From Campylobacterales bacterium (lineage in GTDB: Bacteria > Campylobacterota > Campylobacteria > Campylobacterales > Sulfurimonadaceae), in the NCBI GenBank assembly GCA_016938735.1, contig JAFGUB010000007.1, forward strand, positions 1 to 64,000: a stretch of DNA of 64,000 nt. Reading direction: 5' to 3'. The position numbers were made by a program, and so were the translations under genes. This document shows positions 1 through 64,000 of the stretch, in pieces (position 1 is the first letter of the stretch; every line of letters starts with the position of its first letter). The notes beneath the pieces were generated by a model. The model was not told the DNA's origin, ran no database searches, and saw nothing but the letters and a program-made list of their open reading frames with translations.

Positions 1-93
1 GATGATATTACCACTGCTGATGAAATGTACAAAGAGGCAGATGACCTACTGTATAAAGCAAAGGATAATGGAAGAAATCGTCTTGAAGTTTAA
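1..93 (+). CDS. C-terminal end of a GGDEF (diguanylate cyclase) protein, cut by window edge
   Basis: Only the last 30 codons are present. They contain the usual GGDEF-domain tail: an alpha helix with 'ADDLLYKAKDNGRNRLEV' just before the stop, in which the YKAK.GRNR pattern is the conserved end of the fold. The active-site GGDEF motif would lie upstream of the window, so activity cannot be judged. The 134 bases up to the next gene are AT-rich and show no gene. Confidence 0.8.
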   Translation, partial: DDITTADEMYKEADDLLYKAKDNGRNRLEV

Positions 94-227
94 AACCAAA
101 AAGAAGATTTTTGTTACTTTGCTAGGGATGAGATAGCATAAGATAAATGAACACTTTAGTAAAACTAAAAGTCTATGAAGCTAATTATATCCTTTTGTGA
201 AATGAAACTTTTGTATCTACTGTACGT

Positions 228-1634
228 TTAAATCCGTATCTTCTGCCATTGGCGTGATTCAAACACCTTCCAAAAGAGTGCCCCCTTTATAAACGTTTCG
301 ACCGTCATAATCACAAAGATCGCCATCAGCGGCCACCCCATCCACAGCGCGAAAAAGGAGGGCACGACGCGTAAGAACCATAGTGAAAGTACATTGATCA
401 TCATGACGCTCTTCGTCGCCCCCGCACCACGCAGCGCGCCGCCTAGTACGAAGGTAAGCGCCAGCGGCACCTGCGAGATTCCCACAAGCTGCAGGTACAG
501 CGACGCCGCTTCGACGGTTTCGGGATCGGTAGTAAAAGGGGCGCACAACCATTGCGGCCATACAACCATGATCACTCCCACGCTTCCCATGAACCAGACC
601 GAGAGCCACGCGCTGTATCGACCCGATCGATAAGCCAGTTCGGGGTTTTTCGCCCCGAGGTTCTGACCCACCAGTGCCATCGCCGCGACACTAAAACCAA
701 AACCGGGCATAAAGGCGATCCCCTCAATGCGCAGTCCCACTTGATACCCAGCCAGCGCCGCGGTGCCGTATTGGGTGATGATCATCACAAAGAGTAAAAA
801 CGTAGCGACGGTGATCAGCCGCTCAAGCGCGCTGGAGCTTCCAAGACGGAAGGCTTTTTTGAGATCCGTCAAACGGATAACGGGCATGAAGCGCAATACG
901 CCACTGCTGTAAAAGAGCAGTATGGCATAGACGATGACGTTAAAGGCGTAGGCGATTAGTGTTGCCACAGCCGCTCCGGCGATCCCCATCGCCTCGAATC
1001 CCCCATGCCCAAAAATCAGCAGGTAATTGAGCAGTGCGTTGATGAGCGCCGAGACCACTTTGATGTAGAGCGAACTTTTGGTATCCCCCGCCGCCGAGAG
1101 GGCATTGAAGAAAAGTGAATCGAAAAAGATGAGTATCGCGCCCGCGCAGATCAGTGAGAAGTAGGCATCGCCTTGTGCGACCACATCTTCACCCGCGTCC
1201 ATCCAGATATAGAAGTGATCCGCTCCAAAGTAGCCACCAATGCCCACAGGTATGGAGAGCAGCGCGGAAAACCCCAGAAGCGAAAAGAGCAGGGCGGATG
1301 CCCGGTTGCGTCTTTGCTGGCCGATATAGCGCGAAATCACAGTGTTGCCCCCGACAACAATCAGCGTCATCATCACATTGAGCACCATCATAAACTGCAT
1401 ACTCATCCCCACGGCGGCCAGCGCCGCGATGCCAAGTGATCCGACCATCAGCATGTCAATGAGAATCTGGAGGATGTCGATGAGATGCTTCAGTGCCGCG
1501 GGCAGGGCCAGACGCAGCACCTCACGGGAATGAGTGGAGGGCTTCACGGTACGGCTATCCTTTTGTTCGAGACGCTGTTTTGTTCTTAATATCGTAGAAG
1601 ATGCCAGAGTATTGGCACGAAAATACGAAAGCAT
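228..1634 (-). CDS. MATE family multidrug/Na+ antiporter
   Basis: A polytopic inner-membrane protein of 468 residues with about twelve hydrophobic segments, the usual length of MATE exporters, which expel cationic drugs in exchange for Na+ or H+. The first half has the family pattern of a helix-rich start (LALPAALKHLIDILQILIDMLMVG), and the second half repeats it around GYQVGLRIEGIAFMPGFGF. I chose the ATG at 1634 because AGGAG stands about eight bases ahead of it; the upstream extension to 1730 has no ribosome site and does not look like protein. It stands alone with no operon partner. The substrate cannot be read from sequence. Confidence 0.88.
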   Translation of the reverse strand: MLSYFRANTLASSTILRTKQRLEQKDSRTVKPSTHSREVLRLALPAALKHLIDILQILIDMLMVGSLGIAALAAVGMSMQFMMVLNVMMTLIVVGGNTVISRYIGQQRRNRASALLFSLLGFSALLSIPVGIGGYFGADHFYIWMDAGEDVVAQGDAYFSLICAGAILIFFDSLFFNALSAAGDTKSSLYIKVVSALINALLNYLLIFGHGGFEAMGIAGAAVATLIAYAFNVIVYAILLFYSSGVLRFMPVIRLTDLKKAFRLGSSSALERLITVATFLLFVMIITQYGTAALAGYQVGLRIEGIAFMPGFGFSVAAMALVGQNLGAKNPELAYRSGRYSAWLSVWFMGSVGVIMVVWPQWLCAPFTTDPETVEAASLYLQLVGISQVPLALTFVLGGALRGAGATKSVMMINVLSLWFLRVVPSFFALWMGWPLMAIFVIMTVETFIKGALFWKVFESRQWQKIRI

Positions 1635-1735
1635 CGAGCTACTCCTGCTGGAATATTGTTGGCATTGTATCCATATAAAAATTCCCTTGAGGAGTAGACG
1701 GGGTTTCAAATCGAAAAGGGGCACCACCAAAAACT

Positions 1736-2043
1736 AAAAAAGGGATCAGTCAACTCAGCAAACCCGAAAAACTCTATCTGAACAACACCAGCATTTTTAT
1801 ACCTTCGCCACGGAATCTAAAATCGGTACTATCAGAGAGACATTTTTGGTCTCCCAGCTCAGACACCTGTACACCATAGAGATTTCAGAACAAGGAGATT
1901 TTCTTATTGTAGGTACCTACACGCTCGAGGTGGGAGGGTAGAGCAAATCGTTTCGCCAAATTCAAGATGTACCAAACTCTTACCTGGTGATTGATACGGA
2001 CAGCACCGAGAATCGGTACAAAATACCCCTCTGGCTTTGCGCT
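1736..2043 (+). pseudogene. Remnant of an AAA ATPase with DUF4143 (3' end only)
   Basis: Translation of this stretch gives the C-terminal part of the AAA_14/DUF4143 ATPase family: LSKPEKLYLNNTSIF, then in another frame FATESKIGTIRETFLVSQL, GDFLIVGTYTLEVGG, a TAG, and SKSFRQIQDVPNSYLVID followed by TENRYKIPLWL. Two lesions are visible: one missing T in the T-run at 1794-1799 shifts the frame, and TAG at 1939-1941 stands where the family has a lysine. The N-terminal P-loop half is absent. These ATPases are common accessory genes of unclear role. This accounts for the otherwise empty gap between the neighbouring genes. Confidence 0.75.
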
Positions 2044-2109
2044 ACAGCGCCAAAGGGGATAATGAGACCAAAGCCGTCCATCTGCTCCATGCTTAACCGG
2101 AGTGTCTCG

Positions 2110-2958
2110 TTAGCCGATACGAACGCGGCACTCCAGACTCAAACGCTCAGAGGGCGCAAGCGTGCGCGCATCCTCTTGGGCGTTGGCGCACTCTATGCAG
2201 AGCATCTTTTGATAGTCCGAAGGGCACATACCGCTTGTGGTGGCGCTTTTTGCCTTCCACGGGTTCCAGATGACCGCGCTTTGAGAGTTGAGGGCGTCTA
2301 TCTCGATACGGTGCAGACCGTCAAAAAGTTTCAGCGGCCACTGCATGGGGACGTAGACGCGGTCAACTTCTTCGCCGATGCGCAGCGGCTGATGTGTCCC
2401 TTTTTGGCGCGTGCGTGTCAGGTTGTCGAAATACTCCGCACCCTCTAGCCCTTCGATCTGCACCCGCTCAATCGCATCAACACAAAAGTAGCTGTGCAGC
2501 GCTTGTGAGAGTACCATTGGGCGCGGGCTTCGGTTGTGCGTCTCTAGCCGCATCTGCAGCGTTTCGCCGATGCTTACATGTAAGCAAAGAGTAAAGTCAA
2601 AATCCCACAAAGCGCGGGTGGCGTCGCTGCTTTGGATGGTGAGCGTGACGCGGCTGAGTGACGCGCTCTCGTCGCAAAACGTATGCAGCTGCCATAGCGC
2701 CGTGCGCACGAAGCCGTGCTGGGGCAGGGCGGGGTTGCTTGGGTGCGGCCCGAACCACGGCCAGCAGATCGGCACGCCGCCGCGTATCGCCTTGCCCGCT
2801 TCAAAAGGGCTGCAGGCACTCACCCATAGCAGCGGCGTTTCGCCCTTACGCGCATAGTGGTAGAGGTGCGCACCTTGCAAGGCGATGCGGGCCGTGGCGG
2901 CGTCGTTGGTGATCTCCAGAAATTCAAAACCGTTTTCAAGGCGTTTACATGTAAGCAT
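2110..2958 (-). CDS. D-hexose-6-phosphate mutarotase (YeaD-like aldose 1-epimerase)
   Basis: A cytosolic beta-sandwich protein of 282 residues that would interconvert the alpha and beta anomers of glucose-6-phosphate or related sugar phosphates. Family signatures include GGVPICWPWFGPH and PQHGFVR near residues 60-85 and the histidine of LHSYF near residue 155. Its start lies within the last codons of the HAD phosphatase gene (14-base overlap), so the two are cotranscribed and probably handle sugar phosphates together. The palindrome TTACATGTAA occurs at the very start (MLTCKRL) and again near residue 127. Confidence 0.85.
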   Translation of the reverse strand: MLTCKRLENGFEFLEITNDAATARIALQGAHLYHYARKGETPLLWVSACSPFEAGKAIRGGVPICWPWFGPHPSNPALPQHGFVRTALWQLHTFCDESASLSRVTLTIQSSDATRALWDFDFTLCLHVSIGETLQMRLETHNRSPRPMVLSQALHSYFCVDAIERVQIEGLEGAEYFDNLTRTRQKGTHQPLRIGEEVDRVYVPMQWPLKLFDGLHRIEIDALNSQSAVIWNPWKAKSATTSGMCPSDYQKMLCIECANAQEDARTLAPSERLSLECRVRIG

Positions 2959-3772
2959 GAGCGTGCTCCTCTAAGTAGCGTGCGACGGCGTCTTCGTCGT
3001 TGGTGTGCTCAAGCACCACGTGGGCGCGGCGCTTGAGCTCCTCGTGGGCGTTGGCCACCGCGACCGCGACGTCGGCGTAGGCAAACATCCCCAGATCGTT
3101 GAGGTTGTCGCCAAAGACACTCAAATGGCGTGCGTCGTAGTGCTGCAGTACGTGCGCGATGCCGTGCGCTTTGTCGGCGTTTGGCGGTAAGACGGCCAGA
3201 AAGTAGCAACCGTTATAGGCTTCGGGAGCCAGCGTCATGCGCAGTGCGTCGCCTAGATGTGCTTTGAGTTCGGCTTCGAGGGCGCGCAGCGGTGCCTCTT
3301 GACCCATATAGACCAGCTTAAACTCCGATCCACCGGCGCGAAGGGCGTCGTGGCATTCGAGGTGATCGTCTGCATCGTAATGGCGCAGTACGGCGCGTTG
3401 GTCGTCATTGAGGATTTTAGGATAGATGAAGCGTTCGTGCAAGCCTTGTTTGCCCAAAGCCAAGATAAAAGGCCAAATCCCCAAACGCCCCCCGATCGCG
3501 ATCACTTCATCGGATAGCTCTTGCACCATGAAGCAGGTGTGTAGGATCTCGCCTTGCACGGTGGCGATGAGGGCACCGTCAAGCAAAATCATCGGCGCGT
3601 CGATCCGCACCCCCTCTAAAAACTGCATCGTCTTTTTGTAGGTACGCGCCGTGGCGATCCCCATTACCGCCTCTTTATGTCGGTGGTTCCAGATGCTTTT
3701 GGTGTAGGCGCTTAGGCTCAGATCGGTGCGCAAAAAGGTGTGGTCAAGGTCGGTGATGAAGATCTTTTTCAT
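2945..3772 (-). CDS. HAD superfamily (Cof-type) sugar-phosphate phosphatase
   Basis: A soluble hydrolase of 275 residues. Motif I is DLDHTFL near residues 7-13 (nucleophile and acid/base aspartates), motif II is the TART serine/threonine near residue 41, and motif IV is GDNLNDLGMF near residue 217; the cap between motifs II and III is of the Cof (C2) type. Such enzymes dephosphorylate hexose phosphates and similar small molecules, but the substrate is not readable. The last codons are Tyr-Met-stop read from a TTACATGTAA palindrome, and the same bases start the downstream mutarotase gene. Confidence 0.85.
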   Translation of the reverse strand: MKKIFITDLDHTFLRTDLSLSAYTKSIWNHRHKEAVMGIATARTYKKTMQFLEGVRIDAPMILLDGALIATVQGEILHTCFMVQELSDEVIAIGGRLGIWPFILALGKQGLHERFIYPKILNDDQRAVLRHYDADDHLECHDALRAGGSEFKLVYMGQEAPLRALEAELKAHLGDALRMTLAPEAYNGCYFLAVLPPNADKAHGIAHVLQHYDARHLSVFGDNLNDLGMFAYADVAVAVANAHEELKRRAHVVLEHTNDEDAVARYLEEHAHAYM

Positions 3773-3848
3773 GGTGACAGTGTAATCAAAAAGTGGTCAA
3801 AGTGAAAGATTTTTCTACATGTAAGCCCCGAATCACTACAATGACGCC

Positions 3849-4088
3849 ATGCTTTTTTCAGAACCCGGACGCGACCTTTCGCACAGCGCCATCATGTTTG
3901 ACCATCTCAGTCTTGAGGCGAAGCTGCAGGCTTTAGAGTTTATGAAGGTGACGACCCCTTATGAGCTGCATTGGGATGTGATCCCCCTCGCGCAACTTCC
4001 CGGCGGCACCATCGGCGATTACACGCAAGCAGAGATCGACCTACAAGCATTAACGCAGCTTGGCTGCTACCGACGGATTCTTTTTTGA
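3849..4088 (+). CDS. Small hypothetical protein
   Basis: I do not recognise this 79-residue product. It has no membrane segment or signal peptide; the central part (SLEAKLQALEFMKVTTPYELHWDVIPLAQL) is plausible as a helix followed by strands. There is no good ribosome site before the first ATG, and a second ATG at 3894 could be the true start. It lies between two recognisable genes and reads in the direction of the ATPase gene downstream. Confidence 0.4.
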   Translation: MLFSEPGRDLSHSAIMFDHLSLEAKLQALEFMKVTTPYELHWDVIPLAQLPGGTIGDYTQAEIDLQALTQLGCYRRILF

Positions 4089-4132
4089 TATACTTACAAA
4101 CTTTACACAAATTTCAACACAACGGATAGCCC

Positions 4133-4852
4133 ATGGAAAGTATGCTTGGACACTACAAAAACAGTATCGCAAGACTTAAACTCGAAGAGCGTTACCTTTA
4201 TCAAAATACCCTGATTCTTGGCCAAGAGGGGGTCGGTAAAACCCATCTGGCCAGCAAAATTCGCAACTATGTGATTGCAAACGACATTCCGACGCTTTAT
4301 CTCGATTTCTCTGATCCAGAAGTGGAGATGATCGAAGAGCGCTACAAAGACAGCCATTTCAACTATATCCGCTTTGAAGAGTCTGAGGCGTTTGACGCTA
4401 CGTTTGAAGCCCTGATCGCAGCGCGCAAACACATCTATATGGCGGTTAATCCCAACTATTTCGCGACCAAACGTGACATCAAAAGCCGCCTCACCCACAC
4501 GATCCAAAAGCGCGAGCTACTTGATAACTACTACTACTTCTTCCACGAAATCGCCTGTCTCAACGCCTTTTACACCCGTTTCGAAGACTTTTTGCTCTAC
4601 ATGCTGGGGCTGCTCAATCTCAAAAAGTACGGCTTCACGCTTCTCTCGCAGCCGCATGAGACTTTTGAAGACCCTAAGCTAAAGCTGCTCTTTACCTTCT
4701 TGTTTGTCGGGCGCTGCTCGAATGCCGACTACTTCAATACCTCAGAGCTCAAAAACTTGGCGCGACACCACTATCTGCATCAGATGCGTATGGACAACAA
4801 ATCGCTGCTGTTTAACATGATCAAGACCGATCTGGTCATTATTGACGCGTAA
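4133..4852 (+). CDS. P-loop ATPase of unknown function
   Basis: A soluble protein of 239 residues with a Walker A motif GQEGVGKTHLA at about residues 29-39 and a following strand (TLYLDFSDPEVEM) that may serve as Walker B. The C-terminal half is helical and rich in aromatic residues (YYYFFHEIACLNAFYTRFEDF). This looks like an AAA-type or STAND-like ATPase, but I cannot assign a family. The sensor kinase gene follows after 14 bases, so the two may be cotranscribed. Confidence 0.6.
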   Translation: MESMLGHYKNSIARLKLEERYLYQNTLILGQEGVGKTHLASKIRNYVIANDIPTLYLDFSDPEVEMIEERYKDSHFNYIRFEESEAFDATFEALIAARKHIYMAVNPNYFATKRDIKSRLTHTIQKRELLDNYYYFFHEIACLNAFYTRFEDFLLYMLGLLNLKKYGFTLLSQPHETFEDPKLKLLFTFLFVGRCSNADYFNTSELKNLARHHYLHQMRMDNKSLLFNMIKTDLVIIDA

Positions 4853-4866
4853 GCGTTTGAACTTAC

Positions 4867-7352
<2,486 letters not shown>

Positions 7353-7446
7353 TTAGCGAAATCGGTGCGGTAGGCCAAAGGCAAGAGCTCTTCATTGACG
7401 AACATGGTACAATCACGCTTTCCAACCCGACACAAAGGCGGATCGC

Positions 7447-8856
7447 ATGAAAAAAATTCTGATCATTGCCGACGGCATTATCGGTGCGCACTTTATCGAC
7501 CGTGTCATTGCCACCCACAGCAGCGAAAACGTCTACCATATCATCGAACCCAAAGAGCGGCACCATCCCGCTGCAAACCCTTCGCGCTTTAGCTTTCACA
7601 GCTTCGATCCGACCAGTTTTTACAAGATCTCCGATCTGCTCAAGCGAGAGTTCGTGCAGGTGATCATCACCATGCAGTCGCGCCCCGACATCGAAAATAC
7701 GATCAAAAATATCCGTACATGTAACCAAACCCTGCGCATTATCGTGCTTGATCAGTTCGATATGGAGCGCGAGGATAAATACACCCACTATATCAATGCC
7801 AACGAGCTGCTCGCTTCGCGCCTCATCGACTATCTGCCCAATGTCCCCGTCATCGCCCAAAATGTCGGCAAAGGGGAGGGGGAGATCATGGAGGTGCTGG
7901 TTCCTTTTGCCAGCTCCTTTGTTTACCGCCATATCGGGGTGATTGAGCAGAAAAATTGGCGCATCGTCGCCATCTACCGCAACAACGAGCTGAAACTCCC
8001 CACCCCGCGCACCATGATTCACCCCAACGATCTATTACTGCTCGTGGGTGAGCCTTCGGTGCTCAAGTCGGTCTACCGCACCATCAAGCGGGAGCTGGGG
8101 CAGTTTCCCGCACCCTTCGGTACGAACCTGTATTGCTTTATCGATATGGACTGCGACGATCCCGATGGGATCATAGAGCTGGTACAAAAGGCGCTCTATC
8201 TTAACAGCAGGTTTGCCTCATACGCTTTGATCATCAAGGTGATCAACCCCGGAAATATCGATCTGCTCTGGCAGATCAAGGAGTGTTCCGAGTCGAATGT
8301 GCATATCGATATCTGCTATCGAAAGCGACCTGCACAAGAGGTGATATTGGAGGATATGAAGCGCTATCACGTCGGTTTGCTGATCGTGTCGCGCCGCTTG
8401 TTCGCGCAACAGAAGATGCGCCGCGTGCTCTATGAGTGCAACGTGCCGGTGCTTAAACTATCCGAAAAATCCTTGAACGATCTTAACAATGTGGTGATGA
8501 TACTCGGCGGCAACCGGGATTTTGAGCGGGTTTCGACGACGATTTTTGACATCTCCGAGCAGATGGGCTACAACATGGAGCTGGTGAACTACACCCATGA
8601 GTTCCAGCAGGAGAAGGCGCAGGTGGTGGAGCATATTCGCTCGCTCGCCACCATCTTTTCGCGCAGCATCAAGGTCACCGAGCTTGCCGAAAACCCCATC
8701 CGCGCCCTCTCCAAGCGTGATAATTTTCTGCAGTGCCTCCCCTTTCACGAAAAGATGGTCCCCACCGATTGGCTCGCCTTTGCCTCTATCGATACCGAAC
8801 GGCTCTATATGAAGCTAGACGGCTATCATCAGATTTTTATTCCGGTGCGAATCTAG
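7447..8856 (+). CDS. COG3400-family protein with TrkA-like RCK_C domain
   Basis: A 469-residue cytosolic protein. The N-terminal 120 residues form a Rossmann-like fold (KKILIIADGIIGAHFIDRVI) resembling a TrkA NAD-binding domain; an RCK_C-like domain follows around residues 140-210 (EIMEVLVPFASSFVYRHIGV), and the C-terminal half resembles universal-stress-type folds. Family members sit between tgt and aroB in Helicobacter-type genomes, as here. A role in gating a potassium transporter or a ligand-sensing regulatory role is possible, but no transporter gene is adjacent. Confidence 0.75.
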   Translation: MKKILIIADGIIGAHFIDRVIATHSSENVYHIIEPKERHHPAANPSRFSFHSFDPTSFYKISDLLKREFVQVIITMQSRPDIENTIKNIRTCNQTLRIIVLDQFDMEREDKYTHYINANELLASRLIDYLPNVPVIAQNVGKGEGEIMEVLVPFASSFVYRHIGVIEQKNWRIVAIYRNNELKLPTPRTMIHPNDLLLLVGEPSVLKSVYRTIKRELGQFPAPFGTNLYCFIDMDCDDPDGIIELVQKALYLNSRFASYALIIKVINPGNIDLLWQIKECSESNVHIDICYRKRPAQEVILEDMKRYHVGLLIVSRRLFAQQKMRRVLYECNVPVLKLSEKSLNDLNNVVMILGGNRDFERVSTTIFDISEQMGYNMELVNYTHEFQQEKAQVVEHIRSLATIFSRSIKVTELAENPIRALSKRDNFLQCLPFHEKMVPTDWLAFASIDTERLYMKLDGYHQIFIPVRI

Positions 8857-8865
8857 CCCTGTTTA

Positions 8866-8880
8866 CGCCTTTTTAAGGCG
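8866..8880. other. Small hairpin between the COG3400 gene and aroB
   Basis: CGCCTT and AAGGCG form a perfect six-base stem with a TTT loop just after the upstream stop codon. A T-run occurs only about 20 bases further on, so it would be a weak terminator at best. Confidence 0.3.
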
Positions 8881-8929
8881 CTACTAAGTATTATTAACCC
8901 AACTTTTTTTATCAAAGATTCTTATTCCC

Positions 8930-9979
8930 ATGATACTCGACATTGCACTCAAACACGAAGTTGACAACAGTTATTGCGTCCATATCGACGCGCTTCCCGC
9001 GCTCCGCTTCAAAGGCAAGGTGGCCATCGTTACCAACCCCAAAGTTGCAGGGCTGCATCTGGCTTATCTGCTCTCACGGCTCAGCAGCGACGAGTGCTAC
9101 GTTATTACTGTGCCTGACGGCGAGCAGCACAAGAGCCTGCAGACTGTCGAGTATATTTTAGACCGCCTCTTCGAGCATCGCTTCAACCGCAAATCGCTGC
9201 TCATCGCCTTTGGCGGCGGGGTGATCGGCGATATGAGCGGTTTTGCGGCGGGGATCTATCAGCGCGGTATCGACTTTGTGCAGATCCCCACCACGCTGCT
9301 CTCGCAAGTCGATGCGAGCGTCGGCGGCAAGACGGGCATCAACAACCGCTTCGGCAAAAATCTTGTCGGACTTTTTCATCAGCCCAAAGCGGTCTATATC
9401 GATCCGCACTTTCTCTCGACGCTGCCTAAGCGCGAGTTCGCCGCAGGGGTGGCCGAGATCGTCAAGATGGCCGTGACCTTCGATGCGGCTTTCTTTGAGT
9501 GGCTGGAAACGCATGAGCTAAGCGACCCAGAGCATCTTAAAACGGCGATTGAAAAAGCGGTGCAAACCAAAGCCTCCGTCGTTGCTCAGGATGAGAAAGA
9601 GCGGGGGCTACGCGCCGCGCTCAATTACGGTCACACCTTCGGCCACGTCATCGAAAACGAGACTGCTTACACCCGCTATCTGCACGGCGAAACGGTGGCC
9701 ATCGGTATGGTGATGGCCAATGAGGTGGCGTGTGCGCTGGGGATGATGACGCCTCATGAGGCCGTGCGCGTCAAAGCCCTGCTGGAACACTACGGCCTAC
9801 CCGTAACGTACGGCATCAAAGACGTTGATGCCTTTTACGACGCCTTTTTTCTGGATAAAAAGAGCAATGACCGCTCCATCACGTTTATCATCCCCCAAAG
9901 TATCGGCGGGGTTGCGCTGCGCGACGATATCGACGCGGCGCTCATCAAGGGCGTGCTTGCACGCTACGGCGAGGCATAA
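8930..9979 (+). CDS. aroB: 3-dehydroquinate synthase
   Basis: The 349-residue NAD- and zinc-dependent enzyme makes 3-dehydroquinate from DAHP, step two of the shikimate pathway. Conserved blocks are FGGGVIGDMSGFAAGIYQRG near residue 88, IPTTLLSQVDASVGGKTGIN near residue 120 and the zinc-ligand region LNYGHTFGHVIE near residue 232. It starts the forward gene run; the next gene begins directly after its stop codon, so translation is likely coupled. Confidence 0.97.
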   Translation: MILDIALKHEVDNSYCVHIDALPALRFKGKVAIVTNPKVAGLHLAYLLSRLSSDECYVITVPDGEQHKSLQTVEYILDRLFEHRFNRKSLLIAFGGGVIGDMSGFAAGIYQRGIDFVQIPTTLLSQVDASVGGKTGINNRFGKNLVGLFHQPKAVYIDPHFLSTLPKREFAAGVAEIVKMAVTFDAAFFEWLETHELSDPEHLKTAIEKAVQTKASVVAQDEKERGLRAALNYGHTFGHVIENETAYTRYLHGETVAIGMVMANEVACALGMMTPHEAVRVKALLEHYGLPVTYGIKDVDAFYDAFFLDKKSNDRSITFIIPQSIGGVALRDDIDAALIKGVLARYGEA

Positions 9980-11623
9980 ATGCGTCTGTGGCTGATGATC
10001 GCGGCGCTTTGTTCGCTGCTTTGGGCACAAACGCCCGAGATCAACGCGAGCGAACAAGCACTCCTCGAGCTGGCGCAAAAAGCCGAGGAAGAACGCATGG
10101 CGCAGGAGCTCAAAGAGGAGCAGCGCCGCCAACTCACGACCGATCTGCAGCGCACCGACGAGGTGCTCGCACGCCAAAGCGTCTGGCAAAACAGCTACGG
10201 CTCTTACCTCAAATACCACGACGTCAAAAACCGTCTGGAGAAGATTCAAAAAGAGATCAAAGCCCTCTCAAAAGTGCGCAAAAACAGCGAAGAGCGGGAG
10301 CAGTACGACTTTTTGGTCAATAAAGAGCTGATCTTGCAAGATCAGCTCACCTTGCTCAAAGACCACGCCGACGCCCCTTTTGCGACCCTGCTCAAACCCG
10401 AAGAGATCGAAACAGTGCCTGATATCAGCAACCCTTTTGATATTTTTACGGGGATTTCGTTTAAAAAGCGGCTCGACAGTGTTCACAGCGACTATGTTGG
10501 ACGCGGCAAAGAGCTGCGGATGCTCACAAGCGCACTGAATGATCGCAAGAAGAGTCTGGAAGCTTTGCAGGCCATAGATGAGAATGCGTCTCGTTATGCG
10601 GATGAGCTCTCAGCCGTCGGCAAGAAGCTGCAGCACTTTGAAAACGGCTTAGAGACCCACAAAGCGACCGGCGAACTCTACAAAAAACGCATGGACGAGA
10701 TGGAGTTACATGTAGACAAAGAGATCAAGAAGCAAGGCGTCAAGCTGCTCAATCTGGGCACCACGATTCTGGTGCTGCTGGTGGTCTTTTTTGTGCTTAA
10801 GTACATCATCAAGCGCTACATCACCGACAATGAGCGCTTCTACATGGCCAACAAGATCATCACCTTCGTGAACATCACGCTCATCCTGCTCATCATCTTT
10901 TTCACCTACATCGACAAGGTGGGCTATCTGGTGACGGTGCTTGGTTTCGCCTCAGCCGGTATCGCCATCGCGATGCGCGACTGGTTTATGAGCATTTTGG
11001 GGTGGCTGGTGATCGTCTTTGGCGGCTCCATCCATGTCGGCGATCGTATCCGCGTTGAAAAAGACGGCATGGTGTATGTGGGTGATGTACTCGATATCTC
11101 GCTGCTGCGCATCACGCTGCTTGAAGATGTTACCCTCACCTCCTATGAGATCAACCGCCGCGCGGGGCGGATCATCTTTGTGCCCAACAACTACGTCTTT
11201 ACGATGATGATCGCCAACTACTCCCACCATGCGCTCAAAACCGTCTGGGACGGGATCGACATCACCATCACTTTTGATTCCAACCACAAAAAAGCGGCCC
11301 ATCTGGCCAAAGAGATTACCCGAAAATACGCCAAAGGCTACACCGACATCACCCGCAAGCAGCTCAACAAACTGCGATCGAGCTACAACCTCAAAAACTC
11401 CAACGTGGAGCCGCGCATCTTCGTCTTTATCAAGGAGAACGGGCTGTGTATCAGCAGTTGGTACCTCACCAACGCCTACGCGACGCTGACCCTGCGCAGC
11501 GCCATCTCCGCCGAGATCGTCGATGCCTTCAATGCCGAAGCGGACATCACCATCGCCTATCCGACCCAGCGCTTACATGTACAGCGTGAACGCTCCATGC
11601 CAAGCCAAGGAGAGGTGGTGTGA
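9980..11623 (+). CDS. MscS-family mechanosensitive ion channel with periplasmic coiled coil
   Basis: The 547-residue protein has a signal peptide (residues 1-17), then about 230 residues of charged helical coiled coil predicted to lie in the periplasm, then hydrophobic segments near 250-270 and 290-312 and the MscS pore helix (LVTVLGFASAGIAIAMRDWFMSILG, near residues 315-340). The beta domain has the family block GGSIHVGDRIRVEKDG. It would open when membrane tension rises and release solutes. Length is typical of extended MscS relatives. Its stop overlaps the next gene's GTG by four bases. Confidence 0.9.
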   Translation: MRLWLMIAALCSLLWAQTPEINASEQALLELAQKAEEERMAQELKEEQRRQLTTDLQRTDEVLARQSVWQNSYGSYLKYHDVKNRLEKIQKEIKALSKVRKNSEEREQYDFLVNKELILQDQLTLLKDHADAPFATLLKPEEIETVPDISNPFDIFTGISFKKRLDSVHSDYVGRGKELRMLTSALNDRKKSLEALQAIDENASRYADELSAVGKKLQHFENGLETHKATGELYKKRMDEMELHVDKEIKKQGVKLLNLGTTILVLLVVFFVLKYIIKRYITDNERFYMANKIITFVNITLILLIIFFTYIDKVGYLVTVLGFASAGIAIAMRDWFMSILGWLVIVFGGSIHVGDRIRVEKDGMVYVGDVLDISLLRITLLEDVTLTSYEINRRAGRIIFVPNNYVFTMMIANYSHHALKTVWDGIDITITFDSNHKKAAHLAKEITRKYAKGYTDITRKQLNKLRSSYNLKNSNVEPRIFVFIKENGLCISSWYLTNAYATLTLRSAISAEIVDAFNAEADITIAYPTQRLHVQRERSMPSQGEVV

Positions 11624-12864
11624 AAGAGAAGGTCTTTTTCAAAACCTTCGGGTGCCGCACCAACCTCTTTGATTCGCAGGTGATGATGAGCGCACTGCGT
11701 GATTATGAGCTCACCGAAGATGAAGCGCAGGCCGATATCATCGTGCTCAACTCCTGTACCGTCACCAACAGCGCCGATACGACGGTGCGCAGCTACATTT
11801 CCCAGATCGAAAAAGAGGGGCGTGCGCGCATCTACCTCACAGGCTGCGGAGCCCACACCAAGGGCGAGGGGCTTTTTGCCTCCAACCGTGTGTTTGGGGT
11901 CTTCGGGCAGAGCGAAAAAACCAGGATCAACACACTCCTCTCCCAAAAAGAGCGCTTCTTTACCCCCGGTGATCTGAGTTTCGTCGATGATGCGATTGTG
12001 GGTGAGTTTGTGGGTAAAAGCCGCGCCTTTATCAAGATTCAAGAGGGGTGCAACTTTCGCTGTAACTACTGCATCATCCCCTATGTGCGCGGTGATGCAA
12101 GATCCTTGGATGAGGCGAAGATTTTAGAGCAGGTGCACATTTTGGCGCAAAACGGCTTTGGGGAATTTATCCTTACCGGTACCAATGTGGGCAGTTACGG
12201 CGTGGGCGAGGGGCGTTCCATCGCGGGCCTGATGGCCAAAATGAGCCTGATTCGCGGTGTGCGGCGGATTCGCGTCGGCTCACTCGAACCCATCCAGATC
12301 AACGCCGCTTTTGAAGAGATTTTGGATGAGCCGTGGCTGGAGCGGCACTTACATGTAGCCATTCAGCACACGTCGCCCTCTATGCTGCGGCTGATGAACC
12401 GCCGCAACCGCTTTGAGAGCGACGCAGAACTTTTTGCGCGTCTGCGGGAGAGGGGCTTTGCGCTGGGGACGGACTTTATCGTCGCTCATCCGGGTGAGTC
12501 TGAAGCGATCTGGAGCGAAGCGCTGCATAACTTTGAAGCTTTGGGTCTGACCCATCTGCACGCCTTTACCTATTCGCCGCGGGAGGGGACTCCATCGGCA
12601 GCGATGAAGAGCAGTGTTGCAGGAGATGTTGCGAGAGTACGAATGGCGCGATTGCACGCGGTCGTCAAAGCCAACAATTACGCCTTTCGTCAAAAGCAAG
12701 GCGCACTCGAAGTGCTGATCGAGAGTGGCAAAGAGGGGCTTTATGAAGGGTACGATCAGTTTTTTAACAAAGTACTCCTTCGATCCGGCGAAGATATTCG
12801 GGGTGAATGGATGCGTGTTGATCACTATGAAGTAGGCGAGGAGCATAATCATGGCGAATTTTAA
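11620..12864 (+). CDS. mtaB: tRNA t6A37 methylthiotransferase (MtaB-like radical SAM enzyme)
   Basis: The 414-residue enzyme has the UPF0004 N-terminal domain with its iron-sulfur cysteines (FKTFGCRTNLFDSQ near residue 6, NSCTVTNSAD near 42 and the cysteine in LTGCG near 75), a radical SAM domain with CNFRCNYC near residue 143 and a short C-terminal region. It is expected to add a methylthio group to t6A37 of tRNAs that read ANN codons. The start is GTG with AAGGAG upstream, overlapping the mscS stop as GTGA. Assignment to MtaB rather than MiaB or RimO rests on overall similarity. Confidence 0.88.
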   Translation: MKEKVFFKTFGCRTNLFDSQVMMSALRDYELTEDEAQADIIVLNSCTVTNSADTTVRSYISQIEKEGRARIYLTGCGAHTKGEGLFASNRVFGVFGQSEKTRINTLLSQKERFFTPGDLSFVDDAIVGEFVGKSRAFIKIQEGCNFRCNYCIIPYVRGDARSLDEAKILEQVHILAQNGFGEFILTGTNVGSYGVGEGRSIAGLMAKMSLIRGVRRIRVGSLEPIQINAAFEEILDEPWLERHLHVAIQHTSPSMLRLMNRRNRFESDAELFARLRERGFALGTDFIVAHPGESEAIWSEALHNFEALGLTHLHAFTYSPREGTPSAAMKSSVAGDVARVRMARLHAVVKANNYAFRQKQGALEVLIESGKEGLYEGYDQFFNKVLLRSGEDIRGEWMRVDHYEVGEEHNHGEF

Positions 12865-14488
12865 GAATAGCAAGGCGGTTTTGATCGTTTCTGCGCTGAT
12901 GATCGTATTGCTGCTGCTTGTGGCTTTGCTGCGCGACAACAGCCGTCTGATCACTTTGCAAGAGGCACGCAATCTGATCGCCTCAAAGCAGGTGGAAAAG
13001 GCGGTGCTTGCTGAGGTGTATTGCTATTTTCACTCCACGCAAAACGGAGTATTCCGCATCGCGCGCGACCAGTTAGAAAAGTCGATGCTCGATAACGTCC
13101 GCGTCGAACACGGACGGTCATGGAGCTGGGTTTTCGTCGTTGTGGGATTGTTGGCGACCTTTGGCGGTGGCTTTGTACTCTGGCGGCAGTGGGGACGCAA
13201 ATCAGGCTTTGGCGTAACTGCGGTTGCGGATGAGGTGACAGCACCTGAGCATAGCTGTGTCACGCCTGTACGTTCCAAGGTGCGCTTTAGTGATATCGGC
13301 GGGGTGGGTGAGGTGAAAGAGGATCTCGAAGAGATCATCGATTTTCTTAAAAATCCCAAGCGCTATCATAGTTTTGGGGCGCGCCTTCCGCGCGGCGTGC
13401 TTTTGGTGGGGCCTCCGGGCGTGGGCAAGACGATGATCGCCAAGGCGGTCGCGGCGGAGGCGGATGTGCCGTTTTTTTATCAGAGCGGTGCGTCGTTTGT
13501 GCAAATTTATGTGGGGATGGGGGCGAAGCGGGTGCATGAGCTCTTTAATGCTGCCAAGACCAATGCCCCCTCCATCATCTTTATCGACGAGATCGACGCG
13601 GTGGGCAAAAGGCGCGACGGGATGCGCAACGATGAGCGTGAAGCGACACTCAACCAGTTGCTCACCGAAATGGACGGTTTTGAGGAGAGCAGCGGCGTGG
13701 TGGTGCTTGCCGCCACCAACAACATCGAAGTGATGGACGCCGCGCTGCTGCGCGCCGGGCGCTTTGATCGGCGCATCTTCGTCGAGCTGCCCACGCCTAA
13801 AGAGCGCGAGGCGATTTTGGGTAAATATCTGCGTCATATTCCCCACGACGTGAAGCTAGAAGAGATCGCCGCGATGAGCACGGGCTTTAGCGGCGCGGCG
13901 CTGGCCGCTTTTGTGAACGAAGCGGCGCTGCTCTCGCTTCGGCTACGCGACGTGCGGGTGAACACCGAGCACTTTTTGGCGGTCAAAGAGAAGGTGGTAT
14001 TTGGCAAGCGCCGCATCAACATCGTCACCCCCGAGCAAAAACGCTACCGCGCACGCTATCAGGCGGGCAAGGCGCTTTGCGCGACCTGGTTTGATCTGCC
14101 GTTTGAAAAGATCACCCTTACTTCCGACGCGATCCAGCCGCCCATCTCCCAGCCTCTGCTGCGCCATGAGATCACGGCGCGTATTCAGATGCATCTTTCG
14201 GGGATCTGCGCGTGCGATCTTGCGTTTGGTGAACATGCCACCAATGCCGAAGGGGACATTATGCAAGCCAAAGAGCTGATTGCACAGATGATTGACGATT
14301 ATGCAATGGGTCCTTCACTCTACGGCAACGAGGCCGAAAAGGCAAAGCTGCTTGATGGGCTGTATGAGGAGACCAAAAAGTTGCTGCTGGGCAAAGAGCG
14401 TCTGCTGGGCAAGATCGAAGCGCTTTTGATGGAGTATGAGAGCGTGTCGCGCTTGAAGGTTCGAGAGTTGATCGGTGAAGTTTTATAG
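12851..14488 (+). CDS. FtsH-like membrane AAA ATPase lacking the protease motif
   Basis: A 545-residue protein built like FtsH: membrane helix at residues 9-27, short periplasmic part, second helix near 95-113, then an AAA module with Walker A GPPGVGKT, Walker [12 protein letters not shown] and second region of homology [17 protein letters not shown]. In the peptidase-like C-terminal domain the zinc motif HEXGH is replaced by YQAGK ([14 protein letters not shown]), while the later aspartate region ([13 protein letters not shown]) is kept. Without the two histidines it should be unable to cleave proteins and may act as an unfoldase or scaffold. Gene order around it matches the second FtsH-type gene of Helicobacter as I recall it. 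Confidence 0.87.
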
Positions 14489-14987
14489 CGGTTTTAGCCT
14501 GCGTGACGAGGCACACTTCTTCGCGCCTTGGCGCTACACCTCCGACTACAGCGTCGCGGGCTTTAGCTACGGTGCGATTGAAGCGGCCTTACATGTAAGC
14601 CAAAGCGATCGGCGCATTGACACCCTGCAGCTCTTCTCCCCCGCCTTTTTTCAAACCCAAAGCGAAGCCTTCAAGCGGGCTCAGATATTGGGCTTTCGGC
14701 GCAACCAAGAGGGCTATCTGGAGGCTTTTATGACGCGCTGTTTCGAGCCCTACGCGCGGCGCGAGACCTTACATGTAAGGCCCCAAGAGGAAGATTTGAG
14801 GCGGCTGCTCTATTATGTTTGGACCAACGTGCTACTAGAGCGCATCGTCGCGCGGGGCGTTCAGATCGAGGTTTATTTGGGCGGCCAAGACGCCATCATC
14901 GACGCAGAGGCGGCGAGGGAGTTTTTCACCCCTTTTGCGACGGTCTATTTCATCAAAAACGGCAACCATTTTTTAGTACAGGAGTAA
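14475..14987 (+). CDS. bioV: BioV-type pimeloyl-ACP methyl ester esterase
   Basis: A small alpha/beta hydrolase of 170 residues. The nucleophile elbow is GFSYG near residues 28-32, the acid is likely the aspartate in LGGQDAIID near residue 138, and the histidine is in KNGNHFL near residue 163, giving a complete Ser-Asp-His triad in a minimal fold. BioV of Helicobacter releases free pimeloyl-ACP for biotin synthesis in place of BioH. The GTG start lies inside the upstream gene (14-base overlap). Two TTACATGTAA copies both encode Leu-His-Val here. Biotin would be needed by the biotin carboxylase encoded further on. Confidence 0.72.
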   Translation: MKFYSGFSLRDEAHFFAPWRYTSDYSVAGFSYGAIEAALHVSQSDRRIDTLQLFSPAFFQTQSEAFKRAQILGFRRNQEGYLEAFMTRCFEPYARRETLHVRPQEEDLRRLLYYVWTNVLLERIVARGVQIEVYLGGQDAIIDAEAAREFFTPFATVYFIKNGNHFLVQE

Positions 14988-14989
14988 AT

Positions 14990-15511
14990 ATGATCAAAAT
15001 CGGAGTCATCACCGCGTCAGACCGCGCAAGCGCGGGGATTTATGAGGATATTTCAGGCAAAGCCATCGAAGAGACGATGCGCGCTTATCTGACAAGCGCT
15101 TTTGAGATTGTCTATCGGTGCATCCCCGATGAGCAAGAGATGATCGAAAAAACGATGATTGAGCTGTGCGATACTGAGGGGTGCTGCTTGGTGGTGACCA
15201 CCGGCGGCACGGGGCCGGCGCTGCGCGATGTAACGCCTGAGGCGACCGAAGCGGTGTGTGAGAAGATGATGCCGGGCTTTGGGGAGCTGATGCGTCAGGT
15301 GAGTCTGAAGTATGTACCCACCGCGATTCTCTCGCGCCAGAGCGCGGGCATTCGTGGAGCTTCACTTATTATCAACCTGCCCGGAAAACCTAAGTCGATC
15401 CGCGAGTGTCTTGACGCCGTCTTTCCCGCCGTGCCGTACTGCATCGATCTGATCGGCGGGCCGTATATCGAGACTGATGAAGCGGTGATTAAAGCATTCC
15501 GCCCGAAATAG
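14990..15511 (+). CDS. mog: Molybdopterin adenylyltransferase
   Basis: The 173-residue MogA/MoaB-fold protein adenylylates molybdopterin before molybdenum insertion. Conserved blocks are GVITASDRAS at residues 4-13, TTGGTGPALRDVTPEAT near residue 70 and INLPGKPKSIRECL near residue 130. The ATG at 14990 is preceded by AGGAG and stands two bases after the bioV stop, so the two are cotranscribed. It implies molybdoenzymes encoded elsewhere. Confidence 0.92.
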   Translation: MIKIGVITASDRASAGIYEDISGKAIEETMRAYLTSAFEIVYRCIPDEQEMIEKTMIELCDTEGCCLVVTTGGTGPALRDVTPEATEAVCEKMMPGFGELMRQVSLKYVPTAILSRQSAGIRGASLIINLPGKPKSIRECLDAVFPAVPYCIDLIGGPYIETDEAVIKAFRPK

Positions 15512-15558
15512 CCTTTTTGATTCCTTTGATATTCGTTTCAGGGTAGCTGGAATAAGAT

Positions 15559-15575
15559 AGGATAATTTTTATCCT
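15559..15575. promoter_or_regulatory. Perfect inverted repeat ahead of the diguanylate cyclase gene
   Basis: AGGATAA-TTT-TTATCCT forms a seven-base perfect stem that ends just before the AAGGA ribosome site of the next gene. It could be an operator or an RNA hairpin that masks the ribosome site. A terminator for the upstream operon is less likely because no T-run follows. Confidence 0.35.
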
Positions 15576-15589
15576 CATAAGGAATTTTT

Positions 15590-17095
15590 ATGTATTCCAC
15601 CCGAGCGATCAAGTGGCAACATCTTTTTTTCGTCTTTTTGGTCGTACTTTTGGGTACTGCTTTGGAGCTGTATTACAACCAAAAAATTCGTCAGGCACAG
15701 CTTGAGGAGAAGTTGGAATCACTCAATGTGCTCACCGCCAAAGTGATCGCACAGGCTAAAGAGGATCTGCTCATCCGCTACGGCGGAATCACGCAGCATT
15801 ATCTCAACGAACCCTATCTGGTACGCCTCATCGAAGCTCTCGATCGTGAGGCACTCTACAAAGCTCTGGTAGAGGATTACGCGCTGATGCAAAAGACTAA
15901 TCCCTCCTTACAAATCATGCACTTCGTCGATACCCAAAACGTCACCTTGCTGCGCATGCATCAGTCGCAGCAGTTTGGAGACAATCTAAGCGAATTGCGC
16001 CCCATTATGGCGCACGTCAACCGTACTAAAGAGGCCACGCACGCCTTTGAAGCGGGCAAAAACGGTTTGACCTACCGAATCACGTTGCCGCTGATCACCC
16101 CTGATGGGCGACATCTAGGGGTTTTGGAATTTGGGGTAGAGCCGCGCTATTTTGCGGAGCGCATCGCGGCATTTTCAAGTGTACGCAGTCAGCTCTTGAT
16201 TCGCAGCGACACTTTGGGTATCCATCCCGAAGGTGCACATCCGCATCTGCAGGTAGGCGCCTTTAGCGTGATCCATCCTGATGCCTTTTTTGAGGGAGTG
16301 GTGGATCGCATCGATTGGAGCGTCGGTAAGCAAGAGATAGCGTATGAGGGACGCTCCTATCTCATAGATACTGAACTGGCACTCAATAACTACAGAGGTG
16401 AAGAGGTCGCCAAACTGTTGCTTGCCCAAGACGTGAGCGACTTTGTCCGCCAGAGCGCGGAGCGCTTTCGCCTAATGAACTTCACCAGTATTACCCTCTC
16501 CATCGCGCTGATGATCATGCTCTATCTGGTCTTTACCAGCTACACCCGCAAGATTGACCGCTCCTACAAAGAGATCGCGCGTTTAAGTCGTAATTCGCAG
16601 CGTCTAAGCGTCGAAAATGTAAAACTGAGCCAAAAAGCGCACGTTGATCCGCTGACACACTGTCACAACCGCACCCACTTCAATGACTACATCGAAGCAA
16701 CGATTCAAAGCGGTAGAGGGGCGGTGATCTTTTTTGACATCGACCACTTCAAGCAGATCAATGATCACTACGGCCATGACCAAGGTGACCGCGTTTTGCG
16801 CTCTATTGCCGACACCGTGCGCGACCATCTACGCGAAGAGGACTACTTTGCCCGCTGGGGCGGAGAAGAGTTTGTGATTGTGATGGCGCACGGCACTGCC
16901 GTACAGGCAAAGCGCAAAGCCGAAGAGCTACGCAAGGTGATCGAAGCACGCCCCGTGGTCGATGGAATTGCCCTTACATGTAGCTTCGGCGTCGCACAGA
17001 TCAAAAAAGGGGACACCGTCCACACCCTGATTGAGCGGGTCGATGCACTGCTGTACCGCGCCAAAAACGAAGGGCGAAACCGCGTCTGTATTTGA
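15590..17095 (+). CDS. Membrane diguanylate cyclase with periplasmic double-Cache sensor
   Basis: A 501-residue protein with a membrane helix at residues 11-27, a periplasmic ligand-binding region to about residue 295, a second helix near 303-321, and a C-terminal GGDEF domain. The sensor resembles the dCache_3 type (VTLLRMHQSQQFGDNLSELR near residue 122). The cyclase site is intact: WGGEEFVIVM near residue 424 with the upstream substrate block [16 protein letters not shown]. It should make c-di-GMP in response to a periplasmic ligand. It stands alone, convergent with frdB. Confidence 0.9.
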   Translation: MYSTRAIKWQHLFFVFLVVLLGTALELYYNQKIRQAQLEEKLESLNVLTAKVIAQAKEDLLIRYGGITQHYLNEPYLVRLIEALDREALYKALVEDYALMQKTNPSLQIMHFVDTQNVTLLRMHQSQQFGDNLSELRPIMAHVNRTKEATHAFEAGKNGLTYRITLPLITPDGRHLGVLEFGVEPRYFAERIAAFSSVRSQLLIRSDTLGIHPEGAHPHLQVGAFSVIHPDAFFEGVVDRIDWSVGKQEIAYEGRSYLIDTELALNNYRGEEVAKLLLAQDVSDFVRQSAERFRLMNFTSITLSIALMIMLYLVFTSYTRKIDRSYKEIARLSRNSQRLSVENVKLSQKAHVDPLTHCHNRTHFNDYIEATIQSGRGAVIFFDIDHFKQINDHYGHDQGDRVLRSIADTVRDHLREEDYFARWGGEEFVIVMAHGTAVQAKRKAEELRKVIEARPVVDGIALTCSFGVAQIKKGDTVHTLIERVDALLYRAKNEGRNRVCI

Positions 17096-17110
17096 GGCTT
17101 ACATGTAAAC

Positions 17111-17836
17111 CTATTTCCCGATCTGCACCATCTTGCGGCGTAGGTAGGCGATCTGGCTTTGCAGCGGTAACTCTTTGGGGCAGACGTCGGCGCAGCCCAG
17201 CAGACTCATACAGCCAAAAACGCCGTCTTCGTCGCCGATGAGCTGATAGAGCTGCGCATCGCTGCGCTCATCACGCGGATCGAGGCGGTAGCGGGCGATT
17301 TTATTAAGCCCCACCGCGCCGACGAAGCTCTCTCGCATCTGGATCGTGCCGCACCCCGCAATACAGCAGCCGCACTCGATGCAGCGGTCCAGCTCGTAGA
17401 TTGCCTCGGCAAGCTCAGGCTCCATGCGCTCTTCCATGCGGTCGATGTCGGGCGCTTTTTGGGTGTGAATCCAGGTCTCCAGCCGTTCGCTCATGCCGCG
17501 CATCCAGTTGCCAGTATGCACCGATAGATCGCCGATCAGCTCAAAAACGGGCAGGGGGGCGAGGCTGATGTGCGCATCGAGCTTGGAGGTGAGGGTACGG
17601 CACGCCAAACCCGGGCGGCCATTGATGAGCATCGCGCAACTGCCACAGATCCCCGCGCGGCAGACGAAGTCGAACTTGAGCGAGTTGTCAAGGTATTTGC
17701 GGATGTCGTTGAGCGCGATGTAGAGCGTCATGCCCGGCGCTTCGCGCAGCTCGAAGGTCTCAATGCGCGGTTTATCATCTTTAAGATGCGGATCAAACCG
17801 CAAGATGTGTACATGTAAGGTGCGTCCTTCGCTCAT
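17111..17836 (-). CDS. frdB: Quinol:fumarate reductase iron-sulfur subunit
   Basis: The 241-residue subunit carries the three iron-sulfur clusters that pass electrons from cytochrome b to FrdA. The plant-ferredoxin part has [21 protein letters not shown] near residues 59-79; the C-terminal part has [11 protein letters not shown] near residue 151 and [14 protein letters not shown] near residue 208, giving all cysteines for the 4Fe and 3Fe clusters. It is the last gene of frdCAB and its start overlaps the frdA stop by four bases. Confidence 0.96.
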
Positions 17837-19815
17837 GATTCAAACCTTTCGCTGAGGCGTTCGTTGCGCCCTTGGTATTTTTTGGGAAGTTTTTCGAGTG
17901 CGGCGCTGAGCGCTTTTTGACGCGCGAAACGGTCACTGTGCGCGGCTTTGATCGCTTCGACTTCAGCCGCGCGGGTAGGGGTGTCTGGGTGGTGGATAGT
18001 GAGGTCTTTGCCGTACCCGCGCCACCCCGGCGGCAGCTCCATGCGCATGACATCGAGTGGTTCGTAGCGCACATCGGGCAGGCTCTGCTCGGGGTCGCTC
18101 CATGAGCTAAGCGTGCGCACCAGCCAGTCGTGGTCGTTGCGCTCAGGGTAGTCCTCTCGGGCGTGCGCCCCTCTGCTCTCGGTGCGCAGCAGCGCGCCAT
18201 ACGCGACGGTGAGGGCGACTTTGATCATCTTTTGGGTGCGGTAGGCGTTGACCAGCGCGGGGTTGGCCGCGAGGGATTTTGAGCGGTATACGGTGATATT
18301 GCGGCTGCGGCGCAGCAGCTCTTGAAGCTGCTCTACCGCCTCTTGCAGCTCCTTTGCGTTGCGAAAAATGCCCACCTTATCCATCATGATCTGCTCCATC
18401 GCCTCGCGCAGCACGAAGGAGTCTTCGCCGCTTCCGCCGTGGATGAGCGCTTCGAGTTTGGCCTGCTCGGCGTTGATAAAGCGCTCGATGGTGGCGGTGG
18501 AGATATCGATATGGCTCTGCGGTGTCTGGCAAAAATCGGCAATATATTCAGCAACCAGCATCCCCGAAACGACCGTCTCCGCCACAGAGTTGCCCCCAAG
18601 GCGGTTGAAGCCGTGCATGTCCCAGCAGGCCGCTTCGCCGCAGCTAAAAAGGCCGCGTAGGGTGGGCGATTCGCCCCGATAATCGGTTTTGATGCCGCCC
18701 ATGGAGTAGTGCTGGGTCGGGCGCACGGGGATCCACTCTTTGGCGGGGTCGATGCCCAAAAAGCTCTCGCAGATCTCCTTGACTTCGCGCAGGTTCTTTT
18801 CGATATGCGCACGCCCAAGCAGGGTGATATCAAGCCACAGATGATCGCCGTAGCGCGACTTGACCCCCTTACCTTTGCGGATGTGTTCGGTCATGCGCCG
18901 ACTCACCACGTCGCGCGACGCCAGCTCCTTTTTCTCGGGCTCATAATCGGGCATAAAGCGGTAGCCGTCCACGTCGCGCAGCACGCCGCCATCACCACGG
19001 CACCCCTCGGTGGTGAGAATGCCCACGGGCACAATCGCGGTGGGGTGAAACTGCACCGCCTCCATGTTGCCCAGCTCCGCCACGCCCGTCTCAAGAGCGA
19101 GCGCATGGCCGATGCCCTGACAGATGGTGGCGTTGGTCGTGACGCTCCAGAGCCGCCCGTAGCCGCCCGTGGCGATACATGTAGCCTTGGCGATATAAGC
19201 GGTAAGCTCGCCGCTCATAAGGTTGCGCGACACCGCGCCGTAGCAGCGACCGTTTTCATGAATCAGCGCCATCGCTTCGCGCCGTTCGCGTATCTCGATA
19301 CCGCGTTCATGGGCTTTGTTGTCCATCGCATAGAGCATCGAGTGGCCCGTGCCGTCACTGGTGAAGCAGGTGCGCCACTTTTTGGTGCCGCCAAAATCGC
19401 GCGCGGTGATGAGGCCATGCGCCTCGGCCCTTTCGGTTAGTGTCACTTTTTGGGCGTTGATGATCGCTTGATGGGCACCCGCTTTGACACGGCTCCAGGG
19501 CACGCCCCACGCGGCAAGCTCGCGGATCGCCTTGGGCGCGGTGTGCACAAACAGCCGCACCACCTCTTGATCCGCGCCCCAGTCACTCCCTTTGATCGTA
19601 TCTTCAAAGTGGATGTCTTCGTTGTCGCCCTCACCCATGATGGCATTGGCAAGGCTGGCTTGCATCCCTCCTTGCGCGGCGGCGGAGTGGGAGCGCTTGG
19701 GCGGAACCAGAGTGAGGACGATGCAGTCAAGCCCGCGTTCGCGCACCCCAACCGCCGTGCGTAGCCCCGCAAGGCCGCCGCCGATGACCAGTACGTCGGT
19801 GTAGGTGATCTTCAT
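17833..19815 (-). CDS. frdA: Quinol:fumarate reductase flavoprotein subunit
   Basis: The 660-residue catalytic subunit binds covalent FAD and reduces fumarate in the cytoplasm. The dinucleotide fold is [14 protein letters not shown] at residues 11-24, the FAD-histidine region is [13 protein letters not shown] near residue 43, and the active-site blocks [10 protein letters not shown] and SRDVVSRRM are present. The length is that of Wolinella/Campylobacter FrdA rather than the shorter enterobacterial form, supporting fumarate reductase over succinate dehydrogenase. Confidence 0.96.
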
Positions 19816-20546
19816 TGTGCGGCTCCTTGGGGGTGGTAGCGCTCGCCGGGGGCAAATTCGCCCGAATAGCCGATAACCATGTAACGCCCCAAAGAGGCGA
19901 CGCCCAGTACCAGATAAAAGGTGATGACAAAGTACATGATGGAGCGCAGCAGGGCGCGGCGGGTGTGGAGGGCTTTGGGGTTTTTGGGCTCAAAAAAGCC
20001 CCACTTGAGGATGAGCCGGTACACCCCGATGCCCGCATGTACCACCACCGCAAAGAGCAGCAGCAGATACATCGGCCACATCATATCCAGTGCAATGCGC
20101 TCGCTCGAGGCGTAGGGGCCGATCTGATCGGGAAGGGTGATCATGGTGTAGAGGTGGATCGAGGCGAGAAAAAACATCGCAAATCCGGTGCTTACCTGAA
20201 TGGCCCACAGCGAGGTGTCGTGATGATTCATGCGCGTCATGTGGGTTTTGAAGGCGCGGTATTGGCGGTACGAAGCGGGAAATTTGCGCAGCGCGACCGA
20301 GGCGTGTACGACGATCAGCAGTAAGATGAACGCGGCGAGCGCGGAGATGATCAGCGGATACTTCTGCCCAAAAAAGTAGTAGCCCTCAAAAAACTGCGTC
20401 AGCGTGTACATCGCCTCTTTGGAGATCAAGATGGAAGATTCAAAGAGCAGATGAAAACTGATAAAGAGTGCCAAGGCAATGCCGGTAAAACTTTGCAGAA
20501 AATCAAGTCGTGCGGGGGTTTTGCCGATGCGTTCGCGTCGATCCAT
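19812..20546 (-). CDS. frdC: Quinol:fumarate reductase di-haem cytochrome b subunit
   Basis: A 244-residue membrane subunit with five hydrophobic helices that anchors FrdAB and oxidises menaquinol. Four histidines expected to hold two haems b are visible in [29 protein letters not shown] and [11 protein letters not shown]. The C-order frdC, frdA, frdB with four-base overlaps is the Wolinella arrangement and suggests anaerobic fumarate respiration, or the reverse reaction in the TCA cycle. Confidence 0.94.
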
Positions 20547-20606
20547 AGAGCGCCTTGGGGATGAAATACGGCATTATAACACTTACATGTAAGGCTTGAG
20601 GCAGCC

Positions 20607-21242
20607 TTACTCGGGTTCTATAAAGCGCCTCAAATTGCCGTCATAACACAGAATCGATCCGTCTTCGATCTGGTAGTACCAACCGTGCAGGCTTAGCTCG
20701 CCTGCTTCGACGCGGCGCTCTATTTCAGGAAAGGTGAGGAGATTTTCGAGCTGGTGCAAGATGGAGAGCTTTTCGGTTTCGCGGTAGAGCTGCTCGCGGT
20801 CCATCAGGTTGCCGTGCAGGGCGACCGCTTCGTTACGTGCGCTTTCGCCGAGTTCGAGCCACTTGTTGAGGTGGATGTAGTTTTTGGCGTCTACGGGCAG
20901 CTCGAAGAGGTTACGGCAAGCTCCGCAGTGGGAGTGACCGCAGAGGATGATGTGGCGGACATTCAAAATCGAGACGGCGTACTCGATGACCGCCGAACTA
21001 CCGTGGAAGTCGCTGTTTTGGCTGTAAGGCGGGACAAAATTGCCGACGTTGCGTAATATGAACATATCGCCCGGTTTGGTATCGAGCATCAAATCGGGGG
21101 TGACGCGGCTGTCGCTGCAGCCGATGAAGAGAATCTGCGGTTTCTGGCCGCTGCGCACGAGCGCGCTCATATCCTCTTCGTAGTGGGGAAAACGTACTTT
21201 CTGAAAGTGACGGTTGCCGTGAATGAGGTCGGTGATGTGCAT
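20607..21242 (-). CDS. Beta-class carbonic anhydrase
   Basis: The 211-residue zinc enzyme interconverts CO2 and bicarbonate. The zinc and dyad residues are in GCSDSRVTPDL near residues 40-50 and LCGHSHCGAC near residues 99-108. No signal peptide is visible, so it acts in the cytosol. It starts 11 bases after the biotin carboxylase stop on the same strand, so it probably supplies bicarbonate to that enzyme. Confidence 0.93.
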   Translation of the reverse strand: MHITDLIHGNRHFQKVRFPHYEEDMSALVRSGQKPQILFIGCSDSRVTPDLMLDTKPGDMFILRNVGNFVPPYSQNSDFHGSSAVIEYAVSILNVRHIILCGHSHCGACRNLFELPVDAKNYIHLNKWLELGESARNEAVALHGNLMDREQLYRETEKLSILHQLENLLTFPEIERRVEAGELSLHGWYYQIEDGSILCYDGNLRRFIEPE

Positions 21243-21253
21243 GGTAGTCCTTG

Positions 21254-22708
21254 TTAATGGCGTACGTTGAGATTGTGGGCTTTAATTTTACCGATCATTT
21301 CCTGTAGATGTTCCACTCTGGCCGCCTCTTGTGCGCAGGCGCTTTGCGATTGGAGGTTGAAGCGTTCGAGTTTTTGATCGAGATATGTGGTGTTGAAGCG
21401 CCCCGCGATGAAATCCTCGTCGCGCACGATTTCGCGGTGCAGGGCGATATTGGTCTTGATCCCCTCGATATAGAACTCATCGAGTGCGCGACGCGCTTTT
21501 TTGACTGCCCCTTCCCAATCCAACGCCCAGACGATCAGCTTGCCGATCATCGAGTCGTAGTTGGGGACGATCTTGTAGCCGCTGTACGCCGCCGAATCGA
21601 GCCGCACACCGGGGCCGCCGGGGGTCATGTAGTTGGTGATGGTGCCAAAGGAGGGCATAAAGTTTTGCGCCGGATTTTCGGCGTTGATGCGAAACTCGAT
21701 GGCGTAGCCGCGAAAGCGGATCTCCTCTTGCAAAAACTGCAGCTTGTCCCCTTCGGCGATCTGGATCATGCGCTGGATGATGTCTACGCCGCTGATGATT
21801 TCGGTGACGGGGTGCTCGACCTGGACGCGGGTGTTCATCTCGATGAAGTAGATGGTGTCTTGCTCGTCGATGAGGTATTCGATGGTGCCCACGCTCTCAT
21901 AGCCCAGACGAAACATCGCTTTGGTCGAGATGCGGTAGAGCTCTTTGCGCACCGCGTCGTTTAGGCGCGGCGAGGGGGCGATCTCGATCACCTTCTGGTG
22001 GCGGCGCTGGATGGAGCAGTCGCGCTCGCCGAGGTGCAAGACGTTGCCGTAGCGGTCGGCGATGATCTGAATCTCGATATGGCGGGGGTTTTCGACATAC
22101 TTTTCGATAAAAACCTCACTGCGCCCGAAAAACTTCATCGACTCCGCCGTAGCGCTCTCGAAGAGTTCACGAAACTGCGCGGCCTTTCTGACGATGCGCA
22201 TCCCCCGACCGCCGCCGCCGAATGCCGCTTTGATGATGACCGGAAAGCCGATCTGCGTGGCGATCTTCTCACCCTCATCGACGCTGGTGATCGGTTCGTC
22301 GGTTCCTTCGAGGACCGGTACGCCCACGCCGCGCATGGCCACTTTGGAGGCCATTTTGTCGCCGAAGAGCTCGATATGTTCGGGCTTGGGGCCGATGAAG
22401 ATGATCCCCCGATCCGCGCAGGCTTTGGCAAAATCGGCATTCTCGGAGAGAAAACCGTAGCCCGGATGGATGGCGTCGCAGCCAGCTTTGAGCGCGAGGT
22501 TGATGATGCGGTCATAATCAAGGTAGGCGCGCAGCGGATCGCCGAGGATCGGGTAGGCTTCGTCGGCTTTGCGTACCCAGATCCCCTCTACGTCCACTTC
22601 GGAGAACATGGCGACGCTGGTGATATCCAGCTCCTTGCAGGCGCGGATGATGCGCAGGGCGATTTCGCCACGGTTGGCGATAAAGATTTTGGTGATGCGG
22701 CGGTGCAT
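21254..22708 (-). CDS. accC: Biotin carboxylase subunit (acetyl-CoA, pyruvate or 2-oxoglutarate carboxylase)
   Basis: The 484-residue ATP-grasp enzyme carboxylates biotin on its carrier. Conserved blocks are IFIANRGEIALRI at the start, HPGYGFLSENADF near residue 75, KAAFGGGGRGMRIV near residue 157 and FIEMNTRVQVEHPVTE near residue 287. I chose the ATG at 22708, which has AAGGAG seven bases upstream; the ATG at 22714 is too close. It has about 35 residues more at the C-terminus than classic AccC, and no accB is adjacent, so it may serve a pyruvate or 2-oxoglutarate carboxylase instead. Confidence 0.85.
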   Translation of the reverse strand: MHRRITKIFIANRGEIALRIIRACKELDITSVAMFSEVDVEGIWVRKADEAYPILGDPLRAYLDYDRIINLALKAGCDAIHPGYGFLSENADFAKACADRGIIFIGPKPEHIELFGDKMASKVAMRGVGVPVLEGTDEPITSVDEGEKIATQIGFPVIIKAAFGGGGRGMRIVRKAAQFRELFESATAESMKFFGRSEVFIEKYVENPRHIEIQIIADRYGNVLHLGERDCSIQRRHQKVIEIAPSPRLNDAVRKELYRISTKAMFRLGYESVGTIEYLIDEQDTIYFIEMNTRVQVEHPVTEIISGVDIIQRMIQIAEGDKLQFLQEEIRFRGYAIEFRINAENPAQNFMPSFGTITNYMTPGGPGVRLDSAAYSGYKIVPNYDSMIGKLIVWALDWEGAVKKARRALDEFYIEGIKTNIALHREIVRDEDFIAGRFNTTYLDQKLERFNLQSQSACAQEAARVEHLQEMIGKIKAHNLNVRH

Positions 22709-22849
22709 AAGCATACTCCTTGAGTTTTGATGGCGTTATTGTAGGATCTTGCGTCCATCAAAGTCTTCACCGATTGTGGCCGATTTCTTTACATATAAAG
22801 CTATTTTTAGTGACAGTTATTGCTAATTTTATATGCTAATATAGCTTTT

Positions 22850-23725
22850 ATGAAACGCAAAACCGTCGATCGCCACACGCAGATCGCTAACGATCTGCTC
22901 TTTTACGTCTATACCCATATCGAGACCGATATCGACCTTGAAGAGCTCAGCCGCGCTCACGGCGTCAGCCTCTTTCATCTGCATCGTATCTTCAAAGCGG
23001 TCTTCGGGCGCAACCTTTATGAGACGATCCAGTCGATCCGACTGCAAAAAGCGGCCAATCTGCTGCTGACCAACCGCCACTCCACCATCAGCGAAGTGGC
23101 CGCGCAGTGCGGTTACAGCGCTCAGGCCTCTTTTATCCGCGCCTTCAAGGGGCGCTTTGCCATGACGCCCGGAGCGTGGCGCGGCGGAGGGTATCTGGCG
23201 TATTCGGAGGCGATTGTGAGCCAATCGGAGTGCACCCGCCATTCAGAGGCGTCGTTTAAACATCTGCAGCCCGTGGTGGTCAAACGTGAGGCGATGAGCG
23301 CCTATTACATCCGCCATCAGGGCTATGGGCCTTCGATTCACAGCGCATGGCAGAAGCTGCAGACCTGGATCTACACCAACCACATCGAGCACTACCGCTC
23401 CATCGCGCTCTTTCACGACAACCCTGCGATTACTCAGTTGCATGAGTGCCAGTATGTCGCCTGTATCGTCACCGAGGAGGCGATGAGCCAGCGGCTGGGG
23501 CATCTGCCGCGTTTTATGATCGCTGCGGGGGTCTATGCGCGTTTTGACATCGAAGGGGGGAGCGGGGATCTGCTCAAGTTCATCCGCTGGGTCTATCACG
23601 AGTGGCTTCCGCAAAGCCGCTATGAGACCTCCACCAAACCCGCCTACGCGCTTTATGAGCGCAACCATCACCTAGATGAGGGTGAGGATTTTCGGCTCAG
23701 CTTCTACCTGCCGATCCTCTACTGA
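22850..23725 (+). CDS. AraC-family regulator with GyrI-like ligand domain
   Basis: A 291-residue protein with two helix-turn-helix units at the N-terminus (IDLEELSRAHGVSLFHLHRIFKAVFGRN and STISEVAAQCGYSAQASFIRAFKGRFAMTP) followed by a GyrI/SOUL-like domain from about residue 135 that in relatives binds drugs or small hydrophobic ligands. The ATG at 22850 is chosen because the homologous part begins there. It is divergent from the biotin carboxylase gene, with a 141-base gap, and overlaps dbpA by seven bases at the 3' end. Confidence 0.85.
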   Translation: MKRKTVDRHTQIANDLLFYVYTHIETDIDLEELSRAHGVSLFHLHRIFKAVFGRNLYETIQSIRLQKAANLLLTNRHSTISEVAAQCGYSAQASFIRAFKGRFAMTPGAWRGGGYLAYSEAIVSQSECTRHSEASFKHLQPVVVKREAMSAYYIRHQGYGPSIHSAWQKLQTWIYTNHIEHYRSIALFHDNPAITQLHECQYVACIVTEEAMSQRLGHLPRFMIAAGVYARFDIEGGSGDLLKFIRWVYHEWLPQSRYETSTKPAYALYERNHHLDEGEDFRLSFYLPILY

Positions 23726-25035
23726 TCTAAGATCCACAGCGGAAATTTGCGCCCTTTGAAGCGCAGTTCCAAGATCGCTTTGCGCTTTACATGTAAGGCG
23801 CTTCGCGCAACGGCGACGTAGCTTTGATGCTCAAAAATATCGATCTGCCCGACCTGCGCGGGCTCAAGGCCTGCCTCTTGGGCGAGCGCGCCGAGGATGT
23901 CGCCTTTGCGCAGTTTTTGCTTTTTGCCCGCTTCGATGACGATGGTGACGTTGGGGGCGCGCAGCGGCGTGCTTTGGGTCTGCGGGCAGGGCTTTGCCTG
24001 CGGATGCGCCGCGTCAAGGGAGAGCGCGATACCGCTGCGTCCGGCGCGGGCGGTGCGGCCTATGCGGTGGGTGTAGGTGGCCGGATCGTGGGGCATTTCG
24101 ACGTTGAGCACCAGATCGACCGAGGGGATATCCAGCCCCCGCGCGGCCAGATCGGTGGCCACCAGCAAGACGGCGCTGCGGTTGGCAAACTGCACCAGCA
24201 CGTCGGTGCGTTCATACTGCTCCAGATCGCCATGCAGCGCCAGCGCGTCGTGCCCCGCTTCACGCAGCGCGGCGCAAAGATCGTGTACGGCGATTTTGGT
24301 GTTGCAAAAGAGGATGGCCGATTGGGGGCGGTAGTGCGAAAGCAGGGCGTTGATACACGCTAAGCGATCTTGCGCATCGAAAAAGTGCTCTTCGATGCGG
24401 TTGGGCGCTTCATCAAGCCTTACATGTAAGGCGTCATGCTGAAACTCGGTGCTGAGACTCAGGGCGTTTTCATCATATGTGGCGCAAAAAAGGAGGCTTT
24501 GATGCTTGGGGTTGAGATGGGCGCGGATGGTGTGCATATCTTCCAAAAAGCCCATATCAAGCATCCGGTCGGCCTCATCCAGCACGAAGAGTTCAAGGGC
24601 GTTACATGTAAGGCTTCCTTCGCGCAGATGCTGCTCTACGCGCCCGGGGGTTCCCACGACGATCTGCGGGGTGTGTTGGGTGAGCGAGAGGCGTTGGGGT
24701 TTGAGCGGTGCGCCGCCGCAGAGCGTGAGGATCTTGAGGTTGGGGATAAAGCGTGCCAGATCGCGCAGGCTCTTGGCGACCTGATCGGCAAGTTCGCGCG
24801 TGGGGGTGAGGATCAGCGCTTGGGTTTGGGCGTGATCGCTTTTGATGCGCTGCAACACCCCAAGACCGAAGGCGACCGTCTTGCCGCTGCCGGTTTTGGC
24901 CTGAGCAAGCACGTCGCGCCCCTCCAAGATGGCCGGAAGGCTCGCGCTTTGAATGGGGGTCATGGTGTTGAAGTTCAATGTATTGAGCGCTTCAAGTAGC
25001 TCGTTTTTGAGGTTTAGGGTAGAAAAAGGGCTCAT
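23719..25035 (-). CDS. dbpA: DEAD-box ATP-dependent RNA helicase DbpA
   Basis: A 438-residue helicase with the Q motif, Walker A AQAKTGSGKT near residue 44, DEAD box VLDEADRM near residue 152, SAT-equivalent FCATY, and the C-terminal helicase motifs VATDLAARGLDIP and HRIGRTARAG. The last 75 residues form the DbpA RNA-binding domain that recognises hairpin 92 of 23S rRNA, so the role is large-subunit assembly. Three TTACATGTAA copies lie in the gene. Its ATG overlaps the upstream stop codon by one base. Confidence 0.9.
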   Translation of the reverse strand: MSPFSTLNLKNELLEALNTLNFNTMTPIQSASLPAILEGRDVLAQAKTGSGKTVAFGLGVLQRIKSDHAQTQALILTPTRELADQVAKSLRDLARFIPNLKILTLCGGAPLKPQRLSLTQHTPQIVVGTPGRVEQHLREGSLTCNALELFVLDEADRMLDMGFLEDMHTIRAHLNPKHQSLLFCATYDENALSLSTEFQHDALHVRLDEAPNRIEEHFFDAQDRLACINALLSHYRPQSAILFCNTKIAVHDLCAALREAGHDALALHGDLEQYERTDVLVQFANRSAVLLVATDLAARGLDIPSVDLVLNVEMPHDPATYTHRIGRTARAGRSGIALSLDAAHPQAKPCPQTQSTPLRAPNVTIVIEAGKKQKLRKGDILGALAQEAGLEPAQVGQIDIFEHQSYVAVARSALHVKRKAILELRFKGRKFPLWILDQ

Positions 25036-25631
25036 TAGCTTCCTTGGGGTAGGGTAAGTGGGGTTTGGAAAAAATCAGAAATGGTGCGTAGTTGGTGCTC
25101 GATCCCTTCAAAGGCGTGGCTGCCGCCCTCTTCGATCATGATCCTCGCGCCTTCAAGCATTGTTTCGGCTTCGCGGTAATCAAGCAGCTCATCACCTTTT
25201 TGCAGCAGCACCAACAGCCGTTCGCCCTCTTGTAGTGCGCCAAGATCGAAGCGCTTGAGTGCGTTTAGATGCGCTTCATTCCACTCAAAACGGCTCAGAT
25301 CGCCATAGTGCGTCATCTGCCCCAGCGCTTCGCGCAGCCGCTCATAGGGGCGCAGGGCGGGGTTGATCAGCACGGCGCGAAGGCCGTATCGCAGAGCAAG
25401 GTAGCGTGCGTAGTAGCCCCCCAGCGAAGAGCCGACGAGCTTGACTTCTCGCAGCTTCGGATCGCTGCTCTTTTGCAGCAGTTCAATCAGGCCGCAGAGC
25501 GACTCAATAGCCAGATCGGGGATCGTACTGAGTGTGGGGGCATAGATGGGTTCGTTACATGTAAGCGAACAAAACAGGCGTGCTTTGCTCCCCCTTGCGC
25601 TGCTGGCAAAGCCGTGAAGGTAGAGGATCAT
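25035..25631 (-). CDS. YqiA-like alpha/beta hydrolase (esterase)
   Basis: A 198-residue soluble esterase. The oxyanion region LYLHGFASS stands at residues 3-11 and the nucleophile elbow GSSLGGYYA near residues 67-75; a C-terminal histidine near residue 177 (GGSHAFEG) completes the triad. It lies in an operon of small hydrolases, overlapping the thioesterase gene by four bases and dbpA by one. The physiological substrate is unknown. Confidence 0.82.
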   Translation of the reverse strand: MILYLHGFASSARGSKARLFCSLTCNEPIYAPTLSTIPDLAIESLCGLIELLQKSSDPKLREVKLVGSSLGGYYARYLALRYGLRAVLINPALRPYERLREALGQMTHYGDLSRFEWNEAHLNALKRFDLGALQEGERLLVLLQKGDELLDYREAETMLEGARIMIEEGGSHAFEGIEHQLRTISDFFQTPLTLPQGS

Positions 25632-26008
25632 ACGCCCAGCACTTCGGCGAAAAAGTCGGGGATTTTGGCGGGTTTATCGCCGTGCAGACACACCAGCGTC
25701 ACCTCCATGCCAAAGAGTTTGCGCTCATGGCAGAAGATCTCCTGAAGCATCCTCAGCGAAGCCTTTTTGCGCTCAATGACGCTGCTCTTTACATGTAAGC
25801 GCTCCCCCAGCCGCGCCGGTGCGAAGTAGTGCGCGCTAAGCTCCTTGACGACAAAGTGGTATCCCTCTTGCATCGGCGTTTGACCCTTGGCAAAAAAGAG
25901 CTCTGATCTGGCCCGTTCGCAGAAATTGAGGTATTTGGAGTGGTAGACCACACCGCCCGTGTCGGTGTCTTCGTAGTAGACGACGGTGTCAAAGGTGCTT
26001 AGGGGCAT
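25628..26008 (-). CDS. YbgC-like acyl-CoA thioesterase (hotdog fold)
   Basis: A 126-residue hotdog-fold protein with the family signature YYEDTDTGGVVYHSKYLNFCERAR, whose aspartate is catalytic. Members hydrolyse short-chain or 4-hydroxybenzoyl CoA esters; YbgC of the Tol-Pal cluster is the closest functional type. I start it at the ATG at 26008; the longer upstream extension does not resemble the family. A TTACATGTAA copy lies near residue 72. It sits four bases after the Uma2 gene. Confidence 0.85.
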   Translation of the reverse strand: MPLSTFDTVVYYEDTDTGGVVYHSKYLNFCERARSELFFAKGQTPMQEGYHFVVKELSAHYFAPARLGERLHVKSSVIERKKASLRMLQEIFCHERKLFGMEVTLVCLHGDKPAKIPDFFAEVLGV

Positions 26009-26012
26009 GGCG

Positions 26013-26552
26013 CTAAAACACCTTTCCAAAATCGACACCGCTCTCGCATCCGTCAAGGCTAAGCGTGATCGTGTCGTTACATGTAAGCTTTTTGATATGC
26101 ACATACGTTCCCTCAATCAGCTCAAAGAGGTCGGCGAGTTCAGATTCAGGCTCGATGATAATGTAGTAGCGCACCCCTTCGCGCTCGTAGAGGTTGTATT
26201 TGGTCGTGACGTCTTTGAGTGCGGTGGCTTTGAAGAGCACTTCGCAGACAATGCACGGAGCGGTGGTGAAACACTGCCCCTGCGGCTCTTCGCAAAAGAG
26301 CGCCACGTCGGGTTGAATGACGGTGGATTCATTCACTTTCCAATCGATCGGAGAGATATAGACCTCGCATTCGTTACATGTAAGCTTCTCTTTAAGTTCA
26401 CGCCAAACATGCGCCACGATACGCTGATGTTTCGGATAGGGTGCCGGACTCATGGCGTAGGCAATCCTGCTGATGAGTTCATAGCGATCTTCCCACTGCA
26501 GATAGTCTTTGTAGGTGTAAAGGGGGAAATGGTCAATCTTGTAGGCTTCCAT
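26013..26552 (-). CDS. Uma2-family (DUF820) putative nuclease
   Basis: A 179-residue protein with the restriction-endonuclease-like core of the Uma2 family: ERYELI-type start (YLQWEDRYELISR), VIQPDVALFCEEP with its catalytic aspartate, and the strand with IVCEVLF (E) then an acid and lysine pattern in YEREGVRYYIIIEPE. The family is abundant in cyanobacteria and Campylobacterota and has no settled role. The ATG at 26552 has AAAGGAG seven bases ahead. Two TTACATGTAA copies encode Leu-Thr-Cys-Asn at both places. Confidence 0.82.
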   Translation of the reverse strand: MEAYKIDHFPLYTYKDYLQWEDRYELISRIAYAMSPAPYPKHQRIVAHVWRELKEKLTCNECEVYISPIDWKVNESTVIQPDVALFCEEPQGQCFTTAPCIVCEVLFKATALKDVTTKYNLYEREGVRYYIIIEPESELADLFELIEGTYVHIKKLTCNDTITLSLDGCESGVDFGKVF

Positions 26553-26615
26553 GCTGCGCTCCTTTGGTGCCATTATAGCCCAAGCGCAGCGAAGAGGGGG
26601 TGTGATGCGGTTTTT

Positions 26616-26801
26616 TTAGGCTTTCATATTGAGCCACGAAGGGGGAAAATCAAAAAGCAGTTCACTTGCTTGCCATTCGCCCTTGTCGCTGTTTTTATAG
26701 TGAAGTTTGCCATTAATGTTTGAATAGCGCAGTCCTGTAGCGGTGCTGTAGAGCTCTTTGCCCTCGCTTAGCGCATTGAGGACTTCATCTTTGCTTTGCA
26801 T
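26616..26801 (-). CDS. Small hypothetical protein downstream of the cold-shock gene
   Basis: A 61-residue soluble protein that I do not recognise. It has a good AAGGAG ribosome site before the ATG. The composition (TGLRYSNINGKLHYKNSDKGEW) suggests a small beta-sheet protein. A hairpin separates it from the cold-shock gene, and read-through could link the two. Confidence 0.5.
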   Translation of the reverse strand: MQSKDEVLNALSEGKELYSTATGLRYSNINGKLHYKNSDKGEWQASELLFDFPPSWLNMKA

Positions 26802-26817
26802 CGTATCTCCTTGAGTA

Positions 26818-26836
26818 GCCCTGAAAAGTTCAGGGC
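26818..26836 (-). terminator. Hairpin between cspA and the following small gene
   Basis: GCCCTGAA and TTCAGGGC form a perfect eight-base stem around a three-base loop just after the cspA stop on the reverse strand. No T-run follows, so it may be an attenuating or RNA-stabilising hairpin rather than a full terminator. Confidence 0.5.
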
Positions 26837-26843
26837 AGGGGCT

Positions 26844-27062
26844 TTAGAGGATGGTGACGTTTTCGGCTTGTGGCCCTTTTTGGCCTTGACCGATGATGTA
26901 AGAGACCTTTTGACCCTCTTCGAGCGTCACGCGGCCAAAGCCGTTGCTGTTGATTTGGCGGTAGTGTACAAACAAATCTTTATCACCGTTGTTTTGTTGG
27001 ATAAATCCGAAGCCTTTTTCATTGTTGAACCATTTGACGGTTCCTTGATTTTGGTTTGCCAT
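26844..27062 (-). CDS. Cold-shock domain protein (CspA family)
   Basis: A 72-residue OB-fold RNA chaperone. Both nucleic-acid-binding motifs are present: KGFGFI (RNP1) near residue 16 and LFVHY (RNP2) near residue 30. The 275 bases upstream hold no other gene and could include a long leader as in other cold-shock genes, though I see no clear structure. Confidence 0.95.
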
Positions 27063-27288
27063 TGCAAAGTCCTTGTTAGATTATTCACTGTAGAAGATAA
27101 AAGCGGTAACGGGTAGAGTGAATTGTATCGGTAACGTCGGTCAGCAATAAAACGCAGGCTCAGGGTGAAACGGAATTTAGTCTTTCAGTGGGAGCAGTAT
27201 AGCTGAATTTTCTCTTATATGGGCATCTTTTGGATGAAATCTAGTTGCCTCTTCGGTCGCCCTCTTGCGCTCAGCGTTGACAAGCGCA

Positions 27289-27328
27289 TTGCTATTGGGA
27301 TAGAATGACAATATATTGTCAATAGCAA
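27289..27328. promoter_or_regulatory. Nested inverted repeats, likely operator of the YefM-YoeB pair
   Basis: A perfect 16-base palindrome TGACAATATATTGTCA (27306-27321) is enclosed by a second inverted pair, TTGCTATTG (27289-27297) and CAATAGCAA (27320-27328). It ends ten bases before the antitoxin ATG. YefM-type antitoxins bind such repeats to repress their own operon. Confidence 0.6.
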
Positions 27329-27337
27329 GGATTTTGG

Positions 27338-27589
27338 ATGCAAGCGATTTTTTATTCACAAGCAAGAAACAATTTAAGAGAGATCATCAATAAAGTATGC
27401 GACGACTTCGATGAGTATGTGATTACGACCAAAGACGATAAATCGGTCGTGATCCTTTCCTATGAGGAGTACCGCGCGATGAAAGAGACGATGTACCTGC
27501 TCTCATCAAAAACCAATCGCGATCGACTTAATGACGCCGTAGATCAGATCGAAAATCTACAATTTAGCAAAAGAGATATTGAGGTATGA
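27338..27589 (+). CDS. YefM/Phd-type antitoxin
   Basis: An 83-residue protein with the Phd/YefM fold: N-terminal DNA-binding part (FYSQARNNLREIINKVCDDFDEYVITTK), the strand VVILSYEEYRAMKETMYLL, and a charged C-terminal tail that wraps the toxin. It overlaps the toxin gene by four bases. It would neutralise the ribosome-dependent mRNase and repress the operon with it. Confidence 0.9.
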   Translation: MQAIFYSQARNNLREIINKVCDDFDEYVITTKDDKSVVILSYEEYRAMKETMYLLSSKTNRDRLNDAVDQIENLQFSKRDIEV

Positions 27590-27846
27590 TCATCGGTTTT
27601 GCCGATAGAGGCTGGGAAGATTATCAGTATTGGGTGCAGAGTGACAAAAAAATAGTTAAAAGAATCAACCTCATTCTACAAGATATCAAACGCAATCCCG
27701 ATGACTCCGACGGACTTGGTAAACCTGAGAGGCTCAAAGAGAACTATAGCGGTTATTTTTCAAGAAGAATTACGGCAGAACATAGGCTTGTTTATAAAAT
27801 CATCGAAGATATTATTGTTGTGGCTCAATGTAGATTTCACTATTAG
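27586..27846 (+). CDS. YoeB-type mRNA interferase toxin
   Basis: An 86-residue RelE-fold toxin. The conserved start (FADRGWEDYQYW), basic centre (RINLILQDIKRNP), LGKPERLKENYSGYFSRRI and the catalytic end AEHRLVY and CRFHY match YoeB, which cuts mRNA in the ribosome. Its last 35 bases overlap the convergent transposase gene end. The pair forms the left edge of the accessory island. Confidence 0.92.
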   Translation: MIIGFADRGWEDYQYWVQSDKKIVKRINLILQDIKRNPDDSDGLGKPERLKENYSGYFSRRITAEHRLVYKIIEDIIVVAQCRFHY

Positions 27847-28507
27847 CCAACTTTATAACTTTTGGCCTTCCTCGTGCATTCAGCGTCGCCATTAGCCCGA
27901 GCCGCTGCGCGGTCTCAATTTGCCATGCTTCATCTCCCAGCGGACTTTGTCGATTGACGCTGTTGCGCACTCTTTCGAGTTCAAATAGTGACAAAGCGGT
28001 ATTGACCCTCTCGATCCAGTCACTTCCAAGCGCAACATACGGTTCATGCAGCAGTGCGCGGTTATGATGGATGCGCTCATGCAGCGACGCGTACATGTAC
28101 TCTTCCGCTTTTTTCACCAAACCTGCACGCAGCGCATTAGCTTCAATGTAATGCAGCAACGTTACATAGTACGACTCCTGCTGCACCAAAAAGCTTTTGT
28201 AACGCCCCTGCCAGATATGCCCAGATGTTTTGTTTTTCTTATGATAGTGGCGCACATGCGAGGTCATCACCCACTGCATAAAGCGGCTTAAGCTCCCCTC
28301 GCGCTGCGGTGAGAGCAGCAGATGAAAATGGTTGGGCATCAGGGCGTAGGCGTGCAGTTCGACACGCTCTTTGAGCTTTGCTTTTGCGAGCAGATCGAAA
28401 AAGTACTCATAATCTTCGGCATCGTCAAAGACCTGCATGCGCATATTGCCACGGTTGATGAGATGATAGATTCCACCGACTGTTTCACCTCGGGCTATGC
28501 GGGGCAT
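27812..28507 (-). CDS. REP-associated tyrosine transposase (RAYT, IS200/Y1 type)
   Basis: A 231-residue Y1 transposase. The metal-binding HUH motif is HFHLLLS (residues 60-66) within the family block ALMPNHFHLLLS, and the catalytic tyrosine lies in YYVTLLHYIEANALRAGLV near residue 120, so it looks intact. RAYTs are single-copy domesticated relatives of IS200 transposases that spread short palindromic REP elements. AAAGGAG precedes the ATG and TATAAT (28538-28543, reverse strand) gives a -10 element. The repeats described to its right are the likely REP partners. Confidence 0.9.
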   Translation of the reverse strand: MPRIARGETVGGIYHLINRGNMRMQVFDDAEDYEYFFDLLAKAKLKERVELHAYALMPNHFHLLLSPQREGSLSRFMQWVMTSHVRHYHKKNKTSGHIWQGRYKSFLVQQESYYVTLLHYIEANALRAGLVKKAEEYMYASLHERIHHNRALLHEPYVALGSDWIERVNTALSLFELERVRNSVNRQSPLGDEAWQIETAQRLGLMATLNARGRPKVIKLANSEIYIEPQQ

Positions 28508-28521
28508 TGGGGCTCCTTTAT

Positions 28522-28566
28522 GGGTTACATGTAAGGCATTATATCATAAAGTAGCCTGTCCCTATT
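28522..28566. repeat. 45-bp repeat upstream of the RAYT gene (copy 1)
   Basis: The unit begins GGGTTACATGTA and ends AAAGTAGCCTGTCCCTATT. It covers the promoter region of the transposase gene. A second copy with two differences lies at 29351-29395, so the hicAB genes are flanked by direct repeats. GTAG, the head tetranucleotide of many REP elements, occurs in it. Confidence 0.8.
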
Positions 28567-28616
28567 CTCTGCTATTCTCACATTCTCCCCTTTATGGAGC
28601 GAGCAAAAGCTTTCGC

Positions 28617-29036
28617 TCAGTAAGTCGCTGAGAGCTGATGCTCCAATGCTAGAGCTATGAGACGCGATCTATTGATGTTTGCTGCTTTGGCGTAACGGTC
28701 GGCTCTTTCTAATAACATTTGAGGGATTGTGATGTTGACTCGAACCGCATGTTCTTTTGTTCTGCGAGAAATGATAGCCGGATTCGGTTCGATCATCATC
28801 AGCAAACATCCTTCCGCCTCCTCTTTCGCATGGTTTAGATCAACCGCCGGAGCCTCTTCATTATCGTTGATCAGTTCGGAGAGATGAAGACTTAGCGCCT
28901 CTTTTGCCATAGTGATTGCTTCTTCAAGATCATGACCGGCAGAGATACAACCGGCAACATCAGGGAAAAATACGCTGTATCCTCCATCGCTTGTTTCTTC
29001 GAATACCGCTGGATATGCTTTTAACCATTCAACCAT
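28617..29036 (-). CDS. hicB: HicB-type antitoxin
   Basis: A 139-residue antitoxin. The N-terminal partial RNase H fold has the family pattern YPAVFEETSDGGYSVFFPDVAGCISAGHDLEEA; the C-terminal part (VRVNITIPQMLLERADRYAKAANINRSRLI) is a ribbon-helix-helix DNA-binding domain. It would block HicA and repress the operon. It overlaps hicA by 16 bases, in the order hicA-hicB. Confidence 0.93.
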   Translation of the reverse strand: MVEWLKAYPAVFEETSDGGYSVFFPDVAGCISAGHDLEEAITMAKEALSLHLSELINDNEEAPAVDLNHAKEEAEGCLLMMIEPNPAIISRRTKEHAVRVNITIPQMLLERADRYAKAANINRSRLIALALEHQLSATY

Positions 29037-29239
29037 AATATAAACTCCTCCTTGGATGAATTAAGCTGTTTGAGGATGCTTGATAGTGTCTTTGGAGCTA
29101 TCTCTCGCTTTGGATGTGGGATAGTAGCTTTACCTTTGAGGATTGGATGCTTAAAATGCTTGTGGCTTCCCTCTTGAGAAACTTCAAACCAACCCATTGC
29201 CAAAGCAAAACGTATCAACTCTTTTGATGTGAAACTCAC
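29021..29239 (-). CDS. hicA: HicA-type mRNA interferase toxin
   Basis: A 72-residue double-stranded RNA-binding fold toxin with the active histidine in GSHKHFKHP and the following strand GKATIPHPKREIAPKTLSSILKQL. HicA cuts mRNA and tmRNA independently of the ribosome. Length and motif are complete, so the module looks functional. Confidence 0.93.
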   Translation of the reverse strand: MSFTSKELIRFALAMGWFEVSQEGSHKHFKHPILKGKATIPHPKREIAPKTLSSILKQLNSSKEEFILWLNG

Positions 29240-29258
29240 AGAACCTCAATTGCCTTTA

Positions 29259-29276
29259 TGTGTATTATTATACACA
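29259..29276. promoter_or_regulatory. Inverted repeat overlapping the hicAB promoter
   Basis: TGTGTAT-TATT-ATACACA has perfect seven-base arms. On the reverse strand it contains TATAAT, a -10 element placed to transcribe hicA, so a HicB dimer bound here would block the promoter. Confidence 0.6.
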
Positions 29277-29350
29277 CCTTTTAGGTGAAAGTCGGCAAGT
29301 AAAATAAATTTTATATTACTGGGGACTTGGGACATTTGAACTCTTTTTAG

Positions 29351-29420
29351 GGGTTACATGTAGAGCATTATATCATAAAGTAGCCTGTCCCTATTTTTAA
29401 AGTAGCCTGTCCCTATTTTT
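29351..29420. repeat. 45-bp repeat (copy 2) followed by a 22-bp tandem duplication
   Basis: The second copy of the transposase-upstream unit occupies 29351-29395. The 22-base AAAGTAGCCTGTCCCTATTTTT occurs at 29377-29398 and again, identically, at 29399-29420, followed by shorter TGTCCCTATTTTT and TGTCCCCATTTT pieces. This marks the left edge of the DUF3137 fragment. Confidence 0.85.
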
Positions 29421-29459
29421 GTGTCCCTATTTTTGTCCCCATTTTCTGCATCCATCACC

Positions 29460-29993
29460 ATGATGCATCTCGACATCAACACACTGGCCCACCACGATGA
29501 TGACCACGGTCGCAACGAGGAGTTTTTGGGGCTCTTTGCCGTAACGCCGTTTACAAAAAAGCTGCATGGCACTACGCAAGTCACTTTTGATCTGGCCGAA
29601 AAACATCTCGGATTTGCAGGTAAAGGCATACAGCAACGCAGTAAACAGGGACTAAAACGTATCACACTGGATAATACTGCATTTGAAAAAGAGTTTGTCG
29701 TTTATGCCAGTGACCCTATAGAAGCCAATTTCATACTGACACACACTGTCATGGAACAACTTACACAACTTGTACGCTCGTACAGAGCGTACGTCACGCT
29801 GACTTTCGATAAAGATCGACTCTATATTGCCATCTTGAACGGTTACGGATTTTTCCAGCCCATAACCGAACTTGGATTTTCAAAACGCGAACTCAGCTTT
29901 AAAGATGTCGAACGCGGCATTGACGCTTTGGAACTCGCATATAAAATCGTTGAGCGGCTACGGCACCATCACCTCTTAAACCCTCTTTCTTAA
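29460..29993 (+). pseudogene. 5'-truncated DUF3137 gene
   Basis: The 177-codon frame carries the C-terminal half of the DUF3137 family: FLGLFAVTPFTKKLHGTTQV, then TLDNTAFEKEFVVYASDP, then EANFILTHTVMEQLTQLV, then FDKDRLYIAIL. Full members have about 300 residues with two membrane helices and an N-terminal half that are missing here. The break falls at the repeat cluster just upstream, so rearrangement or insertion at the repeats probably removed the 5' part. The remaining frame is open and could still be translated from the ATG pair at 29460, but I see no ribosome site. Confidence 0.7.
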
Positions 29994-30048
29994 AACTCGC
30001 TAAGCCAGAAACAGCGTATTGAACCCCCTGAAAATGGGGACAGAAAAT

Positions 30049-30114
30049 GGGGACGAGGCTACTTTAGTAAAAGGGGACAGAGTAAAAGCATAAAAGGAAA
30101 AATGGGGACAGGCT
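30049..30114. repeat. Inverted copies of the GTAG/GTCCCC repeat right of the DUF3137 fragment
   Basis: GGGGACGAGGCTACTTT at 30049-30065 is the reverse complement of the AAAGTAGCC(T)GTCCC unit with one extra base, and AATGGGGACAGGCT at 30101-30114 is a further inverted copy. Together with the units at 29377-29420 they enclose the DUF3137 fragment as an inverted-repeat-bounded segment of about 690 bases. Confidence 0.75.
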
Positions 30115-30123
30115 GAATTTCAT

Positions 30124-30366
30124 TCACGCCACCTTCTCATCCGCCACATAAAACATACTCTCAATACTGAGATGATAGTCCAGCTCTTCCCACTCTATCC
30201 CTGTTCCCATGCAGATAAAACGGTAGTTTTTGAGGATGCTTAGGCTCGCTTGCTCTAGGGGTTTGTACCAGTGCAGCGGTGTAGAGATGATGCGGTCATC
30301 CATCAGTGTTACATGTAAGTAGTTGTCATCAAAATGGACTGTCTTACCTTTGAGTAAACCACTCAT
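30124..30366 (-). CDS. DUF2442 domain protein
   Basis: An 80-residue soluble protein with the DUF2442 pattern: VHFDDNYLHVTLMDDRIISTPLHWYKPLEQAS followed by WEELDYHLSIESMFY. The family usually pairs with a DUF4160 protein in what is suspected to be a toxin-antitoxin-like module; here the DUF4160 partner gene overlaps its start but is broken. A TTACATGTAA copy encodes part of YLHVTL. Confidence 0.85.
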   Translation of the reverse strand: MSGLLKGKTVHFDDNYLHVTLMDDRIISTPLHWYKPLEQASLSILKNYRFICMGTGIEWEELDYHLSIESMFYVADEKVA

Positions 30367-30577
30367 GCCATCTCCTTATAAATTCCTCTTGATGTTGCGA
30401 TGCGATCAATAGCGCCTCTTTGAGCTCTTTGGGTTTTAGTGAACTTTGTGTTACATGTTAGCTTCTCAGCTCAATCTTGGCAAAAGTATCACCTTTCATG
30501 ACATGCACATGCATCGGCTCATGTTCGTTGGCATAAAAGAAGAACTTAAACCCGTTGTAATGGAGCAGTGTTGGCAT
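30344..30577 (-). pseudogene. DUF4160 gene with one nonsense codon
   Basis: One reading frame of 77 codons gives a complete DUF4160 protein (start MPTLLHYNGFKFFFYANEHE; end LKPKELKEALLIASQHQEEF then a Trp-rich tail) except for a TAA at 30458-30460. The stop lies within TAACATGTAA; the common palindrome TTACATGTAA in this frame would read Leu-His-Val and restore the protein. A single T-to-A change therefore explains the loss. The frame ends inside the DUF2442 gene, with a 23-base overlap, as in intact pairs. Confidence 0.82.
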
Positions 30578-30677
30578 TCTTATTCCCAAAAAACGTGAAA
30601 ACCTATTGTATGGGTTCGAGGCTGAATCTATTCTGATTCAAAGACAAGGAAATGAAAAAAAACGGGGACAAAAAAAC

Positions 30678-30696
30678 GGGGACGAGGCTGCTTTAC
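30678..30696. repeat. Inverted repeat copy at the 3' edge of the hepT remnant
   Basis: GGGGACGAGGCTGCTTTAC is a copy of the island repeat with one change from GGGGACGAGGCTACTTT. A second GGGGAC lies just to the left at 30664-30669. A more decayed copy (GGGGCGAGGTTGCTTGC) lies near 31028-31044. Confidence 0.65.
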
Positions 30697-30902
30697 GCTC
30701 ATTTTTCCATACCATCAACTCCTTTTTCATACGTTCGATTTCATTTTTAAGCAGCGGAAACTGCTCTTTTATGACCTTCCAGATGATCTCTTCATACACT
30801 TCAAAATACCAGTGAATCAACGTCATTCCCTTCTACAAAGCGATCGATCTTGTCGATACCTTGGCACATATCCTCAAGATAGAGCAGATAATTGCGCTTC
30901 AT
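30697..30902 (-). pseudogene. hepT toxin remnant with internal deletion
   Basis: The frame from the ATG at 30902 reads MKRNYLLYLEDMCQGIDKI followed by DRFVEGNDV, the start of HepT-type RNase toxins, but closes at 30801. In the next frame, from about 30828, LIHWYFEVYEEIIWKVIK matches the end of the same family. The middle of about 60 residues, including the arginine of the catalytic RX4-6H motif, is missing, and the junction is out of frame. The 3' end runs into an island repeat. Confidence 0.75.
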
Positions 30903-30976
30903 ACCGCGATTGCCTCAGCAAAAACCTGCTTGCGTAGTTCTTTTTTTAATTTGCGCTTTAAAACCAGATCCACGCA
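30899..30976 (-). pseudogene. 3' end of an mntA-type nucleotidyltransferase antitoxin
   Basis: The last 25 codons (CVDLVLKRKLKKELRKQVFA, then EAIAV and stop) match the C-terminus of MNT-domain antitoxins that pair with HepT. Its TGA overlaps the hepT ATG by four bases, the normal arrangement of this module. Everything upstream is gone and replaced by degenerate repeat sequence. Confidence 0.65.
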
Positions 30977-31109
30977 TAGGGAAGGAGATAAGCGACACTG
31001 ATCCTTGAAAGGCTATTTTGAAAACAGGGGCGAGGTTGCTTGCTGAATGTTTACATGTAAGGATAACGTCATCTACTATAGATACAATGAGGGCAAAAAA
31101 GGAGCGAAT

Positions 31110-32543
31110 ATGCCTCAAGCTGATATCGGGGTGATGGGTCTTGCGGTGATGGGTCAGAATCTGGTGCTCAATATGGCGGATCACGGGTTTGCGGTTTCGG
31201 TCTATAACCGCAGCCGCGAGACGACAGAGGACTTTATTGCGCGGTGGGTGGAGCATCGAAGCGTGGTTGGTTATGATGATCTTGAGGGCTTTGTCGCGTC
31301 GCTTCAAAGCCCGCGCAAGGTGATGCTGATGGTCAAAGCGGGTGATGCGGTCGATGCGATGATCGCTCAGCTTTTGGGGCTTTTGGAATCAGGCGACATC
31401 ATCATCGACGGGGGCAATTCGCTCTACAGCGACACCACGCGCCGGGTGAAGGCGCTGAGTGAGCGGGGGCTGCATTTTGTGGGTTCTGGCGTCTCAGGCG
31501 GTGAAGAGGGGGCGAGGCACGGCCCTTCGATGATGCCCGGTGGCGACGTGGGGGCATGGGAGCAGGTTAGGCCCATTTTTCAAGCCATCAGCGCCAAGGT
31601 CGATGGTGAGCCCTGCTGCGACTGGGTGGGGCCGGAGGGTTCGGGGCATTATGTCAAGATGGTACACAACGGCATCGAGTACGGCGACATGCAGCTCATC
31701 GCCGAGGCCTACTGGCTGCTGCGCTACGGCGTGGGGCTGGATGTGGCGGAGTGCGCGGAGGTTTTTGCGCGCTGGAACGAAGGTGTGCTCGATTCGTACC
31801 TGATCGAGATCACCGCTCATATCCTTACCTTCAAAGACAGTGATGGCTCACCGCTGATCGACAAGATCCGCGACAACGCGGGCCAGAAAGGCACCGGCAA
31901 ATGGACGGGCATCAGTGCGCTCGAACTGGGCGTGCCGCTGAGTCTGATTACCGAATCGGTCTATGCCCGCTGCCTCTCATCCTTGGTGCGTCAAGAGGGA
32001 AAAGCTTTACATGTAAGCCTGCCGTCAGGGGAGCGCAACGCGATGATCGACGCGATCAGGGGGGCACTGTATGCCTCCAAGATCATCTCCTATACCCAGG
32101 GCTATATGCTGCTGCGCGAGGCGGCCAAACACTACGGCTGGGCGCTCAACTACGGGGGCATTGCGCTGATGTGGCGCGGCGGCTGCATCATCCGCAGCCG
32201 ATTTTTGGGCGAGATCCGACGCGCCTACACCCAAAACCCCGCTTTGGAGCATCTGTTGCATGATGCGTTTTTTGCCTCCGCGCTGAGCGAGGCCGAGGCG
32301 TCGTGGCGTAGGGCGGTGGTGTTTGCCATAGACTCCGCGCTCCCTATTCCGGCGATGAGTTCAGCTCTTGCTTTTTATGACGGCCTTCATAGTCCACGTC
32401 TCCCGACGGCTCTGGTGCAGGCGCAGCGTGACTACTTCGGAGCGCACGGGTATGGGCGCATCGACGCGGACGCTTCAGAGACCTTTCACACCGACTGGAT
32501 CGGTTCGGGCGGGCTGGCGCGCTCGGGAAGCTACGAGGTGTGA
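31110..32543 (+). CDS. gnd: 6-phosphogluconate dehydrogenase, decarboxylating
   Basis: The 477-residue enzyme oxidises 6-phosphogluconate to ribulose-5-phosphate with NADPH. The cofactor site is [20 protein letters not shown] at residues 7-26, the substrate site [21 protein letters not shown] near residue 127, and [17 protein letters not shown] near residue 183 carries the catalytic lysine. The ATG at 31110 has AAAAAGGAG upstream. zwf follows after one base, so the oxidative pentose phosphate pathway forms an operon. Confidence 0.97.
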
Positions 32544-32544
32544 G

Positions 32545-34020
32545 ATGGCTGCTTTTGTGATCTTCGGGGCGACGGGCAATTTGTCGCTCTCCAAACTGAT
32601 GCCCGCTTTTTACCACCTTGAGGCGGCCTCCAAGCTCGAAGCCGATCTGCGCATCCTCGCCATCGGTCGGCGCGACTACACGACACCGCAGTGGCATGAA
32701 CTGATCCAGACGCAGCTTTCCAAAAGTGCGCGCGGCGGTTTGGATGCAGCCACATGGCAGCGGCTTTGTACCAAAATGGTCTATGTCAAGATGGATACGA
32801 GCAATGAAGCAAGTTACGACGCGCTCAAGGAGGCTTTAGATGGTAGCAGCGGCGGCGTGGCCTACTACCTCTCGATGGCCCCTTCAGAGTATGGGGTGGT
32901 GGTGAGGGCACTGCACAACACGGGCTTGCTTGATGAAGCGCAGGGGTTTAGGCGCGTGGTGCTTGAGAAGCCCTTTGGCTACGACGAGGCTTCGGCCAAG
33001 GCGCTGCAGCACCATCTGGAGCGCTACTTGCGTGAAGAGCAGATCTACCGGATTGATCACTACCTCGGCAAAAGTATGGTGCAAAACCTGCTGGTCTTTC
33101 GTTTTGCCAATATCCTTATGGAGCCGCTGTGGAACCGCAACTACATTGACCATATCCAGATCACCCACGCCGAAGATCGCCCCATCGGCAGCCGCGCGGG
33201 CTATTACGACGGCAGCGGGGCGATGCGCGACATGATCCAAAGCCACCTGCTGCAACTGCTCGCACTCGTGGCGATGGAGCCGCCGGCAAGCATGGACGCC
33301 GAAGCGCTGCGCGATGAGAAGGTGAAGCTGCTGCGCTCCATCCGCCCCATCGCCAAAAATCAGGTCAATGCCCAAGCCTACCGCGCGCAGTACAGCGAAG
33401 GCTCAATCAAAGGTGAGCGGGTCAAAGCGTATCTGAGCGAGGAGGGGGTGGCCAAAGAGAGCATGACGGAGACCTACGCCGCGCTCAAGCTCTACATCGA
33501 CAACTGGCGCTGGGAGGGGGTGCCTTTTTATATCCAGAGCGGTAAAAATATGGCCAAGAGCCAGACGCTCATCTCGGTCTGCTTCAAACATCCGCCGCAG
33601 CAGTTTTTCAAACCCTCTCAGGTGCGCAAAATGGAGCCCAACTGGATCATTTTTCGCGTCCAGCCCGATGAGGCGATCAAGATTGAGATGACCGCCAAGC
33701 AGCCCGGACTTTCGTTGGCTACTCAGCAGCTGAGCCTCGATGCCAGCCTGCTGCCTTGCGGGCCGATCGGCGATGCTTATGAAGATCTGCTGCTAGATGT
33801 GCTGCGCGGCGACCGATCGCTCTTTTTACGCTACGATGAAGTCCGCGCGGCGTGGAAGGTGGTCGATCCCGTGATCGAGAGCTGGGCGAGTAACCGCAGC
33901 TTTATCGATACCTATGTTTCGGGCAGTTGGGGGCCCAAGGAGGCCAACAAACTCTTTGAACAGCCCCATCAAGAGTGGCGCTTTAACGACTCCGTGGACA
34001 AAGCGCCATGCGCCCTTTAG
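32545..34020 (+). CDS. zwf: Glucose-6-phosphate 1-dehydrogenase
   Basis: The 491-residue enzyme makes 6-phosphogluconolactone and NADPH. The dinucleotide fold is [20 protein letters not shown] at residues 4-23, the active site [14 protein letters not shown] near residue 170, and the structural block [11 protein letters not shown] precedes it. The ATG at 32545 lies one base after the gnd stop. Its 3' end overlaps the convergent diguanylate cyclase gene by four bases. No 6-phosphogluconolactonase gene is adjacent. Confidence 0.97.
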
Positions 34021-34964
34021 CGCTGGGTGTTGATCCGAAAACGCATTCGGTTGCGCCCTTCGTTTTTGGCGCTGTAGAGCCGCTCGTCGGCGGCGTGTAG
34101 CAGCTCATCGAGGCTTTCGCTGCCGTTGTATTCGGCCAGACCGATGCTAACGGTAAATTGGATGGTGCCGTCTTGTAAATCGAGGCTGATGTGCTCAATC
34201 TCGTCGCGGATGCGGTCAAGTTTTTGTACGATCTGCGTGTCGCTTTCGGATTCGAGCAGCAAGGCGAACTCTTCGCCCCCGATGCGCCCAAAGAGGTCCT
34301 CTTCGTCGATGCGCGATTCGACGTGGCGGCAAAAGGCCACAAGCGCGGCGTCGCCGGCTTGGTGGCCGTAGCGGTCGTTGATCTGTTTGAAATGATCCAG
34401 ATCGAGCATCGCGGCAAAAAGCCGTGTGTGAGGGGGTTTGGTGCTTAGACGTTCGAGCGCGAGTTTGAAGAAGTGGCCGCGGTTGTGAATGAGTGTCAGT
34501 GCGTCGGTGGTGGCGAGCTTCTCAAGCATGCGGTTCGCCTCTTGCAGCTTTTTGGTCTGAATCGCCAGCGCCGTGTGGGTTTTGATCATCGAAGCCTGAA
34601 TCTCTTTTTGCTCCGTGATATCGATGAGGATGGCATAGCGCACCGTGCGCCCATCAGGCCAGTTTACCAACTCGTCGTGGCTTTGGAACCAGCGGTCGCT
34701 CCCTTCGTCAAAAAAGGTGTGGATGAGTTTGTCATTCTTATAGATTTTTCCGCGCTGCTTAAGTTCGGGGATGGTACACCAACTGCATACCTCTTCTTGA
34801 CCGAAGACCTTTTTCCAGCAGAACTCTTCGCGTGGGGCGTAGAGGGTTTCGCTCATCTGCTTGTTGGCATAGACGATTTCATAGGTTTCGATATCGACGG
34901 CGTAGGTCGCAAAGGGGATGACATCAAGCAGGGCTTCGAAAATACGGTTCTCTTGCATCATCAC
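34017..34964 (-). CDS. PAS-GGDEF diguanylate cyclase
   Basis: A cytosolic 315-residue protein with a PAS domain at residues 8-125 that includes an unusual VCSWCTIP cysteine pair, a short coiled coil, and a GGDEF domain with the active site [13 protein letters not shown] near residue 235 and the substrate block [18 protein letters not shown]. It should make c-di-GMP. It is the last gene of the porin/kinase/CheX/CheY operon and overlaps cheY by four bases, so it is the probable output enzyme. Confidence 0.9.
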
Positions 34965-35356
34965 TCTTCCAAAAACTCGTCGCTCTCGCGTCGGTATTCG
35001 GTGAAAATCTCGCCGATTGATTGCTCTAGCTTCTCATGGGTGATGGGTTTGAGGATATAGCCTACGGCTCCGGCTTGGATCGATTTAATGACCATCTCCT
35101 CTTGTCCGTGGGAGGTGACCATCACCACTTTGGCGCTCAGGTCAATCTGCATGATGGCGCGCAGCGCAGTAATGCCGTCCATGTCGGGCATGGTGATATC
35201 CATCGTCACAAAGTCGGCGCGCTCTTGGGTGTAGGCTGTGATCGCCTCTTGCGCGTTTTGGGCGTTGAAGATCACACTGTGTCCTAAATCTTCGACGATT
35301 TTGGCGATCTTTTTACGGATGATCAAAGAGTCATCGACGATCATGATTTTTAGCAT
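34961..35356 (-). CDS. CheY-like single-domain response regulator
   Basis: A 131-residue receiver domain with the acidic pocket at Asp8/Asp9, phosphoacceptor Asp53 (TMDITMPDMDG), Thr/Ser at 81/82 and Lys103 (ILKPIT). It has no output domain. It starts one base after the cheX stop and overlaps the cyclase gene, so it most likely receives phosphate from the CheA-like kinase of the same operon. Confidence 0.92.
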   Translation of the reverse strand: MLKIMIVDDSLIIRKKIAKIVEDLGHSVIFNAQNAQEAITAYTQERADFVTMDITMPDMDGITALRAIMQIDLSAKVVMVTSHGQEEMVIKSIQAGAVGYILKPITHEKLEQSIGEIFTEYRRESDEFLEE

Positions 35357-35836
35357 CTACTGCTCCTTTTGGGGTTGCTCAGAATTGATCACGCTGATCG
35401 AGAGGGCGCCGTGGGCGGTGCGCAGCTCTGAGGTGGTGAGTTTGGCGGTTTTGTATTTGGTGATGCTCGCAGCGTCGCTGATGGTGATGGGCGGCGTGAT
35501 GGTCACCCCTTTGCCGCGTCCCGGAAAGGTGGGCAGGGCCAGACCGATGATGGTGTTGATCACCTCGCCGCAAACGCTGTCGCGCACCTCTTCGAGCTCG
35601 TCGCTTGCGACCGCTTCACCATCCATAAAACGGCTCATAAGGTGGTCGAGTATCGGGGTTTCAAAGCTGATCAGTACCATCAGCGACAAGCTTCCGCCCG
35701 TGGCGATCATCGAGGTGTAGGATTTGAGCAGTAGCTTTTGGACGTCGTTGTTTTGGGTCGTGATGGAGACGATAGGCGTGTTCATATCCTCTTCAAGAAA
35801 GAGGCGGCTTTGAAGCAGTAGGGCGTCTTGGATCAT
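35357..35836 (-). CDS. CheX/CheC-type phosphatase
   Basis: A 159-residue protein of the CheX/CheC family. The catalytic Glu-x-x-Asn pair is seen in SVCGEVINTIIGLAL near residues 87-101, so it should dephosphorylate a receiver protein, here the adjacent CheY. It overlaps the kinase gene by four bases. Only one such motif is visible, as in CheX. Confidence 0.82.
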   Translation of the reverse strand: MIQDALLLQSRLFLEEDMNTPIVSITTQNNDVQKLLLKSYTSMIATGGSLSLMVLISFETPILDHLMSRFMDGEAVASDELEEVRDSVCGEVINTIIGLALPTFPGRGKGVTITPPITISDAASITKYKTAKLTTSELRTAHGALSISVINSEQPQKEQ

Positions 35837-38328
35837 AGGGACTCCTTAAGTGGGATGGTCAGTTCAAACGTGGTGCCCGCATCTTTACATGTAGTGATGC
35901 GTACCGCCCCGCCTAAACGCTCAAGCTCTTGATAAAACGCACTCAGTCCCATGCCTCTACCTGAAAGGGTTGAGACCTCCTCTTTGGTCGAGAGCTCGGC
36001 ATCAAAGATATGCCGATAGAGCACTTCATCATCCAGTGCGTCGGTGTCGATACCGCGTTCTCGTAGCCGCGCGATGAGGCGATCTTTGTCGATCCCTGCA
36101 CCGTCATCAGCGATAGTGAGATGGAGCATATCTTTTTCTTGCTTGAAAGTACAGATAAGCGCCCCTTTTTCCTCTTTGTTTTTGCTCAGGCGCTCTTCGG
36201 GCAGCTCAATACCGTGATCGAGGCTGTTGCGAAAGAGGTGGATCAGGGATTTGACCCAAGGCCGGAAGTGATCAGGGACGCTAAGCTGCGCATCGCCGTG
36301 TAGCTGCAAGGGATAGAGCTCTTTGTGTAGTTTGGCTGCCAGATCGGTACATAACGCGATGTAGGGGTGCAGCAGTACGGAGAGTTTGGGTCGAGTGAGG
36401 GTCTCTACAAAGCTGACGAGCGAGGCACATTTGGGATCGGCCTGTGCGTGGGCGTTAAAGAGCTGCGTCACTTTTTCATGCAGCGTGTTGATCTGCGCGG
36501 CCTCGATCTTGACAAAACGTTCACCATCGACAAAAGTGTCGCTAAGCACCGAGCGTAGGATCTGTAGGTCATCTTCAAGCGCCTCAAGCGGTTCGGAGGC
36601 GCAGAGCAGACTTTTGAGGGTTTCATTGTCGCTATGGGCACTACGAAGCATCTGTGAGAGCTGCGATTCGATCTCATGGAGTGCTTCGACACTGCGGTAC
36701 ATGTAAAGCTGCGCAAAGGTGCCTTTGAGGGTGTGGATAGCACGGTAGGCTTCGCTGAGGTTGTACAGCGGCGTTTTGTGCGGGTCGATCATGCACGCTG
36801 AAGAGCCGTAGCGCTTGTGCAGTTCCGCCTTGGCTTCGAAAAAGGTATCACTCTCGCTTACGACGGCAACGATCATCTTCAGCCGCTCTTGCTCTTGCGC
36901 CACTTTTTTTTCCAGTCTTTTTTCGGCGGAGACATTGGTGAGAATCATCATAATCGTCTGGGTGTCGATGATACGGTATTCGAGTTTAAGTGCGCGTTTG
37001 CGGTGCAGCACAAAGGAGGGGAGCAGCGAGAGCAGCGCTTTTTGCGAAAGCTCCTCAGAGGCATCGAGCGCAGCGGCAACGGTCTGTTCAAAGAGCGCCT
37101 GTTTGGCTTCGCTCTCAAAAAGCAGCAGGTTGATCTTGGCGCTTGCGATGGTGTCGCCGAGGTAGGATTGGCAGGCTTTGGAGTAGGTGTCGTGGATGCG
37201 GCAGTCGCGTCCAAACGACAAAAAGCCCTGACCTGCGTAATCCAGCAGCAGTTGCACCTGCCGTTTGGCTTGGGCGATTTGCGTGTTGAGCTGGCGCAGT
37301 TTGCGGTTCCATACACCAAAGCCCGCCAGCACGAGTGCCACAGCGGCGAGGATCTTCCATATCAAAGCGTAATCGACGATCTGCTCTTGCATGATCGAGG
37401 GAGGGTAGATGAGTCCATCGGTATCGAGCGTGGCTTTGGTGATATCGAGCAGCTTGTAGGTTTGGGCGATCTGGCTGATGATGGCGGGTTTGAAGCTGCC
37501 GAAGTTGGGCGTACCGTAGCCGCTAAGGGATTTGATCGTTTCGCCCTCATAAATCAGGTGTTCGAGCGATTTGTTTTGGGTGTTGTAGTGTTTTTGGATC
37601 ACCAAAGCACTCTCTTCGATGTGATCGAAGGCGTAGAGCCACCCTTTGCGTGAGGCGGCGTAAAAGGCATCGATCAGTTCGGGATCACGCGCTGCAAGTG
37701 AGCGGGAGGTGAAGAGGATGTTGTCGTAGAAGTCAAAGCCATGATCGGAGGGGTTGAAGATCGTGTAGGAGAGGTTGCGCTCGATCATATGAAAGGGTTC
37801 GTTGGAGAGATAGGCCGACATCGCGTCGGTGGTACCGTCGATGAGATCTTCAATGTCAAAGGAGTGCACCTGCGCTTCATAGTCTGATTCGCCAATATTG
37901 TTGGTGCGTAGCATCGCGCTGAGCGAGGCCATAGCAACCTGATTGGGGGTGACCATCACCTTTTTACCCTTGAGATCGCTTACATGTAAGAGATCGTCGC
38001 GCTTTTTGGTCAGCAGTACAAAAGGGGAGGTCTGAAAGGTGGTGGTGATGAGATAGAGCGGTTTGCCCTGCATCGCCTCTAAAATAAGGCCCGATCCGTC
38101 CAGCCCAAAATCGCTCTCGCCGCGCAGTACCGAGCCGGGGATATCCAGACCGAAGCTGTACTCTTTAAAACGTACATCCAGCCCCGCGTCGCGGTAAAAG
38201 CCCTTCTCTTGGGCCATATAATAGCCGGCAAACTCAAACTGATGTTTCCAAAGCAGTTGCAGCGTCACCTGCTTTTGGGCGTGCAGCGACAGAGACATAA
38301 GCAAAAAAAGCAGAGCAAAGAGGCGCAT
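35833..38328 (-). CDS. Hybrid sensor: NMT1/THI5-like binding domain fused to CheA-like kinase
   Basis: An 831-residue protein. A signal peptide (1-17) leads to a periplasmic NMT1/THI5-type solute-binding domain (about 20-315; QLLWKHQFEFAGYYMAQEKG and FGLDGSGLILEAM), a membrane helix near 325-343, a linker and PAS-like region (355-480), an Hpt domain with RAIHTLKGTFAQL near residue 535, and a HATPase of CheA type with LIHLFRNSLDHGIELPEE, IADDGAGID and GRGMGLSAF. There is no CheW-like or receiver domain. NMT1-type proteins bind pyrimidine thiamine precursors and similar molecules, so the ligand may be of that kind. It lies between a Tsx-like porin and cheX-cheY. Confidence 0.88.
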   Translation of the reverse strand: MRLFALLFLLMSLSLHAQKQVTLQLLWKHQFEFAGYYMAQEKGFYRDAGLDVRFKEYSFGLDIPGSVLRGESDFGLDGSGLILEAMQGKPLYLITTTFQTSPFVLLTKKRDDLLHVSDLKGKKVMVTPNQVAMASLSAMLRTNNIGESDYEAQVHSFDIEDLIDGTTDAMSAYLSNEPFHMIERNLSYTIFNPSDHGFDFYDNILFTSRSLAARDPELIDAFYAASRKGWLYAFDHIEESALVIQKHYNTQNKSLEHLIYEGETIKSLSGYGTPNFGSFKPAIISQIAQTYKLLDITKATLDTDGLIYPPSIMQEQIVDYALIWKILAAVALVLAGFGVWNRKLRQLNTQIAQAKRQVQLLLDYAGQGFLSFGRDCRIHDTYSKACQSYLGDTIASAKINLLLFESEAKQALFEQTVAAALDASEELSQKALLSLLPSFVLHRKRALKLEYRIIDTQTIMMILTNVSAEKRLEKKVAQEQERLKMIVAVVSESDTFFEAKAELHKRYGSSACMIDPHKTPLYNLSEAYRAIHTLKGTFAQLYMYRSVEALHEIESQLSQMLRSAHSDNETLKSLLCASEPLEALEDDLQILRSVLSDTFVDGERFVKIEAAQINTLHEKVTQLFNAHAQADPKCASLVSFVETLTRPKLSVLLHPYIALCTDLAAKLHKELYPLQLHGDAQLSVPDHFRPWVKSLIHLFRNSLDHGIELPEERLSKNKEEKGALICTFKQEKDMLHLTIADDGAGIDKDRLIARLRERGIDTDALDDEVLYRHIFDAELSTKEEVSTLSGRGMGLSAFYQELERLGGAVRITTCKDAGTTFELTIPLKESL

Positions 38329-38336
38329 AAGGAGTC

Positions 38337-39074
38337 CTAAAATCGGTATTTGGCCATGGCCTGAAGCACATCGGTGGACTCTTGGATACGAAAGCCCTCA
38401 AAGCGCTTGTCAAAACGGTAGTGAATCCATTCGCCCCCCAAAAAGAGCCCTTTAGCCCCAAGCGGTTCAAGAGTGTAAAGTAGTTGGGTATGCGCCGTGC
38501 GGTCAAAGCCAGTGAGATCAACAAATCCCTCCAGAGTGAGCCCCCAAAATGGCTGGCTGGCATAGGCAAGGCTAAGCTGGTAGGTGCTGTCCCACTCAAT
38601 GGGCGCACTAAAGCTACGGTGGTAGAGATTGAGCGAACAAAAGGCGAAGCCAGGCAAATCAAGATCGGTACCGATGCCCGCCATATAGGCGGTAAAGTCA
38701 TGCCCAGCGTTGTACTGCGCGGCAAGATAGAGATCCTTGAACGGGCCAAAAACGAGGTCGCTGCGGCTGAGTTTAGAGAGTGAAATGCGCGGGCTGATTT
38801 CGGAGTAGACACTGTTACGCGCCCTGGGCGCGGCACACTCCCCTTCTTCAAAAAAGCAGTGCGTCCCGTCGGCATAGTCCACAAACATAAACAGATCCCC
38901 CGCTTCAAAGGTGCGAAAGTGCTCAAAGGTGAGGGTGGTTTTGGCTCCGTCACGGGTGTCGTAGGCAAAGCTGTCGCCTTTGAAACCTTGAGAATAGAGG
39001 AGTTGAATGTTGGAGCTTTCAAAAGCACCTAAGGCGCTTGCCGCCAGAATGAGCGCGGCGATGAATCTGACCAT
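38337..39074 (-). CDS. Tsx/OmpK-like outer-membrane channel (DUF5020 type)
   Basis: A 245-residue beta-barrel protein with a signal peptide (MVRFIAALILAASALGAF) and a C-terminal phenylalanine (AKYRF) needed for barrel assembly. TLTFEHFRTFEAGDLFMFVDY resembles the strands of the nucleoside-specific Tsx/OmpK family. I start it at 39074, which has GGGAG upstream. It is the first gene of the signalling operon, eight bases before the kinase gene, so it probably admits the ligand that the kinase senses. Confidence 0.75.
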   Translation of the reverse strand: MVRFIAALILAASALGAFESSNIQLLYSQGFKGDSFAYDTRDGAKTTLTFEHFRTFEAGDLFMFVDYADGTHCFFEEGECAAPRARNSVYSEISPRISLSKLSRSDLVFGPFKDLYLAAQYNAGHDFTAYMAGIGTDLDLPGFAFCSLNLYHRSFSAPIEWDSTYQLSLAYASQPFWGLTLEGFVDLTGFDRTAHTQLLYTLEPLGAKGLFLGGEWIHYRFDKRFEGFRIQESTDVLQAMAKYRF

Positions 39075-39138
39075 GATGCACGATCTCCCGTATGATGTTG
39101 GTGGGAGATTGTAGTGCAATAGGGCTTACATGTAAGGC

Positions 39139-41031
39139 TTAGAGCGCCTTGGCCATAATGCGGTTGAGTTTGGTGATGAACTCAGGGGTGTCGTCTAGCT
39201 CCATACCGGCAAAGAGCTTGGCCTGATCGAGCAGGACGCTTGCAGCGTCTTCGATAAGGTTCATGTCGGCGGAGTCGTTGAGCTTTTTGATGAGCTCATG
39301 GTTGGGGTTGATCTGCAGGATCGGCTTGAGTTTGGGCATCTCTTTGGCTTGACCGAACTGCTTCATCATCTTGGCCATCATGTATTCGTGATCGTCTTGA
39401 TCCTCTTTGATCGCAACCGGCGAGTCGGTGAGGTGGGCGGTGGTCTCTACCTTTTTGATCTTCTCGCCCAGCGCGTTTTGGAGTGCGCCGATGAGCCCTT
39501 CAAAGGCTTTGGACTGCTCTTCGACCGCTTTTTTCTCCTCTTCGCTCTCTTCAAATTTGGCGTCGTTGACGTTGACGAATTTGTACTCTTTGTACTCGTG
39601 TACCATCGGAAAGACGATGGTGTCGATCTCTTCGTTGAGGATCAGTACATCCAGCCCTTTGGCTTTGAAGCGCTCCAGTGAGGGCGAGCTTTTGAGCATG
39701 GAGAGGCTCATGTTGCCGGCGATGAAATAGATCTCTTTTTTCTCCTCATCGACATTTTTGATGAAGGTTTCGATATCGGTCTTTTCGCCGGAGTTGAGGC
39801 TGTTAAACGCCAAGAGCTCCAAAATCTTTTCGCGGTTGCCGTAGTCGCTGTAAAGTCCCTCTTTAAGCACGTTGCCGAACTCTTTGTAGAACTTCTCATA
39901 GGTGTCGCGCTCTTTCTCTTTCATCTTGGCCAGTTCGCCGAGCACCTTTTTGACCGAGGCGTTTTTGATCTTGCTCATCACGGGGTTGCTTTGCAAAATC
40001 TCGCGGCTGACGTTGAGCGGCAGGTCTTTGGAGTCGATGACGCCGCGCAAAAAGCGTAGGTAGGTAGGCATCAGCTCTTTTTCATCATCGGTGATAAAGA
40101 CGCGGTTGATGTAGAGCTTGATCCCGCTTTGATAATCGACGCGGTAGAGATCCATGGGCGCTTTGCTTGGGATATAAAAGAGGGTGGTGTACTCGATGGC
40201 TCCTTCGGCTTTGTTGTGAAACCATGTGAGCGGCTCGCTGGAGTCATGCGCGATGGAGGAGTAGAAATCTTTGTACTCCTCATCTTTGATTTCGCTCTTT
40301 GAGAGCGTCCAAAGGGCAGAAGCTTTGTTGATCTGCTCATTTTTCATCTCGGTGCTTGAAGGTTTGGTCTCGTTGCCCTCATCGTCATGCTCAGCGGCGA
40401 TGTAGTGCTCTTTGTCCATAAAGATAGGGAAGGGGATGTGGTTGGAGTACTTTTTGACGATGCCTGAGAGGCGGTAGAAGTCCAAAAACTCGCTCTCATC
40501 TTCCTTTACATGTAAGACGATCTGCGTTCCGTGCGCCTCTTTGGTCGCCTCGCTGATCTCGTATTCGCCGTTGCCTTCGCTTTCCCAAGTGTAGGCTTTT
40601 GCTTCGAGCGCTTTTTTGGAGGTGACGGTGATCTTGTCGGCGATCATAAAGGCGGAGTAGAAGCCCACGCCGAACTGTCCGATCAGCTTAGAGTCGGCTT
40701 TTTGATCGCCGGTGAGTTTTTCTAGGAAGGCTTTGGTGCCCGATTTGGCAATCGTGCCGAGGTTGGCGACGAGGTCTTCATCGTTCATCCCGATACCGCT
40801 GTCGCTGATGGTGAGGGTTTTGGCCTCTTTATCAAAAGCGATGTCGATGCGGGGATTGAAGCTAAGGCCTTTGTAGGCGTCGTCGGTGAGGGTGAGCAGA
40901 TTGAGTTTATCCAGAGCGTCAGAGGCGTTGGAGACAAGTTCGCGCAGGAAAATCTCTTTGTTGGAGTAGAGCGAGTGGATCATCAAGTGCAGGAGTTGAT
41001 TGACTTCGGTCTGAAATTGATGTTTGGCCAT
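39139..41031 (-). CDS. htpG: Hsp90-family chaperone HtpG
   Basis: The 630-residue chaperone has the GHKL ATPase domain with NKEIFLRELVSNASDALDKL near residue 25, DSGIGMNDEDLVANLGTIAKSG near residue 78 and GQFGVGFYSAFM near residue 118, then the middle and C-terminal dimer domains. Length is normal. It is a stand-alone gene with a 193-base divergent region upstream. Confidence 0.97.
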   Translation of the reverse strand: MAKHQFQTEVNQLLHLMIHSLYSNKEIFLRELVSNASDALDKLNLLTLTDDAYKGLSFNPRIDIAFDKEAKTLTISDSGIGMNDEDLVANLGTIAKSGTKAFLEKLTGDQKADSKLIGQFGVGFYSAFMIADKITVTSKKALEAKAYTWESEGNGEYEISEATKEAHGTQIVLHVKEDESEFLDFYRLSGIVKKYSNHIPFPIFMDKEHYIAAEHDDEGNETKPSSTEMKNEQINKASALWTLSKSEIKDEEYKDFYSSIAHDSSEPLTWFHNKAEGAIEYTTLFYIPSKAPMDLYRVDYQSGIKLYINRVFITDDEKELMPTYLRFLRGVIDSKDLPLNVSREILQSNPVMSKIKNASVKKVLGELAKMKEKERDTYEKFYKEFGNVLKEGLYSDYGNREKILELLAFNSLNSGEKTDIETFIKNVDEEKKEIYFIAGNMSLSMLKSSPSLERFKAKGLDVLILNEEIDTIVFPMVHEYKEYKFVNVNDAKFEESEEEKKAVEEQSKAFEGLIGALQNALGEKIKKVETTAHLTDSPVAIKEDQDDHEYMMAKMMKQFGQAKEMPKLKPILQINPNHELIKKLNDSADMNLIEDAASVLLDQAKLFAGMELDDTPEFITKLNRIMAKAL

Positions 41032-41224
41032 AGGGTTGAATCCTTCTAGTCTGAATTTGTGGCGTGGATTGTAGCAAAAAAAGTTAATGTATGCAAGTTA
41101 AATCAATAAAGTTTAGTCTGTCTATATCATACTATATGCATACTCATTGTCATGGATGATCTATTCGTGATTGTGGTACAATATTTGCATCTAAAATTAA
41201 AAAATCTAATCTTAAAGGGTTGAC

Positions 41225-41725
41225 GTGAGTCCACAAAGTAGGGAACAGGAGTTCTTTTTTCCGAATGATCGGTTGCTTGTCAGCAAAACCGATACACGAG
41301 GGATCACCACCTATGCCAATGAAGCCTTCATTGCCATTGCCGGCTACAGTGAAGAGGAGCTGATCGGTAAGCCGCACAATCTGGTGCGCCACCCCGATAT
41401 GCCTAAAGTGATCTTCAAAATGCTCTGGGGTTATCTTAATGCGGGCAGCGAGATCAACGCTTACGTCAAAAACCGTACCAAAAGCGGCGGTTACTATTGG
41501 GTATTGGCCAATGTTACCCCTTCGCGCGACGTTAGCGGCAAAACGATCGGCTTTCACTCGGCCAGACGCAACCCCTCTAAAGAGGCGCTAGAGGTGATCA
41601 AACCGCTCTATGCGCAGTTGCTTGACGCAGAGCGAAGCGGCGGCTTGACGCAGAGCGAAACGGTGTTAGAACGCATATTGAATGATAAAGGAGTGAGCTA
41701 TGAAGAGTTTGTCCTCTCTTTCTAA
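41225..41725 (+). CDS. PAS-domain energy sensor, CetB/Aer-like
   Basis: A 166-residue cytosolic protein that is almost entirely one Aer-type PAS domain ([35 protein letters not shown] and [13 protein letters not shown]), the kind that binds FAD and senses redox state. GTG start with AAAGGG six bases ahead. It overlaps the chemoreceptor gene by 26 bases, the same split arrangement as CetB and CetA of Campylobacter jejuni, in which PAS and transducer are separate proteins. Confidence 0.85.
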
Positions 41726-43130
41726 GGTGCATTACGCCAATTATGCACACATAGGCGTGGTCTCTTTAGGACTGATTGTCTCCTTGCTCTTTTTCGAGTT
41801 TCACTGGGTGACGCTGCTCTTTAATTTGATGAACATTTTGATTGCCCTCTATGCATTTGCACACATTCGCATCACCGAATCGAGCATCGCGGAGTCGGCA
41901 CGAATGGTCTCTTGTGCGACGAAGGGCAATCTTGAAACCCGATTCACGTTTGTCAAAGGCGGCGGCGAGCTGGAGCGGCTAGGCCATGATCTAAACAACT
42001 TTTTTGACGAGATCGAAAGCTTCATCCGCGACATCAACACCTCAATCGAATATGCCAGCAAAGACAAATATTTCCGGCGCGTCAGCACGGTGGGCATCAA
42101 CCCCACCTTCGCCAACACCGGCAAGCTGATCAACCGCAGCATCGATGCGATGGAGGCGGAGAGCAAGAGCAAAGCGCAGGAGCTCTTTGTCTCCGAGCTT
42201 GAGAAGACCGGAAAAAATCTGACCGAAAACTTCAAGATCATTCAGCAGCAGTTACTTGAAAACAACGACGCGCTGCAGTCTCTGGCCAAGCAGTCGCGCG
42301 AAAGCGCGGAGCTCTCACACTCCAACACGACGGTCGTAGGTACCATGAGCGACAACGCCCAGCGCCTAAGCGAGATCGTCTCGACGAACAACGAAGCGGT
42401 CGATGCGCTGACGCAGCGCTCAAGCGAGATCACTTCGGTGGTGGGACTCATCAAAGATATTGCCGATCAGACCAATCTGCTCGCCCTCAACGCAGCCATC
42501 GAAGCGGCGCGCGCCGGAGAGCACGGGCGCGGCTTTGCCGTGGTTGCCGACGAGGTACGCAAACTGGCCGAGAAGACCCAAAAAGCGACGCAGGAGATCG
42601 CCATCTCCGTGCAAACCCTGCAACAAGAGAGCATGGGTATTTCCGAAAACTCGGGTGCACTCTATGAGATCGCCGAGCAGACGAGAGAGAGTGTGGAGGC
42701 ATTGGAGGTGACCATTGAGAAGTTTAACGCCACCTCAGACTCGGTGATGCGCTCGAGCGACAATATGCAAAACCGCAATCTGGTCGTTTTGGCTAAGATC
42801 GATCATATCCTGCTTAAAGCCGATGTGCTTGAGTCGATCGAACGCTTTGAGCACAAGAGCATTCCCGATCACACGACATGTAACTTCGGTCGATGGTACA
42901 CTCAGATGGAGCAGGGCTCTTTTGGACGGCTGCAAAGCTTCAAAGCCCTTGAAGCGCCGCACCGCAAGTTTCATGAGTTGCTTAAAGAGGCGCTTTCCTA
43001 TTTGGGTCAAGAGGATGTTCTGCGCCATAAAGAGCAGATTAAAAAAGATTTTGTGTCGGCTGAAGTACAGACCGCGCTACTCTTTGAAACGATGGATAAG
43101 ATGCTGCTCGAGCACCGCAACCGTCAATAA
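41700..43130 (+). CDS. Methyl-accepting chemotaxis protein, CetA-like, with C-terminal CZB domain
   Basis: A 476-residue transducer with two closely spaced membrane helices (residues 15-60) and no periplasmic domain, a HAMP-like region, and the MCP signalling hairpin [39 protein letters not shown]. The last 120 residues form a chemoreceptor zinc-binding (CZB) domain: [18 protein letters not shown] and PHRKFHEL supply the expected His, Cys, His, His ligands. It should pass the redox signal of the PAS partner to CheA, with zinc or oxidant input through CZB. Confidence 0.88.
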
Positions 43131-43849
43131 CCGATACGACACAGATAGAGTCCCTGCGCCGGTGCGAGGGCTCTTGAGTAAACCTGCTTACATGTAAGCT
43201 GTTCTTGCAGCATCTGCGGGGTGAGTAAGCCTTCGCTGATCTGCAGTAAAAACCCCACCATCAACCGAATCTGCGATCGTAAAAATCCGTTTCCTTCAAA
43301 GAGCAATACGTGATAGCCCTTGTGGCGGTAGCAGCGCGTTTGGTAGATGCGGCGCAGCGCACTTTGGGTATCGCTGCCGGTTTTCATAAAGTGGGTGAAG
43401 TCGTGCTCCCCTTCAAACAAGCGCATTGCGTCACGCACGCTTTGCGGATCGAACGTGGGCACGAAGGTGACAAAACGCGCCTCAAAGGGGTTTGGCGTTT
43501 GGGTGGAGATAACATAGCGATAGGTACGTCTGCGTGCGCCGTAACGGGCGTGAAAATTCTCATCGACCCTGTCGATACGCCTTACATGTAAGGCAGAGGG
43601 GAGATGGTGGTTAAGCAGGGCACGCAGTCTGCCAAGATCGCTCCAAAACGGCGGCAGAGTTAGATGCACGACCTGTCTTGTGGCGTGGACGTCGCGGTCG
43701 GTGCGCCCTGAGGCAACCGGGGATTCATGGATGCCCAGATTGCGCAGCGTGCGCTCCAGTGTGCCCATCACCGTCTGCGCCGTGGTGGTCTGCACCTGAG
43801 AGCCCATAAAAGCGGAGCCGTCATATGCCAGGATGAGCTTGACTTTCAA
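43124..43849 (-). CDS. truA: tRNA pseudouridine(38-40) synthase
   Basis: A 241-residue enzyme that forms pseudouridine in the anticodon arm. The catalytic aspartate is in [15 protein letters not shown] near residues 46-60. Two TTACATGTAA copies lie in it. It is the last gene of the glmU operon and overlaps the convergent chemoreceptor gene by seven bases. Confidence 0.95.
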
Positions 43850-44865
43850 AAACGCACCGCCACTTTTGTGCGGTAGAGCCAGTAGCTAAAGAGTAAGAAA
43901 AGCCCCAGAACCACCGGAACGGTGTAAAAGCGCAGCAGATTCTGCAGGCCCAAAACAGCGGTGTAGTAGAGCAAAATCGCCACAAAGAGCGAGAGGTAGA
44001 GGTGCCCTTTTTGGTGGCGTTCATGCACGATGCCCACCGCGCCGATAAAGTAGAGGCTGATGATCGGAAAGAGCGCCAGCAAGATGTCGGTGATGAACAT
44101 CTTGATCTTGCGTTCGCGCCGTTCGGGATCGAGCCAGAAGTTGATCGGGGTGTGGTAGGTGCGCAGGTCTGTGGTGAGCAGGTTGTTGATGGCGGCCTCT
44201 TTGAAGTTCATCTGTGAGAGCTTCTCGTCGGTGTAGGCGAAGCCTTTGCCCTCTTCAAGCTTCAGCGTCAGCACGCCGCCCTGATTTTGCACGGTCGCTT
44301 TTTGCGCCCCTACGAGCAGCTCTTCGCCCTCTTTTTTATGAAACAGAAAAACGTCGCCGTAGCTTTGATCCTTGTTGGCTTTACCGATGTAGAGCAGCCA
44401 GTCGCCAAAGGCGTGGCCGAACTCCGAAGCCGATAGGTTGAACTTCGCCTCCGACTGCTTGAGGCGCAAAAAGTTGGTCGATAGCGTGGTGGCGTGGGGG
44501 AACATCACAAAAAAATCAAAGACCAGTAGAAGGCTCAGCAGCAGCGCGGGTGTACGCAGCGTGCGCAGCACGAAGCGCGGCGTGATACCGAGGCTAAAGA
44601 TGGCGATCATCTCATTATCGCTTGAGAGCCGATGCAGCGCAAGGGCGGCGGCGATGAGAAAGGTGACGGGCAGGGTGTAAAAAAGCAGCTCCGGCAGGAT
44701 AAAGAGATAGAGCATCCCCATCTCGCCTAAACTCACCTGAATCACCGCCGTGTAGGTGGCGAGTTTGATGAGAAAGATCACCGACGCAATGGCAAAGAGC
44801 GGAATGAAGATCGAAAAAAAGAGGATCGTAAAGTGCGAGAGGATGTAACCGCGCAGTCTATCCAT
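43846..44865 (-). CDS. LptF/LptG-family permease (lipopolysaccharide export)
   Basis: A 339-residue inner-membrane protein with three N-terminal and three C-terminal membrane helices flanking a periplasmic beta-jellyroll of about 160 residues, the YjgP/YjgQ architecture. These proteins, with LptB and LptC, lift lipopolysaccharide from the inner membrane. Which of LptF or LptG it is cannot be decided here. I use the ATG at 44865, which overlaps the upstream peptidase gene by eight bases; the longer upstream reading is that gene's other frame. Confidence 0.88.
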   Translation of the reverse strand: MDRLRGYILSHFTILFFSIFIPLFAIASVIFLIKLATYTAVIQVSLGEMGMLYLFILPELLFYTLPVTFLIAAALALHRLSSDNEMIAIFSLGITPRFVLRTLRTPALLLSLLLVFDFFVMFPHATTLSTNFLRLKQSEAKFNLSASEFGHAFGDWLLYIGKANKDQSYGDVFLFHKKEGEELLVGAQKATVQNQGGVLTLKLEEGKGFAYTDEKLSQMNFKEAAINNLLTTDLRTYHTPINFWLDPERRERKIKMFITDILLALFPIISLYFIGAVGIVHERHQKGHLYLSLFVAILLYYTAVLGLQNLLRFYTVPVVLGLFLLFSYWLYRTKVAVRF

Positions 44866-45610
44866 AGAGGCTGTCCAGATAGGCGGCGATGGGGGTGTCG
44901 AAGATAAAGACGATCCAAGTAGCAAGCGCTAAAAAGGGGATAAAGGGGAGCTGCTGGCTCTCTTCATCTCCCTCCTGGCGCAAAATCAACATCGCCGGAA
45001 GGGCGAGCAGTGCAGAGAGAAAGATCGCCGCGAGGGCCAGTTGGCCGCCCAGCAGCGCCCCCATCGTCGCGGCAATCATGATGTCGGCCTCGCCCATCGC
45101 CTCTTTTTTGATGGCGTAGGAGAGATAGAAACGCAAAAGCGTAAAGCCTCCGGCAAAGAGCAGCGCCAGCGTGGCGTGCTCGAGCAGCATCGGCCATGAA
45201 AAGGCGCTGATGACGGCTAGGGTGAGGGCGGAGAGATTGAGCGAATCGGGCACCATCTTGTAGTAAAAATCGATCACCGACAGGGCGAGCAGCAGGATAA
45301 AGACCAGCGCAATGCCCAGTGTCGGCCATGCAATCCCGAGCTTTAAAAAGGTTGCTACAAAAATCAGGCCGCTGAGCAGCTCTACGATGGGGTACTGCGC
45401 CGAGATGCGTGCGCCGCAAAAGGCGCATGTTCCGCGCAAAAAGAGCCACGAAAAGAGCGGGATGTTGTGCCAGGGTTTTAGCTTGGCGTTACATGTAACG
45501 CAGTGCGAAGCGGGAAAGGCGACGTTCTCCTCTTTAGGGATACGCACGATCAGTACGTTGGCAAACGATCCGATCATCGTTCCGAGTATAAAAATCAGTA
45601 GCCATTCCAT
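44858..45610 (-). CDS. Type IV prepilin peptidase (A24 family)
   Basis: A 250-residue membrane aspartyl peptidase and N-methyltransferase. The cytoplasmic zinc loop has CVTCNAKLKPWHNIPLFSW and CAFCGARI; the catalytic aspartates are in SVIDFYYKMVPD and MGEADIMI, where the usual GxGD reads GEAD. It would process pilin-like proteins, including those of DNA uptake machines. A TTACATGTAA copy encodes part of the first cysteine motif (VTCNAK). Confidence 0.92.
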   Translation of the reverse strand: MEWLLIFILGTMIGSFANVLIVRIPKEENVAFPASHCVTCNAKLKPWHNIPLFSWLFLRGTCAFCGARISAQYPIVELLSGLIFVATFLKLGIAWPTLGIALVFILLLALSVIDFYYKMVPDSLNLSALTLAVISAFSWPMLLEHATLALLFAGGFTLLRFYLSYAIKKEAMGEADIMIAATMGALLGGQLALAAIFLSALLALPAMLILRQEGDEESQQLPFIPFLALATWIVFIFDTPIAAYLDSLYG

Positions 45611-45612
45611 CC

Positions 45613-46287
45613 CTAGAGCCCTCCAAAGCGGCGTTCGACGCGCTCAAACGTCGTGAGGATGGATTGTAGCTCATCGGTGCTAAAGTCCGGCCAAAGTGTG
45701 GGGGTAAAAAAGAGTTCGGCGTAGGCGGCTTGCAGCAGCATAAAGTTTGATAGCCGCTGATCGCCGCCGGTGCGAATCAGCAGATCGACCTCCATGCTCA
45801 CATCGAGTGCACGGAGCAGATGCGCTTCGTCGATGGGGTCTGCTTGCGCGATCATGCGACGAATCGCGCGGACGATCTCGTCGCGGCTGCCGTAGTTGAG
45901 CGCGAGTGACTGTGTGAGCCCCTTACATGTAAGGGTAGCCTCTTCGACTTCACGAATGGTGCGCTGCAATGGATCGCTAAAGCGTGAAAGGTCGCCGATC
46001 GCTTCGAAACGGACATCGTTTGCCAGATAGACGTCGCGCTCATTTTTGAGCCAGCGTTCGAGCAGTTTCATCAAAAATTCGACTTCGAGTTTGGGGCGTT
46101 TCCAGTTTTCGGTGCTAAAAGCGTAGAGGGTGAGCCGCTCGATGCGGGAATGGTTGGCGCAAAAGGTGGTGATGTCGCGCACGGTCTCCGCGCCGCGCTC
46201 ATGCCCTTTGACGCGTGCCAGACCGCGGCTCTGTGCCCAGCGTCCGTTGCCGTCCATAATGATGGCGAGGTGGCGGGGGATATTCAT
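45613..46287 (-). CDS. uppS: Undecaprenyl diphosphate synthase
   Basis: A 224-residue cis-prenyltransferase making the C55 lipid carrier for peptidoglycan and O-antigen. Signatures: IIMDGNGRWAQSRG with the catalytic aspartate near residue 11, TLYAFSTENWKRP near residue 54, and LIRTGGDQRLSNFMLLQAAYAELFFTPTLWPDF at the end. Overlaps coaBC by four bases. Confidence 0.96.
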   Translation of the reverse strand: MNIPRHLAIIMDGNGRWAQSRGLARVKGHERGAETVRDITTFCANHSRIERLTLYAFSTENWKRPKLEVEFLMKLLERWLKNERDVYLANDVRFEAIGDLSRFSDPLQRTIREVEEATLTCKGLTQSLALNYGSRDEIVRAIRRMIAQADPIDEAHLLRALDVSMEVDLLIRTGGDQRLSNFMLLQAAYAELFFTPTLWPDFSTDELQSILTTFERVERRFGGL

Positions 46288-47555
46288 GCTTCGAGGTTTT
46301 TGGCCGCGTCGAGCAGACGCAGTGCGAGGGTGAGTTTGTCGGCTTTGGGCAGAATCTGCGTGCCCTCAGAGGTGATGAAATCGATCTGGTGAATCTCAGT
46401 GCCAAAGCTATCCGAGCTTTCAAGCAGATTCAAACAGACCGCATCGGCCCCTTTGGCGCTCAGCAGTGCCGTGGCGTTTTGGTGGGCGTGCGCGGCGTCC
46501 ATTTCGGCTTTAAAGGCGACGGTGGTGATCCCTTCTTTGTTTAGCTCACTCAGCACATCGATGTTTTGCTCCAGCTCCAGCGTCCATGAGCTGCCCAAAT
46601 CGCTCTTTTTGAGCTTGCCGTGTTGGGGAAAGCGGGGGACATAGTCGCTCACGGCTGCCGCCATAAAGAGGTAGGGGCGTTTTTGAATCAAACCGATCTG
46701 CTCTTGGTGCATCAGAGAGGGTTTGGAGAGTTTGCCTTTTTTGGCGATGCGGATTGAGTCGTTAAGATACTCAAGCATCTCTTGTGTATCGTGCACGTCG
46801 ATGGTGTGGATAGGGGGCAAAGCGGTTTCGCGGCGTGTGGCGATCAGGTTCACATCAGCGCCGCGCAGGTAGAGCGCCGTGGCAAGCGCGGAGGCCATTT
46901 TACCGCTGGAGAAGTTGCTTAAGTAGCGTACGTCGTCGATCTTTTCAACCGTACCGCCGCCCGTGACGATCACGCGGCGATCGTGCCAAAAGGGCTCTTG
47001 CAGCAGGACGCGCGCGGTAGCGTAAAAAATCTGTATCGGCTCTGCGAGCGCCCCGTCTCCGACACTTTGGCACGCCAACTCTTTGCTCTGCGTCGCAATC
47101 AGCTCAAACCCCGCGAGGCTCAGCATCTTCAGCGAGCCTTGGGTGATGGGGTTGTGCAGCATCTGGGTATTGGCGGCGGGGGCGATGAGTTTGGCTCCTG
47201 CGAAGGCCAGAGCACTTTGGGTGAGGAGGTTGTCGGCCAGACCGTTGGCCAGCTTGTTGATCGTATGCGCCGAGGCGGGGGCGATGAGCAGTACATCCGC
47301 CCAGTGGGCAAGGCCGATGTGGTTGTGATCACTCGCCCACGACTCGCCCCCTTCAATCAGCACTGCGTTGCGGCTGAGCGCTTCAAGCGTGAGCGGTGTG
47401 ATGAACTTTTGCGCCGCGTCGCTCATCACCACGCGCACCTCTGCACCCGCTTTGATGAAGAGGCGCAGGATTTCGGCGCTTTTATAGGCGGAGATGGAGC
47501 CGCTTACCCCTAGAGCGACCTTTTTGCCGCGCAGCAAATCAGAGGGGATGTTCAC
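46284..47555 (-). CDS. coaBC: Bifunctional phosphopantothenoylcysteine decarboxylase/synthetase
   Basis: A 423-residue fusion for two steps of coenzyme A synthesis. The N-terminal flavin decarboxylase has GVSGSISAYKSAEILR at residues 17-32, the conserved histidine region NHIGLAHWAD near residue 77 and PAANTQM near residue 127; the C-terminal synthetase has VTGGGTVEKIDDVRYLSNFSSGKMA near residue 197 and MAAAVSDYVP. It overlaps glmU and uppS by four bases each. Confidence 0.95.
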   Translation of the reverse strand: MNIPSDLLRGKKVALGVSGSISAYKSAEILRLFIKAGAEVRVVMSDAAQKFITPLTLEALSRNAVLIEGGESWASDHNHIGLAHWADVLLIAPASAHTINKLANGLADNLLTQSALAFAGAKLIAPAANTQMLHNPITQGSLKMLSLAGFELIATQSKELACQSVGDGALAEPIQIFYATARVLLQEPFWHDRRVIVTGGGTVEKIDDVRYLSNFSSGKMASALATALYLRGADVNLIATRRETALPPIHTIDVHDTQEMLEYLNDSIRIAKKGKLSKPSLMHQEQIGLIQKRPYLFMAAAVSDYVPRFPQHGKLKKSDLGSSWTLELEQNIDVLSELNKEGITTVAFKAEMDAAHAHQNATALLSAKGADAVCLNLLESSDSFGTEIHQIDFITSEGTQILPKADKLTLALRLLDAAKNLEA

Positions 47556-48844
47556 GCTTTAGTTCCGAAAAATTTATAAAAAAAGCCCGAAACCGTGCTC
47601 ATTTTGGTACGGCTGATCGCCAATGCGCCTTGCTCCACGTCGCGCGTGACCGTTGTTCCTGCCGCGACGATGACGTCGTCGGCAATAACACAGGGCGCGA
47701 CGATCTGAGTATCACTGCCGATAAAGACATTTTTGCCGATGCGGGTCTCATACTTCTTTTTGCCGTCATAGTTACATGTAATGGTACCCGCGCCGATGTT
47801 GCTCCCCTCATCGATAGTTGCGTCGCCGAGGTAGCTTAGATGGCCCGCCTTTACCCCCGTAAGACGGGCATTTTTGGTCTCGACGAAGTTGCCCACATGG
47901 GTGCGCTCAAGGTGGCTTTTGGGCCGCAGATGCGCCATCGGGCCGCAATCGGAGTCGATCATGACACTCTCTTCGACGACGCTGTGCGCCTTGATGGCAG
48001 AGCGCACGATACGGCTTTTGCCGGTGATGCGCACGCCGTTTTCGACCACGCATTCGCCCTCAAATACCACGTCGCTTTCGATGTAGATGCTCTGGGGCAG
48101 CTGCATAATGACGCCCGCTTCCATCCAAGAGCGCTTCAGGCGCTCTTGGTGGATCGTTTCGGCGCGTGAGAGGTCGAACTTGGAGTTGACCCCCTTGAAG
48201 TGCTCCTCATCCACCAAAAGCGGCTCTACATGGACGCCATCACGCCGCGCCAGAGCGATCACGTCGGTGAGATAGTACTCTTTTTGGGCGTTGGCGTTGC
48301 TGAGCATGGGGATGTAGCGCTTGAGTACCTCGCGGGAAAAAGAGTAAACCCCTGCATTGACGGCGTTTACATGTAACTCTTCGCTTGTGGCATCTTTTTG
48401 CTCCACGATGCGTTCGACGCCCTCCGCGCCGATGATGACGCGACCATAGCCGTCAGGATTGTCAAGCTTGAAAATCGACATCACAATCGGCGTTTGCGTG
48501 TTTAAGAAACCCTCAAGCGCTTGCGGAGTAATGAGCGGCATATCGCCGTTGAGCACCAAGACGCGCTCATATTTGGGCTGAATACCCATCATGGCTCCGC
48601 CGGTGCCGGGGAAGTTGTCGGTGTCCTGTTCGACAAACCTTACCCCTGTAAACTCCGCCATCGCGGCGCGTACGCGCTCTTTTTGGTGGGCGATGACGAT
48701 GATGACGTCGTCGCTGAGCGCCAGGGCACTTTGGGTGATGTGGTGCAGCATGGGACGACCGCTGATAGAGTGGAGCACCTTGGCGGTGTCGGATTTCATA
48801 CGGCTGCCTTTACCGGCGGCGAGAATAACGATGGAGAGGGACAT
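47552..48844 (-). CDS. glmU: UDP-GlcNAc pyrophosphorylase / glucosamine-1-phosphate acetyltransferase
   Basis: The 430-residue bifunctional enzyme makes UDP-GlcNAc. The uridylyltransferase start is VILAAGKGSRMKSDTAKVLH; LNGDMPLI and NAGVYSF follow. The C-terminal left-handed beta helix has IGAGTITCNYDGKKKYETRIG with the acetyl-CoA site. Two TTACATGTAA copies occur, one encoding the Thr-Cys-Asn of that conserved motif. First gene of the envelope operon. Confidence 0.96.
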   Translation of the reverse strand: MSLSIVILAAGKGSRMKSDTAKVLHSISGRPMLHHITQSALALSDDVIIVIAHQKERVRAAMAEFTGVRFVEQDTDNFPGTGGAMMGIQPKYERVLVLNGDMPLITPQALEGFLNTQTPIVMSIFKLDNPDGYGRVIIGAEGVERIVEQKDATSEELHVNAVNAGVYSFSREVLKRYIPMLSNANAQKEYYLTDVIALARRDGVHVEPLLVDEEHFKGVNSKFDLSRAETIHQERLKRSWMEAGVIMQLPQSIYIESDVVFEGECVVENGVRITGKSRIVRSAIKAHSVVEESVMIDSDCGPMAHLRPKSHLERTHVGNFVETKNARLTGVKAGHLSYLGDATIDEGSNIGAGTITCNYDGKKKYETRIGKNVFIGSDTQIVAPCVIADDVIVAAGTTVTRDVEQGALAISRTKMSTVSGFFYKFFGTKA

Positions 48845-48895
48845 AGCTGGCCTTCTATGCTAAATAAAGTGAAGCGAAATTATAGCACCGCCCGC

Positions 48896-50692
48896 TTAGG
48901 CGGGGATGATAGTGTGGGTGCCTTTGAGGGTTTTGAGCTTTTTGCCACGGGCGGGGAGGGTGGTGTAGGCGGTGGTGGCGTTGGAGTCCACAAAGACCCA
49001 CTCCGCTTGCGCCGCTTCATGCGTGAAGGTGACGGTCATAAAGCCGCGGTTGTTGGCGTTGAAGTAGTTTAGATCATCAATAATCGCCGTGATGACGGTT
49101 TCAAACTGCTGTGCGGCGGCATCGGTGGTTAGCCCCGCATACTCCTCCATACCCGGAGAGGTGACGGAGGTGGTCGCAAACTCGACGCCTACGGGGATGG
49201 TGGGCTGGTAAGAGGCATCAAACATCTTAAGCTCATTGGCCCATGCGTTGTGGGTGTCGCCGGAGAGAACGATCAGGTTTTTACCCAGCGTAGCGGCAGT
49301 TTGCAATACCACTTCACGGTTGTAGCCGTAGCCGTCCCACGCGTCGAGGTTGTAGGGCACGACGGTGCTAAGACGCGCTTTCTCGGCATCGGTGACGCTT
49401 GGATCACCCATATCGAGACGCATTTTGATGGTATAGAGTTCGGTGAGCATGGTGGCAAGTTGGGTCAGCAGCGCGGTTTTGGTATCCCCTGAAGCGTGCT
49501 CAAGCTGGGCGATGACGAGCAGCAGCTCAGCGGGCAGCATCATGCGGCCCATCAGCACCTGCTGGGCGAGCACCTGCCATGTGGCCACAGACGCGGCCAT
49601 TTGGCCTTGCAGCCATAGGGTTTGAGACTGGCCCATGATGGAGCGGTTGGTGTCCATGACGGCTGCGGCAAATTTGCTGCTATCCCCTTACATCAATTCG
49701 GGGAAATCGGCGTAGCTCAGCTGCTGGTCGCGACCGATGATGCGGGTGTCGAGCATGTGCAGGCTCAGCAGATCGCCGTAGGTGAAGCTGCGGTAGATGG
49801 TCTCATAATTGCCCTCTTGGTAGGGGCGGATCGGCAGCCATTCGAAGTAGGCTTGCAGGGCGTTTGCCTTGCGCTCGCTAAAGGAACCTTCGCTCTCATC
49901 GTGGTTTTGTGCGCCCGTTTTGTAGGCGTCGTTGGCGATCTCGTGGTCATCCCAAACAACGATCATCGGGCAAGCGGCGTGAATGGCTTGCAGCCCCGCG
50001 TCGGTGTGGTAGAGGGCGTAGCGTTTGCGGTAGTCTTCAAGAGTGAGCAATTCGGTGTTGTTGTCTGAGGGCAAAACGCGGCCATATTCGGCAGCGTGCG
50101 CGGTGGCGTAGGCCGGAGTGACGCCGTCTTTTTCAAACATACCGTATTCGTAGATGTAGTCGCCGGTGTGGATGGTAGCGTCGAGATCGGCGATTTTGGC
50201 AGCTTCGCTATAGGCGTTGAAGTGGCCGTTGGGGTAGTTCGAACATGAAAAGACGGCAAATTTGGCCTGAGAGAGCGCACCTTGGGGCAGAGTTTTGGTG
50301 CGGCCTACGGGTGAGGTGACGCCGTTACAGGTAAAACGGTAGAAGTAGGTCGATCCGGCTTGAAGGTTTTGAAAATCGACCTTGAGCGTGTAGTCGTGCG
50401 CGGCGCTGATTGTGGCTGTTTCAGCAGGGCGGACAAGGTTTTTAAACGTATCATCCGTAGCGACCTCAAAGCGCACTTCGAGGCTATCGGTAGCCGAGTT
50501 CGGCGTCACGCGCGTCCAGAGGATCACCCGATCATGCAGCGGATCGCCACTGGCGACACCGTGGTTGAAAGCGACCTTGACGCCTGAATCGCTCCCATCC
50601 GAGCCGCAGCCGCCCAGACCCGTCGAGACCACAAAAGCCCCCATACTCAGCGCCGAAGCGATCAAAAATTCTCTGCGTGTGGAAATGCGCAT
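48896..50692 (-). pseudogene. phoD: PhoD-type alkaline phosphatase gene interrupted by one stop codon
   Basis: The whole stretch is one reading frame of 598 sense codons apart from TAA at 49688-49690, just after YADFPELM. Before it: a twin-arginine signal (STRREFLIASALSMGAF), the Ig-like PhoD N-domain and the metal-site blocks HTGDYIYEYG and VVWDDHEIANDAYK. After it: NRSIMGQSQTLWL, LSGDTHNAW with another metal ligand, and a normal C-terminus. Full PhoD proteins have this length. Either the gene is inactivated, the stop is read through, or the base call is wrong. Confidence 0.85.
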
Positions 50693-50817
50693 GTGACAAA
50701 CTCCTCTGTTTTTTCGGGAGTGTAGCGGCGAAGCTGCGCAGAATGGTTACGGTTGGTTACGGTTTGGGATAAGATTTGAGATTTTAGTGTGTCACGGTTT
50801 AATGACCAATCTTGGAG

Positions 50818-50847
50818 ACATGTTATAATACTCGTAATAATACATGT
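50818..50847. promoter_or_regulatory. Promoter with imperfect inverted repeat ahead of the RelE-type module
   Basis: TATAAT lies at 50823-50828 between two ACATGT copies that form an imperfect inverted repeat with a CTCG centre (ACATGTTATAATA and TAATAATACATGT). It stands about 27 bases before the antitoxin start, a fitting place for autoregulation. Confidence 0.45.
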
Positions 50848-50873
50848 TTAAACACAAACAAAAAGGAGTTATG

Positions 50874-51182
50874 ATGGTTGCTTACACACAACAAGAGCTT
50901 GTTGGTGTCACCGAGCTTGCCAAATCGCTTGGCGGATTTCTCGACAAAGTAGTGTCGCATTCGGTTGAAAAAATTGCTATTGTGCGCCATAACAAGCCAG
51001 AGGCAGTGATCGTCCCGATTGCCGAATATGAGCGTATGAAAGAGCTGGCGATGCTGGTAGAAGAGTTAGAGATCGCCTCGATCATAGCAGCACGAGACCC
51101 TGAAGGAAGCAAAGAGGGCACGTTTGATTTCGACACTTATCATGAGCAGCGCATGAAGAGGAGGGGGCATGTATCGGCTTAA
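50874..51182 (+). CDS. Phd/YefM-family antitoxin
   Basis: A 102-residue antitoxin: VTELAKSLGGFLDKVVSHSVEKIAIVRHNKPEAVIVPIAEYERMKEL is the DNA-binding Phd fold, followed by an acidic C-terminal tail. I chose the ATG at 50874 because AGGAG stands five bases ahead; the ATG at 50871 is too close. It overlaps the toxin gene by 14 bases. Confidence 0.85.
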   Translation: MVAYTQQELVGVTELAKSLGGFLDKVVSHSVEKIAIVRHNKPEAVIVPIAEYERMKELAMLVEELEIASIIAARDPEGSKEGTFDFDTYHEQRMKRRGHVSA

Positions 51183-51480
51183 ATACTTCGAAGAGGTAGA
51201 GGCTGATCTTGATGCGCTGGATGATGCGGTATATGACGAGGTAGTAGGATATTTTGAGCGGTACAAAATGAATCCGTTTGCGTGCAGCCAGCCGCTCAGC
51301 GATCAAGGGGGCCTCAATCTTCGGGGGTATCGCAAAACCTATGTGGCCAATGCCGCCTACAGGATCATTTTACGGGTTGAAAACGGCATGGCTGCTATCG
51401 TGAGTATTGTTGCCGTTGGTCAAAGGGATCAAAAAAAAGTCTACTTCGAAGCTTATGAACGCATCAAGCAACAGCCCTGA
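51169..51480 (+). CDS. RelE/ParE-superfamily toxin
   Basis: A 103-residue RelE-fold protein: YRLKYFEEVEADLDALDDAVYDEVVGYFERYK is the N-terminal helix pair, and LRGYRKTYVANAAYRIILRVENG with VAVGQRDQKKVY is the beta-sheet with basic catalytic residues. The ending is closer to RelE mRNases than to ParE, but this is not certain. Confidence 0.85.
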   Translation: MYRLKYFEEVEADLDALDDAVYDEVVGYFERYKMNPFACSQPLSDQGGLNLRGYRKTYVANAAYRIILRVENGMAAIVSIVAVGQRDQKKVYFEAYERIKQQP

Positions 51481-51486
51481 CTGCGT

Positions 51487-52167
51487 CTAGCTTTGCGCAG
51501 GAAACAGCACCGATCCCAAACGCACCATCGTCGCGCCGCAGCGGATGGCCAGTTCGTAATCTCCGCTCATGCCCATTGAGCAGATAGAAGCGTGGGGGAG
51601 TTTTTCGAAGATGCGGTGGGTGGTTTCGAAGCTCTTTTGGATGACGCCCGGCTCATCGACGTGTGCACCGATGCTCATCACCCCTTTGAGGCGGATGTGC
51701 GGACAGAGCTGCGCGATCTGCGCGTAGGTTTCAAGCGCGGCTTCGGGCAGCACACCGCTTTTGGAATCTTCATAGGCGCTGTTGATCTGTAAAAGCGCGT
51801 CCATGCTCTTGTTTTGGCGCTCCAGCCGCTCCTCAAGGGCGTGGGCGAGTTCGAGTGAATCGAGTGAGTGCATCAAAAAGGGGTCGAGTTCTAGCAGGTT
51901 GTTGATCTTGTTTTTTTGCAGCGAGCCGATGAAATGCCACTCCAGCGGTAGTTCAGCGAGCGCGGCACTTTTGTCGCGCAGATCTTGCACACGGTTTTCG
52001 CCAAAGGCGCGTTGCCCGATCTCATAGAGCGCACGAACCGCTTCGGCGCCCACATATTTGCTCACCGCAACGATCTTGACGATGTGATGACCGCTGACAT
52101 GTAAGCGTGCCTTTTCGATCTTTTCGATCACCGCGTCGATGTGGCGTTTGTACTCCAGCGTATCCAT
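51487..52167 (-). CDS. YggS-family pyridoxal-phosphate homeostasis protein
   Basis: A 226-residue alanine-racemase-fold protein that binds PLP without a known reaction and keeps PLP and amino-acid pools balanced. The PLP lysine is in VAVSKYV near residue 37, followed by FGENRVQDLRDK, WHFIGSLQKNKI, and the phosphate-binding SMGMSGDYELAIRCGATMVRLGS. Convergent with the toxin gene. Confidence 0.93.
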   Translation of the reverse strand: MDTLEYKRHIDAVIEKIEKARLHVSGHHIVKIVAVSKYVGAEAVRALYEIGQRAFGENRVQDLRDKSAALAELPLEWHFIGSLQKNKINNLLELDPFLMHSLDSLELAHALEERLERQNKSMDALLQINSAYEDSKSGVLPEAALETYAQIAQLCPHIRLKGVMSIGAHVDEPGVIQKSFETTHRIFEKLPHASICSMGMSGDYELAIRCGATMVRLGSVLFPAQS

Positions 52168-52225
52168 AAGGTTCCTTACATGTAATGATGGAGTATTTTA
52201 GCGAAAAAGTGCGGCGCAAAGCCGC

Positions 52226-52534
52226 TTAATTGGAGAGCTGTGAGCCGATGATGATGCCCAGCGTGGTACCGATGATCACGGCATCGGCGGCGTCAAAGCG
52301 GTCGTGCGACACGTGGTGGTGGATCACTTTTGTGGGTTTATAAGGGCGGTGTGTGACATAGTGCGGCTTGTAGCCGTAGTGGTTTTGCGGTCTATAGTGG
52401 TCGTGGTGCGGACGCGCCGACGGGCGGTGGTGGTTCACGCCGTGGTATCCGTGATGATCGTACCTGTCATGATGCCAGGAAGCTTCAAGCGATAGACTCA
52501 GCAGCAACGCTGCGATGGCGGTTTTGAGTAACAT
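52226..52534 (-). CDS. Small exported histidine-rich protein
   Basis: A 102-residue protein with a signal peptide (residues 1-18, MLLKTAIAALLLSLSLEA), a middle with 17 histidines plus many tyrosines, and a hydrophobic glycine-containing C-terminal segment (DAVIIGTTLGIIIGSQL). Similar architecture is seen in small envelope proteins with glycine-zipper-like tails. The histidine content suggests binding of nickel, copper or zinc in the periplasm; no function is established. Confidence 0.65.
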   Translation of the reverse strand: MLLKTAIAALLLSLSLEASWHHDRYDHHGYHGVNHHRPSARPHHDHYRPQNHYGYKPHYVTHRPYKPTKVIHHHVSHDRFDAADAVIIGTTLGIIIGSQLSN

Positions 52535-52612
52535 AATAAACTCCTTGAATCAGATGAGATAGTGGGAGTGTAAGTTCTTTTTGTGAAGTAATTGTGGAGT
52601 AGATGGCAGCTA

Positions 52613-52689
52613 TGGCACGCCCGGAGGGACTCAAACCCACGACACCAGGTACCGGAAACCTGTGCTCTATTCAACTGAGCTACGGACGC
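52613..52689 (-). tRNA. tRNA-Arg (anticodon CCG)
   Basis: The reverse strand folds as a 77-base tRNA with encoded CCA. The anticodon stem CAGGT/ACCTG encloses TTCCGGT, so the anticodon is CCG, reading the CGG codon. D-arm (AGCTCAGTTGAATAGAGC region) and T-arm (GGGTTTGAGTCCC) are normal. The first acceptor pair is G-U instead of the common G-C. Confidence 0.95.
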
Positions 52690-52732
52690 ATACGAAGAGT
52701 GAAACTATAGTCAAAATTCCTGAAAAATGGGC

Positions 52733-53254
52733 CTATACGCCGATGATGCGGCGAAACTCGCGTTCGGTGACGATGTCGCGCGTGGATTCGACGCGGTCGA
52801 TAAAGACCGTGCCTTCGAGATGATCAAATTCATGGGCAAAGACACGCGCCAAAAAGCCCTCAAACACCCTCTCGACGTGCTCCCCTTCGCGCGTGGCGTA
52901 GCGTACATGTAAGTGCGTGTGGCGCGGTACCAGAGCGCGGATACCGGGGATGCTGAGGCACCCTTCCCAATCTTTGTCTATCGTACCGCCATAGGCGATG
53001 ATTTCGGGGTTGATGATGGCGGTGGGCTGCATGAGCGGCGCGTTGGGATAGCGATCATTGGGTTTGGAAGACATAATGAAGATGCGCGCATCGGCATAGA
53101 CCTGCGGCGCGGCGATTCCCATGCCCCGTGCTTCGTTACATGTAGCAAAAAGCCGATCGATCAGTTCCTGCACCTGCGGCGTGTCGATGTCGCGTACTTC
53201 GGGGGCAACGCGGCGCAGTACCTCTGCGCCGAGCTGGGCGATGGGGAGGGTCAT
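52733..53254 (-). CDS. def: Peptide deformylase
   Basis: A 173-residue metallo-enzyme that removes the formyl group from new proteins. All three motifs are present: GMGIAAPQ near residue 44, EGCLS near residue 97 and HEFDH near residue 141. It ends the long reverse operon; its start overlaps the stop of the membrane-protein gene by four bases. Confidence 0.96.
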   Translation of the reverse strand: MTLPIAQLGAEVLRRVAPEVRDIDTPQVQELIDRLFATCNEARGMGIAAPQVYADARIFIMSSKPNDRYPNAPLMQPTAIINPEIIAYGGTIDKDWEGCLSIPGIRALVPRHTHLHVRYATREGEHVERVFEGFLARVFAHEFDHLEGTVFIDRVESTRDIVTEREFRRIIGV

Positions 53255-54984
53255 TGTGGTTCCTTTGCGTGGGTTTTTTGGATAAGTACTATGGGGGCAT
53301 ATTGAAGTGCGATGGCGTCAAGACGACCGTAAAGATCGCCGATTCCTTGCATGTAGACTTCCGTGAGCTTCTTTTTTAGCATCTCTTTTTGTTCATCGAG
53401 TTCTGCGCCGATCATCCTCTCTAAGCCATCTTGGGTGAGGGCGCGGTCTGCGGCGCTCACCGCAACATCGCTCCCGACCCAGACCACGCTTCCTACCACA
53501 AGAGCGCAAAGGGGCATCCACGGTCCGCTCGCGCTACACGCGGCGACGCTGCCAAATGTACCTTCGGTTTTGAGCGCCGTTTTGACGCCTGAACGGGCAA
53601 GAGTTTTGGTCATGATGGTTCGGGTGAGCAGCAGGGTAAGTCCTGCTTGCGCGGTGGTTTTGGTCATTTGGAACTGCTGTAGCGTATCATACGTTTGGGC
53701 AAAGGTTTGGCTGATTTGCAGCGCTATCGGTTGAAGATGCTCGCCTTTGGGGAGTTGATCCAACAGCCTCTTTTCGGAGTGTTTGAGTTCATGGCGTGTC
53801 GTGACATTGAGCGTTTGAAGCATAGCGTTATAGCGCTCGTCAAAGCCGTTTTGATCAAACAAAATTGATTGTAGTTCCGCCTCTTGACTCTGCTCTAGGC
53901 TCTGTTCATTACAAAAGAAGCCGGTGAGCTTACAGGGAATATTTTTGCTTTTTTGATAGAGCGTGACATAATCTTTATACCATACATACTGATGATCGGC
54001 ATAGGTCGAAACAGCGTCGTAAGAGGGTTCAAAAAGTCTATCGACCGCTTGATCGATGCGTATATTCAGGGTCTGAAGCTGAGACGATTGCTCTTTTGCG
54101 ATATGGGCTTTGATCCCACGGATTGTCTCTTCCATCGTGATGCGAAGCGATAAGCTCTGCAGGGCATAAAGTACTCCCAAAGCGAGCACGATAAAGAGTG
54201 CTAAAGGGGCGAAAGACGAGGACTCTTTTTGAACCGTCGCGTCGGTAGCGGCGCTCAGAATAATCTGAGCGAACGCCCAGACGTAGAGCGATTGAATAAG
54301 CAAAAATAGAAGCCATGCAAGCGTAAGATAGAGCGTGTTATCGGCAAAATAGGACGACGCTTGTAGCATCACCCACCAGCCAAGCGCCTCTCTTGCTCTA
54401 TCCCAATAGAGAAACTGTGTCAAAGCAGGGCACGCTTCGCTACCCAAAGGGCTTTGCGCCAAAGCGAGGGTCTCTAGCAGTGTTGCGCCGACGAATGGGG
54501 GAGGCGGCAGATAGAGCTGGACAAAGATCAGCACGGCTACAACCACCGGAGTGTTGATCCAGAGCACTGTCTTTTTGGCGATCAGTTGGCGTGCACCTTG
54601 GTGGGCGTGCGTGGCATACCAACGCTCATGAACAGCAAAAAGGCCGATGATGACAACGATATCCATCAGCATGACCATCACAACAGGCTGGCTCCAGTGG
54701 CGCATACTCAGCAGCAGAAGAAGCGTTAGTATGAGTGCTTTGAGCATGGAAAGGATGATGACAATCCATTTGCGGTGGAGCCAGCGATACCAAAAGGTGT
54801 TTTCTAAGAAGACCTGACGCGCGAAGCCTTGGCGGTAGAGAAGCTGCCCTTGGGCGAAGGAGAGACTTAGAAGATAGCCAAGTGTAAAGAGTGCTACGAC
54901 AAAGAGGGTACAGGAGGCTTCAAACGTGTTCCACGCCGCCAAAACCCCGATGATCAACAGGAGCTTGAGAAGGCGCGGTTGCAT
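53251..54984 (-). CDS. Large membrane protein of unknown function
   Basis: I do not recognise this 577-residue protein. The first 275 residues hold about seven hydrophobic helices; residues 290-440 are charged and helical, probably periplasmic, with two cysteines in IPCKLTGFFCNEQ; then comes a glycine/alanine-rich hydrophobic stretch (VAACSASGPWMPLCALVVGSVVWVG) and an amphipathic tail. It lies 12 bases after rseP and overlaps def by four bases, so it is cotranscribed with housekeeping genes. A large-conductance channel or envelope integrity role is possible but unsupported. Confidence 0.7.
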   Translation of the reverse strand: MQPRLLKLLLIIGVLAAWNTFEASCTLFVVALFTLGYLLSLSFAQGQLLYRQGFARQVFLENTFWYRWLHRKWIVIILSMLKALILTLLLLLSMRHWSQPVVMVMLMDIVVIIGLFAVHERWYATHAHQGARQLIAKKTVLWINTPVVVAVLIFVQLYLPPPPFVGATLLETLALAQSPLGSEACPALTQFLYWDRAREALGWWVMLQASSYFADNTLYLTLAWLLFLLIQSLYVWAFAQIILSAATDATVQKESSSFAPLALFIVLALGVLYALQSLSLRITMEETIRGIKAHIAKEQSSQLQTLNIRIDQAVDRLFEPSYDAVSTYADHQYVWYKDYVTLYQKSKNIPCKLTGFFCNEQSLEQSQEAELQSILFDQNGFDERYNAMLQTLNVTTRHELKHSEKRLLDQLPKGEHLQPIALQISQTFAQTYDTLQQFQMTKTTAQAGLTLLLTRTIMTKTLARSGVKTALKTEGTFGSVAACSASGPWMPLCALVVGSVVWVGSDVAVSAADRALTQDGLERMIGAELDEQKEMLKKKLTEVYMQGIGDLYGRLDAIALQYAPIVLIQKTHAKEPQ

Positions 54985-54996
54985 CAGCTAGGGTGG

Positions 54997-56052
54997 CTAC
55001 GAACCCAAAATCCGGTTGATGTCGTTATAGAGTCCCAGACTCATGAGTCCTAGCAGTAAGACCCAGCCGGCGACGGTGAGTTTGATGAGGATCGCTTCGC
55101 TGGGGGCGCGGCGGGTGAGGAGCTCATAGAGGTTGAACATAATGTGCCCGCCATCAAGCGCGGGGATGGGCAGGAGGTTGAGCACGCCGAGGTTGACCGA
55201 GATAAGCGCGGTGAAAAAAAAGAGCGCCATCCAGCCGCTGTTGCTGGCATCGGCGGTGATTTGAACGATGCTCACCACGCCACCGAGTTCTTTGGCGGGC
55301 ACGACGCCTGTGAGCAACTTCTGCAGACTCAAAAAGATCAGCTTCGAGGCTTCCCATGTCTCCGTGCACGCGTAGCCCAAAGCACCGATGGGGCCAAATT
55401 CCTGTGTGATGGCGACGCCTGCGGAGGCGATGCCGATCATTTTGCGCTGGATCGTTTCACGAAAAAGGTTTTGGGTTTCACGAATGGCGGGGGTTACATG
55501 TACGATTTCCACAAAAGCGCCGCGCTCGACTTCAAAAGCGAGCGTTCCCTCGGAATGCTCGATCATGGCGCTCATGGCTTTCCATGTCTCCACCGCTGTG
55601 CCGTTGATGCTTTTGATACGGTCCTGGCTTTGCAGCCCCGCAAGCGCTGCGGGGGAGTCCGGCACGATCTCGCCGATGACGGGGGCGAGGGTCTGCGGGC
55701 CGCCCAGAGCGATGGCAAAAAAGAGCACAAACGCCAGAGCGAAGTTGGCGGCCGGACCGGCGAGGAGGATGACGATGCGCTGGTGCGGCTTTTTGGCGTT
55801 GTAACTGTCATTGTCCTGGCTACGCGCGGCGGGGTCGGTGTCGTCTTGGCCCTTCATCTTGACATAGCCGCCCAGCGGAATGGCGGCGATTTGCCACTGT
55901 GTGCCCCACATCCTAAAGTGTCCCATCGCTTTGCCGAAGCCGATGCTAAAGACCTCCACAAAGACCCCGAAATAACGCGCCGCGCTGTAGTGGCCCAGTT
56001 CGTGAAAAAAGATGAGCAGCGAAAGAATGAGTAGGGCAACGATCCAGCTCAT
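54997..56052 (-). CDS. rseP: RseP/SREBP site-2-type intramembrane zinc protease
   Basis: A 351-residue membrane protease. HELGH near residue 17 is the zinc site in the first helix; one PDZ domain lies around residues 115-190 (VPDSPAALAGLQSQDRIKSING); the third zinc ligand is in LNLLPIPALDGGHIMF near residue 297. It would cleave anti-sigma factors or leftover signal peptides in the membrane. It is placed between pgsA and the unknown membrane gene. Confidence 0.93.
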   Translation of the reverse strand: MSWIVALLILSLLIFFHELGHYSAARYFGVFVEVFSIGFGKAMGHFRMWGTQWQIAAIPLGGYVKMKGQDDTDPAARSQDNDSYNAKKPHQRIVILLAGPAANFALAFVLFFAIALGGPQTLAPVIGEIVPDSPAALAGLQSQDRIKSINGTAVETWKAMSAMIEHSEGTLAFEVERGAFVEIVHVTPAIRETQNLFRETIQRKMIGIASAGVAITQEFGPIGALGYACTETWEASKLIFLSLQKLLTGVVPAKELGGVVSIVQITADASNSGWMALFFFTALISVNLGVLNLLPIPALDGGHIMFNLYELLTRRAPSEAILIKLTVAGWVLLLGLMSLGLYNDINRILGS

Positions 56053-56055
56053 GAT

Positions 56056-56604
56056 CTAGTCTCCTTTGAGTAGGGCTTTGCGAAAACCGTAAAGGTACTC
56101 GCCACCCGAATAAAGCGTTATCGCTACGGCTATCCAGAGCAGTGTTTGCGCATAGGGCCAGTGCATCAGCAAAAAGCCGATAGCGATCATCTGCACCACC
56201 GTTTTGACCTTGCCGGCCATCGAAGCGCGGATATCAAGTTTTTCGCTCACCGCCACCGTGCGCACGCCCGTGATGAAGAGTTCGCGGATGAGAATCAGGT
56301 AGATCGCCCACGGCGACGCTTCACCGACCGCCATGAGCCCCAAAAAGGCCGCGACGGTGAGCATCTTATCGGCCAGAGGATCCAAAATCGCGCCGAGCAT
56401 CGTCTTTTGATCGAGTTCGCGTGCGATGTAACCGTCAAAAAAGTCGGTGACGCTGGCGAGTACGAAGATGAGCGTGGCGGTGTAGTAGCTCCACGTTACA
56501 TGTAGGCCGTTATCGGTGAAGAGTTCGGGAGAGAGGATCACCCAAAACATCAGCGGCGCCATAAGCACGCGCGAAAGGGCGAGCTGATTGGGCAGATTCA
56601 TCAT
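56056..56604 (-). CDS. pgsA: Phosphatidylglycerophosphate synthase
   Basis: A 182-residue CDP-alcohol phosphotransferase, with about five membrane helices, that starts phosphatidylglycerol synthesis. The family motif DG-x2-AR-x8-G-x3-D-x3-D is seen as DFFDGYIARELDQKTMLGAI followed by LDPLADK. Overlaps the upstream reductase gene by four bases. Confidence 0.95.
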   Translation of the reverse strand: MMNLPNQLALSRVLMAPLMFWVILSPELFTDNGLHVTWSYYTATLIFVLASVTDFFDGYIARELDQKTMLGAILDPLADKMLTVAAFLGLMAVGEASPWAIYLILIRELFITGVRTVAVSEKLDIRASMAGKVKTVVQMIAIGFLLMHWPYAQTLLWIAVAITLYSGGEYLYGFRKALLKGD

Positions 56605-57368
56605 TGAAAAGTGGTGCCGCCATCAACGATGAGGGTCTGTCCGGTGATCCATGAGGATTCGCTGCCGCAGAGAAAAAAGACCGCTCCGGCGATATCTTCA
56701 GGTGCGCCCATGCGTCCCAGCGGCGAGCGTTTGACGGTTTCGGCTTTGACCTCTTCATAGTTGGTGAAGGCTTTGAGTGCGTCGGTGTCGATGGGACCGC
56801 CGCTCACCGCATTGACGCGGATGTTTAGCTCCCCTAGCTCCGCCGCTGCGTAGCGCATCATCGACTCTACGGCGGCTTTGTTGGTGCCGTGGCCCGCGTA
56901 GTTTTCGATATAAACAAGGTTGCCCGTGCTAGAGAGCGTCACGATGGCGCCGCCGCCCACTTTTTGCATCCGCTTGGCGGCCTCTTGGCTGCCCATCACG
57001 AAGGCATTGACGGTGGCGGTGTAGATGTTATTCAGACCGCGCGGCTTAAGGCGCAGAAACTTGCCATACCCGCCCACGACGGCGCGGCCGTAAATCATGG
57101 CGTTGGAGACGAAGAAGTCCACGCGATCAAAATCGGCGTCGATGGCCTCAAAAAGTGGCTTAAACTCGTCGGGCTCCAGGATGTTGAGCGCATAGGCTTT
57201 GGCCTTGACGCCATAGCGCTCGCTCCACTCCTGTGCCAGCGCGTTGGCGGTGTCGGCGCTGGAGTTGTAGGTGAAGGCGATGTTTACGCCCGCGCGCGCG
57301 AAGCGCTCGGCGATGGCTTTACCGATCCCTTTGGTAGCCCCCGTGATGACGAGGGTTTTGCCTTGCAT
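56601..57368 (-). CDS. Short-chain dehydrogenase, likely enoyl-ACP reductase (FabL/FabI type)
   Basis: A 255-residue Rossmann protein. NADP site GATKGIGKAIAERFARAG is at residues 8-25. The active residues are Tyr-x6-Lys (YAGHGTNK), the spacing of enoyl-ACP reductases, rather than Tyr-x3-Lys of ordinary SDRs; the ending WITGQTLIVDGG is shared. This suggests the last reduction of fatty acid elongation. The ATG at 57368 fits the family start, although an ATG at 57389 inside dapA is also possible. Confidence 0.82.
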   Translation of the reverse strand: MQGKTLVITGATKGIGKAIAERFARAGVNIAFTYNSSADTANALAQEWSERYGVKAKAYALNILEPDEFKPLFEAIDADFDRVDFFVSNAMIYGRAVVGGYGKFLRLKPRGLNNIYTATVNAFVMGSQEAAKRMQKVGGGAIVTLSSTGNLVYIENYAGHGTNKAAVESMMRYAAAELGELNIRVNAVSGGPIDTDALKAFTNYEEVKAETVKRSPLGRMGAPEDIAGAVFFLCGSESSWITGQTLIVDGGTTFQ

Positions 57369-57369
57369 A

Positions 57370-58260
57370 TTAGAATCCAACGATGTCATACTGTTTCATT
57401 ACCTTTTCGATCTCTTTGAGGTTTTTGGCATCCGGTTTTACCAGCGGCAGACGGTATTCTAGGGTGTCGATAAGCCCTGCGATGTAGAGCGCCGCTTTGA
57501 CCGGAATGGGATTGGACTCGATGAACATTACCTGATTGATGTCATAAAGCGCGTCGTTGATCTTTTTGGCGGTGGCCAGATCGCCCTCCTGCGCGGCGCG
57601 CACCAGCGCGGCGATTTTGTTGGGCAGCAGATTGGCGGTGACGGAGATGGTACCGTGCCCGCCTGAGGCCATAATGGGGTAGTTGATGGCATCATCACCG
57701 CTGATCACTTTAAGTTTGGGGATTTTGGCCAGCAGTTCGACGGTGCGCTCGATGGAGCCGGTCGCCTCTTTGATGGCGTAGATGTTTTCGCACTCTTTGA
57801 AGAGACGTTTGACAGTTTTGGCTTTGAGATCCACCGCCGTGCGGCCCGGGACATTATAAAGCATCAGCGGCAGTTCGACCGCTTCGGCGATCGCTTTGTA
57901 GTGCTGATAAAGCCCCTCTTGCGAAGGCTTGTTGTAATAGGGGGTGACGCAGAGCACCGCGTGCGCTCCGGCCTCTTGGGCAAAGCGGGCCAGATCGATC
58001 GCTTCGGCGGTGGCGTTGCTGCCCGCACCCGCGAGTACCGTGGCGTCAGTACCTTTACATGTATCCACGGCAATCTCGATACAGCGCTTGTGCTCCGCGT
58101 GGCTCAGTGTGGCGCTTTCGCCCGTGGTGCCTACGGGTACGACCGTGGTGATGCCGTTTTGAATCTGACGGCGGATGAGTCGGGCGTAGCCCTCTTCATC
58201 GACTTTGTTGTTTTTGATGGGGGTGACAAGCGCCGTCATGGCACCGGTGAGGAAGTACAT
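57370..58260 (-). CDS. dapA: 4-hydroxy-tetrahydrodipicolinate synthase
   Basis: A 296-residue TIM-barrel enzyme condensing pyruvate with aspartate semialdehyde for lysine and diaminopimelate. Signatures: VPVGTTGESATLSHAEH near residue 42, the Tyr in YYNKPSQEGLYQHY near residue 108 and the Schiff-base lysine in YAIKEATGS near residue 162. A palindrome variant lies at the Thr-Cys-Lys of VDTCKGTDA. Confidence 0.97.
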   Translation of the reverse strand: MYFLTGAMTALVTPIKNNKVDEEGYARLIRRQIQNGITTVVPVGTTGESATLSHAEHKRCIEIAVDTCKGTDATVLAGAGSNATAEAIDLARFAQEAGAHAVLCVTPYYNKPSQEGLYQHYKAIAEAVELPLMLYNVPGRTAVDLKAKTVKRLFKECENIYAIKEATGSIERTVELLAKIPKLKVISGDDAINYPIMASGGHGTISVTANLLPNKIAALVRAAQEGDLATAKKINDALYDINQVMFIESNPIPVKAALYIAGLIDTLEYRLPLVKPDAKNLKEIEKVMKQYDIVGF

Positions 58261-59559
58261 TTACTGAGCCTTTCTTAGGATGATGGTGGTCGATTGTGTA
58301 GGATCGAAGTAGGTTTTGGCCGCCTCTTGAATCTCTTTTGGGGTCAGGGCGTTGATCGCCTCTTCGTAGCGCAGCAGCGGTCCTATGTCGCCGCGTGCGA
58401 GGTAACTTCCAAAAAGGTTGGCGACCGAATCGGCCGATTCGAGCGAAAAGATGAAATCGCTTTTGGTATTGATCTTGATCTTCTCCAAAACCGCCTGATC
58501 GACGGGGCTGTTTTTGAGTTTTTCAATCTCACCATGCAAGGCTTTTTCCACCTCTTCGGCCTTGACACCGGGGTTACATGTAGCCATGAAAATAAAAAGA
58601 CCCGGATCGATATTTTCCATATTGTAGGCGTAAATCTGATTCACCATCTGCTTTTTGTGTACCAGCTCTTCATACAGACGGCTGCTTTTGCCGGAGCTGA
58701 GCAGCTCGCTAATGGCGGAGAGCTTGGGCTGATCGGGATGCAGAAAATTGGGGATATGGTAGGCAATAGCGATCATCTCCACTTCGCTCTCTTTGATGAT
58801 CTCGACCCGCTTAGCCCCGTCTTGGCGCGGCTCTTTGAACTTGAACGCGGGAAGGGTTTTCGTGTTGGGGATCGGTTCAAAGTGCTTTTTGGCCGCTTCA
58901 AAGGCGACTTTGGGTTCGATGTCGCCGGTGATCATTAAGATGGCGTTGGCGGGCTGGTAGTAGGTGGCGTGAAAATCGCGGATATCCTCGATCTCCCAGG
59001 TCTGGATGTCATTCATAAACCCGATCGGCGTCCAGTGGTAGGGGTGGTAGAGGTAGGCGTTGTTGAATAGGCGAAAATAGAGATAGCCCAGCGGGTTGTT
59101 GTCGGTGCGCCAGCGGCGCTCTTCGGTGACTACGTCGCGCTCGGGCTGGAACTCTTCGTCTTTGAGGTTGAGGTGCGCCATCAGCTCGGCATAGAGTTCC
59201 AGTGACGTTTCGAGGTTACCGCTGGAGGAACGGATAAAGTAGTGGGTGTAGTCAAAGCCCGTTGAGGCGTTGTTGAGTCCGCCGATGCTCTTAACTTTTT
59301 TATCAAATTCGCCCGATTCGAGGTGTTTGGACGATTTAAAATTCATGTGCTCAAGCATATGGGCAATGCCCGATTTGCCCATCACTTCGTTGCGGCTGCC
59401 CACTTTGTAGAAGATGTCGGTGGAGATGACGTTGGCGTTGTTGTGCAGCGGGATGACCACGACTTGTAGGCCGTTTTTGAGGGTTTGTGTTTCGTAGTGC
59501 GGCAAGGGTGATGCCATAAGGATTCCTAAAGTCAAAAATAGTGTGATGAGCCATCTCAT
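58261..59559 (-). CDS. M16-family zinc peptidase, exported
   Basis: A 432-residue peptidase with a signal peptide (MRWLITLFLTLGILMASP) and the inverted zinc motif HMLEH near residue 67 with the distal glutamate in VVTEERRWR. Members cut periplasmic peptides and often act in pairs; only one gene is present here. It lies directly upstream of dapA (no gap) and overlaps pyrD by four bases. Confidence 0.9.
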   Translation of the reverse strand: MRWLITLFLTLGILMASPLPHYETQTLKNGLQVVVIPLHNNANVISTDIFYKVGSRNEVMGKSGIAHMLEHMNFKSSKHLESGEFDKKVKSIGGLNNASTGFDYTHYFIRSSSGNLETSLELYAELMAHLNLKDEEFQPERDVVTEERRWRTDNNPLGYLYFRLFNNAYLYHPYHWTPIGFMNDIQTWEIEDIRDFHATYYQPANAILMITGDIEPKVAFEAAKKHFEPIPNTKTLPAFKFKEPRQDGAKRVEIIKESEVEMIAIAYHIPNFLHPDQPKLSAISELLSSGKSSRLYEELVHKKQMVNQIYAYNMENIDPGLFIFMATCNPGVKAEEVEKALHGEIEKLKNSPVDQAVLEKIKINTKSDFIFSLESADSVANLFGSYLARGDIGPLLRYEEAINALTPKEIQEAAKTYFDPTQSTTIILRKAQ

Positions 59560-60611
59560 CGATCGGCTCCGATCGCTTGGGAGATGTGGGTGAAGCCGTC
59601 ACGGCGCAGCAGTTCAACAAGGCCTATATTGATGTCGCGCACCAGTGAGGGGCCTTTGAAGACAAGCGCGGAGTAGACCTGTACGAGCGTTGCACCTGCG
59701 CGGATGCGCCGATAGGCTTCGGTCGCACTGTCGATGCCGCCGACGGAGACAAGCAGGGTCTTGCCGTAGAGTTCGCGGGCAAGCGCGTCAAAAAGCGCAA
59801 AGCTCTTCTCGCGCAGCACCGCGCCGCTTAAGCCCCCGCGATCCATCGGGTGGGGCACAAGGCTATAATCGACGGTGGTGTTGGTGGCGATGATACCGCT
59901 TGCGCCTTTCTCCACAGCCAAGCTACACAGCGCGATGGCGGATTCGCTGCTCATATCAGGGGCGATTTTGAGCAGCACAGGCTTGTCGGTGAGGGCTTTG
60001 GCCTGCGTAAAGAGCTCGGTAATAAAGCCTTCGTTTTGCAAGTCGCGCAGTCCTGGGGTGTTGGGAGAGGAGATGTTGATGACGAGGTAATCGGCGTAGC
60101 GGTGCAGCGCTTTGATGAGCGTGGTGTAGTCCTCTATGGCATCTGCTTCGGAGGTGGTTTTGTTCTTGCCGACGTTGATGCCGATGGGGGTGACGTAGGG
60201 GGCGACGTTGCGCAATCGGCGCTCGATCAGCGTTAGGCCGTCATTGTTGAAGCCCATCGCGTTTTGCAAGCTCTCCTCTTCGATATGACGCCAGAGTCGG
60301 GGCTTTTCATTGCCGCTTTGGGGTTTTGGGGTGAGGGTGCCGATTTCGGTAAAACCAAAGCCCAGCGCGTGAATCCCCTGTACCATCGTGGCGTTTTTGT
60401 CAAAGCCGGCGGCCAGACCTACGGGGTTGGCGAAGATGCGCCCAAAAAGCTCTTGGCGCAGCGCCGTGTCGTCAATAAAATTTTTGCGCAGCCACGGCTT
60501 GAACAGACCCGGAAACGGAGTCGCGGCGCTGAGAAAAATCTCAGCGTAGTGGTGGGCGTTTTCGGGGTCGAGTTTGAATATAAGGGGTTTAAGTGACGAA
60601 TAAAGGCTCAT
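59556..60611 (-). CDS. pyrD: Dihydroorotate dehydrogenase (quinone), class 2
   Basis: A 351-residue membrane-associated flavoenzyme of pyrimidine synthesis that passes electrons to quinone. The N-terminal amphipathic helix (MSLYSSLKPLIFKLD) is the class 2 membrane anchor; VGLAAGFDKNA binds FMN, and NISSPNTPGLRDLQ carries the catalytic serine near residue 180. First gene of the long reverse operon. Confidence 0.95.
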   Translation of the reverse strand: MSLYSSLKPLIFKLDPENAHHYAEIFLSAATPFPGLFKPWLRKNFIDDTALRQELFGRIFANPVGLAAGFDKNATMVQGIHALGFGFTEIGTLTPKPQSGNEKPRLWRHIEEESLQNAMGFNNDGLTLIERRLRNVAPYVTPIGINVGKNKTTSEADAIEDYTTLIKALHRYADYLVINISSPNTPGLRDLQNEGFITELFTQAKALTDKPVLLKIAPDMSSESAIALCSLAVEKGASGIIATNTTVDYSLVPHPMDRGGLSGAVLREKSFALFDALARELYGKTLLVSVGGIDSATEAYRRIRAGATLVQVYSALVFKGPSLVRDINIGLVELLRRDGFTHISQAIGADR

Positions 60612-60664
60612 GGTTTTCTTGTCATAGTGGCGTTGTGTGAGCGCGGATTATACCCAAAAGTCGG

Positions 60665-61288
60665 TTAAACGAGCGCGTTTGCTACCTCATCGACACGCGC
60701 TACGGTGCTATAGCGCACGCCGATTCCCACGCCTTCAAGATTGCGACGGATACCTTCGCCTATCTGCGTACAGACGACCAAGTTGGCCTCTTGCAGCAGC
60801 GGCGGAATCAGGCGTCCCGCACCCAGCCCTTTGGCACTGTCGTCATTCTCGGGGGTGATGGCCTGACGCACCATCGCTTCAAAAATCGGATTATCACAAT
60901 AGCGAATGGTTTCGATCTTCCCTTCATTGAGCGTGACGAGCGCAAAATAGCGCGCAATCAGAAAGTGCGGATGAATCGTGCTGCGGTCGTCGGTCGCACA
61001 GGCGATCACCATGCGGCGCGGCTGTTTGCGGATGTTGAGGCTTTTGCCAAAAAGGAGCATTTGTACGGTTTTGCGGCGTGCGCTGGAGAGGATCTTGGCG
61101 AAGGTGGGGCGCGAAACCCCCAGCCGCGCGGCGCACTCTTCGTGATAAAGATCCAGCAGATCGGCCAAATAGAGTGCTTCGAATTCATCGGCTTCGAGTG
61201 AGAGAATATCGGTACTTGGGTGGTCGCTAGGCCCGTACATGTAAGCCGTGGGAATCACGCTGAGGGTTCGGTGGGGGTTGCGTCCCAT
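60665..61288 (-). CDS. DUF134 helix-turn-helix regulator fused to a NifX-like domain
   Basis: A 207-residue protein. Residues 25-85 form the DUF134 helix-turn-helix (LSLEADEFEALYLADLLDLY then RLGVSRPTFAKILSSARRK); residues 95-205 form a NifX/NifB-like ferredoxin-ligand fold (IACATDDRSTIHPHFLIARYF) that in relatives binds FeMo-cofactor precursors or other metal centres. I start it at 61288 with AAAGG ahead. It is divergent from the NifX-like/cyd genes and is the natural candidate to control them. Confidence 0.83.
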   Translation of the reverse strand: MGRNPHRTLSVIPTAYMYGPSDHPSTDILSLEADEFEALYLADLLDLYHEECAARLGVSRPTFAKILSSARRKTVQMLLFGKSLNIRKQPRRMVIACATDDRSTIHPHFLIARYFALVTLNEGKIETIRYCDNPIFEAMVRQAITPENDDSAKGLGAGRLIPPLLQEANLVVCTQIGEGIRRNLEGVGIGVRYSTVARVDEVANALV

Positions 61289-61354
61289 AATGCAGCCTTT
61301 TTTTACATATGCATCATAGTGGTTCATAAATTAAATCTTAATAAATAGAAGTAA

Positions 61355-61373
61355 AAATGATAGCGATTCTCTT
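61355..61373. promoter_or_regulatory. Fur-box-like sequence in the divergent region
   Basis: AAATGATAGCGATTCTCTT resembles Fur boxes of the TGATAACGATTCTC type. It stands between the DUF134 regulator and the NifX-like gene and could link both to iron supply. The call rests on sequence likeness only. Confidence 0.4.
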
Positions 61374-61385
61374 AATCTTGTTTTT

Positions 61386-61403
61386 ATTTTACAAATGTAA
61401 AAT
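61386..61403. promoter_or_regulatory. Perfect 18-base inverted repeat in the divergent region
   Basis: ATTTTACA-AA-TGTAAAAT has perfect eight-base arms. It lies 61 bases before the NifX-like ATG and 98 from the DUF134 regulator start, a typical operator position. It resembles the iterated palindrome with a two-base spacer, but the longer arms and placement suggest a separate binding site. Confidence 0.5.
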
Positions 61404-61463
61404 TGCTTCGAATAACATCATACATATAACGTCTAGAAAGGACGTACTTAAAAAGGATCAAAC

Positions 61464-61913
61464 ATGACTGTTATACCTGTAAAAACCGATGTGGATCAAT
61501 CCGCGATTGCACCGCTTTTTGGCAAAGCTAAATGGTTCGCGCTCATCAGCGATGAGGGCGTATGCACTTTCTGGCGCAACGACACCGGCGGCGGACGCGA
61601 CGTCGTAACGCAGCTGCAACGCCAAGGCGTCACCCGCGTGATCTTTACCCAGATGGGAGCCAACCCCTACATGCTGCTGCAGCGCGCAGGGATCAAGGTC
61701 TATCACGCGGGTGAGGGACGTATTCTCTTTCAAGAATCACTTGCCAAGTTAAACGAGGGTGGACTCACCGAGGTGACACCGCTTAATATGAGCGAATATC
61801 TCGAAAAAGGGCACAAGCATTCAAACGGCGAACACCACCACCATGACCACGGTCATGAACATCACCACGAACACGGAGCTCATCATCATGAACACCTTTA
61901 TGAACATCACTAG
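61464..61913 (+). CDS. NifX/NifB-like domain protein with histidine-rich tail
   Basis: A 149-residue protein. The first 110 residues are a dinitrogenase iron-molybdenum cofactor-type fold (VIPVKTDVDQSAIAPLFGKAKWFALIS, with TGGGRDVVTQL and IFTQMGANPYMLLQRAGIKV); the tail from residue 116 is dominated by histidines. No nitrogenase genes are near. A metal-storage or sensing role tied to the bd oxidase genes downstream seems likely. It overlaps the DUF4492 gene by 26 bases. Confidence 0.82.
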   Translation: MTVIPVKTDVDQSAIAPLFGKAKWFALISDEGVCTFWRNDTGGGRDVVTQLQRQGVTRVIFTQMGANPYMLLQRAGIKVYHAGEGRILFQESLAKLNEGGLTEVTPLNMSEYLEKGHKHSNGEHHHHDHGHEHHHEHGAHHHEHLYEHH

Positions 61914-62121
61914 CATGTACATCGAAGGTTTTGCCTCGATGCGGCTGGGGCGGCGGCTTTGGCTCATTATTGCGATCAAACTGGCGCTCATGTTTGGGGT
62001 GATGAAGCTCTTCTTCTTTCCCGATTATCTGCACCAAAATTTTGCCGATGAAGAGGCGCGCAGCCTCCATCTGCTCGAGACACTGACTCAAGGAAACAAC
62101 CATGCAACTGATGGCCACTGA
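61888..62121 (+). CDS. DUF4492 small membrane protein
   Basis: A 77-residue protein with one membrane helix (LWLIIAIKLALMFGVMKLFFF, residues 24-44) and the DUF4492 features SMYIEGFASMRLGRRLW and FFPDYL. In Campylobacterota this family precedes cydA, as here, and may be a small accessory subunit of the bd oxidase. The start inside the histidine-rich tail gene has GGAG upstream. Overlaps cydA by 20 bases. Confidence 0.78.
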   Translation: MNTFMNITSMYIEGFASMRLGRRLWLIIAIKLALMFGVMKLFFFPDYLHQNFADEEARSLHLLETLTQGNNHATDGH

Positions 62122-63631
62122 ACTGGTAGATTGGTCAAGAGCGCAGTTTGCGCTCACCGCGCTGTATCACTTTTTGTTTGTTCCGCTGACGCTGGGACTC
62201 TCTTTTATCGTCGCGATTATGGAGAGCATCTATGTCAAAACGCGCGATGAGCGCTGGAAGACAATCACCCGTTTTTGGATGACTCTTTTTGCGATCAACT
62301 TTGCTATCGGCGTAGCGACGGGGCTGATTATGGAGTTTGAGTTTGGCACCAACTGGTCAAACTACTCGTGGTTTGTCGGTGACATCTTCGGTGCGCCGCT
62401 GGCGATTGAGGGAATTTTGGCCTTTTTTATGGAGTCCACCTTTTTTGCCGTGATGTTTTTTGGCTGGAACAAGGTCTCCAAGGGCTTTCACCTGCTCTCA
62501 ACGTGGCTGGTGGCGGTGGGTTCCAACCTCTCGGCTTTTTGGATTCTGGTGGCTAATGGCTGGATGCAGTACCCCGTCGGCATGAGCTTCAACCCCGATA
62601 CCGTGCGCCATGAGATGGTCTCCTTTTTGGATGTAGCGCTCTCTCCTGTAGCGGTGGCGAAGTTTTTGCACACGATCGGCAGCGGCTATGTGATCGGCGC
62701 GCTCTTTGTGGTGGGGATTTCGGCGTGGATGCTGCTGCGCGGACGCGACCTTATCGAAGCCAAAAGGTCGATGGCGGTAGGGGCAAGCTTTGGGCTGGTG
62801 GTCTCGCTCTTTTTGGCGCTGAGCGGCGATGAGTCGGCCTATCAGGTGGCGCAACACCAGCCGGTCAAACTGGCGGCGATGGAGGGATTCTATAAGGGTA
62901 AGAGCGGCGCGGAGATCGTAGCCGTAGGCATCCTCAACCCAGACAAACAGCTAGGTGATACAGCGCACGCGATGGAGTTTGAACTCTCCATGCCCTACGC
63001 GCTCTCGCTTTTGGGCTACCACGACGCCGATGCTTTTGTGCCGGGGCTGGAGGATCTGGTCTATGGCAACGAAGCGCAGGGGATCGAAGGGGCCGCGTCT
63101 AAAATAGAAAAAGGCAAAGAGGCCGTATCGGCGCTTGAGGCCTTTAAAGCGGCCAAAAAGAGCGGTGATGCGGCAGCGATGGAGGAGGCCAGAGCGCGGC
63201 TTGAGCCGGTGATGGGCTATTTTGGCTACGGCTTTTTAGAATCCCCCGAAGCGATTGTGCCGCCGGTGGCCATCACGTTTTACAGTTTTCATGTGATGGT
63301 GGCTTTGGGCTTTTACTTTATCGTGCTCTTTGCGCTGCTGCTGTGGCGGCTGCCTCAGATCGAGCGCTACCAAACGCTGCTCAAAGCGGCGCTCTTTTCG
63401 ATTCCGCTGGGCTACATTGCCGCCGAAGCGGGGTGGATCGTGGCCGAAGTGGGCCGCCAGCCCTGGGCGATTCAAGACCTTATGCCCGTAGGCATTGCCG
63501 CGACGCAGATCGATGCGGGGAATGTGATGGTCTCGTTTTGGCTCTTTGCCGTACTCTTTACCGTACTCTTAATCGCCGAGATCAAAATCATGCTGCGCCA
63601 AATCGCGCTGGGCATTTACGGAGGACACTAG
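62102..63631 (+). CDS. cydA: Cytochrome bd-type quinol oxidase subunit I
   Basis: A 509-residue membrane protein that oxidises quinol and reduces oxygen. The haem ligand His19-equivalent lies in FALTALYHFLFVPLTLGLSF; the haem b558 histidine is in KFLHTIGSGYVIGALF near residue 184; GRQPWAIQDLMP near residue 450 is the conserved block close to the C-terminus. Length and Q-loop size fit the short Q-loop (CioA-like) group. It supports microaerobic respiration next to fumarate respiration. Confidence 0.96.
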   Translation: MQLMATELVDWSRAQFALTALYHFLFVPLTLGLSFIVAIMESIYVKTRDERWKTITRFWMTLFAINFAIGVATGLIMEFEFGTNWSNYSWFVGDIFGAPLAIEGILAFFMESTFFAVMFFGWNKVSKGFHLLSTWLVAVGSNLSAFWILVANGWMQYPVGMSFNPDTVRHEMVSFLDVALSPVAVAKFLHTIGSGYVIGALFVVGISAWMLLRGRDLIEAKRSMAVGASFGLVVSLFLALSGDESAYQVAQHQPVKLAAMEGFYKGKSGAEIVAVGILNPDKQLGDTAHAMEFELSMPYALSLLGYHDADAFVPGLEDLVYGNEAQGIEGAASKIEKGKEAVSALEAFKAAKKSGDAAAMEEARARLEPVMGYFGYGFLESPEAIVPPVAITFYSFHVMVALGFYFIVLFALLLWRLPQIERYQTLLKAALFSIPLGYIAAEAGWIVAEVGRQPWAIQDLMPVGIAATQIDAGNVMVSFWLFAVLFTVLLIAEIKIMLRQIALGIYGGH

Positions 63632-63632
63632 G

Positions 63633-64000
63633 ATGTTTGAATCACTTTCGCTGCACGCGCTGCAGCTTTATTGGTGGGCGATTATCGCGTTACTAGGCGG
63701 GTTGTTTGTCTTTATCATGTTTGTTCAAGGCGGCCAGACGCTGCTCTCTTTGGCGCAAGATGAGATAGAAAAACGGATGATGATCAATTCGCTGGGGCGC
63801 AAATGGGAGCTGGGCTTTACGACGCTGGTGCTCTTTGGCGGGGCGCTGTTTGCGGCCTTTCCCAAGTTTTATTCTGCCAGTTTCGGCGGGGCGTATTGGC
63901 TGTGGCTGGGGATACTTTTTAGCTTTATCATTCAGGCGGTCTCGTATGAGTACCGCGCCAAACCGAACAATCTTCTGGGAGCGCGCACCTATGAAGCGTT
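63633..64000 (+). CDS. cydB: Cytochrome bd-type quinol oxidase subunit II, 5' part
   Basis: The first 122 codons are present. They begin MFESLSLHALQLYWWAIIAL and include MINSLGRKWELGFTTLVLFGGALFAAFPKFY, both typical of CydB. The ATG stands one base after the cydA stop. The rest lies beyond the window. Confidence 0.94.
   Translation, partial: MFESLSLHALQLYWWAIIALLGGLFVFIMFVQGGQTLLSLAQDEIEKRMMINSLGRKWELGFTTLVLFGGALFAAFPKFYSASFGGAYWLWLGILFSFIIQAVSYEYRAKPNNLLGARTYEA

What the first reader, a model, noticed from the sequence alone, without database searches (positions are those of the whole stretch)
30344..30577. DUF4160 gene killed by one base change inside a palindrome copy
The frame is complete except for TAA within TAACATGTAA; restoring the common TTACATGTAA gives Leu-His-Val and an intact protein. 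Its partner DUF2442 gene is intact and overlaps it. It shows a mutation of the iterated palindrome with a visible cost, and leaves a possible antitoxin-like partner alone.
Basis: seen in the sequence. Interest (0 to 1): 0.5.

Follow-up and report, generated by a model that had tools for sequence, protein, structure and literature searches.

The report
Dead toxin gene beside intact antitoxin
A small bacterial toxin gene is cut short by a stop codon that lies inside a damaged copy of a short DNA palindrome repeated about a thousand times in the genome, while the gene for its antidote survives; losing such a toxin is ordinary, but the palindrome itself is unusual.

Summary
Minus strand 30577..30344 is a DUF4160 frame with one internal TAA (codon 40) inside TAACATGTAA; DUF2442 (30366..30124) is intact and overlaps it. 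None of 80 relatives has a stop there; 68 have Leu. The pair has the published DhiT/DhiA toxin-antitoxin arrangement, so a toxin has died and its antitoxin remains.

That decay is ordinary. DUF4160 has other premature stops in 4 of 80 relatives, with DUF2442 stop-free in 80 of 80. In the one sampled sister species only the end of the toxin gene is left beside a truncated antitoxin. 'Visible cost' is overstated.

The palindrome reading gains support. TTACATGTAA occurs 1061 times in the genome, mirror control 0. Orthologous copies are intact in the sister in 28 of 38 cases, against 31 of 166 control 10-mers; of 7 alignable inner-mismatch copies, 6 are exact in the sister. So the stop probably arose in a palindrome copy, though this site cannot be aligned. 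The iterated palindrome, which resembles cyanobacterial HIP1, is the more interesting object.

The parts
30344..30577 (-). DUF4160 (DhiT-like toxin) gene, interrupted; 39-codon product from the ATG at 30577 (or 43 codons from a TTG at 30589)
30458..30460 (-). in-frame TAA, codon 40; Leu in 68 of 80 relatives, stop in 0 of 80
30451..30460 (.). palindrome copy with one inner mismatch (TTACATGTTA on +, TAACATGTAA on -)
30124..30366 (-). DUF2442 (DhiA-like antitoxin) gene, intact, 80 aa
30372..30376 (-). AGGAG, likely ribosome binding site of DUF2442, inside the DUF4160 frame and 5 bases before the ATG; 91 bases lie between the stop and this ATG
   Evidence: read; function inferred
30309..30318 (.). 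exact TTACATGTAA inside DUF2442 (Tyr-Leu-His-Val); also exact in the sister species and present in DUF2442 of 9 of 80 relatives, so probably a coding coincidence
30638..30902 (-). HepT-like toxin remnant: C-terminal piece 30826..30638 and, by eye only, N-terminal piece 30902..30801 in another frame
   Evidence: C-terminal piece 22.9 bits, just under the 23.5 cut-off; no Pfam hit for the N-terminal piece
28617..29239 (-). neighbouring HicB/HicA pair, open frames
27338..27846 (+). neighbouring YefM/YoeB pair, open frames; the homologous DNA stands next to the DUF2442 remnant in the sister species

Best explanation
The locus is a decayed DhiT/DhiA-type (DUF4160/DUF2442) type II toxin-antitoxin module. 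A base change turned a conserved Leu codon of the toxin into TAA, very probably within a copy of the genome's iterated palindrome, leaving a 39-residue stump that lacks half of the domain. The antitoxin keeps an open frame and what looks like its own ribosome binding site, and is probably still made as a solo antitoxin. The mutation looks young: the rest of the toxin frame has kept its conserved residues. Shown: stop, intact partner, conservation of Leu, decay of the same module in the sister species. Inferred: that the palindrome was complete before the change, that the stump is inactive, and that the antitoxin is expressed.
For: Domains and overlap. Codon 40: Leu 68, Phe 7, Met 2, Ile 2, Glu 1, stop 0 of 80 relatives. 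DUF2442 adjacent in 80 of 80 and stop-free in its aligned part in all 80; DUF4160 has other premature stops in 4 of 80. After codon 40 the window gene matches 4 of 4 columns that are at least 90% conserved, and before it 21 of 21; of columns at least 70% conserved it departs at 1 of 16 after and 2 of 29 before. Sister species G005, contig C240: DUF2442 cut after 56 codons and only the last codons of DUF4160 left. Inner-mismatch palindrome sites in this genome: 6 of 7 alignable ones are exact in G005, and the seventh is a different inner mismatch there. Published activity: DhiT inhibits growth and DhiA relieves it (PMC8198452, passages); in the Thermus module a plasmid lacking the second (DUF2442) gene gave no transformants while one lacking the first (DUF4160) did (PMC12724237, passages).
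Against: No orthologue with a complete palindrome at this site was found; relatives code Leu-x-Val with similar letters (one mismatch in L107, two in L047 and L068), so part of the resemblance to the palindrome comes from the protein. NCBIfam's DhiT model is matched below its cut-off (38.4 against 100 bits). The conserved columns after codon 40 are few and do not date the break well: 70 of 76 open relatives also match all four. G005 is only 74% complete, so a second copy there could be missing. Raw reads could not be seen.
Confidence: 0.8

Rival explanations
1. Sequencing or assembly error: the gene is intact in the organism.
For: Only one codon interrupts the frame and the conserved columns downstream are kept. 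The genome is a 62-contig draft.
Against: Inner one-mismatch palindromes recur in this genome at places where the sister has the exact word (6 of 7), so such changes do happen. The same module is decayed in another way in the sister species, so its loss is tolerated in the genus.
Confidence: 0.08
2. The stop came first, and the likeness to the palindrome is a coding coincidence (Leu-x-Val-Thr) or arose later in a dead gene.
For: Relatives carry 10-mers with one (L107) or two (L047, L068) mismatches at this place. The DUF2442 copy of the palindrome looks coincidental (9 of 80 relatives). The order of changes cannot be read because the sister's copy lost the gene.
Against: Expected inner one-mismatch words by chance: about 2.9 in 264 kb against 11 seen; of the 7 that could be aligned, 6 are exact in the sister and the seventh is a different inner mismatch.
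Confidence: 0.15
3. The TAA is read through or the two halves are made as a split protein.
For: The frame continues with conserved residues.
Against: No relative among 80 has a stop at this codon; the gene's own end codon is also TAA; the sister's copy lost most of the gene. A start site for the second half was not looked for.
Confidence: 0.02

Closest known systems
DhiT/DhiA (DUF4160/DUF2442) type II toxin-antitoxin module of Dickeya dadantii 3937 (PMC8198452) and the Thermus Persistence Enhancing Module (PMC12724237)
   Same: Same domain pair, toxin gene first; overlapping genes, as in Dickeya.
   Different: Toxin frame has a premature stop here; sequence falls below NCBIfam's DhiT cut-off; no activity tested.
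HIP1 (GCGATCGC) and alternate HIPs of cyanobacteria (PMC4390886; abstract, section 2.6 and part 1 of 2 of section 3.4 read)
   Same: A short palindrome repeated throughout the genome; one-base deviations concentrated at the first and last position (73 of 84).
   Different: Other sequence (TTACATGTAA, 10 bases, A+T-rich in DNA of 53% G+C), other phylum, about one copy per 2.7 kb against about one per kb in that paper; the linked methyltransferase is only a correlate here.

Membership tests
DhiTA type II toxin-antitoxin | toxin with DUF4160 domain | tested here: met
   PF13711 66.7 bits, cut-off 23, read with X at the stop
DhiTA type II toxin-antitoxin | antitoxin with DUF2442 domain next to the toxin, toxin gene first, genes overlapping | tested here: met
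   PF10387 45.6 bits, cut-off 23.9; 23-base overlap; DUF2442 adjacent in 80 of 80 relatives
DhiTA type II toxin-antitoxin | NCBIfam NF048015 DhiT equivalog cut-off | tested here: not met
   38.4 bits against 100: same domain family, not the DhiT equivalog as NCBI draws it
DhiTA type II toxin-antitoxin | intact toxin reading frame | tested here: not met
   TAA at codon 40; hence a decayed module
DhiTA type II toxin-antitoxin | growth inhibition relieved by the partner | not testable with these tools
   needs expression in a laboratory strain
HIP1-like highly iterated palindrome | extreme over-representation of one palindrome | tested here: met
   1061 exact copies, mirror control 0; 98 in 264 kb against 0.08 expected
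HIP1-like highly iterated palindrome | one-base deviations mostly at the outer positions | tested here: met
   73 of 84
HIP1-like highly iterated palindrome | HIP1 sequence GCGATCGC in a cyanobacterium | tested here: not met
HIP1-like highly iterated palindrome | a solitary methyltransferase for a core of the palindrome | tested here: inconclusive
   D12 methyltransferase relatives in 13 of 19 palindrome-rich and 8 of 82 other genomes, but 6 of 19 lack it; specificity unknown

The most novel reading that the evidence does not exclude
TTACATGTAA is a HIP1-like element of several genera of this family of Campylobacterota, kept intact genome-wide by a process tied to DNA methylation (candidate: a D12 methyltransferase next to recO in the four sampled genomes with the most copies). 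Copies that mutate in the core are normally put back or purged; the DUF4160 stop is a rare copy that escaped, tolerated because the toxin was dispensable. Such escaped copies would make the unknown upkeep mechanism of iterated palindromes measurable by comparing sister species.
Probability: 0.3. Interest if true: 0.65.

Novelty: new member of a known kind. Interest (0 to 1): 0.3.

Why it matters
By itself, one more toxin-antitoxin pair that lost its toxin. Its use is as a marker: it is one of few inner-mismatch copies (11 in 264 kb) of a palindrome that the genus otherwise keeps, so it shows a failure of that upkeep. The palindrome itself, 1061 copies in a 2.85 Mb genome, was not reported as an iterated element in anything the paper searches showed (what each list covered is told in the full report). 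It would give a second system, outside cyanobacteria, in which to test how iterated palindromes arise.

Tried and rejected
A conserved internal stop: one search prints '1 TAA' for three of the closest relatives (G084, G011, G063). On inspection this is their ordinary end codon, not codon 40, so the idea was rejected.

Taking the exact palindrome in DUF2442 (30309) as support for the palindrome's spread: rejected, because DUF2442 of 9 of 80 relatives has it too. Two of these nine coincide with sampled genomes, G084 with 4 copies and G063 with 96; for the other seven the number of copies in the genome was not counted.

Methyltransferases: no PF01555 match in the own genome, one PF02086; PF01555 was not searched in the other genomes. 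The link to palindrome number is strong without correction for ancestry (Fisher p 4e-7), but within genus g2 it is not significant (p 0.14). Six of 19 palindrome-rich genomes lack it: G032, G040, G067 (80-83% complete) and G037, G045, G052 (99-100% complete). G052 (340 copies) has no D12 match at all (not among the 50 of 101 with a match). So it stays a lead. Solved structures gave no useful match for the methyltransferase, DUF4160 or DUF2442. Promoter scan: 2 sites found, 2.1 expected, uninformative. Paper searches (10 of 779 listed; 20 of 602 listed) added nothing of use; PMC10714953 only names DhiT-DhiA in a list (passage). PMC12654330 lists DUF4160/DUF2442 in a table (passage).

Dropped rows and limits: one search kept 80 of 165 relatives; all 80 were used. 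The conservation columns leave out the four broken relatives (76 used). Of the 28 of 101 genomes with a methyltransferase match, the 21 with E below 1e-50 were counted as having it; the 7 weaker ones (G030, G045, G074, G075, G088, G093, G098) were counted as lacking it, and of these only G045 is palindrome-rich. In the sister comparison sites not covered over all ten positions were dropped, gaps counted as mismatches, and insertions inside a site in G005 are not seen. L148 and L154 were chosen because they hold inner-mismatch sites, so the number of inner sites is not a rate; 4 of the 11 inner sites of the 264 kb sample, the DUF4160 site among them, were not aligned.

Full report
What is there. 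The minus strand from 30577 to 30344 reads as a 77-residue DUF4160 protein with a single internal stop, TAA at codon 40 (30460-30458). Pfam DUF4160 is matched over its whole length at 66.7 bits with X at the stop. NCBIfam's DhiT toxin model is matched too, but at 38.4 bits, below its cut-off of 100. The DUF2442 gene, 30366..30124, is open and overlaps the DUF4160 frame by 23 bases. It has an AGGAG (30376-30372) five bases before its ATG, and 91 bases separate the TAA from that ATG (read). I infer that its translation does not depend on the toxin.

Relatives. In the family sample, 26 of 101 genomes hold a DUF4160 match. The four closest from other genomes (G084, G011, G063, G100; 61-64% identical) are open at codon 40 with Leu and are followed by an overlapping DUF2442 frame. 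The '1 TAA' that one search prints for three of them is their normal end codon. The window's genome has three further, more distant DUF4160 frames without stops, and G005 has two. A scan of named genomes found 165 relatives and kept 80, from Campylobacterota, Methylococcaceae, Marinobacter and others. Codon 40 is Leu in 68 of 80, Phe 7, Met 2, Ile 2, Glu 1, stop 0. In 4 of 80 the DUF4160 frame has premature stops at other codons (L066, L083, L090, L105; in L083 near the end), while DUF2442 lies adjacent in 80 of 80 with no stop in its aligned part. The search was made with DUF4160, so these figures do not measure how often the toxin is lost altogether.

Age of the break. After codon 40, the window gene matches 4 of 4 columns that are at least 90% conserved, and before it 21 of 21; 70 of 76 open relatives match all four as well. 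With so few columns this says only that decay is not advanced.

The sister species. The only other genome of the genus in the sample, G005 (74% complete), has a remnant of the same module on contig C240: DUF2442 cut after 56 codons and only the last codons of DUF4160, next to an HxlR-like gene (name by eye) and to DNA homologous to the window's YefM/YoeB pair. So both sampled members of the genus have a broken copy of this module, broken in different ways; a second copy in the missing quarter of G005 cannot be excluded. In the window the module stands among other toxin-antitoxin genes: YefM/YoeB and HicB/HicA are open, and a HepT-like gene looks broken (the HepT match of 22.9 bits is just under its cut-off).

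The palindrome. TTACATGTAA occurs 1061 times in the 2.85 Mb genome, its mirror image never. In a 264 kb sample (the window and ten 20-kb stretches; G+C 53%) there are 98 exact copies against 0.08 expected, and 84 with one mismatch. Of these, 73 deviate at the outer position, 4 at the second, 1 at the third, 4 at the fourth and 2 at the central one, against 0.41, 0.67, 1.2, 0.57 and 0.42 expected. The DUF4160 site is a second-position deviation. In the family sample of 101 genomes, 19 have 48 or more copies and the other 82 have 0-31.

Comparison with G005 over 71,329 aligned bases at 81% identity: 28 of 38 exact copies are exact there too, against 31 of 166 other 10-mers of the same composition and 18.7% of all 10-mers (Fisher p 1.8e-10). 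Of 7 alignable sites with one inner mismatch in the window's genome, 6 are exact palindromes in G005 and the seventh is a different inner mismatch. Two of the three stretches compared were chosen because they held such sites; this affects how many were found, not what they are in G005. Hence an inner-mismatch site in this genome is, as a rule, a decayed copy. The DUF4160 site itself cannot be aligned because G005's copy of the locus lost the gene. In the other direction, 4 of the 38 exact copies differ from G005 at two or more bases, so copies are also gained or wholly lost.

A caveat. The protein motif Leu-x-Val at codons 40-42 itself brings the DNA close to the palindrome: one relative has a single mismatch (L107) and two have two (L047, L068). 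The exact palindrome in DUF2442 (30309-30318, Tyr-Leu-His-Val) is found in DUF2442 of 9 of 80 relatives, so some copies are coding coincidences.

What it does. DUF4160/DUF2442 pairs act as toxin and antitoxin in Dickeya dadantii and E. coli (DhiT/DhiA; growth inhibition, relief by the partner, repression of their own promoter; PMC8198452, passages). In Thermus a plasmid without the second gene (DUF2442) gave no transformants, whereas one without the first (DUF4160) did (PMC12724237, passages). I infer that the window's module no longer makes an active toxin and that DUF2442 remains as a solo antitoxin and possibly a weak repressor. A 39-residue stump keeps the FFFYANEHEP stretch but loses the C-terminal half.

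What it resembles. For the gene: a decayed DhiTA-type module, an ordinary end for chromosomal toxin-antitoxin genes (the last part is general knowledge, from no call). For the palindrome: HIP1 of cyanobacteria, where deviations also concentrate at the first and last base and where upkeep by methylation-directed repair has been proposed (PMC4390886; abstract, section 2.6 and part 1 of 2 of section 3.4). The one D12-type methyltransferase found in this genome lies beside recO, as do its homologues in the other three of the four sampled genomes with the most copies (794-1061); in 8 other homologous loci examined recO was not found beside it. Over the sample, relatives of it (E below 1e-50) occur in 13 of 19 palindrome-rich genomes and 8 of 82 others. 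But 6 of 19 rich genomes lack it, three of them 99-100% complete (G037, G045, G052), 8 poor genomes have it, and shared ancestry is not corrected for, so this is a lead only.

In print. The string TTACATGTAA is in 18 held papers, all 18 listed; by title and opening of the abstract none concerns an iterated bacterial palindrome, and none was read. 'Iterated palindrom' with 'methyltransferase' and 'genome' is in 10, all listed, Elhai's HIP paper first and none on Campylobacterota by title. Two wider searches showed only the best 15 of 344 and 10 of 213; among those listed the searched strings (TTACATGTAA, TACATGTA) did not occur. Most subscription papers are not in that library, so a report elsewhere cannot be excluded.

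Verdict. The 'cost' is not supported. The gene finding alone is ordinary; it gains some interest from the palindrome.

Noticed in passing
whole genome; window, 50 sites (e.g. 2574, 14589, 45489): TTACATGTAA is an extreme, conserved iterated palindrome: 1061 copies here, 794 in the genus sister, 866-896 in genus g3, 193-354 in g5, 48-756 in g16, 340 in one g2 genome; 0-31 in 82 of the 101 sampled genomes.
   Followed up: partly
L144 1354-2352 (own genome contig C43, minus strand), L155-L158: The one D12 (Dam-like) methyltransferase found in the genome, adjacent to recO in the four sampled genomes with most palindromes (g1, g3); candidate for palindrome upkeep.
   Followed up: partly
window 30638-30902: Apparently broken HepT-like toxin just upstream of the broken DUF4160; a second dead toxin in the same island.
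   Followed up: partly
window about 29327-29448, 30031-30080 and 30568-30697: Short stretches that recur on many contigs of the genome, with GGGGACA-type repeats where read; a REP-type Y1 transposase lies nearby at 27812-28507 (78.3 bits, cut-off 80).
   Followed up: no
L066, L083, L090, L105: Four other DUF4160 genes with premature stops and an adjacent DUF2442 without stops in its aligned part.
   Followed up: yes
G000:C15:637-864, C4:37334-37543, C24:20614-20823 (own genome): Three more distant DUF4160 frames (28-40% identical) without internal stops in the same genome.
   Followed up: no
G052 (family sample): 340 copies of the palindrome in a genus (g2) where 21 of 25 sampled genomes have fewer than 20, with no D12 methyltransferase match; would help to separate cause from ancestry.
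   Followed up: no
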